Source of the DNA: Janthinobacterium sp. 67
GTDB taxonomy: Bacteria; Pseudomonadota; Gammaproteobacteria; Burkholderiales; Burkholderiaceae_D
NCBI RefSeq assembly: GCF_002797895.1
Contig: NZ_PGES01000001.1
Coordinates: forward strand, 4,464,001 to 4,528,000
Direction of reading: 5' to 3'
DNA: 64,000 nt
In this document: in pieces, positions 1-64,000 of the stretch
Numbering within the stretch: the stretch's first letter is position 1
Layout of the letters: the number at the start of each line of letters is the position of its first letter
Translations under genes and position numbers: made by a program
Notes under the pieces: model-generated
Told to the model about the DNA's origin: nothing
Database searches by the model: none
What the model saw: only the letters and a program-made list of their open reading frames with translations

Positions 1-444
1 ATTCGGCGTGAAGCCGAAGTCGCGCGCCGGCGGCACGAGGATGTCGATGACGCGGTCTTCGGCCGCATCTTCGGCGCGAGCGCGCACTTTCTTCATTTCC
101 AGCGCGCGCGTCTGCTTGATGCCGATGTCGATCAGGTCGCGGATGATGGTGTCGACGTCGCGGCCCACATAACCGACTTCCGTGAATTTGGTTGCTTCGA
201 TCTTGATGAACGGCGCCTCGGCCAGCTTGGCCAGGCGGCGCGCGATTTCCGTCTTGCCGACGCCCGTGGGGCCGATCATGAGGATATTTTTTGGCGTGAT
301 TTCATGGCGCAGGGGCTCGGCCACCTGCTGGCGGCGCCAGCGGTTGCGCAGGGCGATGGCGACGGCGCGCTTGGCCTTGGCCTGGCCCACCACGTGCTTG
401 TCGAGTTCGGTAACGATTTCCGACGGGGTCATGTTCATGATCAT
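1..444 (-). CDS. hslU: ATP-dependent protease ATPase subunit HslU (N-terminal part, cut by window edge)
   Basis: HslU is the AAA+ unfoldase that feeds substrates into the HslV peptidase chamber in the cytoplasm. Only the first 148 residues are visible; the gene runs off the left edge. The Walker A motif GPTGVGKT lies at about residues 58-65, and the N-terminal part ([17 protein letters not shown], then ALRNRWRR) is typical of HslU. The start could be the ATG at 444 or the in-frame ATG at 438 or 432; 444 is the longest. It follows hslV by 33 nt on the same strand, the usual hslVU operon. Identity is secure from the N-terminus alone; intactness of the rest cannot be judged. Confidence 0.96.
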
Positions 445-477
445 AGTTGGCTTTCTGTATTCTGTGCTCGGGGACGC

Positions 478-1014
478 TTAGTCCAAGGTCTCGATGATGT
501 GCGACATGTTCGTGTAGATGCAGAGTTCCGCGGCGATGGTCAGCGATTTCTTGACCACGTCGGCCGGCGACAAATCCGTGTTTTCCTGCAGCGCCTTGGC
601 GGCGGACTGGGCGTAGGTGCCGCCCGAGCCGATGGCGCCGATGCCGTCTTCCGGTTCCAGCACGTCGCCATTGCCCGTGATGACGAGGGTCGACTCGCTG
701 TCGGCCACCAGCAGCATCGCTTCCAGGCGGCGCAGCACGCGGTCGGTGCGCCAGTCCTTGGCCAGTTCGACGGAGGCGCGCAGCAGATTGCCCTGGTGTT
801 TTTCCAGCTTGCCTTCAAAGCGGTCGAGCAAGGTAAAAGCGTCGGCGGTGCCGCCGGCAAAGCCGACCAGGACTTTGCCCTGATACAACTTACGCACTTT
901 GCGGGCCGTGCCCTTCATGACGATGTTGCCGAGCGTTACCTGGCCGTCGCCGCCCAGGGCGACTTGCTTGCCGCGCCGGACGCAGAGGATGGTGGTGCCG
1001 TGAAATTGTTCCAT
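478..1014 (-). CDS. hslV: ATP-dependent protease peptidase subunit HslV
   Basis: HslV is the proteasome-like N-terminal-threonine peptidase that works with HslU on misfolded cytoplasmic proteins. The product is 178 residues, close to the usual ~176. The N-terminus [15 protein letters not shown] contains the processing point: removal of the first six residues exposes the catalytic Thr7. [10 protein letters not shown] and FAGGTADAF are family signatures. The ATG at 1014 is chosen over the upstream ATG at 1104 because a GAGG ribosome-binding site sits just before it and the extension is not family-like. hslU lies 33 nt downstream. The strong hairpin at 1155-1190 separates this operon from dksA. 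Confidence 0.97.
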
Positions 1015-1154
1015 AGTGACCTCAAAAGATTCGTGCGTATGCGTGCAAGAGCATGCGATTGCGCGCCCATGCTTCAAAAGTGGGGATGGAAAAGGCAATT
1101 GCAAGCGGCACTTGCCGCTGCCGTGCCTGCTTCAGTGTAGTCGGCGCGGGACGA

Positions 1155-1190
1155 AAAAAAAGCACGCAACCGAAGGTTGTGTGCTTTTTT
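1155..1190 (-). terminator. Rho-independent terminator downstream of dksA
   Basis: A 10-bp GC-containing stem (GCACGCAACC with GGTTGTGTGC, one G-U pair) closes on a GAA loop. It is flanked by a run of A on one side and T on the other, so it could work in both directions. On the minus strand it lies 46 nt after the dksA stop and ends in a U tract, separating dksA from hslVU. Confidence 0.85.
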
Positions 1191-1236
1191 ATCGCCATCG
1201 CGCAGCCGCCGAAGCGGCCACGCAAGGGGAGGGCGA

Positions 1237-1689
1237 TCAGTCGCCGTACAGCTTTTGCTTCAGTTCGCGCCGTTGCTGGGCTTCCAGCGACAGGGTGGCG
1301 GTAGGACGGGCGATCAGGCGCGGGATGCCGATAGGCTCGCCCGTTTCTTCGCACCAGCCATAGTCGCCGGCGTCGATGCTGGCGATCGATTGCTGCACTT
1401 TCTTCAGCAATTTGCGCTCGCGGTCGCGCGTGCGCAGTTCCAGCGCATGCTCTTCCTCGATGGTGGCGCGGTCGGCAGGGTCCGGTACGAGTACGGTTTC
1501 ACGCAAGTGTTCCGTGGTTTCGCCGGCGTTTTTCAGCAGGTCTTTTTCGAGCTGCTGCAGGCGCGCCTTGAAGAATGCCAGTTGTGCCGGATTCATGTAG
1601 TCATCTTCGCTCATGGCGCGAATTTGCTCTTCGCTGATGAGAGGGATGTCTTGGTTGGCGGCCGGGGTCGATTTATTAGTTTTGGTCAT
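1237..1689 (-). CDS. dksA: RNA polymerase-binding transcription factor DksA (degenerate zinc finger)
   Basis: DksA enters the RNA polymerase secondary channel and with ppGpp adjusts rRNA and amino acid promoters. The product is 150 residues. The coiled-coil tip motif DPADRA (Asp70, Asp73) needed for activity is present. The C-terminal four-cysteine zinc finger of E. coli DksA is reduced to Cys113-Thr116-Ser134-Ala137, so zinc binding by this site is unlikely. As far as I know this pattern is common in beta- and alphaproteobacterial DksA, so it is probably the main housekeeping copy. The ATG at 1689 is chosen because the longer reading frame has no family similarity. Its upstream neighbour is a COG0523 metal-handling GTPase. 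Confidence 0.94.
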   Translation of the reverse strand: MTKTNKSTPAANQDIPLISEEQIRAMSEDDYMNPAQLAFFKARLQQLEKDLLKNAGETTEHLRETVLVPDPADRATIEEEHALELRTRDRERKLLKKVQQSIASIDAGDYGWCEETGEPIGIPRLIARPTATLSLEAQQRRELKQKLYGD

Positions 1690-2170
1690 AACTTCGCTTA
1701 CCTTCGATACGACAGAGTTTTCAAATTGATCAGTTGATGCGGCGATACCGAGCAACTGTACAGGTTCCGCTTGGCATTGCTGTCCCGCTGTACTGCGTGC
1801 GACCTTGGCTTGCCGGCGTAAGTCAGGATTGCCGGCCGGCCATGGTGCCATGTTGATAACTTTTTACCGCTCTATGCCAGTCGCGCTATGCGCGCGTCAA
1901 CGGGCGTGTTGGGTGGATCGGTTGCATGCCTGGCATGCGGCCAGCGGCAGTTTGCCAGCATTTCATGACAGGCGAACGACATGGGCCGTTTTCGTCGCTG
2001 ATTTTGGCACGCTTTGCTTTATATTGCCATCCCGATTTGTTGACTAGCCGATCAGAGACGGCGACTTGTTGGTTTATACCAGCAAGATGGGTGTCGGACA
2101 GCGGGAAAGCGTGCTTAACTTTCCCTTTTGTTTCTGCTTTGCAACGGGTACTTTGCAGAACCCGGCTAGT
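1690..2170. other. Intergenic region between COG0523 gene and dksA, no gene seen
   Basis: This 481-bp gap must hold the dksA promoter (minus strand). Short plus-strand frames here start without convincing ribosome-binding sites and encode no recognisable protein. The string GTTTATACCA occurs twice, near 2072 and 2170. I see no clear Zur-type dyad and no terminator. Confidence 0.5.
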
Positions 2171-3253
2171 TTATACCAAACATTGTTCGAGTCCGCGAAT
2201 AAAAATGTCTTTTGGTAGATTTTTGCCAATAAAGACCATTTTGCTGCCGCGCACTTCGTTTTCGCCCCATTTGGCGCCCAAGTCGCTGCCCATCAGCTGG
2301 TGCACGCCCTGGAATACCACCTTGCGCTCGGCGCCCTGCATCAGCAGCACGCCCTTGTAGCGCAGCATGCGCGGACCATACACTTGCACCAGGCCGCCGA
2401 GGAACTCGTCGAGCTTGGCGCTGTCGAACGGTTGCGTGCTCTTGAAAACAAAGGCGGCGATATCGTCGCTGTGCTGCGCATGGTGGTGGTCGGCATGGCC
2501 GCAATCGGTGGCGCAGGCTTCAGTGTGCTTGTGCTCGTGCTTGTGCTCATGTGCGTGCTCATGTGCATGGTCATGATCGTGGACGTGCGCCGTTTCCGTG
2601 GCCAGGAAATCCGGGTCCAGTTCCAGCTTTTCGTTCAGGTTGAAGCCGCGGATGTCGAGTACTTCAGCCAGCGGGGCGCGGCCGAAATCGACCTTGGCGA
2701 TCGGTGCGCGGGGATTGATGCGCTTCAGGCGGCGCGTCAGGACGGCCACGTCTTCTTCACTGACGAGGTCGGTTTTCGACAGCAGCAGCTTGTCGGCAAA
2801 GCCCACTTGCCGCTGGGCTTCTTCGTATTCATCAAGTTGCTTCATCGCATGGCGGGCGTCGACCACCGTGAGGATGGCGTCGAGCATGTAGTGGCTGCCC
2901 ACTTCCTCGTCGACAAAGAAGGTTTGCGCCACGGGGCCGGGATTGGCCAGGCCCGTCGTTTCGATGACGACGCGGTCGAACGCCAGCAGGCCGGCGTCGC
3001 GCTTGCGCGCCAGTTCCGTCAAGCCCACGATCAGGTCGCCGCGCACGGTACAGCAGATGCAGCCGTTGTTCATTTCGATGATGTGCTCGTTGCTATCTTG
3101 CACCAGGATTTCATTGTCGATGTTTTCCTGGCCAAACTCGTTTTCGATCACGGCGATGCGCATGCCATGGTCTTCCTGCAGTATGCGGTTGAGCAAGGTG
3201 GTTTTGCCGGCGCCCAGGAAACCGGTGAGGATGGTGGTTGGAATCAGTGCCAT
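2171..3253 (-). CDS. COG0523/CobW-family GTP-binding metal chaperone
   Basis: This is a G3E-family GTPase of the CobW/YjiA/ZNG type, 360 residues, proposed to deliver zinc or another metal to client proteins in the cytoplasm. Walker A GFLGAGKTT is at 11-19, the signature metal site CICC at 65-68, and the SKTD nucleotide specificity motif at 159-162. A very His-rich linker spans about 223-261 and includes a few Cys, typical of metal-storing members. A CobW C-terminal domain follows from about residue 265. The ATG at 3253 is chosen because the family begins with MALIPTTILTG; the ribosome-binding site is weak. Substrate metal and client are not visible from sequence. It lies upstream of dksA on the same strand. 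Confidence 0.9.
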   Translation of the reverse strand: MALIPTTILTGFLGAGKTTLLNRILQEDHGMRIAVIENEFGQENIDNEILVQDSNEHIIEMNNGCICCTVRGDLIVGLTELARKRDAGLLAFDRVVIETTGLANPGPVAQTFFVDEEVGSHYMLDAILTVVDARHAMKQLDEYEEAQRQVGFADKLLLSKTDLVSEEDVAVLTRRLKRINPRAPIAKVDFGRAPLAEVLDIRGFNLNEKLELDPDFLATETAHVHDHDHAHEHAHEHKHEHKHTEACATDCGHADHHHAQHSDDIAAFVFKSTQPFDSAKLDEFLGGLVQVYGPRMLRYKGVLLMQGAERKVVFQGVHQLMGSDLGAKWGENEVRGSKMVFIGKNLPKDIFIRGLEQCLV

Positions 3254-3391
3254 GAAGGAGCCTATGCTGTAATCGGTGGTGCCGCCGCGCAAGCGGACGA
3301 ATCCGGACGATTATGCCGGAATTTTGCAAAAGCTTGCAAATGCGCGCCGATCCGCTTGATATGGATCAGGCTAGCCCAGGGGCGCGGCTAT

Positions 3392-4339
3392 CTACTTGAC
3401 CTTGGCGCGCGGGTGGGCCTGGTCGTAGACGTGCGCCAGGTGCTGGAAATCGAGCGCCGTGTAGACCTGGGTCGAGGTGATGCTGGAATGGCCCAGCATT
3501 TCCTGCACGGCGCGCAAGTCGCCCGACGACTGCAGCACGTGCGAAGCGAACGAGTGGCGCAGCACGTGCGGGTGCACATTCGCGGGAATCTCGGCGGCCA
3601 GACCATGCGCCTTCAGGCGCAGCTGCAGCACGCGGGGCGAGATGCGTGTGCCACGCGTGCTTAAAAACAAGGCAGCGCTGCCATCGGCCGCCGGCGGGCG
3701 CACGGCCAGCCAGGCAGTCAGGGCCACGAGGGCCGCCTTGCCGACCGGCACCTTGCGCATCTTGTTGCCCTTGCCCGTGACGATGACTTCGAAGCTGGCC
3801 ATGTCGAGCCATCCCAGCGAGGCGGGCTGGCCGCCATCGGCCTTGCAGTAATGGGTGTCCAGGCTGGTCAGTTCGGAGACGCGCAAGCCGCTCGAATACA
3901 GCAGCTCGAACATGGCGCGGTTGCACAGTTGCTCGGGCTCGGCGGCGCTTTGCTGGTGTTGCGCGGGCGCCACGAGGCGCACGGCATCGTCCACAGACAG
4001 GGCTTTGGGTAAGGTTTTGGCCCGCTTGGGCGCGCGGATGCCGTCGACGGGATTGGCGTCGAGCTGGGTCTCGCCGCTGAGCCAGTTGAAAAAGCCCCGC
4101 CACGACGACAGCTTGCGGGCGATCGAGCGCGGGTCGAGTCCACCGGCGTGCAGCTTGGCCGTGTAGCGGCGTACTTCGTTGTGCGCCAGCGCCGTCCATG
4201 GCGTGTTGCCGCTCAGTTCCAGCAAGGCGCGCAGGTCGCGCCCGTAGGCGTTCAGCGTATGCGGCGACAGCTTGCGCTGCGTGGCCAGCTGCGCCAGGTA
4301 GGCGTCGAGCCACTCGGCCTTGCCGCGCGCGTCACCCAC
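3392..4339 (-). CDS. xerC: Tyrosine recombinase XerC
   Basis: XerC and XerD resolve chromosome dimers at dif during division. The product is 315 residues with an N-terminal SAM-like core-binding domain and a C-terminal catalytic domain. All catalytic residues can be placed: Arg153, Lys190, His258, Arg261, His284 and the nucleophile Tyr293 (SSGLRVSEL, HPHVLRHSFASH, LGHSSITSTQVYT). The start is GTG at 4339, seven bases after the stop of the DUF484 gene, so the two are translationally close. Linkage to a DUF484 gene is the usual chromosomal xerC setting, which favours XerC over a mobile-element integrase. A dif site is not expected here and none was seen. Confidence 0.95.
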   Translation of the reverse strand: MGDARGKAEWLDAYLAQLATQRKLSPHTLNAYGRDLRALLELSGNTPWTALAHNEVRRYTAKLHAGGLDPRSIARKLSSWRGFFNWLSGETQLDANPVDGIRAPKRAKTLPKALSVDDAVRLVAPAQHQQSAAEPEQLCNRAMFELLYSSGLRVSELTSLDTHYCKADGGQPASLGWLDMASFEVIVTGKGNKMRKVPVGKAALVALTAWLAVRPPAADGSAALFLSTRGTRISPRVLQLRLKAHGLAAEIPANVHPHVLRHSFASHVLQSSGDLRAVQEMLGHSSITSTQVYTALDFQHLAHVYDQAHPRAKVK

Positions 4340-4346
4340 GGCGTTC

Positions 4347-5024
4347 TCAGGCTGGCGAGCCGGCGCGCAGCGCGGCCAGGGCGGCGCTGGCCGTGGCGCC
4401 GATATGCACGAGGAAGTCCGTTCCCATGCTCGACGTAAAGCGTTCGCTGTCGGGCGAGCCGAGCACCAGCAAGCCGAAGGTGCCCGTGGTGTTCGGGGCG
4501 CGCAGGGCGATCATGACGGTCGATTCGATTTTATCCGCCTGCAACCAGTGCACGGCTTCGAAATCGCGGTTGCTGCCGCAATACGGCGTTTGCAGGCTGT
4601 TGGCGAACATGCGCACGTCGGCCGTGACATCTTCCGTGAACCAGCCGTCGGCGTGTTCCGGCAGCACTTGCCACAGCCGCAGGCTGACGTAGGGCACGTC
4701 GAAATTGCTTTGCAGCGCGTCGACCAGCACGCGCGGCATGTCCGCATCGTTGCGCACTTGCAGCATGGCCTGGTTCCAGCCGTGGAATTTGCTGGCGATA
4801 TCGCCATTTTCCTCGGCCACGCGGCTCAGCTTGGACATGCGCAGTTCCAGCGCCTTGTACTTGTCGCGCATCACTTCCATCTGCCGCTCCTGCAGCGAGA
4901 TGGTGCGTCCCGTCAGCGGGCTGCTCAGCTTGACCTCGCCGAGCAGGGCGGTATGCTCTTCGAAGAAATTCGGATGCTCGCTCAGGTACTGGGCGACGGT
5001 GCTGGAATCGAGTGTGGCGGTCAT
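4347..5024 (-). CDS. DUF484 family protein
   Basis: A 225-residue cytoplasmic protein of the DUF484 (YigA-like) family, characteristically encoded just before xerC. The N-terminus carries the family pattern VAQYLSEHPNFFEEH, followed by a helical, probably coiled-coil stretch (about residues 40-80, ERQMEVMRDKYKALELRM) and then a GAF-like alpha/beta domain. Its function is not established. In many proteobacteria dapF is the next gene upstream; here a porin and a Sel1-repeat gene lie between them. xerC begins seven bases after its stop, so they form an operon. Confidence 0.88.
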   Translation of the reverse strand: MTATLDSSTVAQYLSEHPNFFEEHTALLGEVKLSSPLTGRTISLQERQMEVMRDKYKALELRMSKLSRVAEENGDIASKFHGWNQAMLQVRNDADMPRVLVDALQSNFDVPYVSLRLWQVLPEHADGWFTEDVTADVRMFANSLQTPYCGSNRDFEAVHWLQADKIESTVMIALRAPNTTGTFGLLVLGSPDSERFTSSMGTDFLVHIGATASAALAALRAGSPA

Positions 5025-5125
5025 TGAGAATATCTGTCAGTGAAAGTTGAACGCTTCATTCTAACCGAGAGTACGGCGGCATAGGCGCAAAGGGCGAGGC
5101 GCCCGTGCATTTTCCGTGTGCCCAT

Positions 5126-5157
5126 GAAAAAAGCGGCATGGTTGCCCATGCCGCTTT
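5126..5157 (-). terminator. Rho-independent terminator of the porin gene
   Basis: A perfect 11-bp stem (AAGCGGCATGG with CCATGCCGCTT) with a four-base loop is followed on the minus strand by a run of U. It lies about 45 nt past the porin stop codon and isolates the porin from the DUF484-xerC operon. Confidence 0.88.
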
Positions 5158-5202
5158 GCCTTCCTTGCTCAGCAATCACCCGCAGAGGGTGATTGCGGGG
5201 CA

Positions 5203-6222
5203 TTAGAAGTTGTGATGTAAGCCCAGGCCGATGTAGGTCCGCGAAACATCTGCCTTGCGGTTCGAAATGTCCGCGTACAGGTAGGTGCGCTTCGACAGGT
5301 TGTAGTCGTAGCCCAGCGATGCCTGCTTGGTTTTGGTCACGCCGTCTGGCGTTTTTTGACCGTAGCCAGCGCGGATTTTGCCCGGGCCGACGTCGTAGTT
5401 GGCGCCGACCAGCCATGCTTTGGTGTCCGTATTGACGAGCTTGAAGTTGCTGTCATCCTGATGCTGGTACGACGCCATCAGTTTCAGTTCCGTGATCGGA
5501 TTGAACGATGCGGCAACCGACCACAGCTTGGCTTCCAGCGCATTGCGCTCGTAGGCGGCCATGGCGGCGAATTGTGTGCTGTTGTACGTGGCCGAAACCG
5601 AGTACGGGTTCACTTCTGGCACGGCATTGAGCGGTACGGCGCGGTTGGCTGCTGTGGCAGTGATGGCGGCGTTGCCATTGGCTTCCTTGGCGGCGACGGT
5701 GGCATTGATCTGGAAGCCGCTAAATACTGGCGAGTTGTAGAACACGGCGTTCGAGAAGCGGTTACGCGAGTTGCCTGGTGCACTCAGCGGATCGCTGGTG
5801 TAGGCAGCCACCGTGATGTCGGTCTGGAAGCCGGCGGTCGTCGGCATGCCCGACCATGGTTCGAACGCAGTGCTCGCTTCCTGGAAAGCGGTCAGGCCAC
5901 GGCCCAGACGCACGGTACCGAAGTCGCCTTGCAGACCGACGCGGCTTTGACCCTGGAACAGCGGACGGGAGTTGCTTTCCAGCGTACCCGTGTCGGATTC
6001 ATAGCGAATTTCCAGTTGGAAAATGGCTTTCAAGCCATTGCCCAGATCTTCCGTACCCTTGAAACCCAGCTTGTTGTTGTCGCGTTTCGTCACGACAGTG
6101 CTCGAACCGGTCGTTTTGCCCAGGCCCGCATCGATCGTGCCGTAGATTTGGACGGACGACTGCGCTTGTGCGGTTGCGGCAAAGGCGCCGAAGAGTGCGA
6201 GGGCAACGAGTGATTTTTTCAT
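5203..6222 (-). CDS. General porin of the Gram-negative OmpC-like (Porin_4) family
   Basis: A 339-residue trimeric-type outer-membrane porin for small hydrophilic solutes. A classical signal peptide (MKKSLVALALFGAFAATAQA) is followed by the betaproteobacterial porin start QSSVQIYGTIDAGLG. KLGFKGTEDLGNGLKAIFQ, GDFGTVRLGRGL and a terminal aromatic residue after YIGLGLHHNF are standard for the family and for BAM-dependent assembly. The gene is monocistronic: its own terminator lies at 5126-5157 and about 400 bp separate it from the divergent Sel1 gene. Specificity cannot be told from sequence. Confidence 0.93.
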   Translation of the reverse strand: MKKSLVALALFGAFAATAQAQSSVQIYGTIDAGLGKTTGSSTVVTKRDNNKLGFKGTEDLGNGLKAIFQLEIRYESDTGTLESNSRPLFQGQSRVGLQGDFGTVRLGRGLTAFQEASTAFEPWSGMPTTAGFQTDITVAAYTSDPLSAPGNSRNRFSNAVFYNSPVFSGFQINATVAAKEANGNAAITATAANRAVPLNAVPEVNPYSVSATYNSTQFAAMAAYERNALEAKLWSVAASFNPITELKLMASYQHQDDSNFKLVNTDTKAWLVGANYDVGPGKIRAGYGQKTPDGVTKTKQASLGYDYNLSKRTYLYADISNRKADVSRTYIGLGLHHNF

Positions 6223-6638
6223 GTCTTATTCCCTATTAAAAAGTGAGTTCCGTCCGAGATCCGAGCAGATTGAAATGCGCCAACTGCCGCGTTTCGATGA
6301 ATGAACCTTAATTCGTCGGCGCGCAAGTCGTGTGGGATTGGTCAAATATGCGTGAAAAGATTGGTGAAAAGCGGCATAACTGCATGCCCCTGTTGTATTT
6401 TTGTAACGCGCGGTTTCTGTCGCTCCTGCGCCGATGAGCAACGTTCTCCCATCGCCACGCTCGCGGCGCCTTGCCATATTGACGTGTCCAGGCCACGACA
6501 TTGTTGCGTTGAATCAAGTTCTTAAGCCGGCTTTGGCGGATTTATGACACAAGGACGTTACACTAAGGGACGGCCTGCATCGATGGGCCTGGAGACGGCT
6601 CACCATTATTAGAATCATTGACTCAATATCGAGAATCG
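6223..6638. other. Divergent intergenic region between porin and Sel1-repeat gene
   Basis: This 416-bp stretch must contain the promoters for the porin (minus) and the Sel1-repeat gene (plus). It is less GC-rich than its surroundings. Short frames on both strands look like chance. I see no convincing RNA structure or repeat. Confidence 0.5.
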
Positions 6639-8141
6639 ATGGCAAATCGCGAAACATTAGGATTGATCAAGGGCGCACGTGCTGGCGATGTCGCTTGCCA
6701 GCTGGCGTTGGGACGGGTGTATCTGTTTGGGCAGGGTGTGCCGCAAAGCTTGCCGACCGCCTTGCACTGGCTGGCGCGGGCGGCCCAGGAGGATAGCGAG
6801 GAAGCGTGTTTGCTGATAGGCATGCACGTGCCTTTCGAAGTGGCGCAACCGGCGGCCAAGGCGCTGATTCCCTATTACGCGCAGGCCTTCGATACCGGCC
6901 TCGTGCAGGCAGGGCTGGTGCTGGCGCAACTGGTGCTGGCCAATGCCGCCAGCAGCAGTGAAGCCTTGCGCGCCAAGGCGCGCGTGGCGCTGGACGCCGC
7001 CGTGCGCGCCGGCTTGCCCGATGCGCAATGGTTGCTCTCCATGCACGAAGGATCGCTTGCAGCGTCCGGGCCGGACAAGGGCCTTGCTGTCGAGCCCGTT
7101 TTCGATGGCGACGCGCCGCTGCACGCCTGGCTGGAGCAGGCTTGGAACCAGGGCAATCATGCGGGCTTTTTGTCGCAAGGCCTGCCGCTGGCGCGTGAGT
7201 TGCTTCAGCGCCAGGCGGCGGCTGGCGCGCGCACGATCGCCCTCGACGCGCAGCAGGTGCTGTTGCTGTCGCGTTGCGCCCAGGCATTGGCGCCCGGCGG
7301 CGATGCGGAAGGCTGGCAGTGCTGCGAACTGGCCGCGCATGGTGGCGACCGCACGGCGCAGCTGGAGCTGGGGCTCGGCTATGCGCGCATGGATGCGCAC
7401 GGCCAGCGCCAGGCCACGCGCAATGGCGCGGCCAATTTCAAGCGTGCCGTGCGCTGGCTGACGCAGGCGGGCGAGCAGGGACTGGCTGAAGCCTGGTTCG
7501 TGCTGTCGCGTATCTATACAAAACCGGAATTTTCCCAGCGCAATGTGGTGGAAGCCCATTTCTGCCTGGAGCGTGCCGCCGACCTGGGGCATGGCCCGGC
7601 CCAGCTCGAGTGCGGCATGCATGCGTGGCGTAACCGCCGCGACGGCGTCAACAACGATGTGCGGGCCGCGTACTGGCTGCTGCAGGCGCAGGCGCAAGGC
7701 AGCCGTGAAGCGGAAGCGGCGCTGGCGAAAATCGCGCCGCGAGGCGAGCCCGGCGACTGGGGCCAGGGTGCCGCCATGCACGCGGATGGGCATTTGCGCC
7801 AGCTGAGTCAGAGCCACCCTCTGCTGGCGGCGCGCCTGGAACTGGCGCGCTGCTTTCATCTGTCGCGTGCCGAGGCGCTGCTGCTCGACATCCATGCGGC
7901 CGACCAAGGGCATTGTTTGCTGATCGATATCAGCGCCACGCATGGACGCGGCAAGCGGCGCCTCGTGCTGATCCGCACGGCGCTGGAGCGTCAGTTGCTC
8001 GACCAGGTGGTGCGCCTGTTCGAGCGCGTCGATTGCGGCATCGATGGTCCGGAAGGCAATTACCGGCAGCGCCTGTACCGCCTGAAGTGCTATCTGGCCG
8101 AGCTCGATGCCGCGCAGGAACAGCAGTTCCTGGCGGCATGA
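6639..8141 (+). CDS. Sel1-repeat (TPR-like) protein
   Basis: A 500-residue protein built from Sel1-like repeats, which form alpha-solenoid scaffolds for protein contacts. Clear repeats appear near the N-terminus (LALGRVYLFGQGVPQSLPTA) and between about residues 240 and 370 (AQLELGLGYARMD; AEAWFVLSRIYTKPEF; AQLECGMHAWRN). No signal peptide or membrane segment is seen, so a cytoplasmic location is likely. The C-terminal ~130 residues lack repeats and resemble nothing I recognise. The ATG at 6639 with GAGAA upstream is preferred; an in-frame TTG at 6618 would add seven residues. It converges on dapF with only 11 bp between the stops. Confidence 0.8.
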   Translation: MANRETLGLIKGARAGDVACQLALGRVYLFGQGVPQSLPTALHWLARAAQEDSEEACLLIGMHVPFEVAQPAAKALIPYYAQAFDTGLVQAGLVLAQLVLANAASSSEALRAKARVALDAAVRAGLPDAQWLLSMHEGSLAASGPDKGLAVEPVFDGDAPLHAWLEQAWNQGNHAGFLSQGLPLARELLQRQAAAGARTIALDAQQVLLLSRCAQALAPGGDAEGWQCCELAAHGGDRTAQLELGLGYARMDAHGQRQATRNGAANFKRAVRWLTQAGEQGLAEAWFVLSRIYTKPEFSQRNVVEAHFCLERAADLGHGPAQLECGMHAWRNRRDGVNNDVRAAYWLLQAQAQGSREAEAALAKIAPRGEPGDWGQGAAMHADGHLRQLSQSHPLLAARLELARCFHLSRAEALLLDIHAADQGHCLLIDISATHGRGKRRLVLIRTALERQLLDQVVRLFERVDCGIDGPEGNYRQRLYRLKCYLAELDAAQEQQFLAA

Positions 8142-8152
8142 TGCAGCGTTGA

Positions 8153-9016
8153 TTACAGCTCGATCGTGCCTTCGAACACGGTCACGGCCGGGCCCGTCAT
8201 CAGGACGGGGTGGCCGGGGCCCTGCCAGGCGATCGACAGCTCGCCGCCGCGCGCGCTGATGTGCACCGGGGAATCGAGCAAGCCGCGACGGATGCCGGCC
8301 ACGGCGGCCGCGCAGGCGCCCGTGCCGCACGCCAGGGTTTCGCCCGCGCCCCGTTCGAACACGCGCAGTTTCACGTGCTGGCGGTTGACGACCTGCATGT
8401 AGCCGGCGTTGACCCGGCGTGGGAAACGCGGATGGTGCTCGATCAGCGGGCCCGATCGTTCCAGGTCTTGCGCGTCGACATCGTCGACCACTTGCACGGC
8501 GTGCGGATTGCCCATCGACACGACGGACACCAGCACGGGAGCCGCGTGGCCCGGCAGTGCCAGGTCCAGCGGCCACAACAGATCGGTGCCTTGCTCCACA
8601 CCGGCGAGGCCCGCCGCATCGAACGGCACCAGCGCCGGCTCGAGCACGGGCGCGCCCATGTCGACCGTGATGCTGCCGTCGAGTTCCAGGCGCGGCGCGA
8701 TGACGCCGGCCATGGTTTCCACGCGGATGCTCGCCTTGCTTGACAATCCTTTTTCGCTGACGAACTTGACGAAGGCGCGCGCGCCGTTGCCACATTGCTC
8801 GACTTCGCCGCCATCGTTGTTATAGATGCGGTAGCGGAAGTCGCAGCCGGGCAGGCGCGGTTTTTCCACCACGAGGATCTGGTCGGCGCCGATGCCGAAA
8901 CGGCGGTCGGCCAAACGCTGCCACTGGGCCGGCGTGAAATCGATATTCTGGTTGATGGCGTCGATGACGATGAAGTCATTGCCGGCGCCATGCATTTTCG
9001 TAAAGTGGAGTTTCAT
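8153..9016 (-). CDS. dapF: Diaminopimelate epimerase
   Basis: DapF interconverts LL- and meso-diaminopimelate for lysine and peptidoglycan synthesis. The product is 287 residues. The two catalytic cysteines of this PLP-independent epimerase are at Cys75 (QCGNGARAF) and Cys230 ([12 protein letters not shown]). [12 protein letters not shown] at the N-terminus is a family signature. The start is the ATG at 9016; the longer frame would overlap the end of the upstream acyltransferase gene. It follows the two acyltransferase genes on the same strand and overlaps neither, so co-transcription is likely. Confidence 0.97.
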
Positions 9017-9027
9017 GTTCTGCCGTA

Positions 9028-9903
9028 TCACTGGTGCTGGTTATAGAACGACGCTTCGCCTTCCGGACGCGTCTTGAAGCGTTTATGGGTCCAGAAATAC
9101 TCGGCCGGCGCTTCGCGCACGCGCTCCTCGATGAACTCGTTCATGCGGCGCGTGGCGGCCGTGATGTCGTCGCCCGGATAATCGTCCCACGCCGGATAGT
9201 ATGTCACTTGCCAGCCCTGGTAGTTGGGCAGGAAGGTGGCGATGACGGGAATCACCTGCGCCTTGGCGGCCAGCGCCAGGCGCGCCGTGGCCGTCAGGGT
9301 GGCGGCGGGCACGCCGAAGAAGGGCACGAATTCCGCATCCTTCTCGCCGAAATCCATGTCCGGCAGCATGAAGTACGGCAAGCCGTCGCGCAGCGCGCGC
9401 AAAATCGTCTTGATGCCGTCCTGGCGCGTAAACAGCTTGGGCGGCTTGAAGCGGGAACGGCCGTTGCGCAAGGCCTGGTCGAAGGCGGCATTCTTTTGCT
9501 GCACGTACATCGACGAAGCGGAAATTTCCATGGCCGTGGCGGCGCCCGCCACGTCGAGGCAGACGAAATGCGGACACAGCAAAATCGTGGGCTTGGCCGC
9601 GATCTGCTGGCCCGGGAAGGCCGGCACTTTTTTGATCAGGCGGTTCAGGCGCGCTTCCGACGACCACCACAGGATGCTGCGCTCCCACACGCTGCGTGAA
9701 TACGCCTGGAAATGCTGGCGCGCCAGCGCCACGCGCTGGGCTTCCGTCAGTTCCGGCATGCACAGGCGCAGATTCGTCAGGGCGATTCTGCGCCGCGTGG
9801 GCATGGCGATGAACAGCACGCTGCCGACGGCCACGCCGAAGCGGCCGAGGATGGGTAAGGGCAGCCAGTGCAGCAGCCACATGAAGGCGATCAGCAGTCT
9901 CAT
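9028..9903 (-). CDS. LpxL/HtrB-family lipid A biosynthesis acyltransferase (second of a tandem pair)
   Basis: A membrane-anchored acyltransferase that adds a secondary acyl chain to lipid A precursors at the inner leaflet. It has 291 residues with one N-terminal hydrophobic segment and the catalytic HX4D motif at His112-Asp117 (PHFVCLD). [19 protein letters not shown] is the typical glycine/phenylalanine-rich acceptor-side region. Its ATG overlaps the stop of the upstream paralogue by four bases (ATGA), so the pair is translationally coupled. Which acyl position or chain it handles cannot be assigned from sequence; family membership is secure. Confidence 0.92.
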
Positions 9904-10769
9904 GCCGGCTCCTTGGCGGCATCGGCGCCGGCGGATGTCGGCGGCGGTGCGCCGCGCGGCACTTTATAGCGGTTGTAGCTCCACAAATATTGCGCGGGGC
10001 TGCGCGCGATCAATTGCTCCATGGCCGCATTGATGGTGCGCGCCTGCTCGGCCGAAGTGCTGTCGAGCGACTCGGTAAACGGCACGAAATGCACGACGTA
10101 GCCGCGCCCGCCAGGCAGGCGTTCCGCGTAGGTGATGATGACTTCGGCGCCGCCCATCTGCGCCAGCTTGGCGGGCAGGGTCATGGTGTAGGCGGGACGG
10201 CCGAAGAAATCGGCCCACACGCCTTCACCCTCTTGCGGCACCTGGTCGGGCAGCAGGCCGATCGGTTGTCCCTTTTTCAGGCATTTGGCAAAGATGCGCA
10301 CGCCCGACATGTTCGCTGGCGCCAGCATCAGGTTTTCGCGCGCGCGCGCTCCTTCGATCAGCGGTTTGAGGGCGGCGCGCTTGGGCGGGCGGTACATCAC
10401 GGTGAGCGGCGTGCGCAGCGCGATCTGCTGGGCGACGATTTCAAAGCAGCCCAGGTGCGGTGTCAGGAAGACAATACCGCGGCCATGCTGCAGCGCTTTT
10501 TCCACCAGTTCCCAGTTTTCCACCGTTGCATGGCGCGCCACGCGCTCGGCCGGCGCGCACCAGATGAAGGGCAACTCCAGCACGCTCTTGCCCGCTTCGG
10601 CCACGGCCGTGTGCAAGTGTTGCGAAAACCCCGCACCTTGCATGTTCTCGCGCATGCGGCGGCGGTAGGACGGCGAAATGGCGTAAATCACCCAGCCGAG
10701 CACAGCGCCCAGGCCATGCAGGACGGGCAGGGGAAAGATCGATAAGAAGCGGAAAATTGGGACTAACAT
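9900..10769 (-). CDS. LpxL/LpxM-family lipid A biosynthesis acyltransferase (first of a tandem pair)
   Basis: A 289-residue paralogue of the next gene, with an N-terminal membrane segment and an HX4E form of the catalytic motif (His105-Glu110, PHLGCFE). MYRPPKRAALKPLIEGAR and LPDQVPQEGEGVWADFFG are family signatures. The ATG at 10769 is preferred because upstream sequence has no family similarity. The HX4E and HX4D difference between the two proteins suggests they act on different acylation steps (inference). The gene is divergent from metK, with about 190 bp between them. Confidence 0.91.
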   Translation of the reverse strand: MLVPIFRFLSIFPLPVLHGLGAVLGWVIYAISPSYRRRMRENMQGAGFSQHLHTAVAEAGKSVLELPFIWCAPAERVARHATVENWELVEKALQHGRGIVFLTPHLGCFEIVAQQIALRTPLTVMYRPPKRAALKPLIEGARARENLMLAPANMSGVRIFAKCLKKGQPIGLLPDQVPQEGEGVWADFFGRPAYTMTLPAKLAQMGGAEVIITYAERLPGGRGYVVHFVPFTESLDSTSAEQARTINAAMEQLIARSPAQYLWSYNRYKVPRGAPPPTSAGADAAKEPA

Positions 10770-10867
10770 GTATAAGCGGTTTCCAGGAATGGCGTGTTGC
10801 CGTGCCAAAATTTTTTAAGAAGCGTAAAATACCACGTATGCAGTAACCGCTGAGTTAATAGACAACT

Positions 10868-10926
10868 TGCGATGCGGAATATAAATCTCGCTAAAGCGTC
10901 GCAGGCAAAATCCTCTTTACTGCGAC
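10868..10926 (+). promoter_or_regulatory. Candidate structured leader of metK with alternative hairpins
   Basis: Within the 5' leader, TGCGATGC (10868-10875) can pair with GCGTCGCA (10896-10903), eight pairs with one G-U. The same central segment, GTCGCAG (10898-10904), can instead pair perfectly with CTGCGAC (10920-10926). The two stems exclude each other, an arrangement typical of RNA switches. The second stem ends about 20 nt before the metK Shine-Dalgarno sequence. I do not recognise it as a known SAM riboswitch class; it may be chance. Confidence 0.4.
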
Positions 10927-10957
10927 AGAACATTCACATAGTAAACAGGAGCTTGCA

Positions 10958-12124
10958 ATGTCAAACGACTATCTCTTCACTTCCGAATCCGTTTCGGAAG
11001 GCCATCCCGACAAGGTTGCCGATCAAATTTCCGACGCCATCCTTGACGCCATCCTGACCCAGGATCCAGCCGCCCGCGTGGCTGCCGAAACCCTGTGCAA
11101 CACGGGTCTGGTGGTGCTGGCTGGCGAGATTACCACCCACGCCAATGTGGATTATATTCAAGTTGCGCGCGAAACCATCAAACGCATCGGCTACGACAAC
11201 ACGGAATACGGCATCGACTACAAGGGTTGCGCCGTGCTGGTGGCCTACGACAAGCAGTCGCCGGACATCGCGCAAGGCGTCGATGAAGGTGCGGGTATTG
11301 ACCTGGATCAAGGCGCTGGCGACCAGGGCCTGATGTTCGGCTACGCTTGCGATGAAACGGCCGAGCTGATGCCTGCCGCCATCCACTACGCGCACCGCCT
11401 GGTCGAGCGCCAGTCGCAGCTGCGCAAGGATGGCCGTTTGCCATGGCTGCGTCCGGATGCGAAATCGCAAGTGACCCTGCGCTACGTCGATGGCCGCCCC
11501 GTCGGCGTGCACACGGTCGTGCTGTCGACCCAGCATGCGCCGGAAATCTCGCATTCGCAGATCGAAGAAGCCGTCATCGAAGAAATCATCAAGCCCATCC
11601 TGCCGCGCGAATGGCTGACCGAGACCAAATTCCTCGTCAACCCGACGGGCCGTTTCGTCATCGGCGGTCCGCAAGGCGATTGCGGCTTGACCGGCCGCAA
11701 GATCATCGTCGACACCTACGGCGGCGCAGCCCCGCACGGCGGCGGCGCGTTCTCGGGCAAGGACCCGTCGAAAGTCGACCGTTCGGCAGCCTATGCGGCC
11801 CGTTACGTGGCGAAAAACATCGTCGCGGCCGGTCTGGCGCGCCAATGCCAGGTGCAGGTCAGCTACGCCATCGGCGTGGCCAAGCCGATCAACATCACCG
11901 TCTACACGGAAGGCACGGGCGTGATTCCGGATACGGAAATCGCCAAGCTGGTGCTGGCGCACTTCGACTTGCGTCCAAAAGGCATCGTGCAAATGCTCGA
12001 CCTGCTGCGCCCGATCTACCAGAAGAGCGCCGCCTACGGTCATTTCGGCCGCGAAGAGCCGGAATTCACGTGGGAGCGTACGGACAAGGTCGCCCTGCTG
12101 CGCGACGCCGCCGGCCTGAAGTAA
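10958..12124 (+). CDS. metK: S-adenosylmethionine synthetase (methionine adenosyltransferase)
   Basis: MetK makes S-adenosylmethionine from methionine and ATP in the cytoplasm. The product is 388 residues, the normal length. The ATP/Mg site GHPDK (His16, Asp18) is present, as are the SAM synthetase signatures [12 protein letters not shown] and [16 protein letters not shown]. The ATG at 10958 has an AGGAGC ribosome-binding site nine bases upstream. A Rho-independent terminator follows at 12144-12180, after which comes the SAH riboswitch of ahcY, so the two genes are separately regulated steps of the activated methyl cycle. Confidence 0.98.
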
Positions 12125-12143
12125 TCTAGTTCGACTTGCAAGA

Positions 12144-12180
12144 AAAGCGCCCCGGCCTGCTGGCTGCGGGCGCTTTTTTT
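12144..12180 (+). terminator. Rho-independent terminator of metK
   Basis: AAGCGCCC pairs with GGGCGCTT around a 14-base loop, followed by a run of seven T. It starts about 20 nt after the metK stop. Confidence 0.85.
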
Positions 12181-12249
12181 ATGTGTTGTTACATGGCAAT
12201 GTATGGCGAACAAGCTGGCGCACCGGCCTTGACAATGTTAAAATCCCCC

Positions 12250-12312
12250 GTCCGAGGAGCGTTGCGACGAAGAAATTCGCCAGGCTCGGAATATCCTGCA
12301 ACCGCGCTCACG
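12250..12312 (+). promoter_or_regulatory. S-adenosylhomocysteine (SAH) riboswitch controlling ahcY
   Basis: The conserved SAH riboswitch core is recognisable: CCGAGGAGCGTTGCGAC, then CCAGGCTCGG, then GCAACCGCGCTCA. P1 forms between TCCGAG (12251-12256) and CTCGGA (12285-12290). GAGCG (12257-12261) and TTGC (12262-12265) pair with CGCTC (12305-12309) and GCAA (12298-12301), giving the long-range helix and pseudoknot of the class. It sits just before the ahcY ribosome-binding site. The class is known to switch on ahcY when SAH accumulates. Confidence 0.93.
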
Positions 12313-12340
12313 TACCTTTTTCAACTGAAAGGAGGGCGTG

Positions 12341-13765
12341 ATGAACGCCGTACTCAAATCGCAACACGACTACACCATCGCCGATATCACCTTGGCCGCA
12401 TGGGGCGACAAAGAAATCAAGATTGCTGAAACGGAAATGCCTGGCCTGATGGCCATCCGCGAAGAATTCGCGGCAGCGCAGCCTCTGAAAGGCGCGCGCA
12501 TCACCGGTTCCATCCACATGACCATCCAGACCGCCGTGCTGATCCAGACCCTGGAAGCACTGGGCGCGCAAGTGCGTTGGGCATCGTGCAACATTTACTC
12601 GACGCAAGACCACGCCGCCGCCGCCATCGCTGCGGCCGGTACGCCTGTGTTCGCCGTCAAGGGCGAGTCCTTGGACGACTACTGGGAATACACGCACCGC
12701 ATCTTCGAATGGCCGAACGTGGACGGCAAGGCTGTCTACTCGAACATGATCCTCGACGATGGCGGCGACGCTACCCTGCTGCTGCACCTGGGCGTGCGCG
12801 CGGAAACCGACCTGTCGGTGCTGGCCAATCCGGGTTCGGACGAAGAAATCTGCCTGTTCAATTCGATCAAGAAACACTTGCTGGCCGATCCGACCTGGTA
12901 TTCGAAGCGTCTGCCGGAAATCCTGGGCGTGACCGAAGAAACGACGACCGGCGTGCACCGTCTGTATCAGATGCACAAGGAAGGCAAGCTGGCTTTCCCT
13001 GCGATCAACGTGAACGATTCCGTCACGAAATCGAAGTTCGACAACCTGTATGGCTGCCGCGAATCCTTGGTCGACGGCATCAAGCGCGCCACCGACGTGA
13101 TGATCGCCGGCAAAGTGGCCGTCATCGCCGGTTACGGTGATGTCGGCAAGGGTTCGGCCCAAGCCATGCGCGCCCTGTCGGCGCAAGTGTGGGTGACGGA
13201 AGTCGATCCGATCTGCGCACTGCAGGCGGCGATGGAAGGCTACCGCGTGGTGACCATGGATTACGCCTGCGAACACGGCGACATCTTTGTCACTTGCACG
13301 GGCAACTATCACATCCTCACGCACGATCACCTGACGCGCATGAAAGACCAGGCCATCGTCTGCAACATTGGTCACTTCGACAATGAAATCGACGTCGCTT
13401 CGCTGAAGCAATACGAGTGGGAAAACATCAAGCCGCAAGTCGACCACATCATCTTCCCGTCGGGCCGCCGCATCATCCTGCTGGCCGAAGGCCGCCTGGT
13501 CAACCTCGGTTGCGGCACGGGCCACCCGTCGTACGTGATGAGCTCGTCGTTCGCCAACCAGACGATCGCCCAGATCGAACTGTACGCAAACACGGCCAAC
13601 TACCCGGTCGGCGTGTACACCCTGCCTAAACACCTGGACGAAAAAGTCGCCCGTTTGCAACTCAAAAAGTTGAATGCGCAGCTGACGGAACTGACGCAAG
13701 AGCAAGCCGACTACATCGGCGTGCGCACGGAAGGTCCATACAAGCCAGAGCACTACCGCTATTAA
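12341..13765 (+). CDS. ahcY: Adenosylhomocysteinase
   Basis: AhcY hydrolyses S-adenosylhomocysteine to adenosine and homocysteine, removing product inhibition of methyltransferases. The product is 474 residues. The NAD-binding motif GYGDVG lies at about 264-269, and the substrate region [18 protein letters not shown] near the N-terminus and the C-terminal [11 protein letters not shown] are family hallmarks. The ATG at 12341 follows a strong AAAGGAGGG site; an in-frame GTG directly before it is less likely. It is preceded by a SAH riboswitch and followed by a long palindromic element, a small membrane protein gene and metF. Confidence 0.98.
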
Positions 13766-13769
13766 GATG

Positions 13770-13887
13770 GTTGCCTCATGAACCTACTGCGCGGCGCGGG
13801 GCGCAGCCGGCGATGCTCGCTGTACCTTCGTACAGCTGCGCTTCTCGGCCACGCCGCGCATCCGCTCGCTACGGTTCCTGAGGCAAC
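13770..13887. repeat. Long imperfect palindrome (cruciform-forming intergenic element) behind ahcY
   Basis: Nested inverted repeats fill most of the gap between ahcY and the next gene. GTTGCCTCATGAACC (13770-13784) matches GGTTCCTGAGGCAAC (13873-13887) with one mismatch. TGCGCGGCG (13788-13796) matches CGCCGCGCA (13852-13860) perfectly. GCTGTAC and GTACAGC (13819-13836) form a perfect inner hairpin. It may be a palindromic intergenic repeat family or a transcript-end structure. A further small hairpin (GCCGGC twice) lies at 13912-13927. Confidence 0.75.
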
Positions 13888-13953
13888 AAGACTGATCGGT
13901 ATATCTTTTGTGCCGGCTATTGCCGGCCTGACTTTCTTTGACAGGCTAGAGAA

Positions 13954-14310
13954 ATGCGCTTGCTACTGATTTGGTTTATCAATGCGGCAGCCCTGTTTGC
14001 CGTCCCCTACCTGATGCATTCGGTGACGATGAGCAGCGGCTGGACCGCGCTGCTGGCCGCTGCCGTGCTGGGGCTGGTCAATGCGCTGATCCGTCCTTTG
14101 CTGATCTTGCTGACCCTGCCCGTGACGTTCTTGTCGCTGGGCCTGTTCATTCTGATCATCAACGGCTTCATGTTCTGGCTGGTGGCGCAAATAATCGATG
14201 GTTTCCATGTCGCCAGTTTCTGGTCGGCCGTGGGTGGTGCATTGCTGTACAGCGTCATTTCCTGGGCCCTGTCGACCTTACTTTTGAGTAATGACGATGG
14301 AAAAGCATAA
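13954..14310 (+). CDS. Phage holin family (PF04020-type) four-helix membrane protein
   Basis: A 118-residue inner-membrane protein with four predicted hydrophobic helices (about residues 3-22, 28-52, 55-80 and 88-110). Sequence style (ALIRPLLILLTLPVTFLSLGL) matches the small proteins annotated as phage holin family. Such genes commonly sit between ahcY and metF in betaproteobacteria, and a lysis role is not implied. Function is unknown. Its 3' end overlaps the start of metF by 20 bp, so the two are translationally coupled. The ATG at 13954 has a weak GAGA site. Confidence 0.82.
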   Translation: MRLLLIWFINAAALFAVPYLMHSVTMSSGWTALLAAAVLGLVNALIRPLLILLTLPVTFLSLGLFILIINGFMFWLVAQIIDGFHVASFWSAVGGALLYSVISWALSTLLLSNDDGKA

Positions 14311-15127
14311 TTTCAGTATTGAGTTTTTCCCGCCGAAAACCCCGGAAGGGGCGGAAAAGCTGCGCGCCACGCGTGTCAAGTTGTCTGAGTTGCATCCAAA
14401 GTATTTCTCGGTGACCTTTGGCGCCGGCGGCACCACGCAGCAGGGTACCCTGGACACCGTACGCGAGATCCTGGCGGCCGGCGAACAGGCCGCACCGCAT
14501 CTGTCTTGCGTCGGCGGTTCGCGCGAATCGATCCGCGCCGTGCTGGCCGACTTCAAGGCGGCCGGCGTGCAGCGTATCGTGGCTTTGCGCGGCGATTTGC
14601 CCAGCGGCTATGGCGCTTCGGGCGAGTTCCGTTACGCCAACGAGCTGGTGGAATTCATCCGCGCCGAGACGGGCGACCATTTCCATATCGAAGTGGCCGC
14701 CTATCCGGAAGTGCACCCGCAAGCCCGTTCGCCGCAGGACGACCTGAATGCGTTCGCGCGCAAGGTGCAGGCTGGCGCGAATGCCGCCATCACCCAGTAC
14801 TTCTACAATGCCGACGCGTATTTCCAGTTTGTCGAGCAGACGCAGAAGATGGGCATCAACGTGCCCATCGTGGCCGGCATCATGCCGATCACGAACTACA
14901 CGCAGCTGATGCGCTTTTCGGACATGTGCGGCGCGGAAATTCCACGCTGGGTGCGTCTGAAACTGGCCAGCTTCGGCGACGACAGCGCATCCATCAAGGC
15001 CTTCGGCCTCGACGTGGTGACGGGCTTGTGCGAACGCCTGCTGGAAGGCGGCGCGCCAGGTTTGCATTTCTATAGCATGAACCAGGCGGCCGCCACGACG
15101 GCCCTGTGGCAGCGCCTGGTGAAATAA
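14291..15127 (+). CDS. metF: 5,10-methylenetetrahydrofolate reductase
   Basis: MetF is the FAD enzyme that reduces methylene-THF to methyl-THF, supplying the methyl group for methionine synthesis. The product is 278 residues, slightly shorter than E. coli MetF. The start region FSIEFFPPKT holds the conserved catalytic Glu. GAGGTTQQGTLDTV and ALRGDLPSGYG are folate/flavin-site signatures. The ATG at 14291 overlaps the end of the membrane protein gene; a second in-frame ATG lies at 14297. With metK and ahcY it completes a local set for SAM turnover and methyl supply. It faces the folate cyclo-ligase gene, with 14 bp between the stops. Confidence 0.97.
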   Translation: MTMEKHNFSIEFFPPKTPEGAEKLRATRVKLSELHPKYFSVTFGAGGTTQQGTLDTVREILAAGEQAAPHLSCVGGSRESIRAVLADFKAAGVQRIVALRGDLPSGYGASGEFRYANELVEFIRAETGDHFHIEVAAYPEVHPQARSPQDDLNAFARKVQAGANAAITQYFYNADAYFQFVEQTQKMGINVPIVAGIMPITNYTQLMRFSDMCGAEIPRWVRLKLASFGDDSASIKAFGLDVVTGLCERLLEGGAPGLHFYSMNQAAATTALWQRLVK

Positions 15128-15141
15128 ACCGTCCTGACTCG

Positions 15142-15741
15142 TCAGTACAGATCGCCCTCGGTCACGACGTGATCGAGGGCGATGTCGTATTCGCCATTGG
15201 GAAAGCTGGCCGCCAGGCAGGCGTAGGCGATCCCGAGCGTGCGCGGACGCGGCGTGGCAGCCAGGGTACGGTCGTAATACCCGCCGCCATAGCCGAGCCG
15301 GAAGCGTTCCTCATTGAATCCCAGGCAGGGCACGAGCAGGGTGGCGGGCGCCGGACGCAGGCGCAAACGGGCCGGCACGGCCACGCCCATGCCATCCTTG
15401 ACCATGGGCTCGCCCGGCGTCCAGGCGGAAAAGGCCAGCGGCGCATGCTTTTCCAGCACCACGGGCAGGCTTAATTGCACGCCGCGCGCGGCCAGTTGGG
15501 CATAGGCATCGTGCAAGTCCGGCTCGCCATGCAGGGGCCAGTACACGCCCAGTTCCTTGACGTTTTCCTGCGCGCACCAGTCCAGCAGGCGCTGCGCGAT
15601 GGCCGCATCCCACCCCGCGCGCGTGGCGTCGGGCAGGGCGCGCCGGGCCGCCAGCAGGGCTTTGCGCAAGCCGGCTTTTTCCTGTGGCGCAATGGGTGGC
15701 CGTGTAGCCGGATCGCATGTTATTCTAGGGTCGCTATTCAT
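15142..15741 (-). CDS. 5-formyltetrahydrofolate cyclo-ligase
   Basis: This enzyme converts 5-formyl-THF to 5,10-methenyl-THF using ATP, returning a folate storage form to the one-carbon pool. It has 199 residues. The family signature is clear near the C-terminus: LVPCLGFNEERFRLGYGGGY followed by DR. The start at 15741 gives a longer N-terminal tail than usual, with the domain itself beginning near KAGLRKALLAARRAL. It is convergent with metF, and both belong to folate one-carbon metabolism. The E. coli counterpart is ygfA/fau. Confidence 0.93.
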   Translation of the reverse strand: MNSDPRITCDPATRPPIAPQEKAGLRKALLAARRALPDATRAGWDAAIAQRLLDWCAQENVKELGVYWPLHGEPDLHDAYAQLAARGVQLSLPVVLEKHAPLAFSAWTPGEPMVKDGMGVAVPARLRLRPAPATLLVPCLGFNEERFRLGYGGGYYDRTLAATPRPRTLGIAYACLAASFPNGEYDIALDHVVTEGDLY

Positions 15742-15773
15742 ATCACCATCAAGTTAAGATTGAGAGTCGTACA

Positions 15774-17762
15774 TTGATTTCCCCACTGAAATGGATTGCC
15801 GGCACGATGCTGTGTGTTGCATCGGCCTTGTCTCCTCTGGCCGCCCTGGCCCAGGTTTCCACCACCATATCCCCAGCCGCTCCCGACACGCGCAGCGAGG
15901 ACGATGCCTTCCTGCTGCTGCGCGACGCCGCGCGCAAGGATGACGTCGAAAAAGCCGACTTTTATGCGGGGCGCCTGACGAATTACCAGATTCCATCATA
16001 TGTTGACTATTATCGGCTGAAACCGCGCATCAAACTGCTGACCGAGGCGCAATTTCGCGATTACCTGAACCGCTACAAGGGCAGCGCCATCGCCGACCGT
16101 TTCCGCAACGACTGGCTGCTGGAACTGGGCCGCAAGCGCGACTGGGTCGTGTTTGATGAGCAATATCCGCAATTCGCCCTCGACGACGATACCCAGCTCA
16201 AGTGCTACGCGCTGATGTCGCGCGCGGCCAAGGGCCAGAACGTGGCCGCCGAGGCGCGCAACCTGCTGGTGTCGCCGCCCGGCTATGGCGAAGCGTGTGG
16301 CAGCCTGATCGCGACATTGGCGCAAAACGGCCAGTTCGACACGAACGACCTGTGGGCGCAGATCCGCCTGGCGGGCCAGACCAACGCCACGGGCCCGGCG
16401 CGCCGCATCGCGCTGCTGCTGGGCGCCTCCGACGCGAAGATGGCGCAAGCGATCGACTTGCCGGCGCTGGTGCTGGCCAAGGGCGCGGGCGCCAGCCGTG
16501 CCGACCACGAGATGTATCTGGTGGCCGTTGGCCGCATGGCGAAAAGCACCTTGAAACTGGGCGTCGTCGCCTTGCAAAAGGCCAGTGCGCAGCTGACGGC
16601 GCAGGAACAGGCCATCGGCTGGGCCAGCCTGGCGCTGCAAGCGTCGTATGCGCTGGCGCCGGAAGCGTTCGAATATTGGCAAAAGACTAATGGTGCGCCG
16701 CTGACCCTGGAACAGATGCAATGGAAGGCGCGTATCGCCTTGCGCGAAGGTAACTGGCCTGTGGTGAAGTCCAGCATCCAGGCCATGCCGGCCTCCCTGC
16801 GCACCGATCCTACCTGGGTGTACTGGCTGGCGCGCGCGCAGCAGGCGGAAACGCCGGGCCGTCCGAACGCGCAGGCGGACGCCCTGTACCGCACGATCAG
16901 CGATCAATCGAATTTCTATGGTTTGCTGGCCAATGAAGAACTGGGCAACCACCTGGTGCTGCCGCCGCCGGGCCAGCCCATCACGCCGGCGGAAATCGCC
17001 GCCATGGCCGCCAATCCGGGTCTGCAGCGGGCCTTGAAATTTTTTAACATGCGCTTGCGCTTCGAAGGCACGCGCGAATGGAACTGGGAATTGCGTTCGA
17101 TGACGGACCGCCAGCATCTGGCGGCCGCGGAATTTGCGCGCCAGAACAATGTGCTCGACCGCATGGTCAACACCTCGGACCGCACGCGCCTGGAAGTGGA
17201 CTATACGCAGCGCTACCCGACGCCGCACGACGACGTCATGCACCCGGCCACGCAAACCCTGGGTCTCGACAAAGCCTGGGTGTATGGCCTGATCCGCCAG
17301 GAATCGCGCTTCATCATGGATGCCCAGTCGCACGTGGGCGCGTCCGGCCTGATGCAGGTGATGCCGTCGACGGCCCGTTATGTCGCCAAGAAGATCGGCC
17401 TCACCGATTTCGTCACGGAAACCTTAAGCGACGTGCGCACCAACGTCTTGCTGGGCACGAACTACCTGAACATGGTGCTTGGCGGCCTTGACGGTTCGCA
17501 AGTGCTGGCCAGCGCCGCCTACAACGCGGGACCGGGGCGCTTGCGCATCTGGCGCGCCACCATGACCCGTCCGCTGGAAGGCGCCGTCTTCGCTGAAACG
17601 ATTCCATATACGGAAACGCGCGGCTACGTGAAAAACGTGATGGCCAACGCCACGTATTACGCGGCCCTGTTCGAGAAGAGCCCGCAGTCGCTGAAGGCGC
17701 GCCTGGGTACCGTGGGACCGAAAAACAGCGCTGTTTCTGCCGATTTGCCATCATCCAACTAA
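15774..17762 (+). CDS. Soluble lytic murein transglycosylase (Slt70-like)
   Basis: A periplasmic enzyme that cleaves peptidoglycan to 1,6-anhydro-muropeptides. It has 662 residues with an N-terminal signal peptide ending near Ala-Gln27, an alpha-helical superhelical U/L-like domain to about residue 480, and a C-terminal SLT lysozyme-like domain. The catalytic glutamate is Glu510 (GLIRQESRF), with the companion motifs GASGLMQVMPSTA and AAYNAGPGR. The start is TTG at 15774 with GAGAG upstream; it gives a proper signal peptide, whereas the next ATG (15807) removes its charged n-region. A GST gene follows 12 bp downstream. Confidence 0.93.
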   Translation: MISPLKWIAGTMLCVASALSPLAALAQVSTTISPAAPDTRSEDDAFLLLRDAARKDDVEKADFYAGRLTNYQIPSYVDYYRLKPRIKLLTEAQFRDYLNRYKGSAIADRFRNDWLLELGRKRDWVVFDEQYPQFALDDDTQLKCYALMSRAAKGQNVAAEARNLLVSPPGYGEACGSLIATLAQNGQFDTNDLWAQIRLAGQTNATGPARRIALLLGASDAKMAQAIDLPALVLAKGAGASRADHEMYLVAVGRMAKSTLKLGVVALQKASAQLTAQEQAIGWASLALQASYALAPEAFEYWQKTNGAPLTLEQMQWKARIALREGNWPVVKSSIQAMPASLRTDPTWVYWLARAQQAETPGRPNAQADALYRTISDQSNFYGLLANEELGNHLVLPPPGQPITPAEIAAMAANPGLQRALKFFNMRLRFEGTREWNWELRSMTDRQHLAAAEFARQNNVLDRMVNTSDRTRLEVDYTQRYPTPHDDVMHPATQTLGLDKAWVYGLIRQESRFIMDAQSHVGASGLMQVMPSTARYVAKKIGLTDFVTETLSDVRTNVLLGTNYLNMVLGGLDGSQVLASAAYNAGPGRLRIWRATMTRPLEGAVFAETIPYTETRGYVKNVMANATYYAALFEKSPQSLKARLGTVGPKNSAVSADLPSSN

Positions 17763-17774
17763 AGCTACCCGACC

Positions 17775-18491
17775 ATGCAAACGACCATCCTTGATCCCAG
17801 CCTGACGCAAACCCTGGCCGCCGCCCGCGAGCCGGGCCTGACCCTCATCATTGGCAACAAGAATTACTCGTCGTGGTCGATGCGTCCATGGGTGGCCATG
17901 ACGGCCTTCGGTATCCCGTTCCAGGAAGTGCGCGTGCTGCTCGACCAGGGCGACACGGCCACCAAAATTGCCGCGTATTCGGCCAGCGGCCGCGTGCCCG
18001 TGCTGCTGGCGGGCGAGATCACGATCTGGGACAGCCTGGCCATCTGCGAATACCTGGCCGAGCAGTTTCCCGATAAGCACATGTGGCCGCAAGACGTGGC
18101 CGCGCGCGCCATGGCGCGCTGTGTCTGCGCGGAAATGCATTCCGGTTTCACGGGCTTGCGCACGGACATGTCGATGAACATCAAGGCGAAATTGCCGGGC
18201 CGGGGCCGCACGGCCGCCGCGCAGGCCGACATCGGCCGCATCAGCGAAATCTGGGAAGAGTGTTTATCGCGCTTTGGCCACCACCAGTTCCTGTTTGGCG
18301 ACTTTTCCATCGCCGACGCGTATTTCGCCCCCGTCGTCATGCGTTTCCGCACCTATGGCGTGAGCCTGGCGCCGGCGCTGAACGCGTATTGCGAGCGCGT
18401 GCAGGCGCACCCGGCCGTCGCCCGCTGGATCGCGGAAGCGCTGGCGGAAACGGAAACGGCGCCCAAGCACGACGCGGAACTGCCTGACTAA
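17775..18491 (+). CDS. Glutathione S-transferase family protein
   Basis: A 238-residue cytoplasmic GST-fold protein. The N-terminal thioredoxin-like domain (about residues 22-100) contains NKNYSSWSMRPWVAM at the usual glutathione-site serine region, followed by GRVPVL and SLAICEYLAEQFP (the E-S/L glutathione contact helix). A helical C-terminal domain follows. Substrate is unknown. It starts 12 bp after the lytic transglycosylase and ends 12 bp before cca, so the three genes plus the GNAT gene probably form one transcript. Confidence 0.88.
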   Translation: MQTTILDPSLTQTLAAAREPGLTLIIGNKNYSSWSMRPWVAMTAFGIPFQEVRVLLDQGDTATKIAAYSASGRVPVLLAGEITIWDSLAICEYLAEQFPDKHMWPQDVAARAMARCVCAEMHSGFTGLRTDMSMNIKAKLPGRGRTAAAQADIGRISEIWEECLSRFGHHQFLFGDFSIADAYFAPVVMRFRTYGVSLAPALNAYCERVQAHPAVARWIAEALAETETAPKHDAELPD

Positions 18492-18503
18492 GAAAAGAGT
18501 GTT

Positions 18504-19616
18504 ATGAAGATATACACGGTCGGTGGCGCGGTGCGCGACCAACTGCTGGGCCTGCCCGTGAAAGACCACGACCACGTCGTCGTCGGCGCCACGCCGGAAG
18601 ACATGCTGCGCCGGGGCTTCCGGCCCGTCGGCAAGGATTTCCCCGTCTTCCTGCACCCGAAGACGCAGGAAGAGTACGCGCTGGCCCGCACGGAGCGCAA
18701 GACGGCCCCCGGCTACCGGGGCTTTGTCTTCCACACGGCGCCCGACGTCACCCTCGAAGAAGACCTGGTGCGCCGCGATCTGACCATCAACGCCATCGCG
18801 CAAGCCGAGGACGGCAGCCTGACGGACCCGTTCGGCGGCATCGAGGATATCCGGAACAAAATCTTCCGCCACGTTTCCGACGCGTTCGGCGAAGACCCCG
18901 TGCGCATCCTGCGCCTGGCCCGCTTTGCCGCCCGCTTCGATACTTTTACGGTGGCGCCCGCCACCATGGCCCTCATGCGTCAAATGGTGCTGGACGGCGA
19001 AGTCGACGCCCTGGTGGCCGAGCGCGTGTGGCAGGAAGTGGCCAAGGGGCTGATGGAGGCGCGTCCGTCGCGCATGCTGACGGTGCTGCAGGAATGCGGC
19101 GCGCTGGAACGCATCCTGCCGGAACTGACAGTCAACGAACATTTGCTGCAGGTGATCGATCATGCCGCCAGTGCCGGTCATGACCTGTGCGTGCGCTTTG
19201 CCGTGCTGATGCTGGCCGTGCCGCTTGGGCAGATCAACGCGCTCAGCGAGCGCCTGCGCGTGCCCAACGATTGCCGCGAGCTGGCCGTGATGGCGGCGCG
19301 CGAGCAGGTCGCCGTTGCCGGTGCGCTGGCCTTGAGCGCCGAGGAACTGGTGCGCTTGTGCGAACGCTGCGACGGACTGCGCAAGCCGCAGCGCTTCGTG
19401 CAGATGCTGGACGCCATCGCCTGCGACGTGCATGCCCAGGATACTGCGTTCCCGCAGTCGGCCTGGCTGCAAGCGATGCTGGCCGCCGTGCGCGGCGTCG
19501 ATGCGGGCGCGCTGGCACAAGCTTGCGCACACGAACCGAAGCGCATTCCCGAGCTCATCCACGTGGCGCGGGTCGAGGCCGTCACGAATGCGATCAGCGG
19601 CACGGAGCTGCCATGA
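18504..19616 (+). CDS. cca: CCA tRNA nucleotidyltransferase lacking a functional HD site
   Basis: Cca adds or repairs the 3' CCA of tRNAs. It is a class II enzyme of 370 residues. The catalytic DxD is Asp21/Asp23 (KDHDHVVVG), with GGAVRDQLLGLP before it and ARTERK, RRDLTINAIA and EDPVRILRLARFAARF after it. E. coli Cca is 412 residues and carries an HD phosphohydrolase domain. Here the segment that should read cHDLGKG...HHGHG is replaced by LMLAVPLGQ near residues 235-243, so the HD metal ligands are missing while the flanking LRVPN region is kept. CCA addition should be intact and the phosphohydrolase activities lost (inference). Confidence 0.92.
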   Translation: MKIYTVGGAVRDQLLGLPVKDHDHVVVGATPEDMLRRGFRPVGKDFPVFLHPKTQEEYALARTERKTAPGYRGFVFHTAPDVTLEEDLVRRDLTINAIAQAEDGSLTDPFGGIEDIRNKIFRHVSDAFGEDPVRILRLARFAARFDTFTVAPATMALMRQMVLDGEVDALVAERVWQEVAKGLMEARPSRMLTVLQECGALERILPELTVNEHLLQVIDHAASAGHDLCVRFAVLMLAVPLGQINALSERLRVPNDCRELAVMAAREQVAVAGALALSAEELVRLCERCDGLRKPQRFVQMLDAIACDVHAQDTAFPQSAWLQAMLAAVRGVDAGALAQACAHEPKRIPELIHVARVEAVTNAISGTELP

Positions 19617-20323
19617 CCCTGCCCAAATTATTCCAGAACCCGTTTCGCCGCTGGCTCAGCCGTAGCGGCGGGCGCCCGACCGTGCTCGTCAAGCAATTGC
19701 ATGAGCGCGACCGGCGCCGCATGATGAAGCACTTCCTGTCGCTCGAGAAAAGCGACCGCCTGCTGCGCTTCGGCAGCGCCTTGCCCGATGAGCTCGTCGC
19801 CCAGTACGTGCACAAGATGGATTTTTCGCGCGACATGGTCTACGGCGTCTATAACAGCCTGTTCAAGCTGGTGGGCGTGGGGCATCTGGCGTTCGCGCCG
19901 AAGGACAAGTCGCCGGCGAAAAGCGTCGTGACGGACAAGGAGCAGGTGGCCGAGTTTGGCGTATCCGTGTCGAAATCCATGCGCGGCATGGGCGTGGGCT
20001 CGAAATTGTTCGAGCGGGCGGCAATTCACTGCCGTAACAACGACGTCGATACCCTGTACATGCATTGCTTGTCGTCCAACAAGACGATGATGCATATCGC
20101 CAAGAAGGCGGGCATGGAAATCCAGCGCGACTATGGCGAAGCCGATGCTTATTTGAAATTGTTGCCGCCGAATCCGGGCAGCATGCTGCAGGAAGCCGTG
20201 CAGGAGCAGTTCGCCATGTTCGACTACACGTTCAAGGCGAATGCGCGCGCCGCCAGCAAGTTGTTCGAGCGCTTGCCGGGCCGCAAGAAGAAGCCCGGGC
20301 CGCCGTCACCGCCGTCACAATAA
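19613..20323 (+). CDS. GNAT family N-acetyltransferase
   Basis: A 236-residue acetyltransferase of the GNAT fold with unknown substrate. Acetyl-CoA binding motif A is visible as VSKSMRGMGVGSKLFERA (about residues 121-138), followed by the motif B-like SSNKTMMHIAKKAGM. A basic, proline-rich tail ends the protein. Its ATG overlaps the cca stop by four bases (ATGA), so the two are coupled. Its 3' end overlaps the convergent Lrp-type regulator gene by nine bases. Confidence 0.87.
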   Translation: MTLPKLFQNPFRRWLSRSGGRPTVLVKQLHERDRRRMMKHFLSLEKSDRLLRFGSALPDELVAQYVHKMDFSRDMVYGVYNSLFKLVGVGHLAFAPKDKSPAKSVVTDKEQVAEFGVSVSKSMRGMGVGSKLFERAAIHCRNNDVDTLYMHCLSSNKTMMHIAKKAGMEIQRDYGEADAYLKLLPPNPGSMLQEAVQEQFAMFDYTFKANARAASKLFERLPGRKKKPGPPSPPSQ

Positions 20324-20845
20324 GGGCAGGGCCGTCGTATCCTTGATGCGCTGCAAGGCAAAGCTCGATTTCACGTCCAGCACGGCCGGGTGGCGCAGCA
20401 GGGTCGCCATCATGAAGCGTGAAAAGTGCTCCATGTCTTCCACGTGCACGCGCAGCAGATAATCCATCTCGCCCGTCATCGCATAACAGGCCACCACTTC
20501 CGGCCATTGCGCCACCGCCACGGCGAAGTCGGCGCGCGGCGACGTGTTCGTCACCAGATTCGGCGCCAGTACTCTTGCCGTGCTGTGGGCATGGGCGGTG
20601 GCGTCGCTGTGCTTTTCCAGCCGCACGTTGACGTAGGCGAGCAAGCCCAGGCCGATCTTTTCCGGGTCCAGCAGGGCCACGTACTGGCGGATCACGCCCG
20701 CTTCTTCCAGCCGTTTGACGCGGCGCAAGCATGGCGACGGCGACAGGCTGACCTGCTCGGCCACGTCCTGATTCGACAGGCGGCCATCGGCCTGCAGGAC
20801 GGAGAGGATCTTGCGATCCGTTTTATCCAGCGTAATTTTGCTCAT
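20315..20845 (-). CDS. Lrp/AsnC family transcriptional regulator
   Basis: A 176-residue regulator with an N-terminal winged helix-turn-helix (LDKTDRKILSVLQADGRLSN, then LSPSPCLRRVKRLEEAGVI) and a C-terminal RAM ligand-binding domain (about 70-155). Family members respond to amino acids. The ATG at 20845 follows a strong GGAGGAAG site. It is divergent from hppD, whose product acts in tyrosine breakdown, so control of hppD by this protein is a reasonable inference. Two compact dyads lie in the shared promoter region (20871-20885 and 20913-20925). Confidence 0.92.
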   Translation of the reverse strand: MSKITLDKTDRKILSVLQADGRLSNQDVAEQVSLSPSPCLRRVKRLEEAGVIRQYVALLDPEKIGLGLLAYVNVRLEKHSDATAHAHSTARVLAPNLVTNTSPRADFAVAVAQWPEVVACYAMTGEMDYLLRVHVEDMEHFSRFMMATLLRHPAVLDVKSSFALQRIKDTTALPLL

Positions 20846-20870
20846 GCTTCCTCCGGTGGTTCGTGTTTCA

Positions 20871-20885
20871 CGCAATATTATTGCG
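20871..20885. promoter_or_regulatory. 15-bp dyad, candidate Lrp/AsnC operator (site 1)
   Basis: CGCAATA-T-TATTGCG is a perfect 7+1+7 inverted repeat with an AT-rich centre. The length and form fit Lrp/AsnC-type sites. It lies 25 bp upstream of the regulator's start codon, inside the divergent promoter region with hppD. Confidence 0.6.
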
Positions 20886-20912
20886 CAAATCATGATTGTT
20901 CGGGAGATCTTT

Positions 20913-20925
20913 GGCATTTAATGCC
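20913..20925. promoter_or_regulatory. 13-bp dyad, candidate Lrp/AsnC operator (site 2)
   Basis: GGCATT-T-AATGCC is a perfect 6+1+6 inverted repeat. Its centre is 41 bp from the centre of site 1, close to four helical turns, so both sites would face the same side of the DNA. It lies about 45 bp upstream of the hppD start. Confidence 0.5.
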
Positions 20926-20970
20926 CGTGACCCGCGCCTATACTGTGCGCTACTTCTTGGAGGAGACATC

Positions 20971-22098
<1,128 letters not shown>

Positions 22099-22110
22099 GC
22101 TGGTGGTGTT

Positions 22111-22146
22111 TGTCGGCTTACGCCGTTCCGGCTAAGCCGACCTACG
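22111..22146 (+). repeat. REP-like palindrome, copy A of locus 1
   Basis: GTCGGCTTA (22112-22120) pairs with TAAGCCGAC (22133-22141), with an inner GCC/GGC extension; CTACG follows. It is related to the copies at 22162, 36120 and 36176. It begins 12 bp after the hppD stop. Confidence 0.85.
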
Positions 22147-22161
22147 GCTGGGGCCAGTAAT

Positions 22162-22196
22162 GTAGGTCGGGTTAGCCAGGATGGCGTAAGCCGACA
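22162..22196 (-). repeat. REP-like palindrome, copy B of locus 1 (opposite orientation)
   Basis: This reads as copy A on the other strand (TGTCGGCTTACGCC... CCCGACCTAC) with several substitutions in the 3' arm. Copies A and B together form a two-hairpin unit, like a BIME, in the 298-bp gap between hppD and the oxidoreductase gene. The rest of that gap (22197-22396) holds no recognisable feature except the presumed promoter. Confidence 0.82.
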
Positions 22197-22396
22197 TGCC
22201 CGCAAAAAGAAGCACTAAAAAGCAGCAAAAAGCACAAACACGGGAGTGCAGTGCAGCAAAGAACTGCGCGCCTTCCTGTGGTAGTCTACGACAAACAAGT
22301 CATTTTTCCGCACCGGCATTGCTCACAAAGCGCGGCCGGTACGTGTGAGTTCAACCGACTTTGCACGCGTAGCACAGAGAATAATGGAGACAAGTA

Positions 22397-25300
22397 ATGA
22401 ATGCAGCTATCAAGGGCTCGAGTCTTGAGCCGGGCGCGCACGCGTCCGAGATTTCCCTGAACGACAAATACACGCTCGAGCGTGGCCGCGCCTTCATGAC
22501 GGGCACGCAAGCGCTGATCCGCCTGCCCATGCTGCAGCGCGAGCGCGACCTGAAGGCTGGCCTGAATACGGCCGGCTACATCACCGGCTACCGCGGTTCG
22601 CCTGTGACGTCCGTCGACATGACGGCGATCAAGGCAAAAAAATATCTCGATGAACACCATGTCAAATTCCATCCGGGCCTGAACGAAGACCTGGCCGCCA
22701 CGGCCGTCTGGGGCACGCAGCAAACGAACTTGTTCGAAGACGCGAAATACGACGGCGTGTTCGGCATGTGGTACGGCAAGGGCCCCGGCGTCGACCGCTG
22801 CGGCGATGTGTTCAAGCACGCCAATAACGCCGGTTCCGCCAAGCACGGCGGCGTGCTGGTGCTGGCCGGCGACGACCATGCGGCCAAATCGTCGTCCACG
22901 GCGCACCAGTCCGACCATATCCTGAACGCCTGCGGCATTCCCGTGCTGTATCCGTCGTCGGTGCAGGAATACATCGACTACGGCTTGCATGCGTGGGCCA
23001 TGAGCCGCTACACGGGCCTGTGGGTGTCGATGAAATGCGTGACCGACATCATCGAGTCGGGCGCCGCCGTCGACTTCGACCCGGACCGCGTGCAGATCAC
23101 CTTGCCGACCGACTTCGAGATGCCGGCCGGTGGCTTGAACATCCGCTGGCCCGACACGGTGCTGGAACAAGAAGTACGCATGAACAGCTACAAATGGTAT
23201 GCGGCGCTGGCCTATGCGCGTGCCAACAAGCTCAATAAAATCATCTGGGATAGCCCGAAGGCGCGCATCGGCATCATCACGGCCGGCAAATCGTACCTGG
23301 ACACGCGCCAGGCGCTGGCCGACCTGGGCATCGACGAGCAGACGGCGTCCGACATCGGCATCCGCCTGTACAAGATCGGCATGACCTGGCCGCTGGAAGC
23401 GGACGGCGTGCATGAATTTGCCAAGGGCCTCGACGAAATCCTCGTGGTGGAAGAAAAGCGCCAGATCCTCGAATACGCGCTGAAGGAAGAACTGTACAAC
23501 CTGAAGGATGGCGAGCGTCCGCGCGTGGTCGGCAAGTTCGACGACACGGGCGAATGGAGCAACCAGAAGGGCACCGGCCACGGCGACTGGCTGCTGCCGG
23601 CCACGTACGAGCTGAACCCGGCCATGATCGCGCGCGCCATTGCCAGCCGCATTTCGCGCTACTACGCGGGCCACCCCGTCGAGCAGCGCGTGAAGGAACG
23701 CATCGCCTACCTGGAAGCGAAGGAAAACGTCCTCAAGGCCATCAGCGTGAAGCCCGATCCGCAGAAAGACCGCACGCCGTTCTTCTGCTCCGGCTGCCCG
23801 CACAACAGTTCCACCAAAGTGCCGGAAGGCTCGCGCGCGCTGGCCGGCATCGGCTGCCACTACATGGTGCTCTGGATGGACCGCGAAACGTCGACGTTTA
23901 CCCACATGGGCGCCGAAGGCGTCACCTGGGTGGGGCAGGCGCCGTTCACGAATGAAAAGCACGTGTTTACCAACCTGGGCGACGGCACGTATTTCCACTC
24001 GGGCATCCTGGCCATCCGCGCGGCCGTCTCGGCCAAGGTGAACATCACTTATAAAATCCTGTTCAACGATGCGGTGGCCATGACGGGCGGCCAGGAATTC
24101 GACGGTCCGCTATCGCCAGCCATTATCTCTCGCCAGATCGCCGCCGAAGGCGTCGGTCCCATCATCGTCGTCACCGACGAACCGGAAAAATACCCGGACG
24201 ATTACGCCTGGGCGGAGGGCGTCACCGTGCGCCACCGTTCGGAACTGATGGACGTGCAGCGCGAACTGCGCGACATGCCGGGCGTGTCGGCCATGATCTA
24301 CGACCAGACCTGCGCCTCGGAAAAACGCCGCCGCCGGAAACGCAATGAATACCCGGACCCGGCCAAGCGCGCCGTCATCAACGAAGCCGTCTGCGAAGGC
24401 TGCGGCGACTGCTCCGTGCAATCGAACTGCCTGTCGGTGGAACCGCTGGAAACGGAACTGGGACGCAAGCGCCAGATCAACCAGTCGTCCTGCAACAAGG
24501 ATTTTTCGTGCACGACGGGTTTCTGCCCCAGTTTCGTGACGGTGGAAGGCGGCGGCTTGAAAAAGCCGAAAAAGGCTGCTGCCGCCGACAAGGATGCGCC
24601 AGCCGCGCCAGCCTTGCCGACGCCGCAGATTCCTTCGACGGCGGAGCCGTTCGGCATTTTAGTGACCGGCATCGGCGGCACGGGTGTCGTCACCGTCGGC
24701 CAGATCCTGGCCATGGCGGCCCACGTGGAAGGCAAGGGCTGTTCCGTGCTGGACATGAGCGGCCTGGCGCAAAAGGGCGGCCCCGTGATGTCGCACGTGC
24801 GCCTGGCGGACCGCCAGGAAGATATCCACTCGACGCGCGTCGGCACGGGTGCGGCCGATCTCGTGATCGGCTGCGACCTGATCGTCACGGCCAGCCGCGA
24901 CGCCCTCTCGCGCATGGGAGAAGGCCGCAGCTGGGCCATGATCAACTCGACCAGCTCGTCGACGGCGGCCTTCGTGAAAAACCCGGACTGGCAATTCCCA
25001 GGGGCTTCCGCGCGCATGGAAATCGAAAAGGCCTGCGGCAGCGACCACGTGGACTTCATCGACGCGGGCCAGATCGCCACGGCGCTGATGGGCGACTCGA
25101 TCGCGACGAACATGTTCATGCTCGGCTACGCCTGGCAAAAGGGCAGAGTGCCGCTGTCGGAAGCTGCCATCATGAAGGCCATCGACTTGAACAACGTCTC
25201 GGTGGCGTTCAACAAGGCGGCCTTCAACTGGGGCCGCGCCGGTGCGCATGACGCGGCCAGCCTGGTACGCATGACCACTCCCGCCAAGGTAGTGGAATTC

Positions 25301-25993
25301 AAGCGCATCGACACGCTCGACGACATCATCGAAAAACGGGTGGCCCTGCTGACGGCTTACCAGGACCGCGCGTATGCGCAGCAGTACATCGATTTCGTCG
25401 GCCAGGTGCGCGCCGCCGAAAGCGCCCTGAATGGCCCGCACCTGCGCCTGACGGAAGCCGTGGCCCGCTACTTCTACAAGCTGATGGCCTACAAGGACGA
25501 GTACGAAGTGGCGCGCCTGTACACGGACGGCGCCTTCCAGGCGAAGATCGCGTCCATGTTCGAAGGCGACATCAAGCTCAAGTTCCACCTGGCGCCGCCC
25601 ATCATGGCGAAAACGGATGCCCAGGGCCATCTGATCAAGAAGGAATACGGCCCGTGGATGCTGAAGGCGTTCGGCGTGCTGGCCAAGTTCAAGGGCTTGC
25701 GCGGCACCGCGTTTGACGTGTTCGGCCATACGGCCGAGCGCAAGATGGAGCGCGCGCTGATTCTTGAGTACCGCGCGACGGTGGGCGGCTTGCTGCCAAA
25801 ACTGACGACGGCCAAGCTGGCGCAAGCCGTGGCCATCGCCAGCATCCCGGAAGACATCCGCGGCTATGGCCACGTGAAGGAGCGGCATTTGAAGGCGGCG
25901 AAAGAGAAGGAAGCGAGTCTGCTGATCGCCTTCAACGCGCCGACGCCGCTGCCGCCCCTCGTGGCGGCGCCCGTGGCGGCCACCGTGGCGTGA
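22397..25993 (+). CDS. Fused indolepyruvate ferredoxin oxidoreductase family protein
   Basis: A 1198-residue single-chain 2-oxoacid:acceptor oxidoreductase that decarboxylates aryl pyruvates to aryl-acetyl-CoA. The N-terminal two thirds carry the TPP-dependent alpha-type domains. FCSGCPHNSS and AGIGCHYM are typical of the fused family. A ferredoxin-like cluster starts at Cys666 (CEGCGDCSVQSNC), followed by more cysteines (SSCNKDFSCTTGFCPSF). A beta/gamma-type domain starts near residue 751 (GILVTGIGGTGVVTVGQIL). The ATG at 22397 has a GGAG site. It follows hppD, fitting use of phenylpyruvate, hydroxyphenylpyruvate or indolepyruvate. The natural electron acceptor is unclear. A terminator follows at 26017. 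Confidence 0.92.
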   Translation: MNAAIKGSSLEPGAHASEISLNDKYTLERGRAFMTGTQALIRLPMLQRERDLKAGLNTAGYITGYRGSPVTSVDMTAIKAKKYLDEHHVKFHPGLNEDLAATAVWGTQQTNLFEDAKYDGVFGMWYGKGPGVDRCGDVFKHANNAGSAKHGGVLVLAGDDHAAKSSSTAHQSDHILNACGIPVLYPSSVQEYIDYGLHAWAMSRYTGLWVSMKCVTDIIESGAAVDFDPDRVQITLPTDFEMPAGGLNIRWPDTVLEQEVRMNSYKWYAALAYARANKLNKIIWDSPKARIGIITAGKSYLDTRQALADLGIDEQTASDIGIRLYKIGMTWPLEADGVHEFAKGLDEILVVEEKRQILEYALKEELYNLKDGERPRVVGKFDDTGEWSNQKGTGHGDWLLPATYELNPAMIARAIASRISRYYAGHPVEQRVKERIAYLEAKENVLKAISVKPDPQKDRTPFFCSGCPHNSSTKVPEGSRALAGIGCHYMVLWMDRETSTFTHMGAEGVTWVGQAPFTNEKHVFTNLGDGTYFHSGILAIRAAVSAKVNITYKILFNDAVAMTGGQEFDGPLSPAIISRQIAAEGVGPIIVVTDEPEKYPDDYAWAEGVTVRHRSELMDVQRELRDMPGVSAMIYDQTCASEKRRRRKRNEYPDPAKRAVINEAVCEGCGDCSVQSNCLSVEPLETELGRKRQINQSSCNKDFSCTTGFCPSFVTVEGGGLKKPKKAAAADKDAPAAPALPTPQIPSTAEPFGILVTGIGGTGVVTVGQILAMAAHVEGKGCSVLDMSGLAQKGGPVMSHVRLADRQEDIHSTRVGTGAADLVIGCDLIVTASRDALSRMGEGRSWAMINSTSSSTAAFVKNPDWQFPGASARMEIEKACGSDHVDFIDAGQIATALMGDSIATNMFMLGYAWQKGRVPLSEAAIMKAIDLNNVSVAFNKAAFNWGRAGAHDAASLVRMTTPAKVVEFKRIDTLDDIIEKRVALLTAYQDRAYAQQYIDFVGQVRAAESALNGPHLRLTEAVARYFYKLMAYKDEYEVARLYTDGAFQAKIASMFEGDIKLKFHLAPPIMAKTDAQGHLIKKEYGPWMLKAFGVLAKFKGLRGTAFDVFGHTAERKMERALILEYRATVGGLLPKLTTAKLAQAVAIASIPEDIRGYGHVKERHLKAAKEKEASLLIAFNAPTPLPPLVAAPVAATVA

Positions 25994-26016
25994 TGGGCTG
26001 AACTCCACGCTGTAGC

Positions 26017-26043
26017 AATGGCGCCTGCGGGCGCCATTTTTTT
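26017..26043 (+). terminator. Rho-independent terminator after the fused oxidoreductase
   Basis: A perfect 9-bp stem (AATGGCGCC with GGCGCCATT) and four-base loop is followed by seven T. It starts 24 nt after the stop. Confidence 0.9.
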
Positions 26044-26116
26044 GTGTCAGAGAAAACAACGCTTGCCTGCAAAACGCATTATAATTTTTCGATAATTTCT
26101 TTATGGAAAGTTTCTC

Positions 26117-27622
26117 ATGCATTCCCTGCGCCTTTGTTCCCTCGCCGTTCCCCTCGTCTTGATGTTGAGTGCCTGCGGTGGCGGCGGCAGCAGCGACAGC
26201 GCGCCCGTCGTGACGCCCGTGACGCCAACCGGGCCGACCGGACCCACGACGCTGGTCGCTTCGTCCACGGTCGCGAACCGTTGCGAGGCGCCGCGCAGCG
26301 GCAGCAGCATCGACAAGCCGGGTACCCTGCTCGATGAGCAGACGTGGGTGCGCAGCTGGGTCGATGAAACGTATCTGTGGTACCGCGAAGTGCCGACCAC
26401 CTACCTGCCGCAAAGCTTTGCCACGGCCAAGGCGTATTTCGATGTGCTCAAAACAACGGCCACGACGGCGTCCGGCAAGCCGAAGGACCAGTTTCATTTC
26501 ACCTACACGACGGCCGAATGGGAAGCCTCGCTCAATGGCGTGGAGCTGGGCTACGGCATGCTGCTGGCGCTGACGCGCACCACGCCGCCGCGCAAGGCCG
26601 TGGTCACGATCGTCGAGCCGGGCTCGCCGGCGGCACTGGCGGGCTTGCGGCGCGGCGACGAGCTGCAAGCGGTCGATGGCGTCGATTTCGTCAATGCCCC
26701 TGACGCTGCCAGCGTGAATATCATCAACGATGGCTTGTTCCCGCAAGCGCAAGGCACGCACACGCTGGCGTTCAGCCGCAACGGGACACCCATCTCCGTG
26801 CGCCTGCAGGCGGTGGAAGTGAACACCAGCGCCGTGCAAAACGAGCGCATCATCGACACGCCCACGGGCAAGGTGGGCTACCTGACCTTCAACACGCACA
26901 ACAATGTGGCCGAACGCCAGCTGGTCGAGACCATGCGCCGCTTCCAGGCGGCCGGCATCAGCGATCTGGTGCTCGACGTGCGCTACAACGGCGGCGGCTA
27001 CCTCGACGTCGCCAGCGAGCTCGCCTACATGATTGCTGGTCCGCAAATTACTGCCGGCAAGACCTTCGAGCAGGTGCTGGCCAATGACAAGACGCGGCCG
27101 GAAGCGCCCGTGCCATTCCATGCGCAAAGCCAGGGCTTTGCCGGGCCGAATCCCCTGCCCAAGGGGACGCTGTTGCCCTCGCTGGGCCTCAAGCGCGTGA
27201 CTTTGCTGACCACGGGTAATACCTGCTCGGCCAGCGAAGCCATCATCAACGGCTTGCGCGGCGTGGACGTGCAGGTCAACCTGATCGGCGGCACGACGTG
27301 CGGCAAGCCCTATGGTTTCTATCCCACGCCGAACTGCGGCACCACGTATTTCGCCGTGCAGTTCCAGGGCGTCAATGCCAAGGGCTACGGCGACTTTGCC
27401 GATGGCATGGCGCCGACCTGCGACGTGACGGACGATTACCAGCACCAGCTGGGCGATCCGGCCGAAGGCAAGCTGGCCGCGGCGCTGCGCTACCGCAGCA
27501 GCGGCAGCTGCGCGCCCGCGACGGGGGCGATCAGGCTGTTGAGTTCGATGGAGAGTCCGGCCGACACGGCCGCGCGGCTGCTGCGCCCGGCCTACAAGGA
27601 AATTGCCATCATTCATCCGTAA
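26117..27622 (+). CDS. S41 family C-terminal-processing-like peptidase, lipoprotein
   Basis: A 501-residue serine protease predicted to be lipid-anchored: the lipobox LSAC places the lipidated Cys at position 20, followed by a Gly/Ser/Pro-rich linker. A PDZ-like domain lies around residues 150-230 (GSPAALAGLRRGDELQAVDG). The S41 core follows, with the motif DLVLDVRYNGGGYL and catalytic Ser371 in TCSASEAIING; the lysine of CGKPYGF is a candidate general base. It probably acts in the periplasm or at the outer membrane. A TonB-dependent receptor gene follows 163 bp downstream. Substrate unknown. Confidence 0.88.
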   Translation: MHSLRLCSLAVPLVLMLSACGGGGSSDSAPVVTPVTPTGPTGPTTLVASSTVANRCEAPRSGSSIDKPGTLLDEQTWVRSWVDETYLWYREVPTTYLPQSFATAKAYFDVLKTTATTASGKPKDQFHFTYTTAEWEASLNGVELGYGMLLALTRTTPPRKAVVTIVEPGSPAALAGLRRGDELQAVDGVDFVNAPDAASVNIINDGLFPQAQGTHTLAFSRNGTPISVRLQAVEVNTSAVQNERIIDTPTGKVGYLTFNTHNNVAERQLVETMRRFQAAGISDLVLDVRYNGGGYLDVASELAYMIAGPQITAGKTFEQVLANDKTRPEAPVPFHAQSQGFAGPNPLPKGTLLPSLGLKRVTLLTTGNTCSASEAIINGLRGVDVQVNLIGGTTCGKPYGFYPTPNCGTTYFAVQFQGVNAKGYGDFADGMAPTCDVTDDYQHQLGDPAEGKLAAALRYRSSGSCAPATGAIRLLSSMESPADTAARLLRPAYKEIAIIHP

Positions 27623-27677
27623 AGCGCATGCTTCTGCCATGGGCCTGTCCATGCCCATGGCGTTTTCCTGCTCAAAA

Positions 27678-27713
27678 ATCTTTCTATATAACAATTTTGG
27701 TATATAGAAAGAT
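27678..27713. promoter_or_regulatory. Perfect 13-bp inverted repeat upstream of the TonB receptor gene
   Basis: ATCTTTCTATATA (27678-27690) and TATATAGAAAGAT (27701-27713) form a perfect inverted repeat around a 10-base centre. It is very AT-rich against a GC-rich background and lies about 72 bp before the receptor's ATG. It could be a regulator operator or an mRNA hairpin; there is no U tract to suggest a terminator. Confidence 0.6.
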
Positions 27714-27785
27714 GAATCCATTCGTTCTGTAATTGCTGGCATCTTGATATCTTTCGCCTTCTCCCTAACCTTGAGAAGCGCAAAG

Positions 27786-30509
27786 ATGCCTATACAATTC
27801 AAGTTACCACCGCTCACCATAGCCGTACTGGCCATCCTGGGCGGTTCCGCATGGCAGGCGCACGCGCAAACGCAAGCGCCCGCAGCGGATCAGCAGCCGG
27901 CGGCCACCCCGCCAGCCGTCGTGGTCACCGGTTCGCGGATTCCCCGCGCCAGCCTGGAGGGACCGTCGCCCGTGACCATCCTGACCGGCGATGAAATCAC
28001 CAAGCAAGGCTACAAGAATGTCTATGATGCCCTGAGCAACCAAGTGCAGAACAGCGGTTTTACGCAAGGCGAAGACTTTGGCAACACGTTTACGCCATCG
28101 GCCAATACCATCAGCCTGCGCGGCCTGGGCCCGAACCACACCTTGATCCTGTTGAACGGCCGCCGCCTGGCCGACTTCCCCGTCGCCTATGAAGGCACGG
28201 TGAACTTCACCAACCTGGCGAATATCCCGTCGAGCATCGTCGACCGCATCGAAATTCTCAACGGCGGCGCTTCGGCCATCTATGGCTCCGACGCGATCGC
28301 CGGCGTGATCAACGTCATCCTGAAAAAACAGACGGAAGGCTTTGACGTCAACGTCAAGGCGGGCACCACCACGCGTGGTGGTGGCGGCAACCAGCGCGTG
28401 CAACTGACGGGCGGCGGCAATTTCGACAAGCTGCATACCCTGTTCAGCGTGGAACTGAGCCAGCGCGATCCGCTGTCGAGCCTGGAGCGTAACTTCATGT
28501 CCACCCGTTCGGGTACGCCGACGAACATCGCCTCGCGCCGCGCGGTGCAGGCGGGCACCTCCGGCACCTACGTGGACCTGGGTGACACTTGCAGCCAGTT
28601 CGGCGACCTGTTCGGCGGCAGCGTCGTCAAATACCAGGCGAAGAACGGCAGCTATTGCGCCAGCCCGAAAGTGGGCCCGACCTACTGGACCACGCAAACG
28701 AAGAACCGCAGCCAGAATGTGTTTGGCAGCGCCAATTACGAGCTGTCGCCGGAAACGACCCTGTTCGCCGACTTCCTGATCGGCAAGAACTCGACAGAGA
28801 ACAATACGCGTGGCCCGACGTGGACGTCGTCGTCGACGGGCAGCAGCTATTTCAAGAACCAGAACACGGGCAAGTACGAGGCATGGACGCGCTATATCTC
28901 GCCCGAGGAAATGGGCGGCGTATCGCGCTACAACCGCAAGTGGGACGACCTGGCCACGGCCATCTCGCTGGGCGCCAAGGGCCGCATTCCCGGCACGTCG
29001 TCGTGGCAGTATGAAGCGAACTACAACGCGTCGCTGTACAAGAGCGAAAGCCATACGCCGCGCGCGCTGGCCAATATCGACAGCTTCTTCCTGGGCCCGA
29101 AACTGGGCGCGGACGCGAGTGGCGTACCCATTTATGCACCGGACCCCGCGCGCCTGTCGCGCCGCTTGAGCGCCGCCGAGTTCGACAGCATCACGGGCAA
29201 TTCGGACAGCGACGACAAGGCCTGGACGAATACCCTGAGCCTGGCCACCAACGGCGACCTGTTCCAGCTGCCGGCCGGCGTGGCGAAGATCGCCACCATC
29301 GCCGAGGCGGGTAAGCAGGGCTTCAGCAACGTGCCCGATGCGCGCCTGAACGACGGTTATTTCAACGTCGCCACCAGGTCCGACGTCACGGCCGGCACGC
29401 GCACGCGCTACGCGCTGGGCGCCGAGATCAACCTGCCGCTGCACGAGAAGCTGACCGGTACCCTGGCCGGCCGTTATGACCGCTATAACTTTGCCGGCCG
29501 CAGCGATGGCAAGTTCACCTACAACGGCGGCCTGGAACTGCGTCCGACGCGCGAACTGCTGTTCCGCGCCAATTACGCCACCAGCTTCCGCGCGCCGGAC
29601 ATGAACTACATCTACAAGGCGCGCGGCACGGGCTACTATTCGAGCACCACCGACTACTACCGCTGCGGCGTCGCCGGACAGGCCATCGAGGACTGCGACT
29701 ACGCGAACAAATCGCCGGGCGCCGACTATGTGCAGAACGGCAGCAAGGATCTGCAGTCGGAGAAGGGCAAGTCGTTCGGCGTGGGCGCCGTCTGGTCGCC
29801 AAGTTCCAATTTCGACGTTTCCGTTGATTACTGGAACATCAAGATCGACGACCTGGTGACCAACCTGAGCGCCGACAAGATATTGCGCGACGAAGCCGAT
29901 TGCCGTCTGGGCAAGACCGACATCAACTCGCCGACCTGCGTCGACACCCTGAACCGCGTGGAACGCTTTGCGGCCAATGCGCTGAACCGTGCCGGCGAAA
30001 TCAAGACCATTACGGTCAACCCGATCAACGCGGCCAAGAAAAGCACCAGCGGCGTCGATGTCAGCCTGAAATATCTGCTGCGCACGACGGACTACGGCCG
30101 CTTCGCCTTCAAGGCCAACTACGCCAAGGTGCTGAGCAAGAAATCGCAGCAGTTCGCGGGCGACGAAGAGATCGACGAGCTGAAGGACCTGAGCAGCACG
30201 GACTGGCCCGACAAGCTGAACCTGAGCGTCAACTGGAGCGCAGGCGACTGGTCGAATACCCTGCTGGTGACCCGTTACGGCAAGATCCCGAACGCTGCCG
30301 GCACGGCCTACCTGACGCCGACGGCCCTGGCCAACATCAGTACCGTGTACCGCATCAACGACCGCGCCACCCTGTCGCTGATCATCAACAACGTCCTCGA
30401 TACGGTCAAGCGCGACAACAGCGGTGGCTGGCCGTACTACCCGGTCGGTAATTACAGCCCGCAAGGCCGCCAGGGCTGGGTCGAATTTAACTACCATTTC
30501 GGCTCGTAA
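27786..30509 (+). CDS. TonB-dependent outer membrane receptor
   Basis: A 907-residue outer-membrane active-transport receptor. A signal peptide (IAVLAILGGSAWQAHAQ) is followed by a short linker, a plug domain (about residues 45-165: VVVTGSRIPRA, TISLRGLGPNHTLILLNGRR, IEILNGGASAIYGSDAIAGV) and a long beta-barrel ending near GWVEFNYHFGS. No N-terminal signalling (STN) domain is seen, so ECF sigma control through the receptor is unlikely. The ATG at 27786 is preferred; an upstream TTG (27744) gives a poor signal peptide. It sits between an S41 lipoprotein protease and an exported M14 peptidase, which hints at peptide-related substrates, but this is inference. Confidence 0.91.
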   Translation: MPIQFKLPPLTIAVLAILGGSAWQAHAQTQAPAADQQPAATPPAVVVTGSRIPRASLEGPSPVTILTGDEITKQGYKNVYDALSNQVQNSGFTQGEDFGNTFTPSANTISLRGLGPNHTLILLNGRRLADFPVAYEGTVNFTNLANIPSSIVDRIEILNGGASAIYGSDAIAGVINVILKKQTEGFDVNVKAGTTTRGGGGNQRVQLTGGGNFDKLHTLFSVELSQRDPLSSLERNFMSTRSGTPTNIASRRAVQAGTSGTYVDLGDTCSQFGDLFGGSVVKYQAKNGSYCASPKVGPTYWTTQTKNRSQNVFGSANYELSPETTLFADFLIGKNSTENNTRGPTWTSSSTGSSYFKNQNTGKYEAWTRYISPEEMGGVSRYNRKWDDLATAISLGAKGRIPGTSSWQYEANYNASLYKSESHTPRALANIDSFFLGPKLGADASGVPIYAPDPARLSRRLSAAEFDSITGNSDSDDKAWTNTLSLATNGDLFQLPAGVAKIATIAEAGKQGFSNVPDARLNDGYFNVATRSDVTAGTRTRYALGAEINLPLHEKLTGTLAGRYDRYNFAGRSDGKFTYNGGLELRPTRELLFRANYATSFRAPDMNYIYKARGTGYYSSTTDYYRCGVAGQAIEDCDYANKSPGADYVQNGSKDLQSEKGKSFGVGAVWSPSSNFDVSVDYWNIKIDDLVTNLSADKILRDEADCRLGKTDINSPTCVDTLNRVERFAANALNRAGEIKTITVNPINAAKKSTSGVDVSLKYLLRTTDYGRFAFKANYAKVLSKKSQQFAGDEEIDELKDLSSTDWPDKLNLSVNWSAGDWSNTLLVTRYGKIPNAAGTAYLTPTALANISTVYRINDRATLSLIINNVLDTVKRDNSGGWPYYPVGNYSPQGRQGWVEFNYHFGS

Positions 30510-30528
30510 TTCACGTTTGCCGAAGCAC

Positions 30529-30562
30529 AGCCGGGACAGCCAACGCTGTCCCGGCTTTTTTA
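30529..30562 (+). terminator. Rho-independent terminator of the TonB receptor gene
   Basis: A perfect 12-bp stem (AGCCGGGACAGC with GCTGTCCCGGCT) with loop CAAC is followed by a T run. It starts 20 nt after the stop. Confidence 0.93.
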
Positions 30563-30635
30563 TTTTCCGGTGCGGTTTTACGCGCGCCACCGCCCTATAA
30601 TTGCCCGCTTGTTCTCTCTCGATGGAGTTTGACCC

Positions 30636-32411
30636 ATGCTACGCCACGCCCTGCTGTCCGCCACCTTGTTGTCCACCATTGCCTTGCCTGCGTACGCCGC
30701 CTCGCCGTTGAGCACGGTGGCCGAACGCTCCGGCTTTTTGCAGACGGGCCGTTATGCGGAAGTGGAAGCCTTGTGCCGCCAGTTCCAATCGCGCTATCCG
30801 AAGCAGGTGCGCTGCGTGGAATTCGGCCGTACGCCGGAAAACCGTCCCATGCTGGCGCTGGCCGTGTCCAATACGGGTGCCCTGACGCCGGCCGAAGCGG
30901 CGCGCCGCAAGCTGCCCGTGCTGCTGATACAGGGCGGCATCCATGCGGGCGAAATCGATGGCAAGGATGCGGGCTTCCTCGCGCTGCGCGAAGTATTGGA
31001 GGGCAAGGCGGCGCCCGGTGCGCTCGACAAGCAGGTGCTGCTGTTCGTGCCCGTGTTTAACGTCGACGGCCACGAACGCTTCGGCCAGTGGAACCGTCCG
31101 AACCAGCGCGGTCCCGTAGAAATGGGCTGGCGCAGCACGGCGCAAAACTACAATCTGAACCGTGAATACATGAAGGCCGATACGCCCGAGATGCAGCACA
31201 TGCTGGCGCTGGTGAACGCCTGGGATCCGCTGGCCTATGTCGACCTGCACGTCACCGATGGCGCCCAGTTCGAACCCGATATCTCGATCCAGGTTGAACC
31301 CGTGCATGCGGGCGACGCGGCCTTGCGCGTGGCTGGCACGGCGCTGCGCGATCAGGTCCTGGCCGACCTGGCCAAGCAGGGTTCGGACCCGAAGCCGTTC
31401 TATATTTCGTTTGCCGAGAACGACAATCCGCAATCGGGCTTCGTCGATTCGGCGCCGAATCCGCGCTTCTCGCACGGCTATTTCCAGCTGCGCAACCGCT
31501 TCGGCATGCTGGTGGAAACCCATTCGTGGAAAGACTATCCGACCCGCGTGCGCATCACGCGCAACACCATCGTCTCGCTGCTGTCGCAGGTGGCGCAGCA
31601 TGGCGCCCAGTGGCGGCAAACGGCGCTCGAGGCGGACGCGCGCGCCGCGCAGCTGGCCGGCACCACCTTGCCGCTCACGTATAAAACGACGGACAAGAGC
31701 CGCATGATCGCGTTTCGCGGCTATGCCTACACGCGCACGCCGTCCGAGGTGTCGGGCGCGCTGATGACGCGCTACGACGAAACCACCCCACAGATCTGGA
31801 ACGTACCCCTGCGCGACGAGATCGTGCCCGACCTGCAGCAGGCCGCGCCCAAGGCCGGCTACCTGGTGCCGGCCGCGCAGGCGCAGATGGTGGCGGCCAA
31901 GCTGCGCCAGCATGGCGTGTCCTACCAGGTATTAGCTACCGCGCCGGGCAGGCTGCCGGTCGAAACCTTCCGCGCCACGGCCGTGAAATTCGGCGCGCAG
32001 TCGTTCGAGGGACGCCAGACGGCGGCCGTGCAGGGCGAGTGGCAGAAAGAGGAGCGCGTGGTCGCTGCGGGCGCGCTGTACGTGCCCATCAACCAGGCCA
32101 AGGCGCGCCTCGTCGTGGCCCTGCTCGAGCCGCGCGCGCCCGATTCCCTGCTGGCCTGGGGCAGTTTCAATACGGCCTTCGAGCGCAAGGAGTACATGGA
32201 AGAATACGTGGCCGAAGACGTGGCGCGCGCACAGCTGGCGGCCGACCCGGCGCTGGCGGCGCAGTTCCACGAAAAGCTGGCCAGCGATCCCGCGTTCGCC
32301 AGAGACCCGGCCGCGCGCCTGGAATTCTTCGCCCGCCGCCACGCTTCCTGGGATGAGCGCCTGAACCTGTATCCGGTGCTGCGCACGGATGTCGCGCCGG
32401 TACTGAAGTAA
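30636..32411 (+). CDS. M14 family zinc carboxypeptidase, exported
   Basis: A 591-residue metallopeptidase with a signal peptide ending near AYAAS. The zinc ligands are His103 and Glu106 (GGIHAGEIDGKDAG) and His205 (VDLHVTDGAQ); the catalytic Glu is Glu294 (GMLVETHSWKDY). FNVDGHERF and QNYNLNREYMK fit the M14 fold. The C-terminal ~250 residues lie outside the catalytic domain and have no recognised function. The ATG at 30636 follows a GGAG site. It is separated from the TonB receptor by a strong terminator and so has its own promoter (a TATAAT lies at 30596). Likely a periplasmic peptide-trimming enzyme. Confidence 0.9.
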   Translation: MLRHALLSATLLSTIALPAYAASPLSTVAERSGFLQTGRYAEVEALCRQFQSRYPKQVRCVEFGRTPENRPMLALAVSNTGALTPAEAARRKLPVLLIQGGIHAGEIDGKDAGFLALREVLEGKAAPGALDKQVLLFVPVFNVDGHERFGQWNRPNQRGPVEMGWRSTAQNYNLNREYMKADTPEMQHMLALVNAWDPLAYVDLHVTDGAQFEPDISIQVEPVHAGDAALRVAGTALRDQVLADLAKQGSDPKPFYISFAENDNPQSGFVDSAPNPRFSHGYFQLRNRFGMLVETHSWKDYPTRVRITRNTIVSLLSQVAQHGAQWRQTALEADARAAQLAGTTLPLTYKTTDKSRMIAFRGYAYTRTPSEVSGALMTRYDETTPQIWNVPLRDEIVPDLQQAAPKAGYLVPAAQAQMVAAKLRQHGVSYQVLATAPGRLPVETFRATAVKFGAQSFEGRQTAAVQGEWQKEERVVAAGALYVPINQAKARLVVALLEPRAPDSLLAWGSFNTAFERKEYMEEYVAEDVARAQLAADPALAAQFHEKLASDPAFARDPAARLEFFARRHASWDERLNLYPVLRTDVAPVLK

Positions 32412-32453
32412 GACAAGCCGCGCGGCCTTGTGCATTTGTAAAGTGCGCGGTGC

Positions 32454-32472
32454 GGCACAATGATATTGTGCC
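32454..32472. promoter_or_regulatory. Perfect 8-bp dyad upstream of the glycosyltransferase gene
   Basis: GGCACAAT-GAT-ATTGTGCC is a perfect inverted repeat of 19 bp ending 37 bp before the chosen ATG at 32510. It resembles an operator for a dimeric repressor. Its presence also argues against the longer reading frame that starts at 32450. Confidence 0.5.
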
Positions 32473-32509
32473 AGCTTCCCCAACCCGGCTTCCATTGGAG
32501 CACCAGCGC

Positions 32510-33667
32510 ATGCCGCAGCAAACACCGAAAAAAATTCTCCTCCTGAGCGTCTCGGCCGGCGCCGGCCACATGCGCGCGGCGCAAGCCATCGAGGCGCATG
32601 CGGCGCGCGATGACGGCGCAGGTCCTGCGGCGCTGGCCCTGCATCTCGACGTGATGGATTTTGTGACGCCCGCCTTCCGCAAGCTGTACACGGATTTTTA
32701 TATCAAGCTGGTCAACAAGGCGCCCGCGCTGTGGGGCTATCTGTACCATGCCACCCATGACGCGCCCAAGGATAGCTCGATGCAGCGATTGCGCCGCGGC
32801 GTCGAGCGCCTCAACACGCGCGCGCTGATGACGCGGATCGCCGCCTTCCAGCCGGACGCCATCATCTGCACGCATTTCCTGCCGGCCGAACTGCTGTCGC
32901 GCGCACTGCGCCAGCGGCAATTGGCTTGCCCCGTGTGGGTGCAGGTCACCGATTTCGACCTGCATCGCATGTGGGTGCACGAACACATGCAAGGCTATTT
33001 CGCCGCCACCGACGAAGTGGCATTCCGCATGCGCCACGAAGGCATCCCCGCCGAGCGTATCCACGTGACGGGCATTCCCATCATGCCCGCGTTCGCGCAA
33101 GCGCCCGGACGCGTGCAAAGCGCGCAGGCGTTTGGCCTCGACCCGCGGCGCACGACGATCTTGCTGATGGGCGGCGGAGCGGGCCTGGGCAGCCTCGAGA
33201 CGGTGGCCGCGCGCCTGCTGGCGCTGCCAGGCGACTTCCAGCTGATCGTGCTGGCGGGGAAAAACGCCGCCGCGCTGGCGGCGCTGCAGGCGCTGGCCGG
33301 CCAGTATCCGGGCCGCCTGCTGGCGCAAGGCTTTACCGGCGAAGTCGAGCGCCTGATGGCGTGCGCCGATCTGGTGATCACCAAGCCCGGTGGCCTGACC
33401 ACGTCCGAATGCCTGGCCCTGGGCTTGCCGATGATCGTCAACTCGCCGATACCCGGCCAGGAAGAGCGCAATGCCGACTACCTGCTGGAGCAGGGCGTGG
33501 CCCTGAAGGCATTCGATGCCGTCACCCTGGAATACCGCGTGCGCCTGTTGCTCGATCATCCCGGGCAGTTGCAAGCCATGCGCGCCAAGGCGCTGGCCCT
33601 GGGCCGCCCACGCGCCGCCCTGGACGTACTGGGACAGGTGCTGCGCACTGGTGCCGTTCTTCGTTAA
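32510..33667 (+). CDS. MGDG synthase/MurG-like glycosyltransferase (GT28-type)
   Basis: A 385-residue GT-B glycosyltransferase. The N-terminal half has the MGDG-synthase pattern (KKILLLSVSAGAGHMRAAQA, then VMDFVTPAFRKLYTDFYIK). The C-terminal half carries the nucleotide-sugar site (LLMGGGAGLGSLE, ADLVITKPGGLTTSECLALG, NSPIPGQEERNADYLLE). By family it transfers a sugar from a UDP-sugar to a diacylglycerol-type lipid at the inner membrane, giving a glycolipid; the actual sugar is unknown. The ATG at 32510 has a GGAG site eight bases upstream. An exported protein phosphatase gene follows 10 bp downstream. Confidence 0.87.
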   Translation: MPQQTPKKILLLSVSAGAGHMRAAQAIEAHAARDDGAGPAALALHLDVMDFVTPAFRKLYTDFYIKLVNKAPALWGYLYHATHDAPKDSSMQRLRRGVERLNTRALMTRIAAFQPDAIICTHFLPAELLSRALRQRQLACPVWVQVTDFDLHRMWVHEHMQGYFAATDEVAFRMRHEGIPAERIHVTGIPIMPAFAQAPGRVQSAQAFGLDPRRTTILLMGGGAGLGSLETVAARLLALPGDFQLIVLAGKNAAALAALQALAGQYPGRLLAQGFTGEVERLMACADLVITKPGGLTTSECLALGLPMIVNSPIPGQEERNADYLLEQGVALKAFDAVTLEYRVRLLLDHPGQLQAMRAKALALGRPRAALDVLGQVLRTGAVLR

Positions 33668-33677
33668 CAAGGAAGCC

Positions 33678-34256
33678 ATGATGCTGCATGAAGTACTTTT
33701 GATTCTTGCCCTGGGGCTGGCCGCCGCGCCAGCCGGCGCGCAGACGGCGGCAACGCCGGAACGCCACGCGGACTGGGCCACGCCGCTGCCGCAGGTGTCG
33801 AACCTGCACCAGGTCACCCCCCTCCTGTACCGCAGCGCCAGGCTCGATAGTCGCGACGTGGCCCAGCTGCAGGCGCTGGGCGTGAAGACGGTGATCAGCC
33901 TGCGCTCCTTCCATTCCGACACGCAGGTACTCGAAGGCAGCGGCATCCGCGCCGTGCGCATCCCCATCAATACCTGGGCCATCCGCGACAAGCACGTGAT
34001 CGACACCATGCGCAGCATCCGCGCGGCAGAGCAGCAGGGACCCGTGCTGCTGCATTGCCTGCACGGCGCCGATCGCACGGGCATGATGGCCGCCATGTAC
34101 CGCATGCTGTACCAGGGCTGGCCGCGCGAGAAGGCGATCGACGAACTGAAAAATGGCGGATACGGCTATCACGCCGTGTGGAAAAATATCGAAAGCTACC
34201 TCAAACGCGTAAATGTCGACGAGATACGTGCGCGCATCGACGCTCCGCAGACCTGA
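33678..34256 (+). CDS. Exported dual-specificity/tyrosine phosphatase-like protein
   Basis: A 192-residue protein with an N-terminal signal peptide (MMLHEVLLILALGLAAAPAG) and a Cys-based phosphatase domain. The signature CX5R is Cys127 to Arg133 (HCLHGADRTG), with a preceding VISLRSF and a downstream helix typical of the DSP/PTP fold. Export suggests a periplasmic substrate such as a phosphorylated lipid or sugar rather than a phosphoprotein (inference). The ATG at 33678 has an AAGGAAG site, and the gene begins 10 bp after the glycosyltransferase. Together they may process a glycolipid. Confidence 0.85.
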   Translation: MMLHEVLLILALGLAAAPAGAQTAATPERHADWATPLPQVSNLHQVTPLLYRSARLDSRDVAQLQALGVKTVISLRSFHSDTQVLEGSGIRAVRIPINTWAIRDKHVIDTMRSIRAAEQQGPVLLHCLHGADRTGMMAAMYRMLYQGWPREKAIDELKNGGYGYHAVWKNIESYLKRVNVDEIRARIDAPQT

Positions 34257-34318
34257 TCCCCGCTGGCGCGCCACTTCAGGCATGATTGCGATTCCAATCA
34301 CGTTTTTCCGGAATCCGC

Positions 34319-36133
34319 ATGGAACACCACAGCTTTCTCATCAACATACTGTTTTACCTGGTCGCCGCCATCATCATGGTGCCGCTGGCCAAGCGCCTGG
34401 GCATGGGCGCCGTGCTGGGCTACCTGGTGGCCGGCGTCGTCATCGGACCGTGGGGCCTGGGCCTGATCAAGAATGTCGAGGTGATCCTCAGCTTTTCCGA
34501 ATTCGGCGTGGTGCTGCTGCTGTTCCTGATCGGCCTGGAGCTCGAACCGAAGCGATTGTGGCTGCTGCGCCGGCCCATCTTCGGCTGGGGCGGGGCGCAG
34601 GTGGGCGTCGTCAGCGCGGGACTGTGCGCCGTGGCCATGGCCTTCGGCGTGGACTGGCGCACGGCGCTGGTGGGGGCGCTGGGGCTGTCGCTGTCGTCGA
34701 CGGCCATCGTGCTGGCCACCCTGGGTGAACGAAAATTGATGAGCACGCCGGCCGGTTCCGCCGGCTTTTCGATTCTGCTGTTCCAGGATATCGCCGCCAT
34801 TCCCATGATCGCGCTGGTGCCGCTGCTGGGCGGCCTCGTCACGCACAGCGGCGAGCCGGGCTGGCTGCGCGTAGCCAAGCTGGCCGCCGTGCTGGCGGCG
34901 CTGGTGATCGGCGGGCGTTTCCTCGTGAACCCCATCCTGCGTTTCATCGCCAGGACGGATTTGCGCGAAATCTTCACGGCCTTCGCCCTGCTGCTGGTGA
35001 TCGCCATCTGCGTGCTGATGGAATCGGTGGGCCTGTCGATGGCGCTGGGTACCTTCATGGCGGGCGTGCTGCTGGCCGATTCCGAATACCGGCATGAGCT
35101 GATCAGCGATCTGGAACCGTTCAAGGGCCTGTTATTGGGCCTGTTCTTCATCGCCGTGGGCATGTCCGTCGATTTCGGCGTGCTGCGCGCCCAGCCCTTG
35201 CTGATCCTGGCCCTGGTGGCGGGGCTGCTGGTGGTGAAAATCGCCTTGCTGTACCTGCTGTCGAAGTTCGTCGACATTCCCCGCGGCCAGCAGCTGTTCT
35301 TTGCGCTGCTGCTGTCGCAGGGCGGCGAATTCGCCTTCGTCGTGTTTGCCGCCGCCGAGGCCGCGCACGTGTTTGCGCCGGAGACGGCCGCGCTGCTCGT
35401 CGTGGTGGTGACCCTGTCGATGGTGGCCACGCCCTTGCTGCTGCTGGCGCATGACAAATTTGTCGCGCCGCGCCTGCAAGGCGAAAAGAAGCGCCGTCCC
35501 GACGATCATATCGAGGCGCAGGACAATCCCATCGTCATCGCCGGCTTCGGCCGTTTCGGCCAGATCATCGGCCGCCTGCTGGCGGCCAACAAGATCGGCG
35601 TGACGGTGCTCGACCACGACCCGGACCAGATCGAGCTGCTGCGCAAGTTCGGTTTTAAAGTGTTTTATGGCGACGCCACGCGCGTGGATTTATTGGTGGC
35701 GGCCGGCATCGAAAAGGCGAAGGCGCTGGTGATCGCCATCGACAACGTGGACGACAGCCTGGCGCTGGTCGACGCCGTGCGCCTGCGCCTGCCCGAACTG
35801 ACGATACTGGCGCGCGCGCGCAACGTCACGCATTACTATGAACTGATGAAGCGGGGCGTGACCCTGATCGAGCGCGAGACGTTTGCGGCGGCCCTGCTGC
35901 TGGGCGAACAGACCTTGCAGCAGGTGGGCTTCAGCGCGGAGCGGGCGCAGCGCGCGGCCGGCATCTTTGGCCGGCATAACCTGAAGACCTTGCTGGAAGT
36001 GGCGCCGCACTTCCAGGACCAGCAAAAAGTCATGTCCCTCACGCGCCAGGCGCGCGAGGAGCTGGAAGACATGTTCGAGAGCGATGCGGCGGCGTTTGCG
36101 GCGGCGGAAGTGGAAAACGGTAGGTCGGATTAG
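34319..36133 (+). CDS. Kef/YbaL-type monovalent cation:proton antiporter (CPA2) with RCK domain
   Basis: A 604-residue inner-membrane antiporter. About 12 transmembrane helices fill the first ~385 residues (LFYLVAAIIMVPLAKRLGMG, FLIGLELEPKRLW, DIAAIPMIALVPLL). A cytoplasmic RCK/TrkA-N domain follows, with the nucleotide-binding GFGRFG at 409-414. By family it exchanges K+ for H+ under nucleotide or glutathione control. The ATG at 34319 is chosen; the frame upstream is not family-like. The last four codons (Gly-Arg-Ser-Asp) and the stop fall inside a REP-like palindrome, so the natural C-terminus has been altered by repeat insertion (inference). Confidence 0.92.
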   Translation: MEHHSFLINILFYLVAAIIMVPLAKRLGMGAVLGYLVAGVVIGPWGLGLIKNVEVILSFSEFGVVLLLFLIGLELEPKRLWLLRRPIFGWGGAQVGVVSAGLCAVAMAFGVDWRTALVGALGLSLSSTAIVLATLGERKLMSTPAGSAGFSILLFQDIAAIPMIALVPLLGGLVTHSGEPGWLRVAKLAAVLAALVIGGRFLVNPILRFIARTDLREIFTAFALLLVIAICVLMESVGLSMALGTFMAGVLLADSEYRHELISDLEPFKGLLLGLFFIAVGMSVDFGVLRAQPLLILALVAGLLVVKIALLYLLSKFVDIPRGQQLFFALLLSQGGEFAFVVFAAAEAAHVFAPETAALLVVVVTLSMVATPLLLLAHDKFVAPRLQGEKKRRPDDHIEAQDNPIVIAGFGRFGQIIGRLLAANKIGVTVLDHDPDQIELLRKFGFKVFYGDATRVDLLVAAGIEKAKALVIAIDNVDDSLALVDAVRLRLPELTILARARNVTHYYELMKRGVTLIERETFAAALLLGEQTLQQVGFSAERAQRAAGIFGRHNLKTLLEVAPHFQDQQKVMSLTRQAREELEDMFESDAAAFAAAEVENGRSD

Positions 36134-36158
36134 CGGTGAATCCGCGTAATCCGACACC
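36120..36158 (-). repeat. REP-like palindrome, copy B of locus 2, overlapping the antiporter gene end
   Basis: GTAGGTCGGATTA and TAATCCGAC form the arms. On the minus strand it reads GGTGTCGGATTACGCGG..., matching the family seen at 22111. It overlaps the last codons and stop of the antiporter gene. Confidence 0.85.
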
Positions 36159-36175
36159 TTGTTGGCGTTATTGGT

Positions 36176-36214
36176 GGTGTCGGCTTACGCGCTTTGCGCT
36201 AAGCCGACCTACGG
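36176..36214 (+). repeat. REP-like palindrome, copy A of locus 2
   Basis: GTCGGCTTA pairs with TAAGCCGAC around CGCGCTTTGCGC, followed by CTACGG. It lies between the converging antiporter and M3 peptidase genes. The order of orientations (minus, then plus) is the reverse of locus 1. Confidence 0.88.
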
Positions 36215-36226
36215 TTGGCCTCAGCT

Positions 36227-38095
36227 TTATTTACCCCGGCGACTCTCAATCGCCTCGATCTGGTCCATGATGCCGTTCATGCGGGCTACCAGCGCCTGGT
36301 ACGGTTTCGGCGAGGCCAGGTCGACGCCGGCCGCCTTCACGAGATCGTACGGGTAGGCCGAGCCGCCCGCACCGAGCATCTTCAGGTAGGCGGCCAGCGC
36401 GCCCGGTTCCTTGTCGAGGATGCGCTGCGCGAAATCCTGCGCCGCCGCGATCGAGGTGGCGTACTGGAACACATAAAAGCCGTGATAGAAATGCGGCACG
36501 TAGGCCCATTCCAGCGCGTAGGCGGGATCGATGGTCATGACGCCTTGCGCTTCGCCGTGGTAGCGCTTGAGGATGCCGGCATAGATGGCCGTGATCTCTT
36601 CGCCCGTCAGCGATTCTCCCTGGTCCACCTTGCCGTGGATGGCCGCCTCGAATTCGGCGAACATGGCCTGGCGGAAGAAGGTGCCGCGCAGGTTTTCCAG
36701 CGCCGCGCCCAGGTACAGCAGGCGTTCGTCGTCATCCTTGGCCTGCTTCAGGCGCGCGTCGAGCAGCAGCGCCTCGTTCGTCGTCGAGGCGATTTCCGCG
36801 ACGAAGATGCTGTATGGCGCATAGATCGACGGCTGCGCCTTGTTGGCCAGCACCGAGTGCATGGCGTGGCCCCATTCGTGCGTCAGGGTGCTGACGGCTT
36901 CGTAATTGTCCGTGTAATTGAGCAGCACGAACGGATGCACGTCGTACGCGTCGCCATTCATGTAGGCGCCCGCCACCTTGCGCGGGCGCGGATACACATC
37001 CATCCAGCGCGCGTCCACCGCGGCGCTCAATGTCTTGACGTAGTCGGGGCCCAGCGGCGCGGCGGAGTCGAGCATCATCTGCTTGCCTTCGGCCAGCGGA
37101 AACGTGCGATCGCTTTTGAGCAGCGGCGCATAGATGTCGTAGTAGGCCAGGTCCTTGACGCCCAGCATGCGCGCGCGCAGCTTGAAGTAGCGGTGCAGGG
37201 TGGGCAGGTTGGCGTTGGTCTGGGCGATCAGGGTCTGGTAGACGGCCGGCGGCAAATGGTCGGCGTCGAGCGCGGCGCTTTGCGAGTCGGGATAGCGGCG
37301 CACTTTTGCATACGCGGCGTCCGTCTTCAGCTGGCCGTACAGGGTTTCGCCGAACGTGCGTTCATATTCCTTCCACTTGCCGAAGAAGGCGTCGAATACC
37401 AGCTTGCGGTCCGCGCGATTGTCGTCGTCGCGGTACTTGGTATAGGCCGCCTGGTCGAGGCGTACTTCCTTGCCGTCCGATAATTTGACTGTTGGCCACG
37501 GGATTTCCGCATTGGCCAGGGTGCGGTAGACGCTGGCGGCCGAGCCAGCCGCCAGGCCGAACTGCGCCACCAGCTGTTCGCCGGCCGCGTCGAGCGTATG
37601 CGGCGCGCTGCGCAGCATGTTACTCAGTTGAAAGCGGTACAGTTGCAAGCCCTTGTCCTTCGCCAGCATGGCGTCGATGCGCCTGCTGCCCAGGGCGAGG
37701 ATTTCGGGCTGCAGAAAGGTCGTCGCCTGGGCGAAGTCGTTGCCCAGCAGGGCGGCGCGCTGGTTCAGCTGGTTGCCCTTGCTGTCGCCCGTATCCTGGT
37801 CGTAATACTGCGCCGCATAGGTGGTCAGCGTGTTGACGCGCTTGCGCGCATCGGCGTACAGGTCCAGGCAGCCTTTCAGGCGGGTGCCCAATTGCCCCTT
37901 GCAGGCGCCCAGTTGCTGCAGCTGGGCCGCCAGCTTTTTCGCGTCGGCGTCAAACGCGGCGTCGTTTTGATACAGCGCCGTCAAATCCCAGCGGTCGGGC
38001 TGGCGGTCGGTGGGCGCAGGGGCGGCAGAGGCGGTGGCAAGGCTGAAGACCAGCAGGGAGAACAGCAGGGGGCGCTTGAGCGCGGATGGCGTCAT
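36227..38095 (-). CDS. pepF: Oligoendopeptidase F-type M3 metallopeptidase, exported
   Basis: A 622-residue zinc endopeptidase of family M3. The zinc site is HEWGH (His406, Glu407, His410) with Glu434 downstream (FVAEIASTTNEALL). An N-terminal signal peptide (LLFSLLVFSLATASAAPA) is present, so unlike typical cytoplasmic PepF the enzyme should act in the periplasm. KLRARMLGVKDLAYYDIYAPL and YVPHFYHGFYVFQYATS are family signatures. It converges on the antiporter gene with a REP pair between them. Together with the M14 and S41 enzymes it suggests strong periplasmic peptide processing. Confidence 0.92.
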   Translation of the reverse strand: MTPSALKRPLLFSLLVFSLATASAAPAPTDRQPDRWDLTALYQNDAAFDADAKKLAAQLQQLGACKGQLGTRLKGCLDLYADARKRVNTLTTYAAQYYDQDTGDSKGNQLNQRAALLGNDFAQATTFLQPEILALGSRRIDAMLAKDKGLQLYRFQLSNMLRSAPHTLDAAGEQLVAQFGLAAGSAASVYRTLANAEIPWPTVKLSDGKEVRLDQAAYTKYRDDDNRADRKLVFDAFFGKWKEYERTFGETLYGQLKTDAAYAKVRRYPDSQSAALDADHLPPAVYQTLIAQTNANLPTLHRYFKLRARMLGVKDLAYYDIYAPLLKSDRTFPLAEGKQMMLDSAAPLGPDYVKTLSAAVDARWMDVYPRPRKVAGAYMNGDAYDVHPFVLLNYTDNYEAVSTLTHEWGHAMHSVLANKAQPSIYAPYSIFVAEIASTTNEALLLDARLKQAKDDDERLLYLGAALENLRGTFFRQAMFAEFEAAIHGKVDQGESLTGEEITAIYAGILKRYHGEAQGVMTIDPAYALEWAYVPHFYHGFYVFQYATSIAAAQDFAQRILDKEPGALAAYLKMLGAGGSAYPYDLVKAAGVDLASPKPYQALVARMNGIMDQIEAIESRRGK

Positions 38096-38223
38096 GGTTC
38101 ATTCCAGTGAGGTTGTCGGAAGAATGCGTGCTGACCGCCGGGCAGGAATGCGCGCGTGACACATCGCGTACCGGCAGAGCTGACTACGGTACATCAAATG
38201 GACGCTGGGGGAAAGAGAGGGAT

Positions 38224-38246
38224 GCCGCCACCTGGGCGGTGGCGGC
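38224..38246 (-). terminator. Hairpin downstream of ttcA, possible terminator
   Basis: A perfect 9-bp GC stem (GCCGCCACC with GGTGGCGGC) with a five-base loop lies about 30 nt after the ttcA stop on the minus strand. The following sequence is pyrimidine-rich but not a clean U run, so termination is uncertain. Confidence 0.5.
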
Positions 38247-38274
38247 GAAACAACAGGAGCTTGCAACAGGAGGA

Positions 38275-39237
38275 TTACAGCGGCTGCAGCGGAATCGTGC
38301 CGAACGTGGTCGGCGTCGAGCATGGCTCTTCGTCGAAGGCGATGTCGCCCATGGGGTTGGCCACGCCATCGGCCTTCAAGTCCTTGAAGCCGAACAGTTT
38401 CGGGTCCATCAAATGCGACGGCGCCACGTTCGACAGGGCCGAGAAGATGCTTTCCACGCGGCCGGGGAATTTCTTGTCCCATTCGCGCATCAGGCCCTTG
38501 ATCTGCTTGCGCTGCAGGTTTTCCTGCGAACCGCACAGGTCGCACGGGATGATGGGGAAGCCCTTCACTTCCGCATAGCGCTGCGTGTCCTCTTCCTTCA
38601 CGTAGGCCATCGGACGGATGACGATGTGCTTGCCGTCGTCCGATTGCAGCTTGGCCGGCATGCCTTTCAGTTTGCCGCCGAAGAACATATTCAGGAAGAA
38701 CGTTTCCAGGATGTCGTCGCGGTGGTGGCCCAGGGCGATCTTGTTGGCGCCCAGCTCGTCGGCCACGCGGTACAGGATGCCGCGGCGCAGGCGCGAGCAC
38801 AGCGAACACGTCGTCTTGCCTTCCGGGATCAAACGCTTGACGATGCTGTAGGTATCCTGGTTTTCGATGTGGAAAGCCACGCCCAATTCCGTCAGGTAGG
38901 CGGGCAGGATTTCCGGCGGGAAGTTCGGCTGCTTCTGGTCCAGGTTGACGGCGACGATATCGAAGTGAATCGGCGCGCGTTCGCGCAAGGTCATCAAAAT
39001 GTCCAGCAGCGCATAGCTATCCTTGCCGCCCGACAGGCACACCATCACCTTGTCGCCGTCTTCGATCATGTTGAAGTCGCCGATGGCCTGGCCCACCAGG
39101 CGGCACAGGCGCTTGTGCAGCTTGTTGTTTTCCAGGGCGATCTTTTCCGCCTTCTTGCGCGCCAGTTTCTGCGCTTCCACGTTGGCCGGAATTTCCACGG
39201 CGGTTTCCATGACTGCGGTATCGTTCATATTGCTCAT
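38275..39237 (-). CDS. ttcA: tRNA 2-thiocytidine(32) synthetase TtcA
   Basis: TtcA thiolates cytidine 32 of certain tRNAs using ATP and an iron-sulfur cluster. The product is 320 residues. The PP-loop SGGKDS is at 69-74. The two CxxC motifs are Cys144/Cys147 (CSLC) and Cys232/Cys235 (CDLC). [20 protein letters not shown] is a family signature. The ATG at 39237 overlaps the folB stop by four bases (ATGA), indicating translational coupling; an in-frame ATG at 39228 is an alternative. Confidence 0.96.
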
Positions 39238-39632
39238 ACTTCATCCTTGATCTTGAATACTTCCACGCCCACGCCTTCGCAGTCGGGATACACGTCCGGT
39301 TTCATCGACGACACGCGCGCGGCGCGCACGCGCGGGTGCGCCAGCATGGCGGCGAGCACGTCGTCGACGAGGCTTTCCTGCAGCTGCACATGGCCTAGGG
39401 CCATGCGCCTGGCGATGGTTTCGCGCATGAAGTCGTAGTCGACCACCTCTTCCAGCTGGTCATCCTTCGGCGTCGACAGGGCCAGGGGAATGTACAGGTC
39501 GACGTTGATGAGGACGCGCTGCTCGCCCTTTTTCTCGAAGTCGTAGACACCGATGTTGATGAGGACTTCGTAATTGCGCAGGAACAGCCGGCGGCAATCG
39601 GCCAGGCGAGGGTGGGACAGGGCGGACGACAT
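39234..39632 (-). CDS. folB: Dihydroneopterin aldolase
   Basis: FolB cleaves 7,8-dihydroneopterin to 6-hydroxymethyl-dihydropterin in folate synthesis. The product is 132 residues. The family pattern is seen in [18 protein letters not shown] (active-site Glu region) and the C-terminal [18 protein letters not shown] (lysine region). It lies between a pteridine-reductase-like SDR gene and ttcA on the same strand and overlaps ttcA by four bases. The three genes appear co-transcribed. Confidence 0.93.
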
Positions 39633-39685
39633 AGTTTTACCTTTTAGGGGATGCTGGAATGCTGGTTGTTTGGTGTGGCTGCTGA

Positions 39686-40474
39686 TTATTTGGTCAAAAA
39701 CATGACGTCGCGCGGCAAACCGATCAGATGCTGGCCGCCATCGACCAGCAGGGTCGTGCCCGTCAGCGCGCGCGCGCCGGCCACGTAACAGACGCTGTCG
39801 GCCACATCCTCGGGCGTGCTGGAGCGGCCCAGCGGCGTGTTTTCATGCGCCTTGGCAAAGTTCGCTTCCGTCTGCTCGCCGGAAACCATGGTGATGCCGG
39901 GGGCGATGCCCACCACGCGCACTTTCGGCGCCAGCGCCTGGGCCAGCATGGTGGTCGCCGACAGCAGCGCCGCCTTGGACAGGGTGTACGACAAAAAATC
40001 AGGATTGAGATTGTACAGTTTTTGATCCAGCAAGTTGATGACCACGGCCTGGCCGCCTGCCGGGGTGGCCTGGTACAGCGCTTGCGCCAGCAGGATGGGG
40101 GCGGCCAGGTTGGCGTGCATGTGGGCGTCGAGCGCGGCGACGGAAAAATCGCCGGCATTGTCGTATGCAAACAACGATGCGTTGTTGACGACACAAGTCA
40201 CTGGCCCCAGCGCCGCCTGCACCTGCGGCAGCAACTGGCGCACGGCCGCTTCCTGCGCCAGGTCGCAGGGGAACGCTTGCGCGCGGCGGCCCAGCGCCGT
40301 GATTTCCGCCACCAGGCTCTGCGCTTCCTCGCGCGAGTCGCGGTAATGGACGGCGATATCCCAGCCGTCGCGCGCCAGGCCCAGCGCGATGGCGCGGCCG
40401 ATGCGGCGCGCCGCGCCCGTGACGAGGGCGACGCGGGGAGTGCTGTCGAATGGCGTTGTCGTTGCTTCTGTCAT
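39686..40474 (-). CDS. Pteridine reductase/FolM-like short-chain dehydrogenase
   Basis: A 262-residue NADPH-dependent SDR. The cofactor motif is TGAARRIG (19-26); the double arginine favours NADPH. NNAS is near residue 97. The active site is Asp150-Tyr163-Lys167: an Asp replaces the usual catalytic Ser (INLLDQK), the arrangement of PTR1 and FolM pteridine reductases. With folB next door, a role reducing dihydropterin or dihydrofolate is likely. The ATG at 40474 is chosen because upstream sequence is not SDR-like and would run into the divergent methyltransferase gene. Confidence 0.87.
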   Translation of the reverse strand: MTEATTTPFDSTPRVALVTGAARRIGRAIALGLARDGWDIAVHYRDSREEAQSLVAEITALGRRAQAFPCDLAQEAAVRQLLPQVQAALGPVTCVVNNASLFAYDNAGDFSVAALDAHMHANLAAPILLAQALYQATPAGGQAVVINLLDQKLYNLNPDFLSYTLSKAALLSATTMLAQALAPKVRVVGIAPGITMVSGEQTEANFAKAHENTPLGRSSTPEDVADSVCYVAGARALTGTTLLVDGGQHLIGLPRDVMFLTK

Positions 40475-40548
40475 GTCTTTGCTATGGTTGAGATATTCGG
40501 TGGACGCCACACTGGCGGCATGCGCCGCCGATTCGCTACAATGCGGGA

Positions 40549-41700
40549 ATGTCTCTTCCCGCACCCGATAGCGACGCGCTGGCCGCGTCCCATGCCTTGC
40601 AGCACCAGATTGCCGCCGAAATCGCGCGCAATGACGGCGCCATTCCCTTTGTCCGCTTCATGGAGCTGGCGCTGTATGCGCCTGACCTCGGCTATTACAG
40701 CGGCGGCGCCGCCAAGCTGGGCAAAGATGGCGATTTTACAACCGCGCCGGAGATTTCGCCCCTGTTCGGCGCCACCCTGGCCCATGTGGCAGCCGCTATT
40801 ATGGCGCAAACGGCCCCGCGCATCCTCGAATTCGGCGCCGGCACGGGCAAGCTGGCCTTCGATATCCTGACGGAAGCGGCGCAGGCCGGCATCGCGATCG
40901 AACAGTATGCGATCGTCGAATTGTCCGGCGAATTGCGCGCGCGCCAGGAGCGGGCGCTGGCCGCCTTCCCGCAGGTGGTGTGGCTCGACGGTTTTCCCGA
41001 CAGTTTCGACGGCGCCGTGTTCGGCAATGAAGTGCTCGACGCCATGCCCGTCAACCTGATCAGCAAGACGCCGGCCGGCTGGTGCGAACTCGACGTCAGT
41101 ATTGCCGACGGCCAGTTCGTGTTCATCGAGCGCCCGGCCGGCGCCGACGTGGCCGCGCAGATCGCCGCCCAGGTGCCCGGCGCGGACGACTTGCCGGTCG
41201 GCTATGTCAGCGAAATTCATGGCGTCGCCTGCGGCTTCATGCGCTCGCTGGCGCAGATGCTGACCAATGGCCAGGGCGGCGCGGCCGTGCTGTTCGATTA
41301 CGGTTTTCCGGCGCACGAGTATTACCTGGACTTGCGCGCCACGGGCACCCTGATGTGCCATTACCGCCATCACGCCCACGCGGAACCGTTTTATCTGCCC
41401 GGCTTGCAGGACATCACGGCCCATGTGGATTTTACGGCCATGGCGGTGGCGGCGCAGGATGCGGGCCTCGACGTGCTCGCCTATATGAACCAGGCGTCCT
41501 TCCTGCTGGGTTCCGGTATCGGCGACCTGCTGCTGCGCACCGATCCGCAGCAGGTCAAGACTTACCTGCCGCAGGCCAGCGCCGTGCAAAAGCTGGTGTC
41601 GCCGGCCGAGATGGGGGAATTGTTCAAGGTGCTGGTGGTGGGGCATCAGGTGGCGTTGCCGCAAGCGCTGTTGTCGAGTGACCGCAGTCACCGCCTGTAA
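40549..41700 (+). CDS. MidA/NDUFAF7-type class I SAM-dependent methyltransferase (COG1565)
   Basis: A 383-residue protein of the COG1565 family, whose mitochondrial member NDUFAF7 methylates an arginine of complex I. The SAM-binding motif I is EFGAGTGKLA (about 104-113). The family start FVRFMELALYAPDLGYYSGG and the internal GNEVLDAMPV and FDYGFPAHEYY are diagnostic. The substrate in bacteria is not established. The gene diverges from the SDR gene with about 75 bp between start codons. Confidence 0.9.
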   Translation: MSLPAPDSDALAASHALQHQIAAEIARNDGAIPFVRFMELALYAPDLGYYSGGAAKLGKDGDFTTAPEISPLFGATLAHVAAAIMAQTAPRILEFGAGTGKLAFDILTEAAQAGIAIEQYAIVELSGELRARQERALAAFPQVVWLDGFPDSFDGAVFGNEVLDAMPVNLISKTPAGWCELDVSIADGQFVFIERPAGADVAAQIAAQVPGADDLPVGYVSEIHGVACGFMRSLAQMLTNGQGGAAVLFDYGFPAHEYYLDLRATGTLMCHYRHHAHAEPFYLPGLQDITAHVDFTAMAVAAQDAGLDVLAYMNQASFLLGSGIGDLLLRTDPQQVKTYLPQASAVQKLVSPAEMGELFKVLVVGHQVALPQALLSSDRSHRL

Positions 41701-41849
41701 GCGCCGGCAATATCAAGGCAGGGCAGTTCCGCCCTGCAATTTCCTGTCCGCCGGTGGTTATTATCTTGTCATATCGTATATGATGACCGACACAGCACGG
41801 TTCCATCCTGCAAGAACCCGTCGCCGCGCACCGATTTCAAGATAGAACG

Positions 41850-42926
41850 ATGGGAAAGATACATACACACTATGACAACCTGAAAGTGGCGCGCCTGGCG
41901 CCGCAGGAAGTCATACGTGCCGCGTACAAAGCCCTCAGCCAGAAATACCATCCAGACAAGAATCCCGGCGACGAAAAGGCGGCCCGCATCATGGCCATCC
42001 TCAACAGCGCCTACGGCACCTTGTCCGACCCGCAACGCCGCAAGGAGCACGACGAGTGGATCGCCGCCGAGGAATGGGAAATCGAATGGCTGGAAAGCAC
42101 CCACCAGGAAGAAGGCAAGAGCCGCGATGGCCGCGCGAAAGGTCATGCCCAGCCGCATGAGCACACGTGGGCGCAGGATGTGCCGCCGCCGAAGGGCAAG
42201 CCGCGGCGCGGCATGCAGCCCATCTGGCGCAACTGGCGCTGGTGGCTGAGTCTGCTTGTCTGCCTGCTGCTGGGCTGGCTGGGCGCCTTGCTGATGCTCG
42301 ATACCTCGCAGCCCATGCCTGCCGCGCTGGCCTCGGCCTGGAGCGGCCTGGCCCGCGATGGCGCTGCTCCCCCTGCGCCGGAGGCCGCGCCGGCGCCATC
42401 GAAAGGCGAGGCCGTGGCAGTCGATAGCTGGGCCGTGGGCAAGCCGTATGCGGCCGAACCCGCGCAAGCGAAGGCACCCGAGATCCGCGTGCTGGCTGTG
42501 GCGCAGCTGAGCCTGAAAGCGAGCCGGCCCGCCTGCGATGGCGTGGGCCAGGCCGATTCGGCGGCGCTGGTGGCGCCGAATGGCGAGCCATGGCCAGCGC
42601 GGTCCGGTTATGTCGATGGCTTCCCGATCGGTAACAAGGGCGATGAACTGGTGTTGACCATCGATAACAGCGGCAATGCCGCGCCCGTCTTCGTCAAGCT
42701 GTATGACCAGGAGCGGCGCTCGAATGTGCGCTACCTGTACATCCTGGCCAATGACAAGCTGACGGTGGAACAGCTCAGCGCGGGCAAATACGAAGTGCGC
42801 TACCAGGCCGTCGGGCCTGGCCAGGACAATTGCGGCGGCAACACGCGCAGCGGCGCCTCGATACCGGCGCCAGCGCCCGCCGCGGGAGAGGGCGGTACGC
42901 AGAATCCTGTTGTAAGCAGCATCTAA
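41850..42926 (+). CDS. Membrane-anchored J-domain (DnaJ-like) protein
   Basis: A 358-residue protein with an N-terminal J domain (about 5-68) carrying the DnaK-activating HPD at 34-36 (YHPDKNPGD), a charged linker and one hydrophobic segment at about 131-150 (WWLSLLVCLLLGWLGALLML). The following ~200 residues are Ala/Pro-rich and then a beta-rich domain (GNKGDELVLTIDNSGN; LTVEQLSAGKYEVRYQA). The J domain should face the cytoplasm and the C-terminal domain the periplasm (inference). No Gly/Phe or zinc region is present, so it is a specialised class C type. Partners are unknown. Confidence 0.87.
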   Translation: MGKIHTHYDNLKVARLAPQEVIRAAYKALSQKYHPDKNPGDEKAARIMAILNSAYGTLSDPQRRKEHDEWIAAEEWEIEWLESTHQEEGKSRDGRAKGHAQPHEHTWAQDVPPPKGKPRRGMQPIWRNWRWWLSLLVCLLLGWLGALLMLDTSQPMPAALASAWSGLARDGAAPPAPEAAPAPSKGEAVAVDSWAVGKPYAAEPAQAKAPEIRVLAVAQLSLKASRPACDGVGQADSAALVAPNGEPWPARSGYVDGFPIGNKGDELVLTIDNSGNAAPVFVKLYDQERRSNVRYLYILANDKLTVEQLSAGKYEVRYQAVGPGQDNCGGNTRSGASIPAPAPAAGEGGTQNPVVSSI

Positions 42927-42989
42927 TCTGATTATGCTTGATATGCGTCAACGCAGCGTCCACATCGAACTTATCCCTTAGGAGTATTC

Positions 42990-44585
42990 ATGACCGACCT
43001 CAAAGCCGATGCAGATGATAACTGGCTGCTCGACGAAGATGAGCCGGTGGCCAGTCCCTCCGGGCTGGCCGCGCCCGACCAGCGCCTGTGGCGTGTCCTG
43101 ATCGTCGATGACGACGTCGATGTGCATGCGGTCACGCGGCTGGCGTTGCGCAATGTCAGTTTCAAGGGCCGCGAACTGGAACTGTTTTCCGCCTACAGCG
43201 GCCGCGAAGGGTACGAGATCCTGCGCGACACGCCCGATATCGCGCTGGTGCTGCTCGACGTGGTGATGGAAACGGATGACGCCGGCCTGATCCTCGCCAA
43301 GCGCATTCGCGCCGACCTGAACAACTCCATCGTCCGCGTCGTGCTGCGCACGGGCCAGCCGGGCCAGGCGCCCGAGCAGCGCGTCATCATCGAATACGAC
43401 ATCAACGATTACAAGGCGAAGACGGAGCTGACGACGCAAAAGCTGTTTACGACCGTCATTTCGGCCCTGCGCGCCTACGAGAGCCTGATGATGCTCGAGC
43501 GCAGCCGCATCGGCCTGGGCAAGATCCTCGCCGGCGCCACCAATCTGTACCAGATTCATTCCCTGCGCGAATTCGCTTCCGGCGTGCTCAACCAGGTCAG
43601 CGCCATCCTCGACGTGGGCGCCGATGGCGTGCTGTGCTTGATGCAGGGCGGCGCCGGGCGGCCCGAGGTGGTGGCGGCCACGGGCACGTATGCCGTGCTG
43701 GCCGAGTCCGAAGCGATGCCGGCCGATCACGCGCTCACGCCCACCATCGACAAGGCCTTCGCGGAAAAGCGCAGCCAGTTCGAGCATCCGGCCAACGTGC
43801 TGTTCATCCATACGGAAGGCAACCGCGAACTGGCCATCTCCGTCACGCCGCCGTGGCCGCTGGCGCAGATCCAGCGCGACTTGCTGGAAGTGTTTTGCCA
43901 GCGCATCGCCGCCGCCTTCGACAACCTGTACATGTTCGGCCAGCTGCGCAAGGCGCAGGAAGCGACCGTCGTGGCGCTGGCCGACCTGGCCGAGTTCCGC
44001 GACAGCGACACGGGCGGCCACGTGCGGCGCGTGCAGCAATTGTCCGACGCCATCGCCCAGCGCATGCAGCAGCGCGGCGCGTATGCCGACGAGCTCAGCC
44101 CGCAGCTGCTCGACATGATCGGCCTGGCCAGCATCCTGCATGACGTGGGCAAGGTGGCCACGCCGGACGCCGTGCTATTGAAACCGGGCAGGCATACGGA
44201 CGAGGAACGCACGCAGATGCAGCTGCACGCCAGCGTCGGGCGCACCATCCTCGAGCGGGCCGCCAACATGGTCGACGGCGTCAGCTACCTGACGTACGGC
44301 GCGCAGATTGCCGGCGGCCACCACGAACACTTCGATGGCGCCGGCTATCCGAACGGCCTGAAGGGGCGCGACATTCCCGTGGCCGCGCGCATCGTGGCCG
44401 TGGTCGACGTCTTCGATGCCTTGCTGCACGAGCGGCCCTACAAGGAGCCGTGGCCGTATCCGCAGGTGCGCGAATACATCGAACAGCGCAGCGGCAGCCA
44501 GTTCGATCCGGAAGTGGTGGCGGCGCTGCTGGACCTGATCGACAACGAGCCGCAACTGTGGCATCCGGAGCACGCCACCGCTTGA
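42990..44585 (+). CDS. Response regulator with DUF3369 and HD-GYP phosphodiesterase domains
   Basis: A 531-residue signalling protein expected to hydrolyse cyclic-di-GMP. The receiver domain covers about residues 33-165 with the acidic cluster LIVDDD and phosphoacceptor Asp90 (LVLLDVVME). A DUF3369 domain follows to about 320. The HD-GYP domain has His384-Asp385 (ILHDVGK), His444-His445-Glu446, and GYP at 452-454, all intact. The ATG at 42990 has an AGGAG site. The TPR/receiver gene follows 133 bp downstream. A cognate kinase is not in the window. Confidence 0.93.
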   Translation: MTDLKADADDNWLLDEDEPVASPSGLAAPDQRLWRVLIVDDDVDVHAVTRLALRNVSFKGRELELFSAYSGREGYEILRDTPDIALVLLDVVMETDDAGLILAKRIRADLNNSIVRVVLRTGQPGQAPEQRVIIEYDINDYKAKTELTTQKLFTTVISALRAYESLMMLERSRIGLGKILAGATNLYQIHSLREFASGVLNQVSAILDVGADGVLCLMQGGAGRPEVVAATGTYAVLAESEAMPADHALTPTIDKAFAEKRSQFEHPANVLFIHTEGNRELAISVTPPWPLAQIQRDLLEVFCQRIAAAFDNLYMFGQLRKAQEATVVALADLAEFRDSDTGGHVRRVQQLSDAIAQRMQQRGAYADELSPQLLDMIGLASILHDVGKVATPDAVLLKPGRHTDEERTQMQLHASVGRTILERAANMVDGVSYLTYGAQIAGGHHEHFDGAGYPNGLKGRDIPVAARIVAVVDVFDALLHERPYKEPWPYPQVREYIEQRSGSQFDPEVVAALLDLIDNEPQLWHPEHATA

Positions 44586-44718
44586 GCCGCAACCGCGTTG
44601 GCGCTTTTCGGCACGCCGCCATTCCCTTGCGCGCGGCGCCGTCATATACTCGGCAGCCTCATGCTGGCCGGCGCCACGCACCAGTGTGGCGCGCCGCGGA
44701 GTTTTCGGACATTACGAC

Positions 44719-46365
44719 ATGAAAGAACTCAAGGGCCTCAGCGCACTGATCATCGAACCGCATCCGGGCATGCGCGCCAGCCTGCACAATATGCTCAACC
44801 TGTGCGGCCTGGCGAAGATCGACGACGCGGCCAGCTCGGGCCAGGCGATCCGCATGCTGGGCAGCAAATCGTATGATCTGATCCTGTGCGAATACGACCT
44901 CGACGGCGGGCAGGATGGCCAGCAGATGCTGGAAGACTTGCGCCACCACAAATTGATGCACGCTTCGACCATGTTTTTCATGGTCACGGGCGAAGGCAGC
45001 TTCGCCAAGGTGGTCAGCGCCGTCGAGCTGTTGCCCACCGATTACATCCTCAAGCCATTCACTGCTGACAACATGCTCGAGCGCATCGGCCGCGCGCTCG
45101 ACAAGCGCAATGCCTTCGTACCCGTGTATGCACTGATCGACGTGGGCAATGAACGCGCGGCGATCGCCGCCTGCGCCGAGGGCGCCAGCCTGTATCCGCG
45201 CTACGCCACGGATTTCCTGCGCTTGCGCGCGGAACTGCATCTGCTGCTGGGCGAGGCGACCGACGCCGAGCCGATCTACGCGGCCTTGTACGAGAGCAAG
45301 TCCATCGGCTGGGCGCGCCTGGGACAGGCCAAGACACAGTTCCTGCTGGGCGAGTACGAAGCGGCGCAGGGCATGCTGGAAGGGCTGCTGGACAACAACA
45401 AGCGTTTTCTCGATGCGTATGACTGGCTGGCGCGCACGCATCTGGCGCAAGGTAAACCGGAACTGGCACAGGCCGCCCTGAGCGAAGCGGTGGCCCTGTC
45501 GCCGCACGCCGTGCGCCGCTTGCGCCGCCTGGGCGAGGCGGCCCTGGCGGCCGATGATATCGACATGGCGGAAAAAGCCCTGAAGCTGGTGGTCAGCAAG
45601 GCCAAGTATTCGGAATTCCGCGATCCGGAAGACCATGTGCGCCTGGTGCAGACCCTGGTGCGCAAGGGTGACCCGCTGCAGGCGGGCGCCGTGATCCGCG
45701 ATCTCGACAAGTCGATGGGCGGGCAAAAGAATGCGGAACTGTGCAGCGCCCTGTGCAGCGCCATGCTGCATGCGCAGACGGGCAACGAGGAGCGTCTGCA
45801 GCAATCGTTGGACGCGGCCCTGGCCGCCAACCGCCACAGCGTGGGCGGCTCGAACATGCTGAAAACCGAGCTGGCGCGCCACTGCCTGGCGCACGGCCGC
45901 GAAGATGGCGCGGCCGAGGTGATGCGCGAAGTCATGCGCAACGCGCCCGACAGCGCCGCCATGACGCGCGCCATGGCCGTGTTCGAACAGGCGGGACGCG
46001 AAGAGCTGGCCAAGGCGCTGGCGCGGCAAAGCCGCCAGGAAGTGGCCGATATGGTGGCGGCCGGCGCCGCCCGGGCGGGCGAGGGCGATTTCCGCGGCGC
46101 CGTCGATCTGATGGGCGAGGCCGTCACGCGCCTGCCCGACAATCCGCAAGTGGTCTTCAATGCGGCCGTTGCCGTGCTGAAATGCCTGGAGCACGAGGGC
46201 TGGGATGAGCGCATGGGGCAGCAGGCGCTGACGTTTATCGCCGGTGTGCGCCGCCTGGACCCGCGCAACCCCAAATTGCCGGTGCTGTCGGGCCTGCATC
46301 AGCAGTTGTTGCGTAAATATAAGCCCTTGGGCAACACCTGGATGCATCCGCCTGACGCACGGTGA
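44719..46365 (+). CDS. Receiver-TPR protein with degenerate phosphoacceptor site
   Basis: A 548-residue protein with an N-terminal CheY-like domain (about 5-125) and a long TPR region to the end (for example GWARLGQAKTQFLLGEYEAA, LDAYDWLARTHLAQGKPELA). The receiver is altered: the usual acidic pair is Glu13-Pro14 and the phosphoacceptor position appears to be Glu58 (LILCEYDL) instead of Asp, while Lys112 of LKPF is kept. It is probably not switched by phosphorylation. The ATG at 44719 lacks a good ribosome-binding site. It follows the HD-GYP regulator, so a scaffold role in the same pathway is possible. Confidence 0.82.
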   Translation: MKELKGLSALIIEPHPGMRASLHNMLNLCGLAKIDDAASSGQAIRMLGSKSYDLILCEYDLDGGQDGQQMLEDLRHHKLMHASTMFFMVTGEGSFAKVVSAVELLPTDYILKPFTADNMLERIGRALDKRNAFVPVYALIDVGNERAAIAACAEGASLYPRYATDFLRLRAELHLLLGEATDAEPIYAALYESKSIGWARLGQAKTQFLLGEYEAAQGMLEGLLDNNKRFLDAYDWLARTHLAQGKPELAQAALSEAVALSPHAVRRLRRLGEAALAADDIDMAEKALKLVVSKAKYSEFRDPEDHVRLVQTLVRKGDPLQAGAVIRDLDKSMGGQKNAELCSALCSAMLHAQTGNEERLQQSLDAALAANRHSVGGSNMLKTELARHCLAHGREDGAAEVMREVMRNAPDSAAMTRAMAVFEQAGREELAKALARQSRQEVADMVAAGAARAGEGDFRGAVDLMGEAVTRLPDNPQVVFNAAVAVLKCLEHEGWDERMGQQALTFIAGVRRLDPRNPKLPVLSGLHQQLLRKYKPLGNTWMHPPDAR

Positions 46366-46459
46366 ACGGGAGAAAACGGGGCGAATGACGGGAAAATGCG
46401 GCTTGCGGGCAGGGAAGATAAAAAAAATGCGAAAAAAGCCGACTTTTTCGCGCCAACCC

Positions 46460-46489
46460 TTGCACATTCTCAAATCGGGAGCTTATAAT
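46460..46489 (+). promoter_or_regulatory. Sigma-70 promoter P1 of the tRNA-tuf operon
   Basis: TTGCAC at 46460-46465, an 18-bp spacer, and a perfect TATAAT at 46484-46489. It lies about 110 bp upstream of tRNA-Tyr. Confidence 0.7.
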
Positions 46490-46555
46490 CACGCCCCGAA
46501 GCAGCCAACTTCTTCTTTATACGCAAATGCAGCAGTCAGGCATCAGTAAATAAGG

Positions 46556-46584
46556 TTGACAGTTGTGAGTAGATGCTTCATACT
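46556..46584 (+). promoter_or_regulatory. Sigma-70 promoter P2 of the tRNA-tuf operon
   Basis: A perfect TTGACA at 46556-46561, a 17-bp spacer, and CATACT at 46579-46584. Transcription would start just before tRNA-Tyr at 46598. The GC-rich stretch after the -10 box resembles a stringent discriminator. Confidence 0.75.
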
Positions 46585-46597
46585 CTGCGGTTCCCGC

Positions 46598-46682
<85 letters not shown>

Positions 46683-46744
46683 AGTTTTTGCAAGGAAAAC
46701 TGGGTAGTAGCAAAAAGCAAGTGAAGAAAAGTGAACGATACCTC

Positions 46745-46818
46745 GCGGGTGTAGCTCAATGGTAGAGCAGAAGCCTTCCAAGCTTACGACGAGGGTTCGA
46801 TTCCCTTCACCCGCTCCA
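46745..46818 (+). tRNA. tRNA-Gly (anticodon TCC)
   Basis: 74 nt with encoded CCA. The acceptor GCGGGTG pairs with CACCCGC; the anticodon loop CTTCCAA gives TCC; GGTTCGATTCC is the T arm. Confidence 0.97.
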
Positions 46819-46861
46819 GTTTCCGTTCAGATGCTTGATGCATCGCATGCAACAAATTACA

Positions 46862-46936
<75 letters not shown>

Positions 46937-47024
46937 GAATTCGCAGCAGGCAGCACAGAAGCAATTCAAACCAGACCGTCGGGCGTGTGCCTGAGCAATC
47001 TAATCAAATCATTAGGAGTTCAAA

Positions 47025-48215
47025 ATGGCAAAAGGTAAATTCGAACGGACCAAGCCGCACGTCAACGTCGGCACCATCGGCCACGTCGACCACGGTAAAA
47101 CCACGCTGACCGCTGCAATCGCAACGGTTCTGTCGAAGAAATTCGGCGGCGAAGCTAAAGCATACGACCAGATCGATGCGGCTCCAGAAGAAAAAGCGCG
47201 CGGTATCACGATCAACACCGCCCACGTCGAGTACGAAACGGAAACGCGTCACTACGCGCACGTTGACTGCCCAGGCCACGCCGACTACATCAAAAACATG
47301 ATTACCGGTGCGGCGCAGATGGACGGCGCGATCCTGGTGTGCTCCGCAGCTGACGGCCCAATGCCACAGACCCGCGAACACATCCTGCTGGCCCGCCAAG
47401 TTGGCGTTCCATACATCATCGTGTTCCTGAACAAGTGCGACCTGGTCGACGACGCAGAGCTGCTGGAACTGGTTGAAATGGAAGTGCGCGAGCTGTTGTC
47501 GAAGTACGAATTCCCAGGCGACGACCTGCCTATCATCAAAGGTTCGGCACGTATGGCGCTGGAAGGCAAAGAAGGCGAAATGGGCGTTGACGCAGTGCTG
47601 CGTCTGGCCGATGCGCTGGATGCCTACATCCCAACGCCAGAGCGCGCTGTTGACGGTGCGTTCCTGATGCCAGTGGAAGACGTGTTCTCGATCTCGGGTC
47701 GCGGTACCGTTGTGACCGGTCGTATCGAGCGCGGCATCATCAAAGTCGGCGAAGAGATCGAAATCGTCGGCATCACCGATACCGTCAAAACGACTTGCAC
47801 CGGCGTGGAAATGTTCCGCAAACTGCTGGACCAAGGTCAAGCAGGCGACAACGTTGGTCTGCTGCTGCGCGGCACCAAGCGTGAAGACGTGCAACGTGGT
47901 CAAGTTCTGGCCAAGCCAGGCTCGATCAAGCCGCACGCCCACTTCACCGGCGAGATCTATGTTCTGTCGAAAGACGAAGGCGGCCGTCATACGCCATTCT
48001 TCAACAACTATCGTCCACAGTTCTACTTCCGTACGACGGACGTGACCGGTTCGATCGAGTTGCCAGCAGACAAAGAAATGGTCATGCCAGGCGATAACGT
48101 GTCGATCACCGTCAAGCTGATCAACCCGATCGCGATGGAAGAAGGTCTGCGCTTCGCTATCCGTGAAGGCGGCCGTACCGTCGGCGCCGGCGTGGTTGCA
48201 AAAATCCTCGCATAA
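47025..48215 (+). CDS. tuf: Translation elongation factor Tu
   Basis: EF-Tu delivers aminoacyl-tRNA to the ribosome. The product is 396 residues. G1 GHVDHGKT is at 19-26, DCPGHADY at about 81, and NKCD near 136. The ATG at 47025 has an AGGAG site. It is in the tufB-type position, after tRNA-Tyr/Gly/Thr and before tRNA-Trp, secE and nusG. A second tuf is expected in the str operon outside this window. Codon use is strongly biased to highly expressed codons. Confidence 0.99.
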
Positions 48216-48230
48216 GGAAATGTTATGCTT

Positions 48231-48252
48231 CCACCCGGGGCGTCCTGGGTGG
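48231..48252 (+). terminator. Hairpin after tuf, partial terminator or processing site
   Basis: CCACCCGGG pairs with CCTGGGTGG (one G-U) around GCGT. It is not followed by a U run, so it is more likely a processing or attenuation structure between tuf and tRNA-Trp than a full terminator. Confidence 0.45.
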
Positions 48253-48281
48253 TAGAATAGCACTCCTCGAAAGTTTTACGT

Positions 48282-48357
48282 AGGGACGTAGCTCAATTGG
48301 CAGAGCGTCGGTCTCCAAAACCGAAGGTTGGGGGTTCGATGCCCTCCGTCCCTGCCA
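48282..48357 (+). tRNA. tRNA-Trp (anticodon CCA)
   Basis: 76 nt with encoded CCA. The acceptor AGGGACG pairs with CGTCCCT; the anticodon loop CTCCAAA gives CCA. It lies 32 bp before secE, the common betaproteobacterial order. Confidence 0.97.
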
Positions 48358-48389
48358 CCGTCAAGGTGCAGGGCACCGAAAGTAGAAAA

Positions 48390-48773
48390 ATGTCAAATCA
48401 ATCCGTGCAAACCGTTAGCACGTCGAGTGACAAGATAAAAGTCGCGCTGGCAATAGTGGCTGCGATTGCAGGAGTAGTCGGGTTTTATTACCTGGCAGGC
48501 CAACCAGCTCTGGTGCGTGCAAGCGCGCTTGTGGCTGGTTTGGTTATTGCTGTTGCGCTCTTGTATGTCTCGACGACCGGCCGTGAATTTCTCAATTTCG
48601 CCAAAGAAGCAGTGCGCGAAACCAAGAAAGTCGTTTGGCCGACCCGCAAAGAAGCCACGCAGATCACTGCGATCGTGTTTGCCTTTGTGCTGGTCATGGC
48701 GATTTTCCTGTGGGGTACGGATAAATTGCTCGAGTTTTTGTTGTATGACGTAATTCTTGGTTGGAAAAAATAA
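48390..48773 (+). CDS. secE: Preprotein translocase subunit SecE
   Basis: SecE is the essential clamp around SecY in the inner-membrane translocon. The product is 127 residues with three hydrophobic helices and the conserved amphipathic stretch [17 protein letters not shown]. The ATG at 48390 is used; the longer frame runs back into tRNA-Trp and is not real. The stop overlaps the nusG start (TAATG), so the two are coupled. Confidence 0.97.
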
Positions 48774-49399
48774 TGAGCGAAAATGTGCATGATGAAGCGG
48801 CGGACGAATCCGTTCCGGGCGACGCTCCGGCAGCGGATACTGGTGCAGCGCTGAGCGTGCCAGTGAGCAGCAAGCGCTGGTATGTCGTGCATGCTTATTC
48901 CGGCATGGAAAAAAGCGTCATGCGCGCACTGACCGAGCGCATTGAGCGCGCGGGCATGCAAGACCAGTTCGGCCAGATCCTCGTGCCGATCGAAGAAGTG
49001 GTTGAAGTCAAGAATGGTGTGAAGTCGGTCACCGAACGTCGTTTCTATCCTGGCTATGTGCTGGTTGAAATGGAAATGACGGACGAGAGCTGGCACTTGG
49101 TCAAGAACACCAGCAAGGTTACCGGTTTCATCGGTGGCAAATCGAACAAGCCGACGCCGATCTCCGCGCGCGAAATCGATGCCATCATGCGCCAGATGCA
49201 GGAAGGTGTTGAAAAGCCCCGTCCGAAGACCTTGTACGAAGTGGGCGAGCAAGTCCGCATCAAGGATGGTCCGTTCACCGATTTCAACGGCAATGTCGAA
49301 GAAGTCAATTACGAGAAATCCAAAGTGCGCGTTTCTGTCACCATCTTCGGCCGCGCTACTCCGGTAGAGCTCGAATTCGGCCAGGTCGAAAAAGTTTAA
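48773..49399 (+). CDS. nusG: Transcription termination/antitermination protein NusG
   Basis: NusG binds RNA polymerase, links it to Rho or ribosomes and reduces pausing. The product is 208 residues, a little longer than E. coli NusG because of an acidic N-terminal tail of about 35 residues. The NGN domain begins at [16 protein letters not shown] and the C-terminal KOW domain contains [18 protein letters not shown]. The ATG at 48773 overlaps the secE stop by one base. Confidence 0.97.
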
Positions 49400-49458
49400 A
49401 TCTGTATCAAGCGCCACCAGGAGCGTCCCGGTTTTATCAGGGAAATCCGGTCAGAGGA

Positions 49459-49485
49459 GCCCCGCCAGGGTAGGATCGGCGGGGC
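49459..49485 (+). promoter_or_regulatory. Hairpin in the rplK leader, candidate L1-binding regulatory site
   Basis: GCCCCGCC (49459-49466) pairs perfectly with GGCGGGGC (49478-49485) about 30 nt before the rplK start. There is no U tract. In E. coli, L1 represses rplK-rplA through a leader structure at this position; assignment here is by position and analogy. Confidence 0.5.
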
Positions 49486-49515
49486 GCTACTACTCAATCC
49501 AAGATAGGAGCCATC

Positions 49516-49950
49516 ATGGCAAAGAAAATCATTGGTTTTATCAAGCTGCAAGTGCCAGCTGGTAAAGCAAACCCATCCCCACCAATCGGTCCAGCTCTGG
49601 GTCAACGTGGTCTGAACATCATGGAATTCTGCAAGGCCTTCAATGCACAGACCCAAGGTCTGGAGCCAGGCATGCCGATTCCAGTCGTGATCACCGCGTT
49701 TGCGGACAAGTCCTTCACGTTCGTGATGAAGACGCCTCCAGCAACCTACCTGATCAAAAAAGCTGCTGCGATCACCAAAGGTTCGCCGAAGCCACATACC
49801 GACAAAGTCGGTACGCTGACCCGCGCACAAGCTGAAGAAATCGCTAAATTGAAAACCCCTGATCTGACCGCTGCCGACATGGATGCTGCTGTGCGCACCA
49901 TCGCTGGTTCCGCTCGTTCGATTGGTATCACGGTGGAAGGTGTTGTATAA
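49516..49950 (+). CDS. rplK: 50S ribosomal protein L11
   Basis: L11 forms the GTPase-associated centre with 23S rRNA and is needed for RelA activation. The product is 144 residues. [20 protein letters not shown] and [19 protein letters not shown] are typical, including the proline-rich hinge. The ATG at 49516 has a TAGGAG site. The stop overlaps the rplA start (TAATG). Confidence 0.99.
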
Positions 49951-50645
49951 TGGCTAAGTTATCCAAACGTATCAAGGCTTTGAAAGCCAAAGTCGACCGT
50001 ACCAAAGTGTACGCTTTCGACAACGCTGTCGCTCTGATCAAAGAGTGCGCAACGGCCAAGTTCAATGAATCGATCGACGTATCGGTACAACTGGGCGTAG
50101 ATCCTAAGAAATCCGACCAAGTGGTGCGCGGCTCCGTCGTGCTGCCAGCTGGTACCGGCAAAACCGTGCGCGTGGCAGTCTTCGCGTCGGGCGAAAAAGC
50201 GGAAGCGGCTAAAGCTGCTGGCGCCGACATCGTTGGTATGGAAGACCTGGCCGAGCAGATCAAAGCCGGCGACATGCCTTTCGACATCGTTATCGCTTCG
50301 CCAGATACCATGCGTATCGTTGGTACCCTGGGTCAGATCCTGGGCCCACGCGGCATGATGCCTAACCCGAAAGTTGGCACTGTTACTCCTGACGTCGCTA
50401 CCGCCGTGAAAAACGCGAAAGCCGGTCAAGTTCAGTACCGTACCGACAAATCCGGTATCATCCACGCTACCATCGGCCGTAAATCGTTCGCTGACGCAGA
50501 TCTGAAGTCGAATCTGGTCGCACTGATCGACGCACTGAACAAAGCCAAGCCAGCATCGAGCAAAGGCGTGTACCTGCGCAAAGTTTCGCTGTCGTCGACC
50601 ATGGGCGCTGGCGTCCGTGTTGACCAGGCTAGCCTGGCAGCTTAA
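49950..50645 (+). CDS. rplA: 50S ribosomal protein L1
   Basis: L1 forms the mobile stalk at the ribosomal E site and in many bacteria represses its own operon. The product is 231 residues. [19 protein letters not shown] is the L1 signature. Its ATG overlaps the rplK stop by one base, so L11 and L1 are made in a coupled way. The L10 leader follows. Confidence 0.99.
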
Positions 50646-50965
50646 GTAACAGAATCAAGTCCTGTAGCGCCTTCGGGCGCTGCGGGCGCATCTTTGGGCT
50701 GTCTGCCCGGTGTTCGCACCAGGCAGGCAGACAATCAAAGACCGTTGGGCCGACTGCGATCGCACATGCAGAAGGTTAATAGGCTGGCCGGCAACGGCCA
50801 GTGCCCAACGCAGATGGTGTACCCGAACAAGTTTTGTAGTCCTCATGCTGCGTGAATCCATCCGCTCAGTTTAGTACTTCTTGACTTCGGACGCCGTGTT
50901 CGAACCGATGCAAGGCGCTCAACCACTCGGTTGTGATTGCCGAACATCATTTAAGGAGGTTGACC
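50646..50965 (+). promoter_or_regulatory. L10 (rplJ) leader with autoregulatory structure
   Basis: A 320-bp non-coding stretch before rplJ. It holds a UUCG-capped hairpin AGCGCC/GGCGCT (50666-50681) and a second nested hairpin, GTCTGCC...GGCAGAC (50701-50732), with inner GGTG-TTCG-CACC. A further structured part contains AAGGTTAATAGGC and GGCCGG...CGGCC. This position is that of the L10-leader RNA, to which the L10-L7/L12 complex binds to repress rplJL. An rplJ promoter may also lie here. Confidence 0.75.
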
Positions 50966-51505
50966 GTGAGTCTCAATCTGAATGACAAAAAGGCCGTCGT
51001 CGCCGAAGTTTCCGCACAAGTAGCAAATGCGCAAACGATCGTCGTGGCCGAATATCGTGGCATCCAGGTTGGTCACTTGACGCAACTGCGTGCTAAAGCG
51101 CGTGCCCAAGGCGTGTACCTGCGTGTGTTGAAAAACACTCTGGCTCGTCGCTCCGTTGAAGGTACCGCATTCGCCAGCCTGGCAGATGCCATGACCGGCC
51201 CGTTGATCTACTCGATCTCGGCCGATGCCGTTGCAGCAGCTAAAGTCATCGCTGACTTCGCTAAAACCAACGACAAACTGGTCATCAAAGCAGGTAACTA
51301 CGCAGGCAAGCCGCTGGATACAGCTGCTGTCACCGCGTTGGCGAGCATTCCTAGCCGTGAAGTCCTCATTTCGCAGTTGTTGGGCGTTATGCTGGCTCCG
51401 GTTTCGGGCTTTGCACGTGGTCTGGCTGCCCTGGCAGCGAAAAAAGGCGAAGGCGCCGAAGCTCCTGCAGAAGCAGCAGCAGAAGAAGCCCCAGCAGCCG
51501 CTTAA
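50966..51505 (+). CDS. rplJ: 50S ribosomal protein L10
   Basis: L10 anchors L7/L12 dimers to the ribosome stalk. The product is 179 residues. [20 protein letters not shown] and [20 protein letters not shown] are typical. The start is GTG at 50966, preceded by a very strong TAAGGAGGT; the ATG at 50933 would add residues foreign to the family. The C-terminal helix that binds L7/L12 ends in an Ala/Glu-rich tail. Expression is expected to be controlled by the leader upstream. Confidence 0.98.
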
Positions 51506-51572
51506 TTGCGCGCGCTTTTTTCTCTCAGTACCAATCTGATGTAACTAACGTAATAAATTTAGGAGTTTCAAA

Positions 51573-51944
51573 ATGGCAATTAGCAAAGACGATATCCTGG
51601 AAGCAGTTAGCGCCATGTCCGTAATGGACCTGAACGACCTGGTTAAAGCATTCGAAGAAAAATTCGGCGTGTCCGCAGCAGCAATGGCTTCGGCCGGTCC
51701 TGCAGCAGGCCCAGCAGCAGCTGCTGAAGAGCAAACCGAGTTCAACGTTGTTCTGGACACCTTCGGCGCAAACAAAGTTGGCGTCATTAAAGCAGTTCGC
51801 GAAATCACCGGCCTGGGCTTGAAAGAAGCTAAAGACCTGGTCGATGGCGCACCAAAAACTGTGAAAGAAGCAGTGTCGAAAGCTGACGCTGAAGCTGCAG
51901 TGAAGAAACTGGTTGAAGCCGGCGCAACCGCTTCGATGAAGTAA
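51573..51944 (+). CDS. rplL: 50S ribosomal protein L7/L12
   Basis: L7/L12 forms the flexible stalk that recruits translation GTPases. The product is 123 residues: an N-terminal dimerisation domain ([20 protein letters not shown]), an Ala-rich hinge around residues 35-52, and the C-terminal domain with [26 protein letters not shown]. The ATG at 51573 has an AGGAG site. It is followed by an attenuator-like hairpin before rpoB. Confidence 0.99.
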
Positions 51945-51975
51945 TATCTGTACCGGCGGCAGTTAGCGCCCGAGT

Positions 51976-52019
51976 CAAAGTCTGAGGTTTCCCCTCGCAA
52001 GGGGGGAAATCCGACTTTG
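51976..52019 (+). promoter_or_regulatory. rplL-rpoB intergenic hairpin, candidate attenuator or RNase III site
   Basis: CAAAGTC (51976-51982) pairs with GACTTTG (52013-52019), and TTTCCCC (51988-51994) pairs with GGGGAAA (52003-52009) above it. The strong stem lacks a long U run, so it should terminate only partly. An attenuator at this place sets the ribosomal protein to polymerase ratio in E. coli. Confidence 0.65.
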
Positions 52020-52188
52020 GCTCCTTTGTCGTCTGCATCGTATTTGTCACGTAGTTGTAGCAGCAGTTTTTATTCGATTCAAGCCGGAAAGCAGAGCCTT
52101 GAGGTTTCGTCTGTGTCACACGCAGCGGTGCAAACGAACACTTGCAAAACCTGAATTTTCTATCCTTTCTGTCACTCACGGAGTGTCC

Positions 52189-55100
52189 ATGCACTACTCA
52201 TTTACTGAGAAGAAACGCATTCGCAAATCATTCGCGAAGCGCGCCAACGTTCACCACGTTCCGTTCCTGCTGGCGACCCAGCTCGAGTCTTATCATAGCT
52301 TCTTGCAAGAGGACATAGCACCGTCCGGCCGCAAGAATGATGGCCTGCAGTCGGCTTTCACCTCGATTTTCCCTATCGTTTCGCACAATGGTTTTGCGCG
52401 TCTCGAATTCTTGTCGTACGTTCTGGGCGATCCTGCCTTCGACGTCAAAGAATGTCAACAACGTGGCCTGACGTTCGCGTCGCCGCTGCGCGCGAAAGTG
52501 CGTCTGGTGATCCTGGACAAGGAATCGCCAACCAAGCCCGTCGTCAAAGAGATGAAGGAACAGGAAGTCTACATGGGCGAATTGCCGCTCATGACGACCA
52601 CCGGTTCGTTCGTGATCAACGGCACGGAGCGCGTTATCGTTTCCCAGTTGCACCGTTCGCCTGGCGTGTTCTTCGAGCACGACCGCGGCAAGACCCACTC
52701 GTCCGGTAAGCTGCTGTTCTCCGCGCGTATCATTCCTTACCGCGGTTCGTGGCTGGACTTCGAGTTCGATCCGAAAGACATCCTGTTCTTCCGCGTCGAC
52801 CGCCGCCGCAAGATGCCGGTAACGATCCTGCTCAAAGCCATCGGCATGTCGCACGAGCAAATCCTGGCCAATTTCTTCGTCTTCGACAATTTCAACCTGC
52901 GCTCCGAAGGCGCGGAGATGGAATTCGTCGCCGAGCGTCTGCGCGGCGAAGTGGCGCGTTTCGACATCGTCGACAAGTCGGGCAAGACCCTGGTGCTGAA
53001 AGACAAGCGTATCAACGCGAAACACGTGCGTGATATCGAAGCTGCCGGCATCAAGCACATTTCCGTACCGGAAGACTACCTGCTGGGCCGCGTATTGGCG
53101 AAGAATATCGTCGATGGCGACACCGGTGAAGTCGTCGCTTCCGCGAACGATGAGCTGACCGAAGATCTGCTGGGTCGCTTGCGCGACGCCAACATTTCCG
53201 AAATCCAGACCTTGTACACGAACGACCTGGATCAGGGCGCCTACATCTCGCAAACCCTGCGTATCGACGACACCGCCGACCAGATGGCTGCGAAAGTGGC
53301 GATCTACCGCATGATGCGTCCAGGCGAACCGCCAACGGAAGACTCCGTTGAAGCGCTGTTCAACGGCCTGTTCTACAACTCGGACCGCTACGACCTGTCG
53401 GCCGTGGGCCGCATGAAGTTCAACCGCCGCATCGGCCGCGATGAACTGACGGGCGCCATGACCCTGTCGAACGAAGACGTGCTGGCCGTGATCAAGATCC
53501 TGGTGGAACTGCGCAATGGCCGCGGCGAAGTCGACGATATCGATCACCTGGGTAACCGTCGCGTACGTTGCGTGGGCGAACTGGCCGAGAATCAATTCCG
53601 CGCCGGCCTGGTGCGCGTTGAGCGCGCCGTCAAGGAACGCCTCGGCCAAGCCGAAGCGGACAACCTGATGCCGCACGACCTGATCAACTCGAAGCCGATT
53701 TCGGCCGCGATTCGCGAGTTCTTCGGTTCGTCCCAGCTGTCGCAGTTTATGGACCAAACCAATCCTCTGTCGGAAATTACCCACAAGCGCCGCGTATCGG
53801 CTCTGGGACCCGGCGGTCTGACACGCGAACGCGCCGGCTTTGAAGTGCGCGACGTGCATCCGACCCACTACGGCCGCGTCTGCCCGATCGAGACACCGGA
53901 AGGTCCGAACATTGGTCTGATCAACTCGCTGGCGTTGTATGCCCGCCTGAATGAATACGGCTTCCTGGAAACCCCGTACCGCAAGGTCGAAGGCTCCAAG
54001 ATTACCGATCAGATCGACTACCTGTCCGCCATCGAAGAAGGCCGCTACATCATCGCTCAGGCGAATGCGACCATCAACGACGAAGGCATGCTGTCCGATG
54101 AACTGGTCTCGGCCCGTGAAGCCGGCGAAACCATCCTGGTATCCCCAGAGCGCATCCAATACATGGACGTGGCGCCGGGCCAGATCGTTTCCGTCGCTGC
54201 CTCGCTGATTCCGTTCCTCGAACACGATGATGCGAACCGTGCATTGATGGGCGCCAACATGCAACGCCAGGCTGTGCCTTGCTTGCGTCCGGAAAAAGCG
54301 CTGGTCGGTACCGGTATCGAACGCACCGTTGCGGTCGACTCGGGCACCACCGTGCAAGCGCTGCGTGGCGGTATCGTCGATTACATCGATGCGGGCCGTG
54401 TCGTGATTCGCGTCAACGATGACGAAGCGACCGCTGGTGAAGTGGGCGTCGACATCTACAACCTGATCAAGTACACCCGTTCGAACCAGAACACCAACAT
54501 CAACCAGCGTCCTATCGTGCAAGTGGGCGACCGTGTTGCCAAGCGCGACGTGATCGCCGACGGCGCATCGACCGACCTGGGTGAATTGGCGCTGGGCCAG
54601 AACATGACCGTGGCCTTCATGCCATGGAATGGTCTGAACTTCGAAGATTCGATCCTGATCTCGGAAAACGTCGTCAAGGACGACCGCTACACCTCGATTC
54701 ACATCGAAGAGTTGTCGGTGGTGGCCCGTGACACGAAACTGGGTGCGGAAGAAATTACGCGCGACATCTCGAACCTGGCTGAAAATCAGCTGGCACGTCT
54801 GGATGAATCCGGTATCGTCTACATCGGCGCTGAAGTGCAAGCCGGCGACACCCTGGTCGGTAAAGTGACGCCTAAAGGCGAAACCCAGCTGACCCCGGAA
54901 GAGAAGCTGCTGCGCGCGATCTTCGGCGAAAAAGCCTCGGACGTGAAAGATACGTCGCTGCGCGTGCCTTCGGGCATGATCGGTACCGTGATCGACGTGC
55001 AAGTCTTCACCCGTGAAGGCATCGTGCGCGACAAACGTGCCCAGCAAATTATCGATGACGAACTGAAACGTTTCCGTCTGGATTTGAACGACCAGATGCG

Positions 55101-56295
55101 TATCGTTGAAGGCGATGCCTTCCAGCGTCTGGAAAAAATGCTGATCGGCAAAGTTGTCAACGGCGGCCCTAAAAAGCTGGCCAAAGGCGCCAAGATCACC
55201 AAGGAATACCTGGCCGATCTGGACAAATACCACTGGTTCGACATCCGCCCTGCGGACGACGATGCGGCGGTAGCGCTGGAAGCGATCAAGGAATCGATCA
55301 ACGAGAAGCGTCACCAGTTCGATCTGGCCTTCGAAGAGAAGCGCAAGAAACTGACGCAAGGCGATGAGCTGCAACCAGGCGTGCAAAAAATGGTCAAGGT
55401 GTACCTGGCCGTGAAACGCCGCCTGCAGTCGGGCGACAAGATGGCAGGTCGCCACGGTAACAAGGGTGTGGTTTCCCGTATTGTTCCTGTGGAAGACATG
55501 CCATACATGGCCGACGGCACGCCAGCCGACGTTGTGCTGAACCCGCTGGGCGTTCCTTCGCGGATGAACGTTGGTCAGATTCTCGAGACTCACCTGGGCT
55601 GGGCTGCCAAGGGTCTGGGTATCCGCATCGGCGAAATGCTGAAGGCGCAAACCAAGGTCGAGCAAGTGCGCAAGTACCTGACGACGATCTACAACGACAA
55701 CGGCCGTGCCGAAGACTTGAACGACTTCGACGACGAAGAGATCATGAAGCTGGCGGAAAACCTGAAAAAAGGTGTTCCATTCGCCACGCCAGTGTTCGAC
55801 GGCGCCAATGAAGCCGAGATCCGCCGCATGCTGGACCTGGCGTATCCGGACGACATCGCCAAGAACCTGGGCATGACCGCGTCGAAAAACCAGGTGACCA
55901 TGTATGACGGTCGCACCGGTGAAGCGTTCGAGCGCAAGGTTACTGTCGGCGTCATGCACATGCTGAAACTGCATCACTTGGTCGATGACAAGATGCATGC
56001 GCGTTCGACCGGTCCTTACTCGCTGGTGACGCAACAGCCACTGGGCGGTAAAGCCCAGTTCGGTGGTCAGCGTTTCGGTGAGATGGAAGTCTGGGCACTG
56101 GAAGCGTATGGCGCGTCGTATGTCTTGCAAGAGATGTTGACCGTCAAGTCCGATGACGTGAATGGCCGTACCAAAGTGTACGAGAACCTCGTCAAGGGCG
56201 ATCACGTGATCGACGCCGGCATGCCGGAATCGTTCAACGTGCTGGTCAAGGAAATCCGTTCGCTGGGTATCGATATCGACCTCGAACGCAACTAA
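52189..56295 (+). CDS. rpoB: DNA-directed RNA polymerase subunit beta
   Basis: RpoB is the beta subunit of RNA polymerase. The product is 1368 residues. The start [18 protein letters not shown] is typical of betaproteobacteria. The rifampicin-binding region begins near residue 515 ([20 protein letters not shown]) and shows no obvious resistance change. [18 protein letters not shown] and [15 protein letters not shown] near the active centre are intact. The ATG at 52189 is chosen over a frame starting at 52099 that is not family-like. rpoC follows after 109 bp with a hairpin between. Confidence 0.99.
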
Positions 56296-56332
56296 AAGAC
56301 AGCCATCTGTCATTTGGTGTGAGTAGTACAAA

Positions 56333-56357
56333 GCCCGGCTGGGAAACCACGCCGGGC
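56333..56357 (+). promoter_or_regulatory. rpoB-rpoC intergenic hairpin
   Basis: GCCCGGC (56333-56339) pairs perfectly with GCCGGGC (56351-56357), with an 11-base loop and no U tract. It is likely a processing or stability element between the two polymerase genes. Confidence 0.45.
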
Positions 56358-56404
56358 AATGTAGTCTCAGGAATATAGAAATTTAATCACCTCTGGAGTG
56401 ATAC

Positions 56405-59400
56405 ATGAAAGCACTGCTCGATCTATTCAAGCAAGTACAGACCAACGAGACCTTCGATGCAATCAAGATCGGTCTCGCTTCGCCTGAGAAAATCCGTTCG
56501 TGGTCCTACGGCGAAGTCAAAAAGCCGGAAACCATCAACTACCGTACCTTCAAGCCTGAGCGCGACGGCCTGTTCTGCGCCAAGATCTTTGGCCCGATCA
56601 AGGATTACGAATGCCTGTGCGGCAAGTACAAGCGCCTGAAACACCGCGGCGTGATCTGCGAAAAGTGCGGCGTCGAAGTCACCCTGGCCAAAGTGCGCCG
56701 CGAGCGCATGGGCCACATCGAGCTGGCCTCGCCGACCGCGCACATCTGGTTCCTGAAGTCCTTGCCGTCGCGTCTGGGCATGGTCCTGGACATGACCCTG
56801 CGGGACATCGAACGCGTGCTGTACTTTGAAGCATACGTCGTGACCGATCCAGGCATGACCCCGCTGAAAAAGTGCCAGATCATGTCGGAAGACGACTACG
56901 CCGCCAAGTACGAAGAGTACGGCGACGACTTCACCGCCTTCATGGGCGCCGAAGGTATCCGTGAACTGCTGCGCTCGATCGACATCCACCGCGATGCCGA
57001 AACCCTGCGCGTGGAACTGAAGGAATCGAAATCCGAAGCCAAGATCAAGAAATACGCGAAGCGCCTGAAAGTGCTGGAAGCGTTCCAACGTTCGGGCATC
57101 AAGCCTGACTGGATGATCATGGAAGTGCTGCCAGTGCTGCCGCCGGAACTGCGTCCGCTGGTACCGCTGGATGGCGGCCGTTTCGCGACCTCGGATCTGA
57201 ACGATCTGTATCGCCGCGTCATCAACCGTAACAACCGTCTGAAACGCCTGATGGAGCTGCGCGCTCCAGAGATCATCACGCGCAACGAAAAGCGCATGCT
57301 GCAAGAAGCGGTCGATTCGCTGCTGGACAACGGCCGTCGCGGCAAAGCGATGACCGGCGCCAACAAGCGTCCGCTGAAATCGCTGGCAGAGATGATCAAG
57401 GGCAAGGGCGGCCGTTTCCGTCAAAACTTGCTGGGCAAACGCGTCGATTACTCCGGTCGTTCGGTCATCGTCGTGGGCCCGCAATTGAAACTGCATCAGT
57501 GCGGCTTGCCGAAACTGATGGCGCTGGAACTGTTCAAGCCATTCATTTTCAATAAACTGGAACTGATGGGTCTGGCTACCACGATCAAGGCCGCCAAAAA
57601 GCTGGTCGAGATCCAGGAGCCGGTCGTGTGGGACATCCTGGAAGACGTGATCCGTGAACATCCGATCATGTTGAACCGCGCACCTACGCTGCACCGTCTG
57701 GGTATTCAGGCGTTCGAGCCAGTCCTGATTGAAGGCAAGGCCATCCAACTGCACCCGCTCGTCTGCGCCGCATTCAACGCCGACTTTGACGGTGACCAAA
57801 TGGCGGTCCACGTTCCTCTGTCGATCGAAGCGCAGATGGAAGCACGCACCCTGATGCTGGCATCGAACAACATCCTGTTCCCATCGAACGGCGAACCGTC
57901 GATCGTGCCGTCGCAGGATATCGTGCTCGGTCTGTACTACGCGACCCGCGAAGCGATCAATGCGAAGAACGAAGGGATGATGTTCCCTGACGTGTCGGAA
58001 GTGATCCGCGCCTACGACAACAAGGAAGTCGAACTGACGACCCGCGTCACCGTGCGTATTACCGAATACCCGAAAAACGCCGAAACGGGCGAATTCGAGA
58101 AGACGGTTACCCGCTACGAAACGACGATCGGCCGTGCGATCCTGTCGGAAATTCTGCCGAAAGGCCTGCCGTTCTCCGTCTTGAACCGCGCGCTGAAAAA
58201 GAAAGAAATTTCCAAGCTGATCAACACGTCGTTCCGCAAGTGCGGCCTGCGCGCCACCGTGGTGTTCGCAGACAAACTGATGCAATCGGGTTTCCGCCTG
58301 GCGACACGCGCCGGTATCTCGATCTGCGTCGACGACATGCTGGTACCGCCTCAAAAAGTCACCTTGATCGCGACGGCCGAATCGGAAGTCAAGCAGATCG
58401 AACAGCAATACGCTTCGGGTCTCGTGACCGCCGGCGAGCGTTACAACAAGGTCGTCGATATCTGGGGCAAGACCTCCGATGAAGTCGGCAAGGCCATGAT
58501 GGACCAGCTGAAAGTCGAAGACGTGATCCGCCGCGACGGTACGCAGTCGACGCAAGAATCGTTCAACGCCATTTACATGATGGCCGACTCCGGTGCGCGT
58601 GGTTCCGCAGCCCAGATTCGCCAGTTGGCCGGTATGCGTGGTCTGATGGCCAAACCGGATGGTTCGATTATCGAAACGCCGATTACCGCGAACTTCCGCG
58701 AAGGTCTGAACGTTTTGCAGTACTTCATTTCGACCCACGGCGCTCGTAAAGGTCTGGCCGATACGGCGCTGAAAACGGCAAACTCGGGTTACCTGACCCG
58801 TCGTCTGGTCGACGTGACGCAAGACTTGGTGGTGATCGAGGACGATTGCGGCACCATGAACGGTACCGTCATGAAGGCCCTGGTTGAAGGTGGTGAAGTC
58901 ATCGAACCGTTGCGCGACCGTATCCTCGGCCGCGTGGTGGTGCATGACGTCGTCAATCCTGAAACCCAGGAAACCCTGTATGACGCCGGCACCCTGATGG
59001 ACGAAGACATGGTCGAAGAGATCGAGCGTCTGTCCATCGATGAAGTCAAGGTTCGTACGCCACTGACTTGCGACACGCGCTTCGGCCTGTGCGCCAAGTG
59101 CTATGGCCGCGACCTGGGCCGCGGCATGCTGGTCAACGCCGGCGAAGCCGTCGGTGTGGTGGCAGCGCAGTCGATTGGTGAGCCTGGTACCCAGCTGACC
59201 ATGCGTACGTTCCACATTGGTGGTGCGGCATCGCGTGCGGCAGTGGCATCGTCGGTGGAAGCGAAATCGAACGGCACCATCCGCTTCACGGCAACCATGC
59301 GTTACGTGACGAACGGCAAGGGCGCGCAAATCGTCATTTCCCGTTCCGGCGAAGTGCTGATCACCGACGACCATGGCCGTGAGCGTGAGCGTCATAAAGT

Positions 59401-60646
59401 ACCGTACGGCGCGACCCTGATCGTCAAGGACGGCATGGTCATCAAGGCCGGTACGGCCCTGGCAACGTGGGATCCGCTGACCCGTCCGATCATTACCGAA
59501 TACGCCGGTCAAGTGCGTTTCGAGAACGTCGAAGAAGGCGTCACCGTAGCCCGTCAGGTCGACGAAGTGACCGGTCTGTCCACCCTGGTGGCGATCGATG
59601 CGAAACGTCGCGGTTCGCTGACCAAGACCCTGCGTCCGCAAGTCAAGCTGATCAACGACGCGAACGAAGAAGTCAAGATCGCCGGCACCGAACACTCGGT
59701 GGCGATCGGCTTCCAGGTCGGCGCGCTGATCATGGTCAAGGACGGTCAACAGGTATCGGTGGGTGAAGTGCTGGCACGTATCCCGACCGAATCGCAAAAA
59801 ACGCGCGATATTACCGGTGGTCTGCCACGCGTTGCGGAACTGTTCGAAGCCCGTTCCCCGAAAGATGCCGGTATGCTGGCGGAAGTCACGGGTACGGTTG
59901 CGTTCGGTAAAGAAACCAAGGGCAAGCAGCGTCTGGAAATCACGGACATGGACGGCAACAAGCACGAGTTCCTGATTACCAAGGACAAGCAAGTGCTGGT
60001 GCATGACGGCCAAGTCGTGAACAAGGGCGAGATGATCGTGGACGGCCCGGCCGATCCGCAAGACATCCTGCGCCTGCTGGGTATCGAAGCGCTGGCACGT
60101 TACATCGTTGACGAAGTGCAAGACGTGTACCGTCTGCAAGGCGTGAAGATCAATGACAAGCACATCGAAGTGATCGTGCGTCAGATGCTGCGCCGTGTTC
60201 AGATCGTCAATGCCGGCGACACCAACTACATCGTTGGCGAGCAGGTAGAGCGTTCGGAACTGCTGGACGAGAACGATCGCGTGACGTCGGAGAACAAGAT
60301 CCCTGCGACCTACGAGAACGTCTTGCTGGGTATTACCAAGGCTTCGCTGTCGACCGATTCGTTCATCTCGGCCGCATCGTTCCAGGAAACCACCCGCGTG
60401 CTGACCGAAGCGGCGATCATGGGCAAGCGCGATGGTCTGCGCGGCCTGAAAGAGAACGTCATCGTCGGCCGCCTGATTCCTGGCGGTACGGGCCTGGCCT
60501 TCCACCGCGCACGCAAAGAGAAAGAAGCGTGGGAAGTGGAAGAGCGTCAAGCACTGCTGCTGGCCGAGAAAGCCTCGATGGCTGGCGAAGCTGCCGAAGC
60601 GCTGCAGGACATCGAAACTCAGCAACACCACGGCGACGAAGCGTAA
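56405..60646 (+). CDS. rpoC: DNA-directed RNA polymerase subunit beta'
   Basis: RpoC is the catalytic beta' subunit. The product is 1413 residues. The N-terminal zinc site is Cys70, Cys72, Cys85 and Cys88. The catalytic NADFDGD lies at 458-464 with Asp460/462/464, the same numbering as E. coli. A second cysteine cluster begins at [19 protein letters not shown]. The C-terminus ends [15 protein letters not shown]...HHGDEA. Divergent copies of the last 27 codons and of its terminator recur three times downstream. Confidence 0.99.
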
Positions 60647-60667
60647 TCTGCGCTGCTAGCTGACAAG

Positions 60668-60694
60668 AACGGCACCTTCGGGTGCCGTTTTTTT
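60668..60694 (+). terminator. Rho-independent terminator of rpoC (copy 1 of 4)
   Basis: AACGGCACC pairs with GGTGCCGTT around a TTCG tetraloop, followed by a seven-T run. It starts 22 nt after the rpoC stop. The same element recurs at exact 186-bp steps. Confidence 0.95.
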
Positions 60695-60880
60695 ATGTAC
60701 AAGTGGAAGCTGCACAGGAAATGAAAGCACTGTCGAACCTCGCTGCCGGCCGATAAAGCCACCCTGGCCGGTGAAGCCACCGAAGTTTTGCTGGCTATCG
60801 AAGCCCGGCGACACCACGGCTACGAAGCGTAATCTGCGCTGCCAGCTGACAAGAACGGCACCTTCGGGTGCCGTTTTTTT
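60695..60880 (+). repeat. 186-bp tandem unit 1: divergent rpoC 3'-end copy plus terminator
   Basis: The unit starts after the first terminator. It contains a 27-codon relative of the rpoC C-terminus (ADKATLAGEATEVLL, AIEARRHHGYEA) with its own TAA at 60830, followed by the same terminator (60854-60880). There is no start codon or open frame leading into the copy, so it is not a gene. It is followed directly by unit 2. Confidence 0.95.
60854..60880 (+). terminator. Rho-independent terminator, copy 2 of 4
   Basis: Same hairpin and T run as the rpoC terminator, at the end of tandem unit 1. Confidence 0.9.
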
Positions 60881-61066
60881 ATGTACAAGTGGAAGCTGCA
60901 CAGGAAATGAAAGCACTGTCGAACCTCGCTGCCGGTCGATAAAACCACCCTGGCCGGTGAAGCCACCGAAGTTTTGCTGGCTATCGAAGCCCGGCGACAC
61001 CACGGCGACGAAGCGTAATCTGCGCTGCCAGCTGACAAGAACGGCACCTTCGGGTGCCGTTTTTTT
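60881..61066 (+). repeat. 186-bp tandem unit 2
   Basis: Differs from unit 1 at about three positions by eye (CCGGTCG for CCGGCCG, AAAACC for AAAGCC, GGCGAC for GGCTAC). The stop codon copy is at 61016. Confidence 0.95.
61040..61066 (+). terminator. Rho-independent terminator, copy 3 of 4
   Basis: Same hairpin and T run, at the end of tandem unit 2. Confidence 0.9.
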
Positions 61067-61252
61067 ATGTACAAGTGGAAGCTGCACAGGAAATGAAAGC
61101 ACTGTCGAACCTCGCTGCCGGCCGATAAAACCTCCCTGGCCGGTGAAGCCACCGAAGTTTTGCTGGCTATCGAGACCCGGCAACACCACGGCGACGAAGC
61201 GTAATCTGCGCTGCTAGCTGACAAGAACGGCACCTTCGGGTGCCGTTTTTTT
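61067..61252 (+). repeat. 186-bp tandem unit 3
   Basis: Differs from unit 2 at about six positions by eye. From CAACACCACGGCGAC through the terminator its end is identical to the true rpoC end, including CTGCTAGCTG where units 1 and 2 read CTGCCAGCTG. The stop codon copy is at 61202. Confidence 0.95.
61226..61252 (+). terminator. Rho-independent terminator, copy 4 of 4
   Basis: Same hairpin and T run, at the end of tandem unit 3. Sequence after it (TGCCTGCGTG...) is unrelated to the unit. Confidence 0.9.
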
Positions 61253-61828
61253 ATGCCTGCGTGCATTAACTCGTGCATCCATAAAAACAGCCTGAAATGC
61301 GGAAGTACCTGACGGCTCATTTATATCCGCCAGTATTACTATCGTCAATTGTTATTGATATGATGCATTGAAAAGAAACGTGAGCATCCGATGTCGCTTA
61401 TTCATGCGTGGTATGTTTTATTGACAGTATGCGTCAATGGAGCGCAAGTCGGATATTAAAAATCTAGCTGAGCCACGCTGTTATTAATGGCTGAGATTGC
61501 GAATCAAATTGATCTATCCACATTCATCCCGGTTGCTTAATACATCAAATATCGCCGAGTTACTCTTAAGTCGAGCATGCTTGAATTGATGGGCTAAACC
61601 AGGCTGATGCTGATGCCGGCCGAGATTTCTACCCGACGTACCGAGGAATCTGAAGTGAGCGCTCACAAGGATGGCGGATTGCCAGCTAGCCGCCACTGTG
61701 CCAGTGTGCCTTGCCGCGCAAGGGCCCGCCCAATTGCTGGCAACTGCGCATGACAGCGTTGTTGCGGCGTCACGCCCTATTGCCTGCGCCACGCCAGTTT
61801 CCAGTTCATTCATGCTAAGATTTGGCGC
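61253..61828. other. AT-richer intergenic region behind the rpoC array, no gene seen
   Basis: A 576-bp region. By eye 61253-61600 has clearly lower GC than the rest of the window, and the remainder is average. A minus-strand frame from 62140 to 61514 is mostly the shadow of the next gene. No transposase, tRNA or attachment site is recognised. The promoter of the downstream regulator should lie near 61800. Confidence 0.5.
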
Positions 61829-62461
61829 ATGATTGCCCAAGCCCTGTTTACTCCAGCCCAGCAAAAACTGCTGGGTTTGCTCTTTGTCCGCGTGAATGAA
61901 GGCTTTCATTTGAACGAGATCATGCGCCTGACGGGATTGGGCAGCGCGTCGGCGCAGCGGGAACTGCGTCGGCTGCATGACTCTGGCCTGATCACTTCCG
62001 AGCGTATCGGCAACGTGCGGCGCTTCTGGCCCAACAAGGAAAGCCTCGTGTATCCCGAGTTGAGCGGACTGGTGCAGAAAACCTTTGGCATCGTCGGCGT
62101 GCTCAGCATGACCCTGGCGCCCTTGCGTGATCAGCTCCACCTGGCCTTCGTGTCTGGCGCCACGGCGAAGGGGCAGGACATGCCTGGCAGCGCCATCGAT
62201 TTGCTGCTGGTGGGCGAAGAAGCCAATTATGGTGATTTGTTGACCGGATTGGCCCCGGCCGAGCGAACCTTAAGGCGTAAAATCAATCCCAACCTATATA
62301 CGCTGGCCGATTATCGCCGGCGACTGCGTGAAGGCCAGCCATTTCTGCTGCAGGTATTACAGCAGCCGAAGCTGTTTGTTATTGGCGATGAAGCGCTATT
62401 GCAGGCGCTGACATTGCCGGATTCTCCAATGCAGACGAATGACATGCCATCTGTATTCTAA
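61829..62461 (+). CDS. Winged-helix DNA-binding protein with degenerate nucleotidyltransferase-like domain
   Basis: A 210-residue protein. Residues about 8-70 form an ArsR/MarR-like winged helix (LNEIMRLTGLGSASAQREL, then GLITSERIGNVRRFWPN). Residues about 103-190 resemble the minimal nucleotidyltransferase fold (HLAFVSGATAKGQDMPGSAI, then DLLLVGEE), but the usual GS and SDID metal motifs read GA (110-111) and SAID (121-124), so one catalytic Asp is missing. It is probably a transcription regulator whose second domain senses or binds something instead of catalysing. Target unknown. An HDOD gene follows 75 bp downstream. Confidence 0.8.
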   Translation: MIAQALFTPAQQKLLGLLFVRVNEGFHLNEIMRLTGLGSASAQRELRRLHDSGLITSERIGNVRRFWPNKESLVYPELSGLVQKTFGIVGVLSMTLAPLRDQLHLAFVSGATAKGQDMPGSAIDLLLVGEEANYGDLLTGLAPAERTLRRKINPNLYTLADYRRRLREGQPFLLQVLQQPKLFVIGDEALLQALTLPDSPMQTNDMPSVF

Positions 62462-62536
62462 AGCCGGGCCTGGAAAACAATTTCTGCTATAAAGTGAAAT
62501 TGTTTGCTGGAATAATATCTGAGGCGGATAGATCGT

Positions 62537-63379
62537 ATGATGAACAAATTGCAGGCTTTTGGTTTGATTGTTTCCCAGGCGGTGCGCGGCGAATTAACGT
62601 TTCCCACGAGTGTTAATTCCGCATTGCAATTGCAATTGGCCCTGGCGGAACCGGACTGCCATATCGACCATGCCATCAAGCTGGTCCTGGCCGAACCCTT
62701 GCTGGCGGCGCGCACGGTCGCGTTGGCCAACTCGGCCGTGTACAGCCGCGGCGAGGCGGCGCCCGTGACCAGCGTGCGCGCCGCCGTCATGCGCATGGGC
62801 TACCGCAATCTGTACGCACTGGTGGCGGCCATGGTGGTACGCCAGTTCGGCAGCAAGATCATCGACCCCGTCCTGCGCCAGAAGGCGACCCAGCTGTGGG
62901 AGCACACTGCCCACGTGGCGGCGCTGGCGCACGTGCTTGCCCGCCGCGTCACGCACGTCGATGCCGACACGGCGCTGTTCGCCGGCATCGTGCATGAGGT
63001 GGGCGGTTTTTACCTGTTGTCGCGTGCCGACGAATTTCCTGGTTTGCTCGACGACGATGCGGATCACTGGATGGAGTCCGCTGAAGAAATCATTTCCCGC
63101 GAAGTCATGAAGAAACTCTTGATCCCGCTGGCAGTGAGCGAAGCCATCGAAGGCTTGCGCGATGGCTTGCTGTCGATCCCGCCTGATTCCCTGCTCGATA
63201 CCTTATTGTTGGCGAAGCAACTGTCGCCCGTGTCCTCACCTTTGCAGGTGACGTACGTGGAAATGCTCACCCCTTCCGATTCCGTCATCGATTTCATCAT
63301 CGACAACGACACCTTGCAAAGCATCCTGGCCGAGTCAAACGAGGAAGTGCGCTCGATGAGCGCCGCGCTGCTCGTCTGA
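62537..63379 (+). CDS. HDOD domain signalling protein
   Basis: A 280-residue protein with an HDOD domain (about residues 20-215): FPTSVNSALQLQLAL, VTSVRAAVMRMGYRNLYALV, LWEHTAHVAALAHVLA and ALFAGIVHEVGGFYLL. HDOD domains are HD-fold relatives without phosphohydrolase residues; here the HD position reads HE. They act as signalling or protein-binding modules, often linked to c-di-GMP or motility control. No EAL or GGDEF domain is attached. The start ATG at 62537 is followed at once by a second ATG. Confidence 0.86.
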   Translation: MMNKLQAFGLIVSQAVRGELTFPTSVNSALQLQLALAEPDCHIDHAIKLVLAEPLLAARTVALANSAVYSRGEAAPVTSVRAAVMRMGYRNLYALVAAMVVRQFGSKIIDPVLRQKATQLWEHTAHVAALAHVLARRVTHVDADTALFAGIVHEVGGFYLLSRADEFPGLLDDDADHWMESAEEIISREVMKKLLIPLAVSEAIEGLRDGLLSIPPDSLLDTLLLAKQLSPVSSPLQVTYVEMLTPSDSVIDFIIDNDTLQSILAESNEEVRSMSAALLV

Positions 63380-63430
63380 GATAAGCACTGCCCGTCGGGC
63401 AGGGCGGCGAGGTTTGCCTGTCAGCGCCGC

Positions 63431-64000
63431 TCAGGGGCCGGGATGCAGCACCACCTTGATGCATTGCTCCTGTTTCTTCTGGAAGATATCGTAGCCGTGC
63501 GGCGCTTCATCCAGGCGCAGGTGGTGGGAAATGATGGCACCTGGGTCGAGTTCGCCCTGCTGGATGCGTTCCAGCAGCGGCTGCATGTAGCGCTGCACGT
63601 GTGTCTGCCCCGTCTTGATGGTCAATGAACGGTTCATGATGGAGCCAAACGGAATCTTGTCGCTGAAGCCGCCATACACCCCCGGCACCGAGACGACACC
63701 GCCGTTGCGGCACGCCATCAAGGCTTCGCGCAGGGCCGTGGGCCGGTCCGACTCCAGTTTCATCGTCTGCTTGAGGCGGTCATAGATATAGCTGACGCCG
63801 GAGCCGTGGGCCTCCATGCCGACGGCATCGATGCAGGCATCGGGGCCCCGTCCTCCCGTCATTTCCCGCAGAGCATCGGGTACGTCCACGGCATCGAAAT
63901 GCAGGGTTTCCGCGCCGGACAGTTCGCGCGCCATGCGCAGGCGTTCCGGGTAATGGTCGATGGCGATGACGCGCTCGGCGCCGAGCAGGAAGGCGCTCTG
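63431..64000 (-). CDS. Zinc-dependent alcohol dehydrogenase / formaldehyde dehydrogenase-like protein (C-terminal part)
   Basis: The last 190 residues of a medium-chain dehydrogenase; the start lies beyond the right edge. Visible are the end of the Rossmann domain (LGAERVIAIDHYPERLRMAR, then GPDACIDAVGMEAHG) and the C-terminal return strand (GGVVSVPGVYGGFSDKIPFG, then GYDIFQKKQEQCIKVVLHPG). The Ala-Val-Gly-Met-Glu pattern is typical of the formaldehyde-dehydrogenase-like subgroup. The zinc-binding N-terminal half cannot be seen, so substrate is uncertain. It converges on the HDOD gene, with a small CTGCCCG/CGGGCAG hairpin at 63388-63402 between. Confidence 0.88.
   Translation of the reverse strand, partial: QSAFLLGAERVIAIDHYPERLRMARELSGAETLHFDAVDVPDALREMTGGRGPDACIDAVGMEAHGSGVSYIYDRLKQTMKLESDRPTALREALMACRNGGVVSVPGVYGGFSDKIPFGSIMNRSLTIKTGQTHVQRYMQPLLERIQQGELDPGAIISHHLRLDEAPHGYDIFQKKQEQCIKVVLHPGP

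Follow-up and report, generated by a model that had tools for sequence, protein, structure and literature searches.

A tandem array of rpoC 3' ends and intrinsic terminators behind rpoC in Janthinobacterium

The window analyzed here, a 64-kb stretch of the Janthinobacterium sp. 67 genome, contains rpoC, which encodes the beta' subunit of RNA polymerase, followed directly on its 3' side by three near-identical 186-bp units in tandem, each ending in a copy of the 3' end of that gene. The positions of rpoC, the units, and the next gene downstream are given in Table 1. Tandem Repeats Finder reported the array as positions 60611-61255 with a period of 186, 3.5 copies, 96% matches and a score of 1199; the four other rows returned for the window scored just 52-76. 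Direct repeats within the array were spaced by 186 and 186 bases, and its TAA codons start at positions 60644, 60830, 61016, and 61202, as a sequence-only reading of this DNA had claimed for three 186-bp units. Any two units have 179-182 of 186 bases in common (182, 179, and 181 for the three pairs). When the genome itself was searched at E <= 0.001, exactly four places matched and there was no fifth.

Table 1. Features of the rpoC 3' region in the window.
Feature	Position	Strand	Basis
rpoC (RNA polymerase beta' subunit), gene whose 3' end is repeated	56405..60646	+	1413-aa ORF; Pfam RNA_pol_Rpb1 domains 1-5
Last ~50 rpoC codons, the stretch contained in the ancestral ~213-bp unit (approximate start)	60496..60646	+	Unit profile, most of 39 genomes
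T0, rpoC's own UUCG-capped terminator hairpin and T run	60665..60692	+	Fold -19 kcal/mol, z -6.0; inverted repeat
Unit 1: spacer, T0, degenerate rpoC tail, stop	60647..60832	+	Repeat analysis
Unit 2: spacer, second terminator, degenerate rpoC tail, stop	60833..61018	+	Repeat analysis
Unit 3: spacer, third terminator, degenerate rpoC tail, stop	61019..61204	+	End within 76-base identity to rpoC end
Final spacer and fourth terminator (hairpin 61223-61250)	61205..61252	+	Direct repeats; fold
Next downstream gene, probable winged-helix protein	61829..62461	+	Pfam below cut-offs; PADLOC PDC-M05A

By sequence (fold plus T run), an intrinsic terminator is present in all four copies. The four hairpins are of one sequence, with 12 pairs, a UUCG loop and a T run, each with a predicted fold of -19 kcal/mol and a z of -6.0, and the four-terminator barrier described in the sequence-only reading is thus present anatomically. 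A consensus terminator scan did not report these hairpins, probably because the T run was counted into the stem. At the end of unit 3, 76 bases (25 through the stop and 51 beyond it) are identical to those of the true rpoC end, where about 70 bp had been claimed; units 1 and 2 have identity tracts of 21 and 32 bases. Across 27 codons, 16, 15, and 19 residues of units 1, 2, and 3 are identical to those of rpoC, close to the earlier figure of about 17/27, but the homology runs beyond these 27 codons: in this genome the whole 138-base unit body can be aligned with the rpoC tail, at 72% identity and with two 1-base insertions. The copied stretch in relatives is ~150 bases (50 codons), starting from about -151 of the rpoC end, and in most of 39 genomes searched with a unit profile the match to rpoC began at about -151 and extended through the terminator. 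The period in relatives is ~213 bp, made up of ~50 codons, the stop, a ~20-base spacer, the terminator, and ~14 further bases. Since the copied part in relatives yields this longer period, the 186-bp form is a shortened version.

The product of the gene downstream of the array matched the PADLOC candidate-defence family PDC-M05A with an E-value of 2.3e-64, with Pfam matches below cut-offs. In 35 of 39 genomes (33 of 37 from the genus and both of the two from another genus) this gene is no more than 4 kb from rpoC, and its presence near rpoC in 33 of 37 genus genomes makes it look more like a resident than a variable defence gene. Other insertions and matches were noted in the course of this work. 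A convergent gene for an FAD monooxygenase lies behind rpoC in G025 (L074:2485-3930), and similar DNA was found in G002, G007, G028, G029, and G063; the product scored below the cut-offs of the NCBIfam models it matched, for rifampin monooxygenase and other monooxygenases (380 bits against 800 for rif_monoox), and its position adjoining rpoB and rpoC is curious. G153, from another genus of the family, has a 520-bp copy of its rpoC end and terminator at locus L112, 99% identical and ~4 kb downstream, with genes for a 737-aa protein that had no Pfam or PADLOC match and a TraB/PrgY/GumN-family protein between. Judged from its sequence, this copy appears to have arisen recently at the rpoC 3' end, by duplication or insertion. 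Second rpoC matches were present on other contigs of G132 and G070, and window positions 12248-12316 matched the SAH riboswitch at 54.7 bits.

The distribution of the array was examined in 40 genomes of the genus, one per species, of which 38 yielded an rpoC end (G013 and G026 had no rpoC match). Copy number varies among relatives, with 0 to 3 extra units within the genus. Full units were found in 11 of 38 genomes, with 1-3 extra copies and periods of 186-234 bp, and decayed remnants in four; neither was found in the remaining 23, one of which, G034 (58 rpoC codons on the contig), rests on self-comparison only. Self-comparison of the 38 rpoC ends detected a repeat in 12, and a profile search of 37 genus genomes added remnants in G018, G061, and G002, the last of these marginal (E 0.0081). 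Three extra units are present in G000, G030, G036, and G035 (the last unit of G035 having no UUCG terminator of its own), two in G004 (the second cut short), G024, and G062 (a pair unlike each other), and one each in G020, G033, G009, and G010, while the copy in G016 is decayed. Janthinobacterium records with the diverged-tail signature were GW456P, SUN073, J. lividum HSC-65S10, and FT68W. A core group of 26 genomes was defined from an rpoBC tree, support within the core being low; rpoBC divergence in this group is 1.0-4.2% with a mean of 2.5%. The scatter of arrays among core species only 1.0-4.2% apart implies that losses, gains, or exchange have been frequent: G014 has no unit and G033 has one at 1.1% rpoBC divergence, and G035 has three units and G063 none at 1.0%.

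Outside the genus, no rpoC-end repeat was found in 40 genomes from other genera of the family, searched from 120 bases before to 1500 bases after the stop with periods of 60-699 and a score threshold of 22. These control genomes, all with downstream room, were hand-picked among 77 other-genus genomes that had an rpoC match. G102 and G149, from another genus, had no repeat at the rpoC end; G128 was left out of the other-genus analysis and G153 was treated as a separate case. An assembly artefact is unlikely, as 11 of 38 genus genomes, from independent species and in several cases assembled as a single contig, bear at least one full unit, each with arrays of its own unit sequence. Among the 14 genus genomes in two or fewer contigs, seven have a full unit and six have two or more like units, against none with two or more like units in 24 more fragmented genomes, so that fragmented assemblies may collapse such arrays. 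A search for a habit of repeating gene ends in 464 kb (twenty 20-kb stretches of the same genome plus the window) found one other array with a period of at least 100, a 249-bp tandem repeat of 3.2 copies and 81% matches at L162:12469-13271.

Comparison of the units within and between genomes indicated that they do not evolve independently. With the truncated units G004 unit 2 and G035 unit 3 and the decayed G016 unit excluded here and from the body comparisons below, unit bodies within a genome are on average 95.1% identical (12 pairs, lowest 71.8%), compared to 68.5% between genomes (178 pairs, highest 92.7%); the two G062 units, which are unlike each other, are the exception. The rpoC tails of the nine core species with units are 96.6% identical. 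The spacer and terminator alleles of the units also track the rpoC end of their host: across 11 genomes the mean similarity score was 0.876, against 0.683 when hosts were shuffled, and in the nine core genomes alone it was 0.913 against 0.853, with none of 2000 reassignments reaching the observed value in either test, although these shuffles ignore relatedness. This result supports the earlier proposal that an old duplication was amplified to near identity while exchanging sequence with the rpoC end.

Divergence between units and their own rpoC is unevenly distributed along the copied segment. With G009 and G010 excluded from the divergence and codon counts, it averages 18-22% in the upstream part (0-5% in G035 and G030, 31-54% in G000 and G024) and 32-37% at -80 to -36, then falls to 4.1% over the final 36 coding bases, with 3.0% for the spacer and 2.9% for the terminator. 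Low divergence that runs from coding sequence into the terminator without a step is better explained by conversion or crossover tracts than by selection acting on the hairpin only. The protein endings follow the same pattern. In G024, G033, and G036 the IES allele of rpoC is found again in the units, six of six keeping IES and five of six having the same ending; in hosts with IETQQ the units end in IETRQ or IETQQ-like forms, with IEARR in units 1 and 2 of the window. The units of G009 and G010 have the ending of their own host species or a near form of it. The rpoC set of this allele comparison and of the codon comparison below was without G015, G022, G027, G001, G003, G021, G149, and G102. 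On this sequence evidence, concerted evolution appears to take in an essential gene, rpoC.

The copied tails do not vary as coding sequence would. Variable columns among the units of nine species are spread over codon positions as 26, 18, and 22 (chi-square p 0.48), compared to 4, 1, and 19 for rpoC itself (28 sequences, with G009, G010, and G012 also left out), and the units of G000, G062, G030, and G033 contain stops or shifted frames. The absence of codon-position bias among units rules against a coding paralogue of the RpoC tail since the species split. Pooled substitutions between units and their own rpoC number 73, 62, and 95 by position, and the mild third-position excess can be supplied by synonymous changes in rpoC together with the founding block described below. 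The suggestion that the copy had diverged while still coding consequently fails for the period since the species split, but it may hold for the founding block, which is in frame, with its differences distributed 4, 3, and 7 by codon position.

This block is apparent when the consensus unit of the nine core species is aligned with the consensus rpoC. There are 0 differences in 28 positions from -138 to -110, 2 in 30 from -110 to -80, 14 in 44 from -80 to -36, a stretch that keeps the frame and has no stop, and 0 in 33 from -36 to -3. The 14/44 in the block compared to 2/91 elsewhere may mark mosaic boundaries, but flanks converted by rpoC would give the same picture. Nine amino-acid changes are present across the tail, and of the many conservative changes claimed for it, E/D, S/T, and M/L do score as positive in BLOSUM62, but two of the nine score zero and four are negative. 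The 44-base block is common to units of the nine core species, and it is less diverged than the upstream part in 29 of 36 between-species pairs of units, indicating that it probably differed from rpoC before these species split. The upstream part in G035 and G030 is 0-5% from their own rpoC and the block is ~29-43% away. The units of G009 and G010 lack the block, being 0-5% from their own rpoC in this region, and may represent a separate duplication or one overwritten by rpoC. Only three columns are fixed differently between all nine units and all 28 rpoC sequences.

Traces of an older terminator type were also found. Distal remnant terminators with a GGGAGAAAT loop are present in five core genomes (G004, G035, G016, G061, and G018), and the same loop type occurs behind rpoC in G009, G010, and G011; in G004, G035, G016, and G061 the remnant terminator is followed by an apparent start of another unit. 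Though the sequences are few, these remnants suggest that the array predates the UUCG terminator now common in the core. In four genomes the stems of the distal remnants have a mean identity of 90%, compared to 79% and 83% for their flanks; one pair of the G061 remnant is changed on both sides from C-G to T-A, and one pair of the G018 remnant is broken. The better-kept stems may be a hint of selection on the extra terminators.

Taken together, the data favor an old duplication of ~213 bp that is maintained by recombination, expanding, shrinking, being converted and decaying, and that is mostly neutral; we assign this reading a probability of roughly 0.56. A tandem duplication at the rpoC 3' end would have arisen in the Janthinobacterium lineage, after which homologous recombination among the repeats, and between the repeats and the rpoC 3' end, would alter copy number and, to judge from the divergence pattern, keep the last ~36 coding bases, the spacer, and the terminator alike. 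A crossover within the common ~80-base end would spare the rpoC stop and terminator, and because rpoC would be left intact, expansion, contraction, and even total loss of the array would be tolerated. The copied coding stretch would now drift free of coding constraint. The outcome is predicted to be 0-3 extra intrinsic terminators in series after the rpoBC operon, with an effect on read-through that is probably small and additive, making the serial terminators a tolerated and perhaps mildly useful by-product. Independent young duplications could also give ends that track their hosts, but the common block argues otherwise. Under this reading, even a gene that is essential and universally conserved can have its 3' end become part of a tandem array, the two evolving concertedly across a genus, and relics of the array preserve fossils of another terminator type. 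Close species with 0-3 extra terminators also provide a natural series for measuring serial termination behind rpoBC.

A stronger form of this model, which we regard as possible but doubtful, treats the array and rpoC as one recombining family, a satellite tethered to the gene, in which copy number sets the leakiness of the rpoBC end. The rpoC tail alleles, the spacer, and the terminator switch from the GGGAGAAAT loop to UUCG would have spread through the array, and changes could also pass back into rpoC, while the 44-base block, kept out of rpoC, would mark the array apart from the gene. If this is true, copy number would act as a tunable and self-repairing terminator.

In the main functional alternative, possible but on balance doubtful, the array would instead be kept by selection as a serial terminator halting rpoBC read-through into the co-directional gene downstream. 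The four identical strong hairpins with T runs, the co-directional orientation of the downstream gene in this genome, and the better conservation of distal remnant stems than of their flanks are all in line with such a role. Full units are present in none of the six core genomes with the convergent FAD monooxygenase gene, compared to 9 of 20 others (Fisher p 0.06), or 1 of 6 compared to 12 of 20 with remnants included (p 0.16), in tests that ignore phylogeny. Against this, 13 of 26 core genomes have no array or remnant, and all 13 have the downstream gene within 4 kb. Divergence is nearly as low in the final ~36 coding bases as in the hairpin (4.1% compared to 2.9%), which conversion explains and selection on the terminator does not, and a stem pair is broken in two internal terminators, T2 of G062 and T1 of G024.

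The diverged 44-base block of the founder requires more than the duplication and recombination model alone. From its sequence, it could have arisen by steady drift followed by overwriting of the flanks by rpoC, or as a captured patch. The proposal of a xenologous tail, in which the founder unit or the block came from another rpoC or another sequence by recombination, is a variant of origin compatible with the other readings, and we consider it improbable. The block's shape is as a captured patch would leave it: its 44 bases hold 14 differences, keep the frame, contain no stop, and are flanked by sequence that matches rpoC fully or almost so. Its presence in the units of nine core species is in accord with this. 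However, no donor was recovered. None of 80 rpoC ends (38 from the genus, 2 near-genus, and 40 from other genera of the family) had the diverged tail. Among the order's genomes, 398 besides the source genome, in part the same as those that supplied these ends, had no match at E <= 1e-10, the single match among the 399 genomes being the source genome via its own rpoC end. An exact-pattern scan of the contig collection genome_contigs gave eight matches, comprising four known arrays and four sequences without rpoC similarity, and no donor; the scan missed arrays that fit the pattern (for example, those of G024, G030, and G035), and thus the collection lacks or hides some genomes.

There is little to favor the release of the units between terminators as discrete RNAs. 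Every unit is flanked by two terminators, in a layout that recalls the small RNAs of the E. coli rrn dual terminators, as the available part of PMC8144298 presents them, and the RtT RNA of tyrT, and the 44-base block is kept better than the part upstream of it. However, no Rfam family matched within the array at the gathering score, a promoter scan of the array gave no promoter-like site, and the unit bodies are just 68.5% identical between species.

Descent of the array from an integrative element that targets and restores the rpoC 3' end is very unlikely. The G153 copy of the rpoC end with its two intervening genes and the inserted gene behind rpoC in six core genomes are the kinds of arrangement this would predict, but plasmids and phages gave no match, the exact signature pattern was absent from viral contigs, and the units are too short for a recombinase gene; a mobile element was rejected on the basis of these searches. 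That the units encode a small RpoC-tail-like protein modulating RNA polymerase assembly is scarcely credible: the unit of G035 and G004 is a single 54-codon open frame with an ATG right after the T run, but the hairpin arm and T run occupy the bases before this ATG, leaving no Shine-Dalgarno-like sequence ahead of it, and the interrupted frames and absent codon-position bias described above also oppose this role.

A literature search covering titles and the beginnings of abstracts, with subscription journals mostly outside its scope, found no description of an rpoC-tail array. Several known systems share part of its organization. Tandem-repeat (VNTR-like) loci evolve by unequal recombination and conversion. 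As in such loci, copy number varies among close species and units are homogenized within a genome, but here the repeat and an essential gene have an end in common, and that gene is itself included in the homogenization.

The rrn operons of E. coli also carry serial terminators after a very active operon, with the small RNAs rrA, rrB, and rrF between the dual terminators. In its available part, PMC8144298 calls the significance of this duality unclear and cites termination at rrnB of 87% at T1 and 100% at T2. The same part of the source deals with two terminators and does not describe them as copies of a gene end, and it reports the intervening RNA as conserved across genera, whereas the unit bodies at rpoC differ greatly between species.

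By analogy, the closest known layout is the 178-bp repeat of E. coli tyrT (RtT RNA, Rfam RF00391; tpr), likewise a tandem array directly behind a gene with units that hold its 3' end; background on this repeat is given in the available parts of PMC8250186 and PMC2965389. The MG1655 tyrT locus was used as a yardstick, and the repeats there are spaced by 178 and 178 bases and extend 19 bases into tyrV; RtT matches recur at the 178-bp spacing, with a fourth between tyrT and tyrV. The rpoC units do not match the RtT family at the Rfam gathering score, with RtT found at tyrT as a positive control. The host gene of the tyrT array is a tRNA, whereas here it is the protein gene rpoC, and the tyrT units contain an annotated RNA (rttR) and a small gene (tpr) where the rpoC units contain an intrinsic terminator and a degenerate coding tail. 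The likeness between the two arrays is one of layout, and no relation in sequence is claimed.
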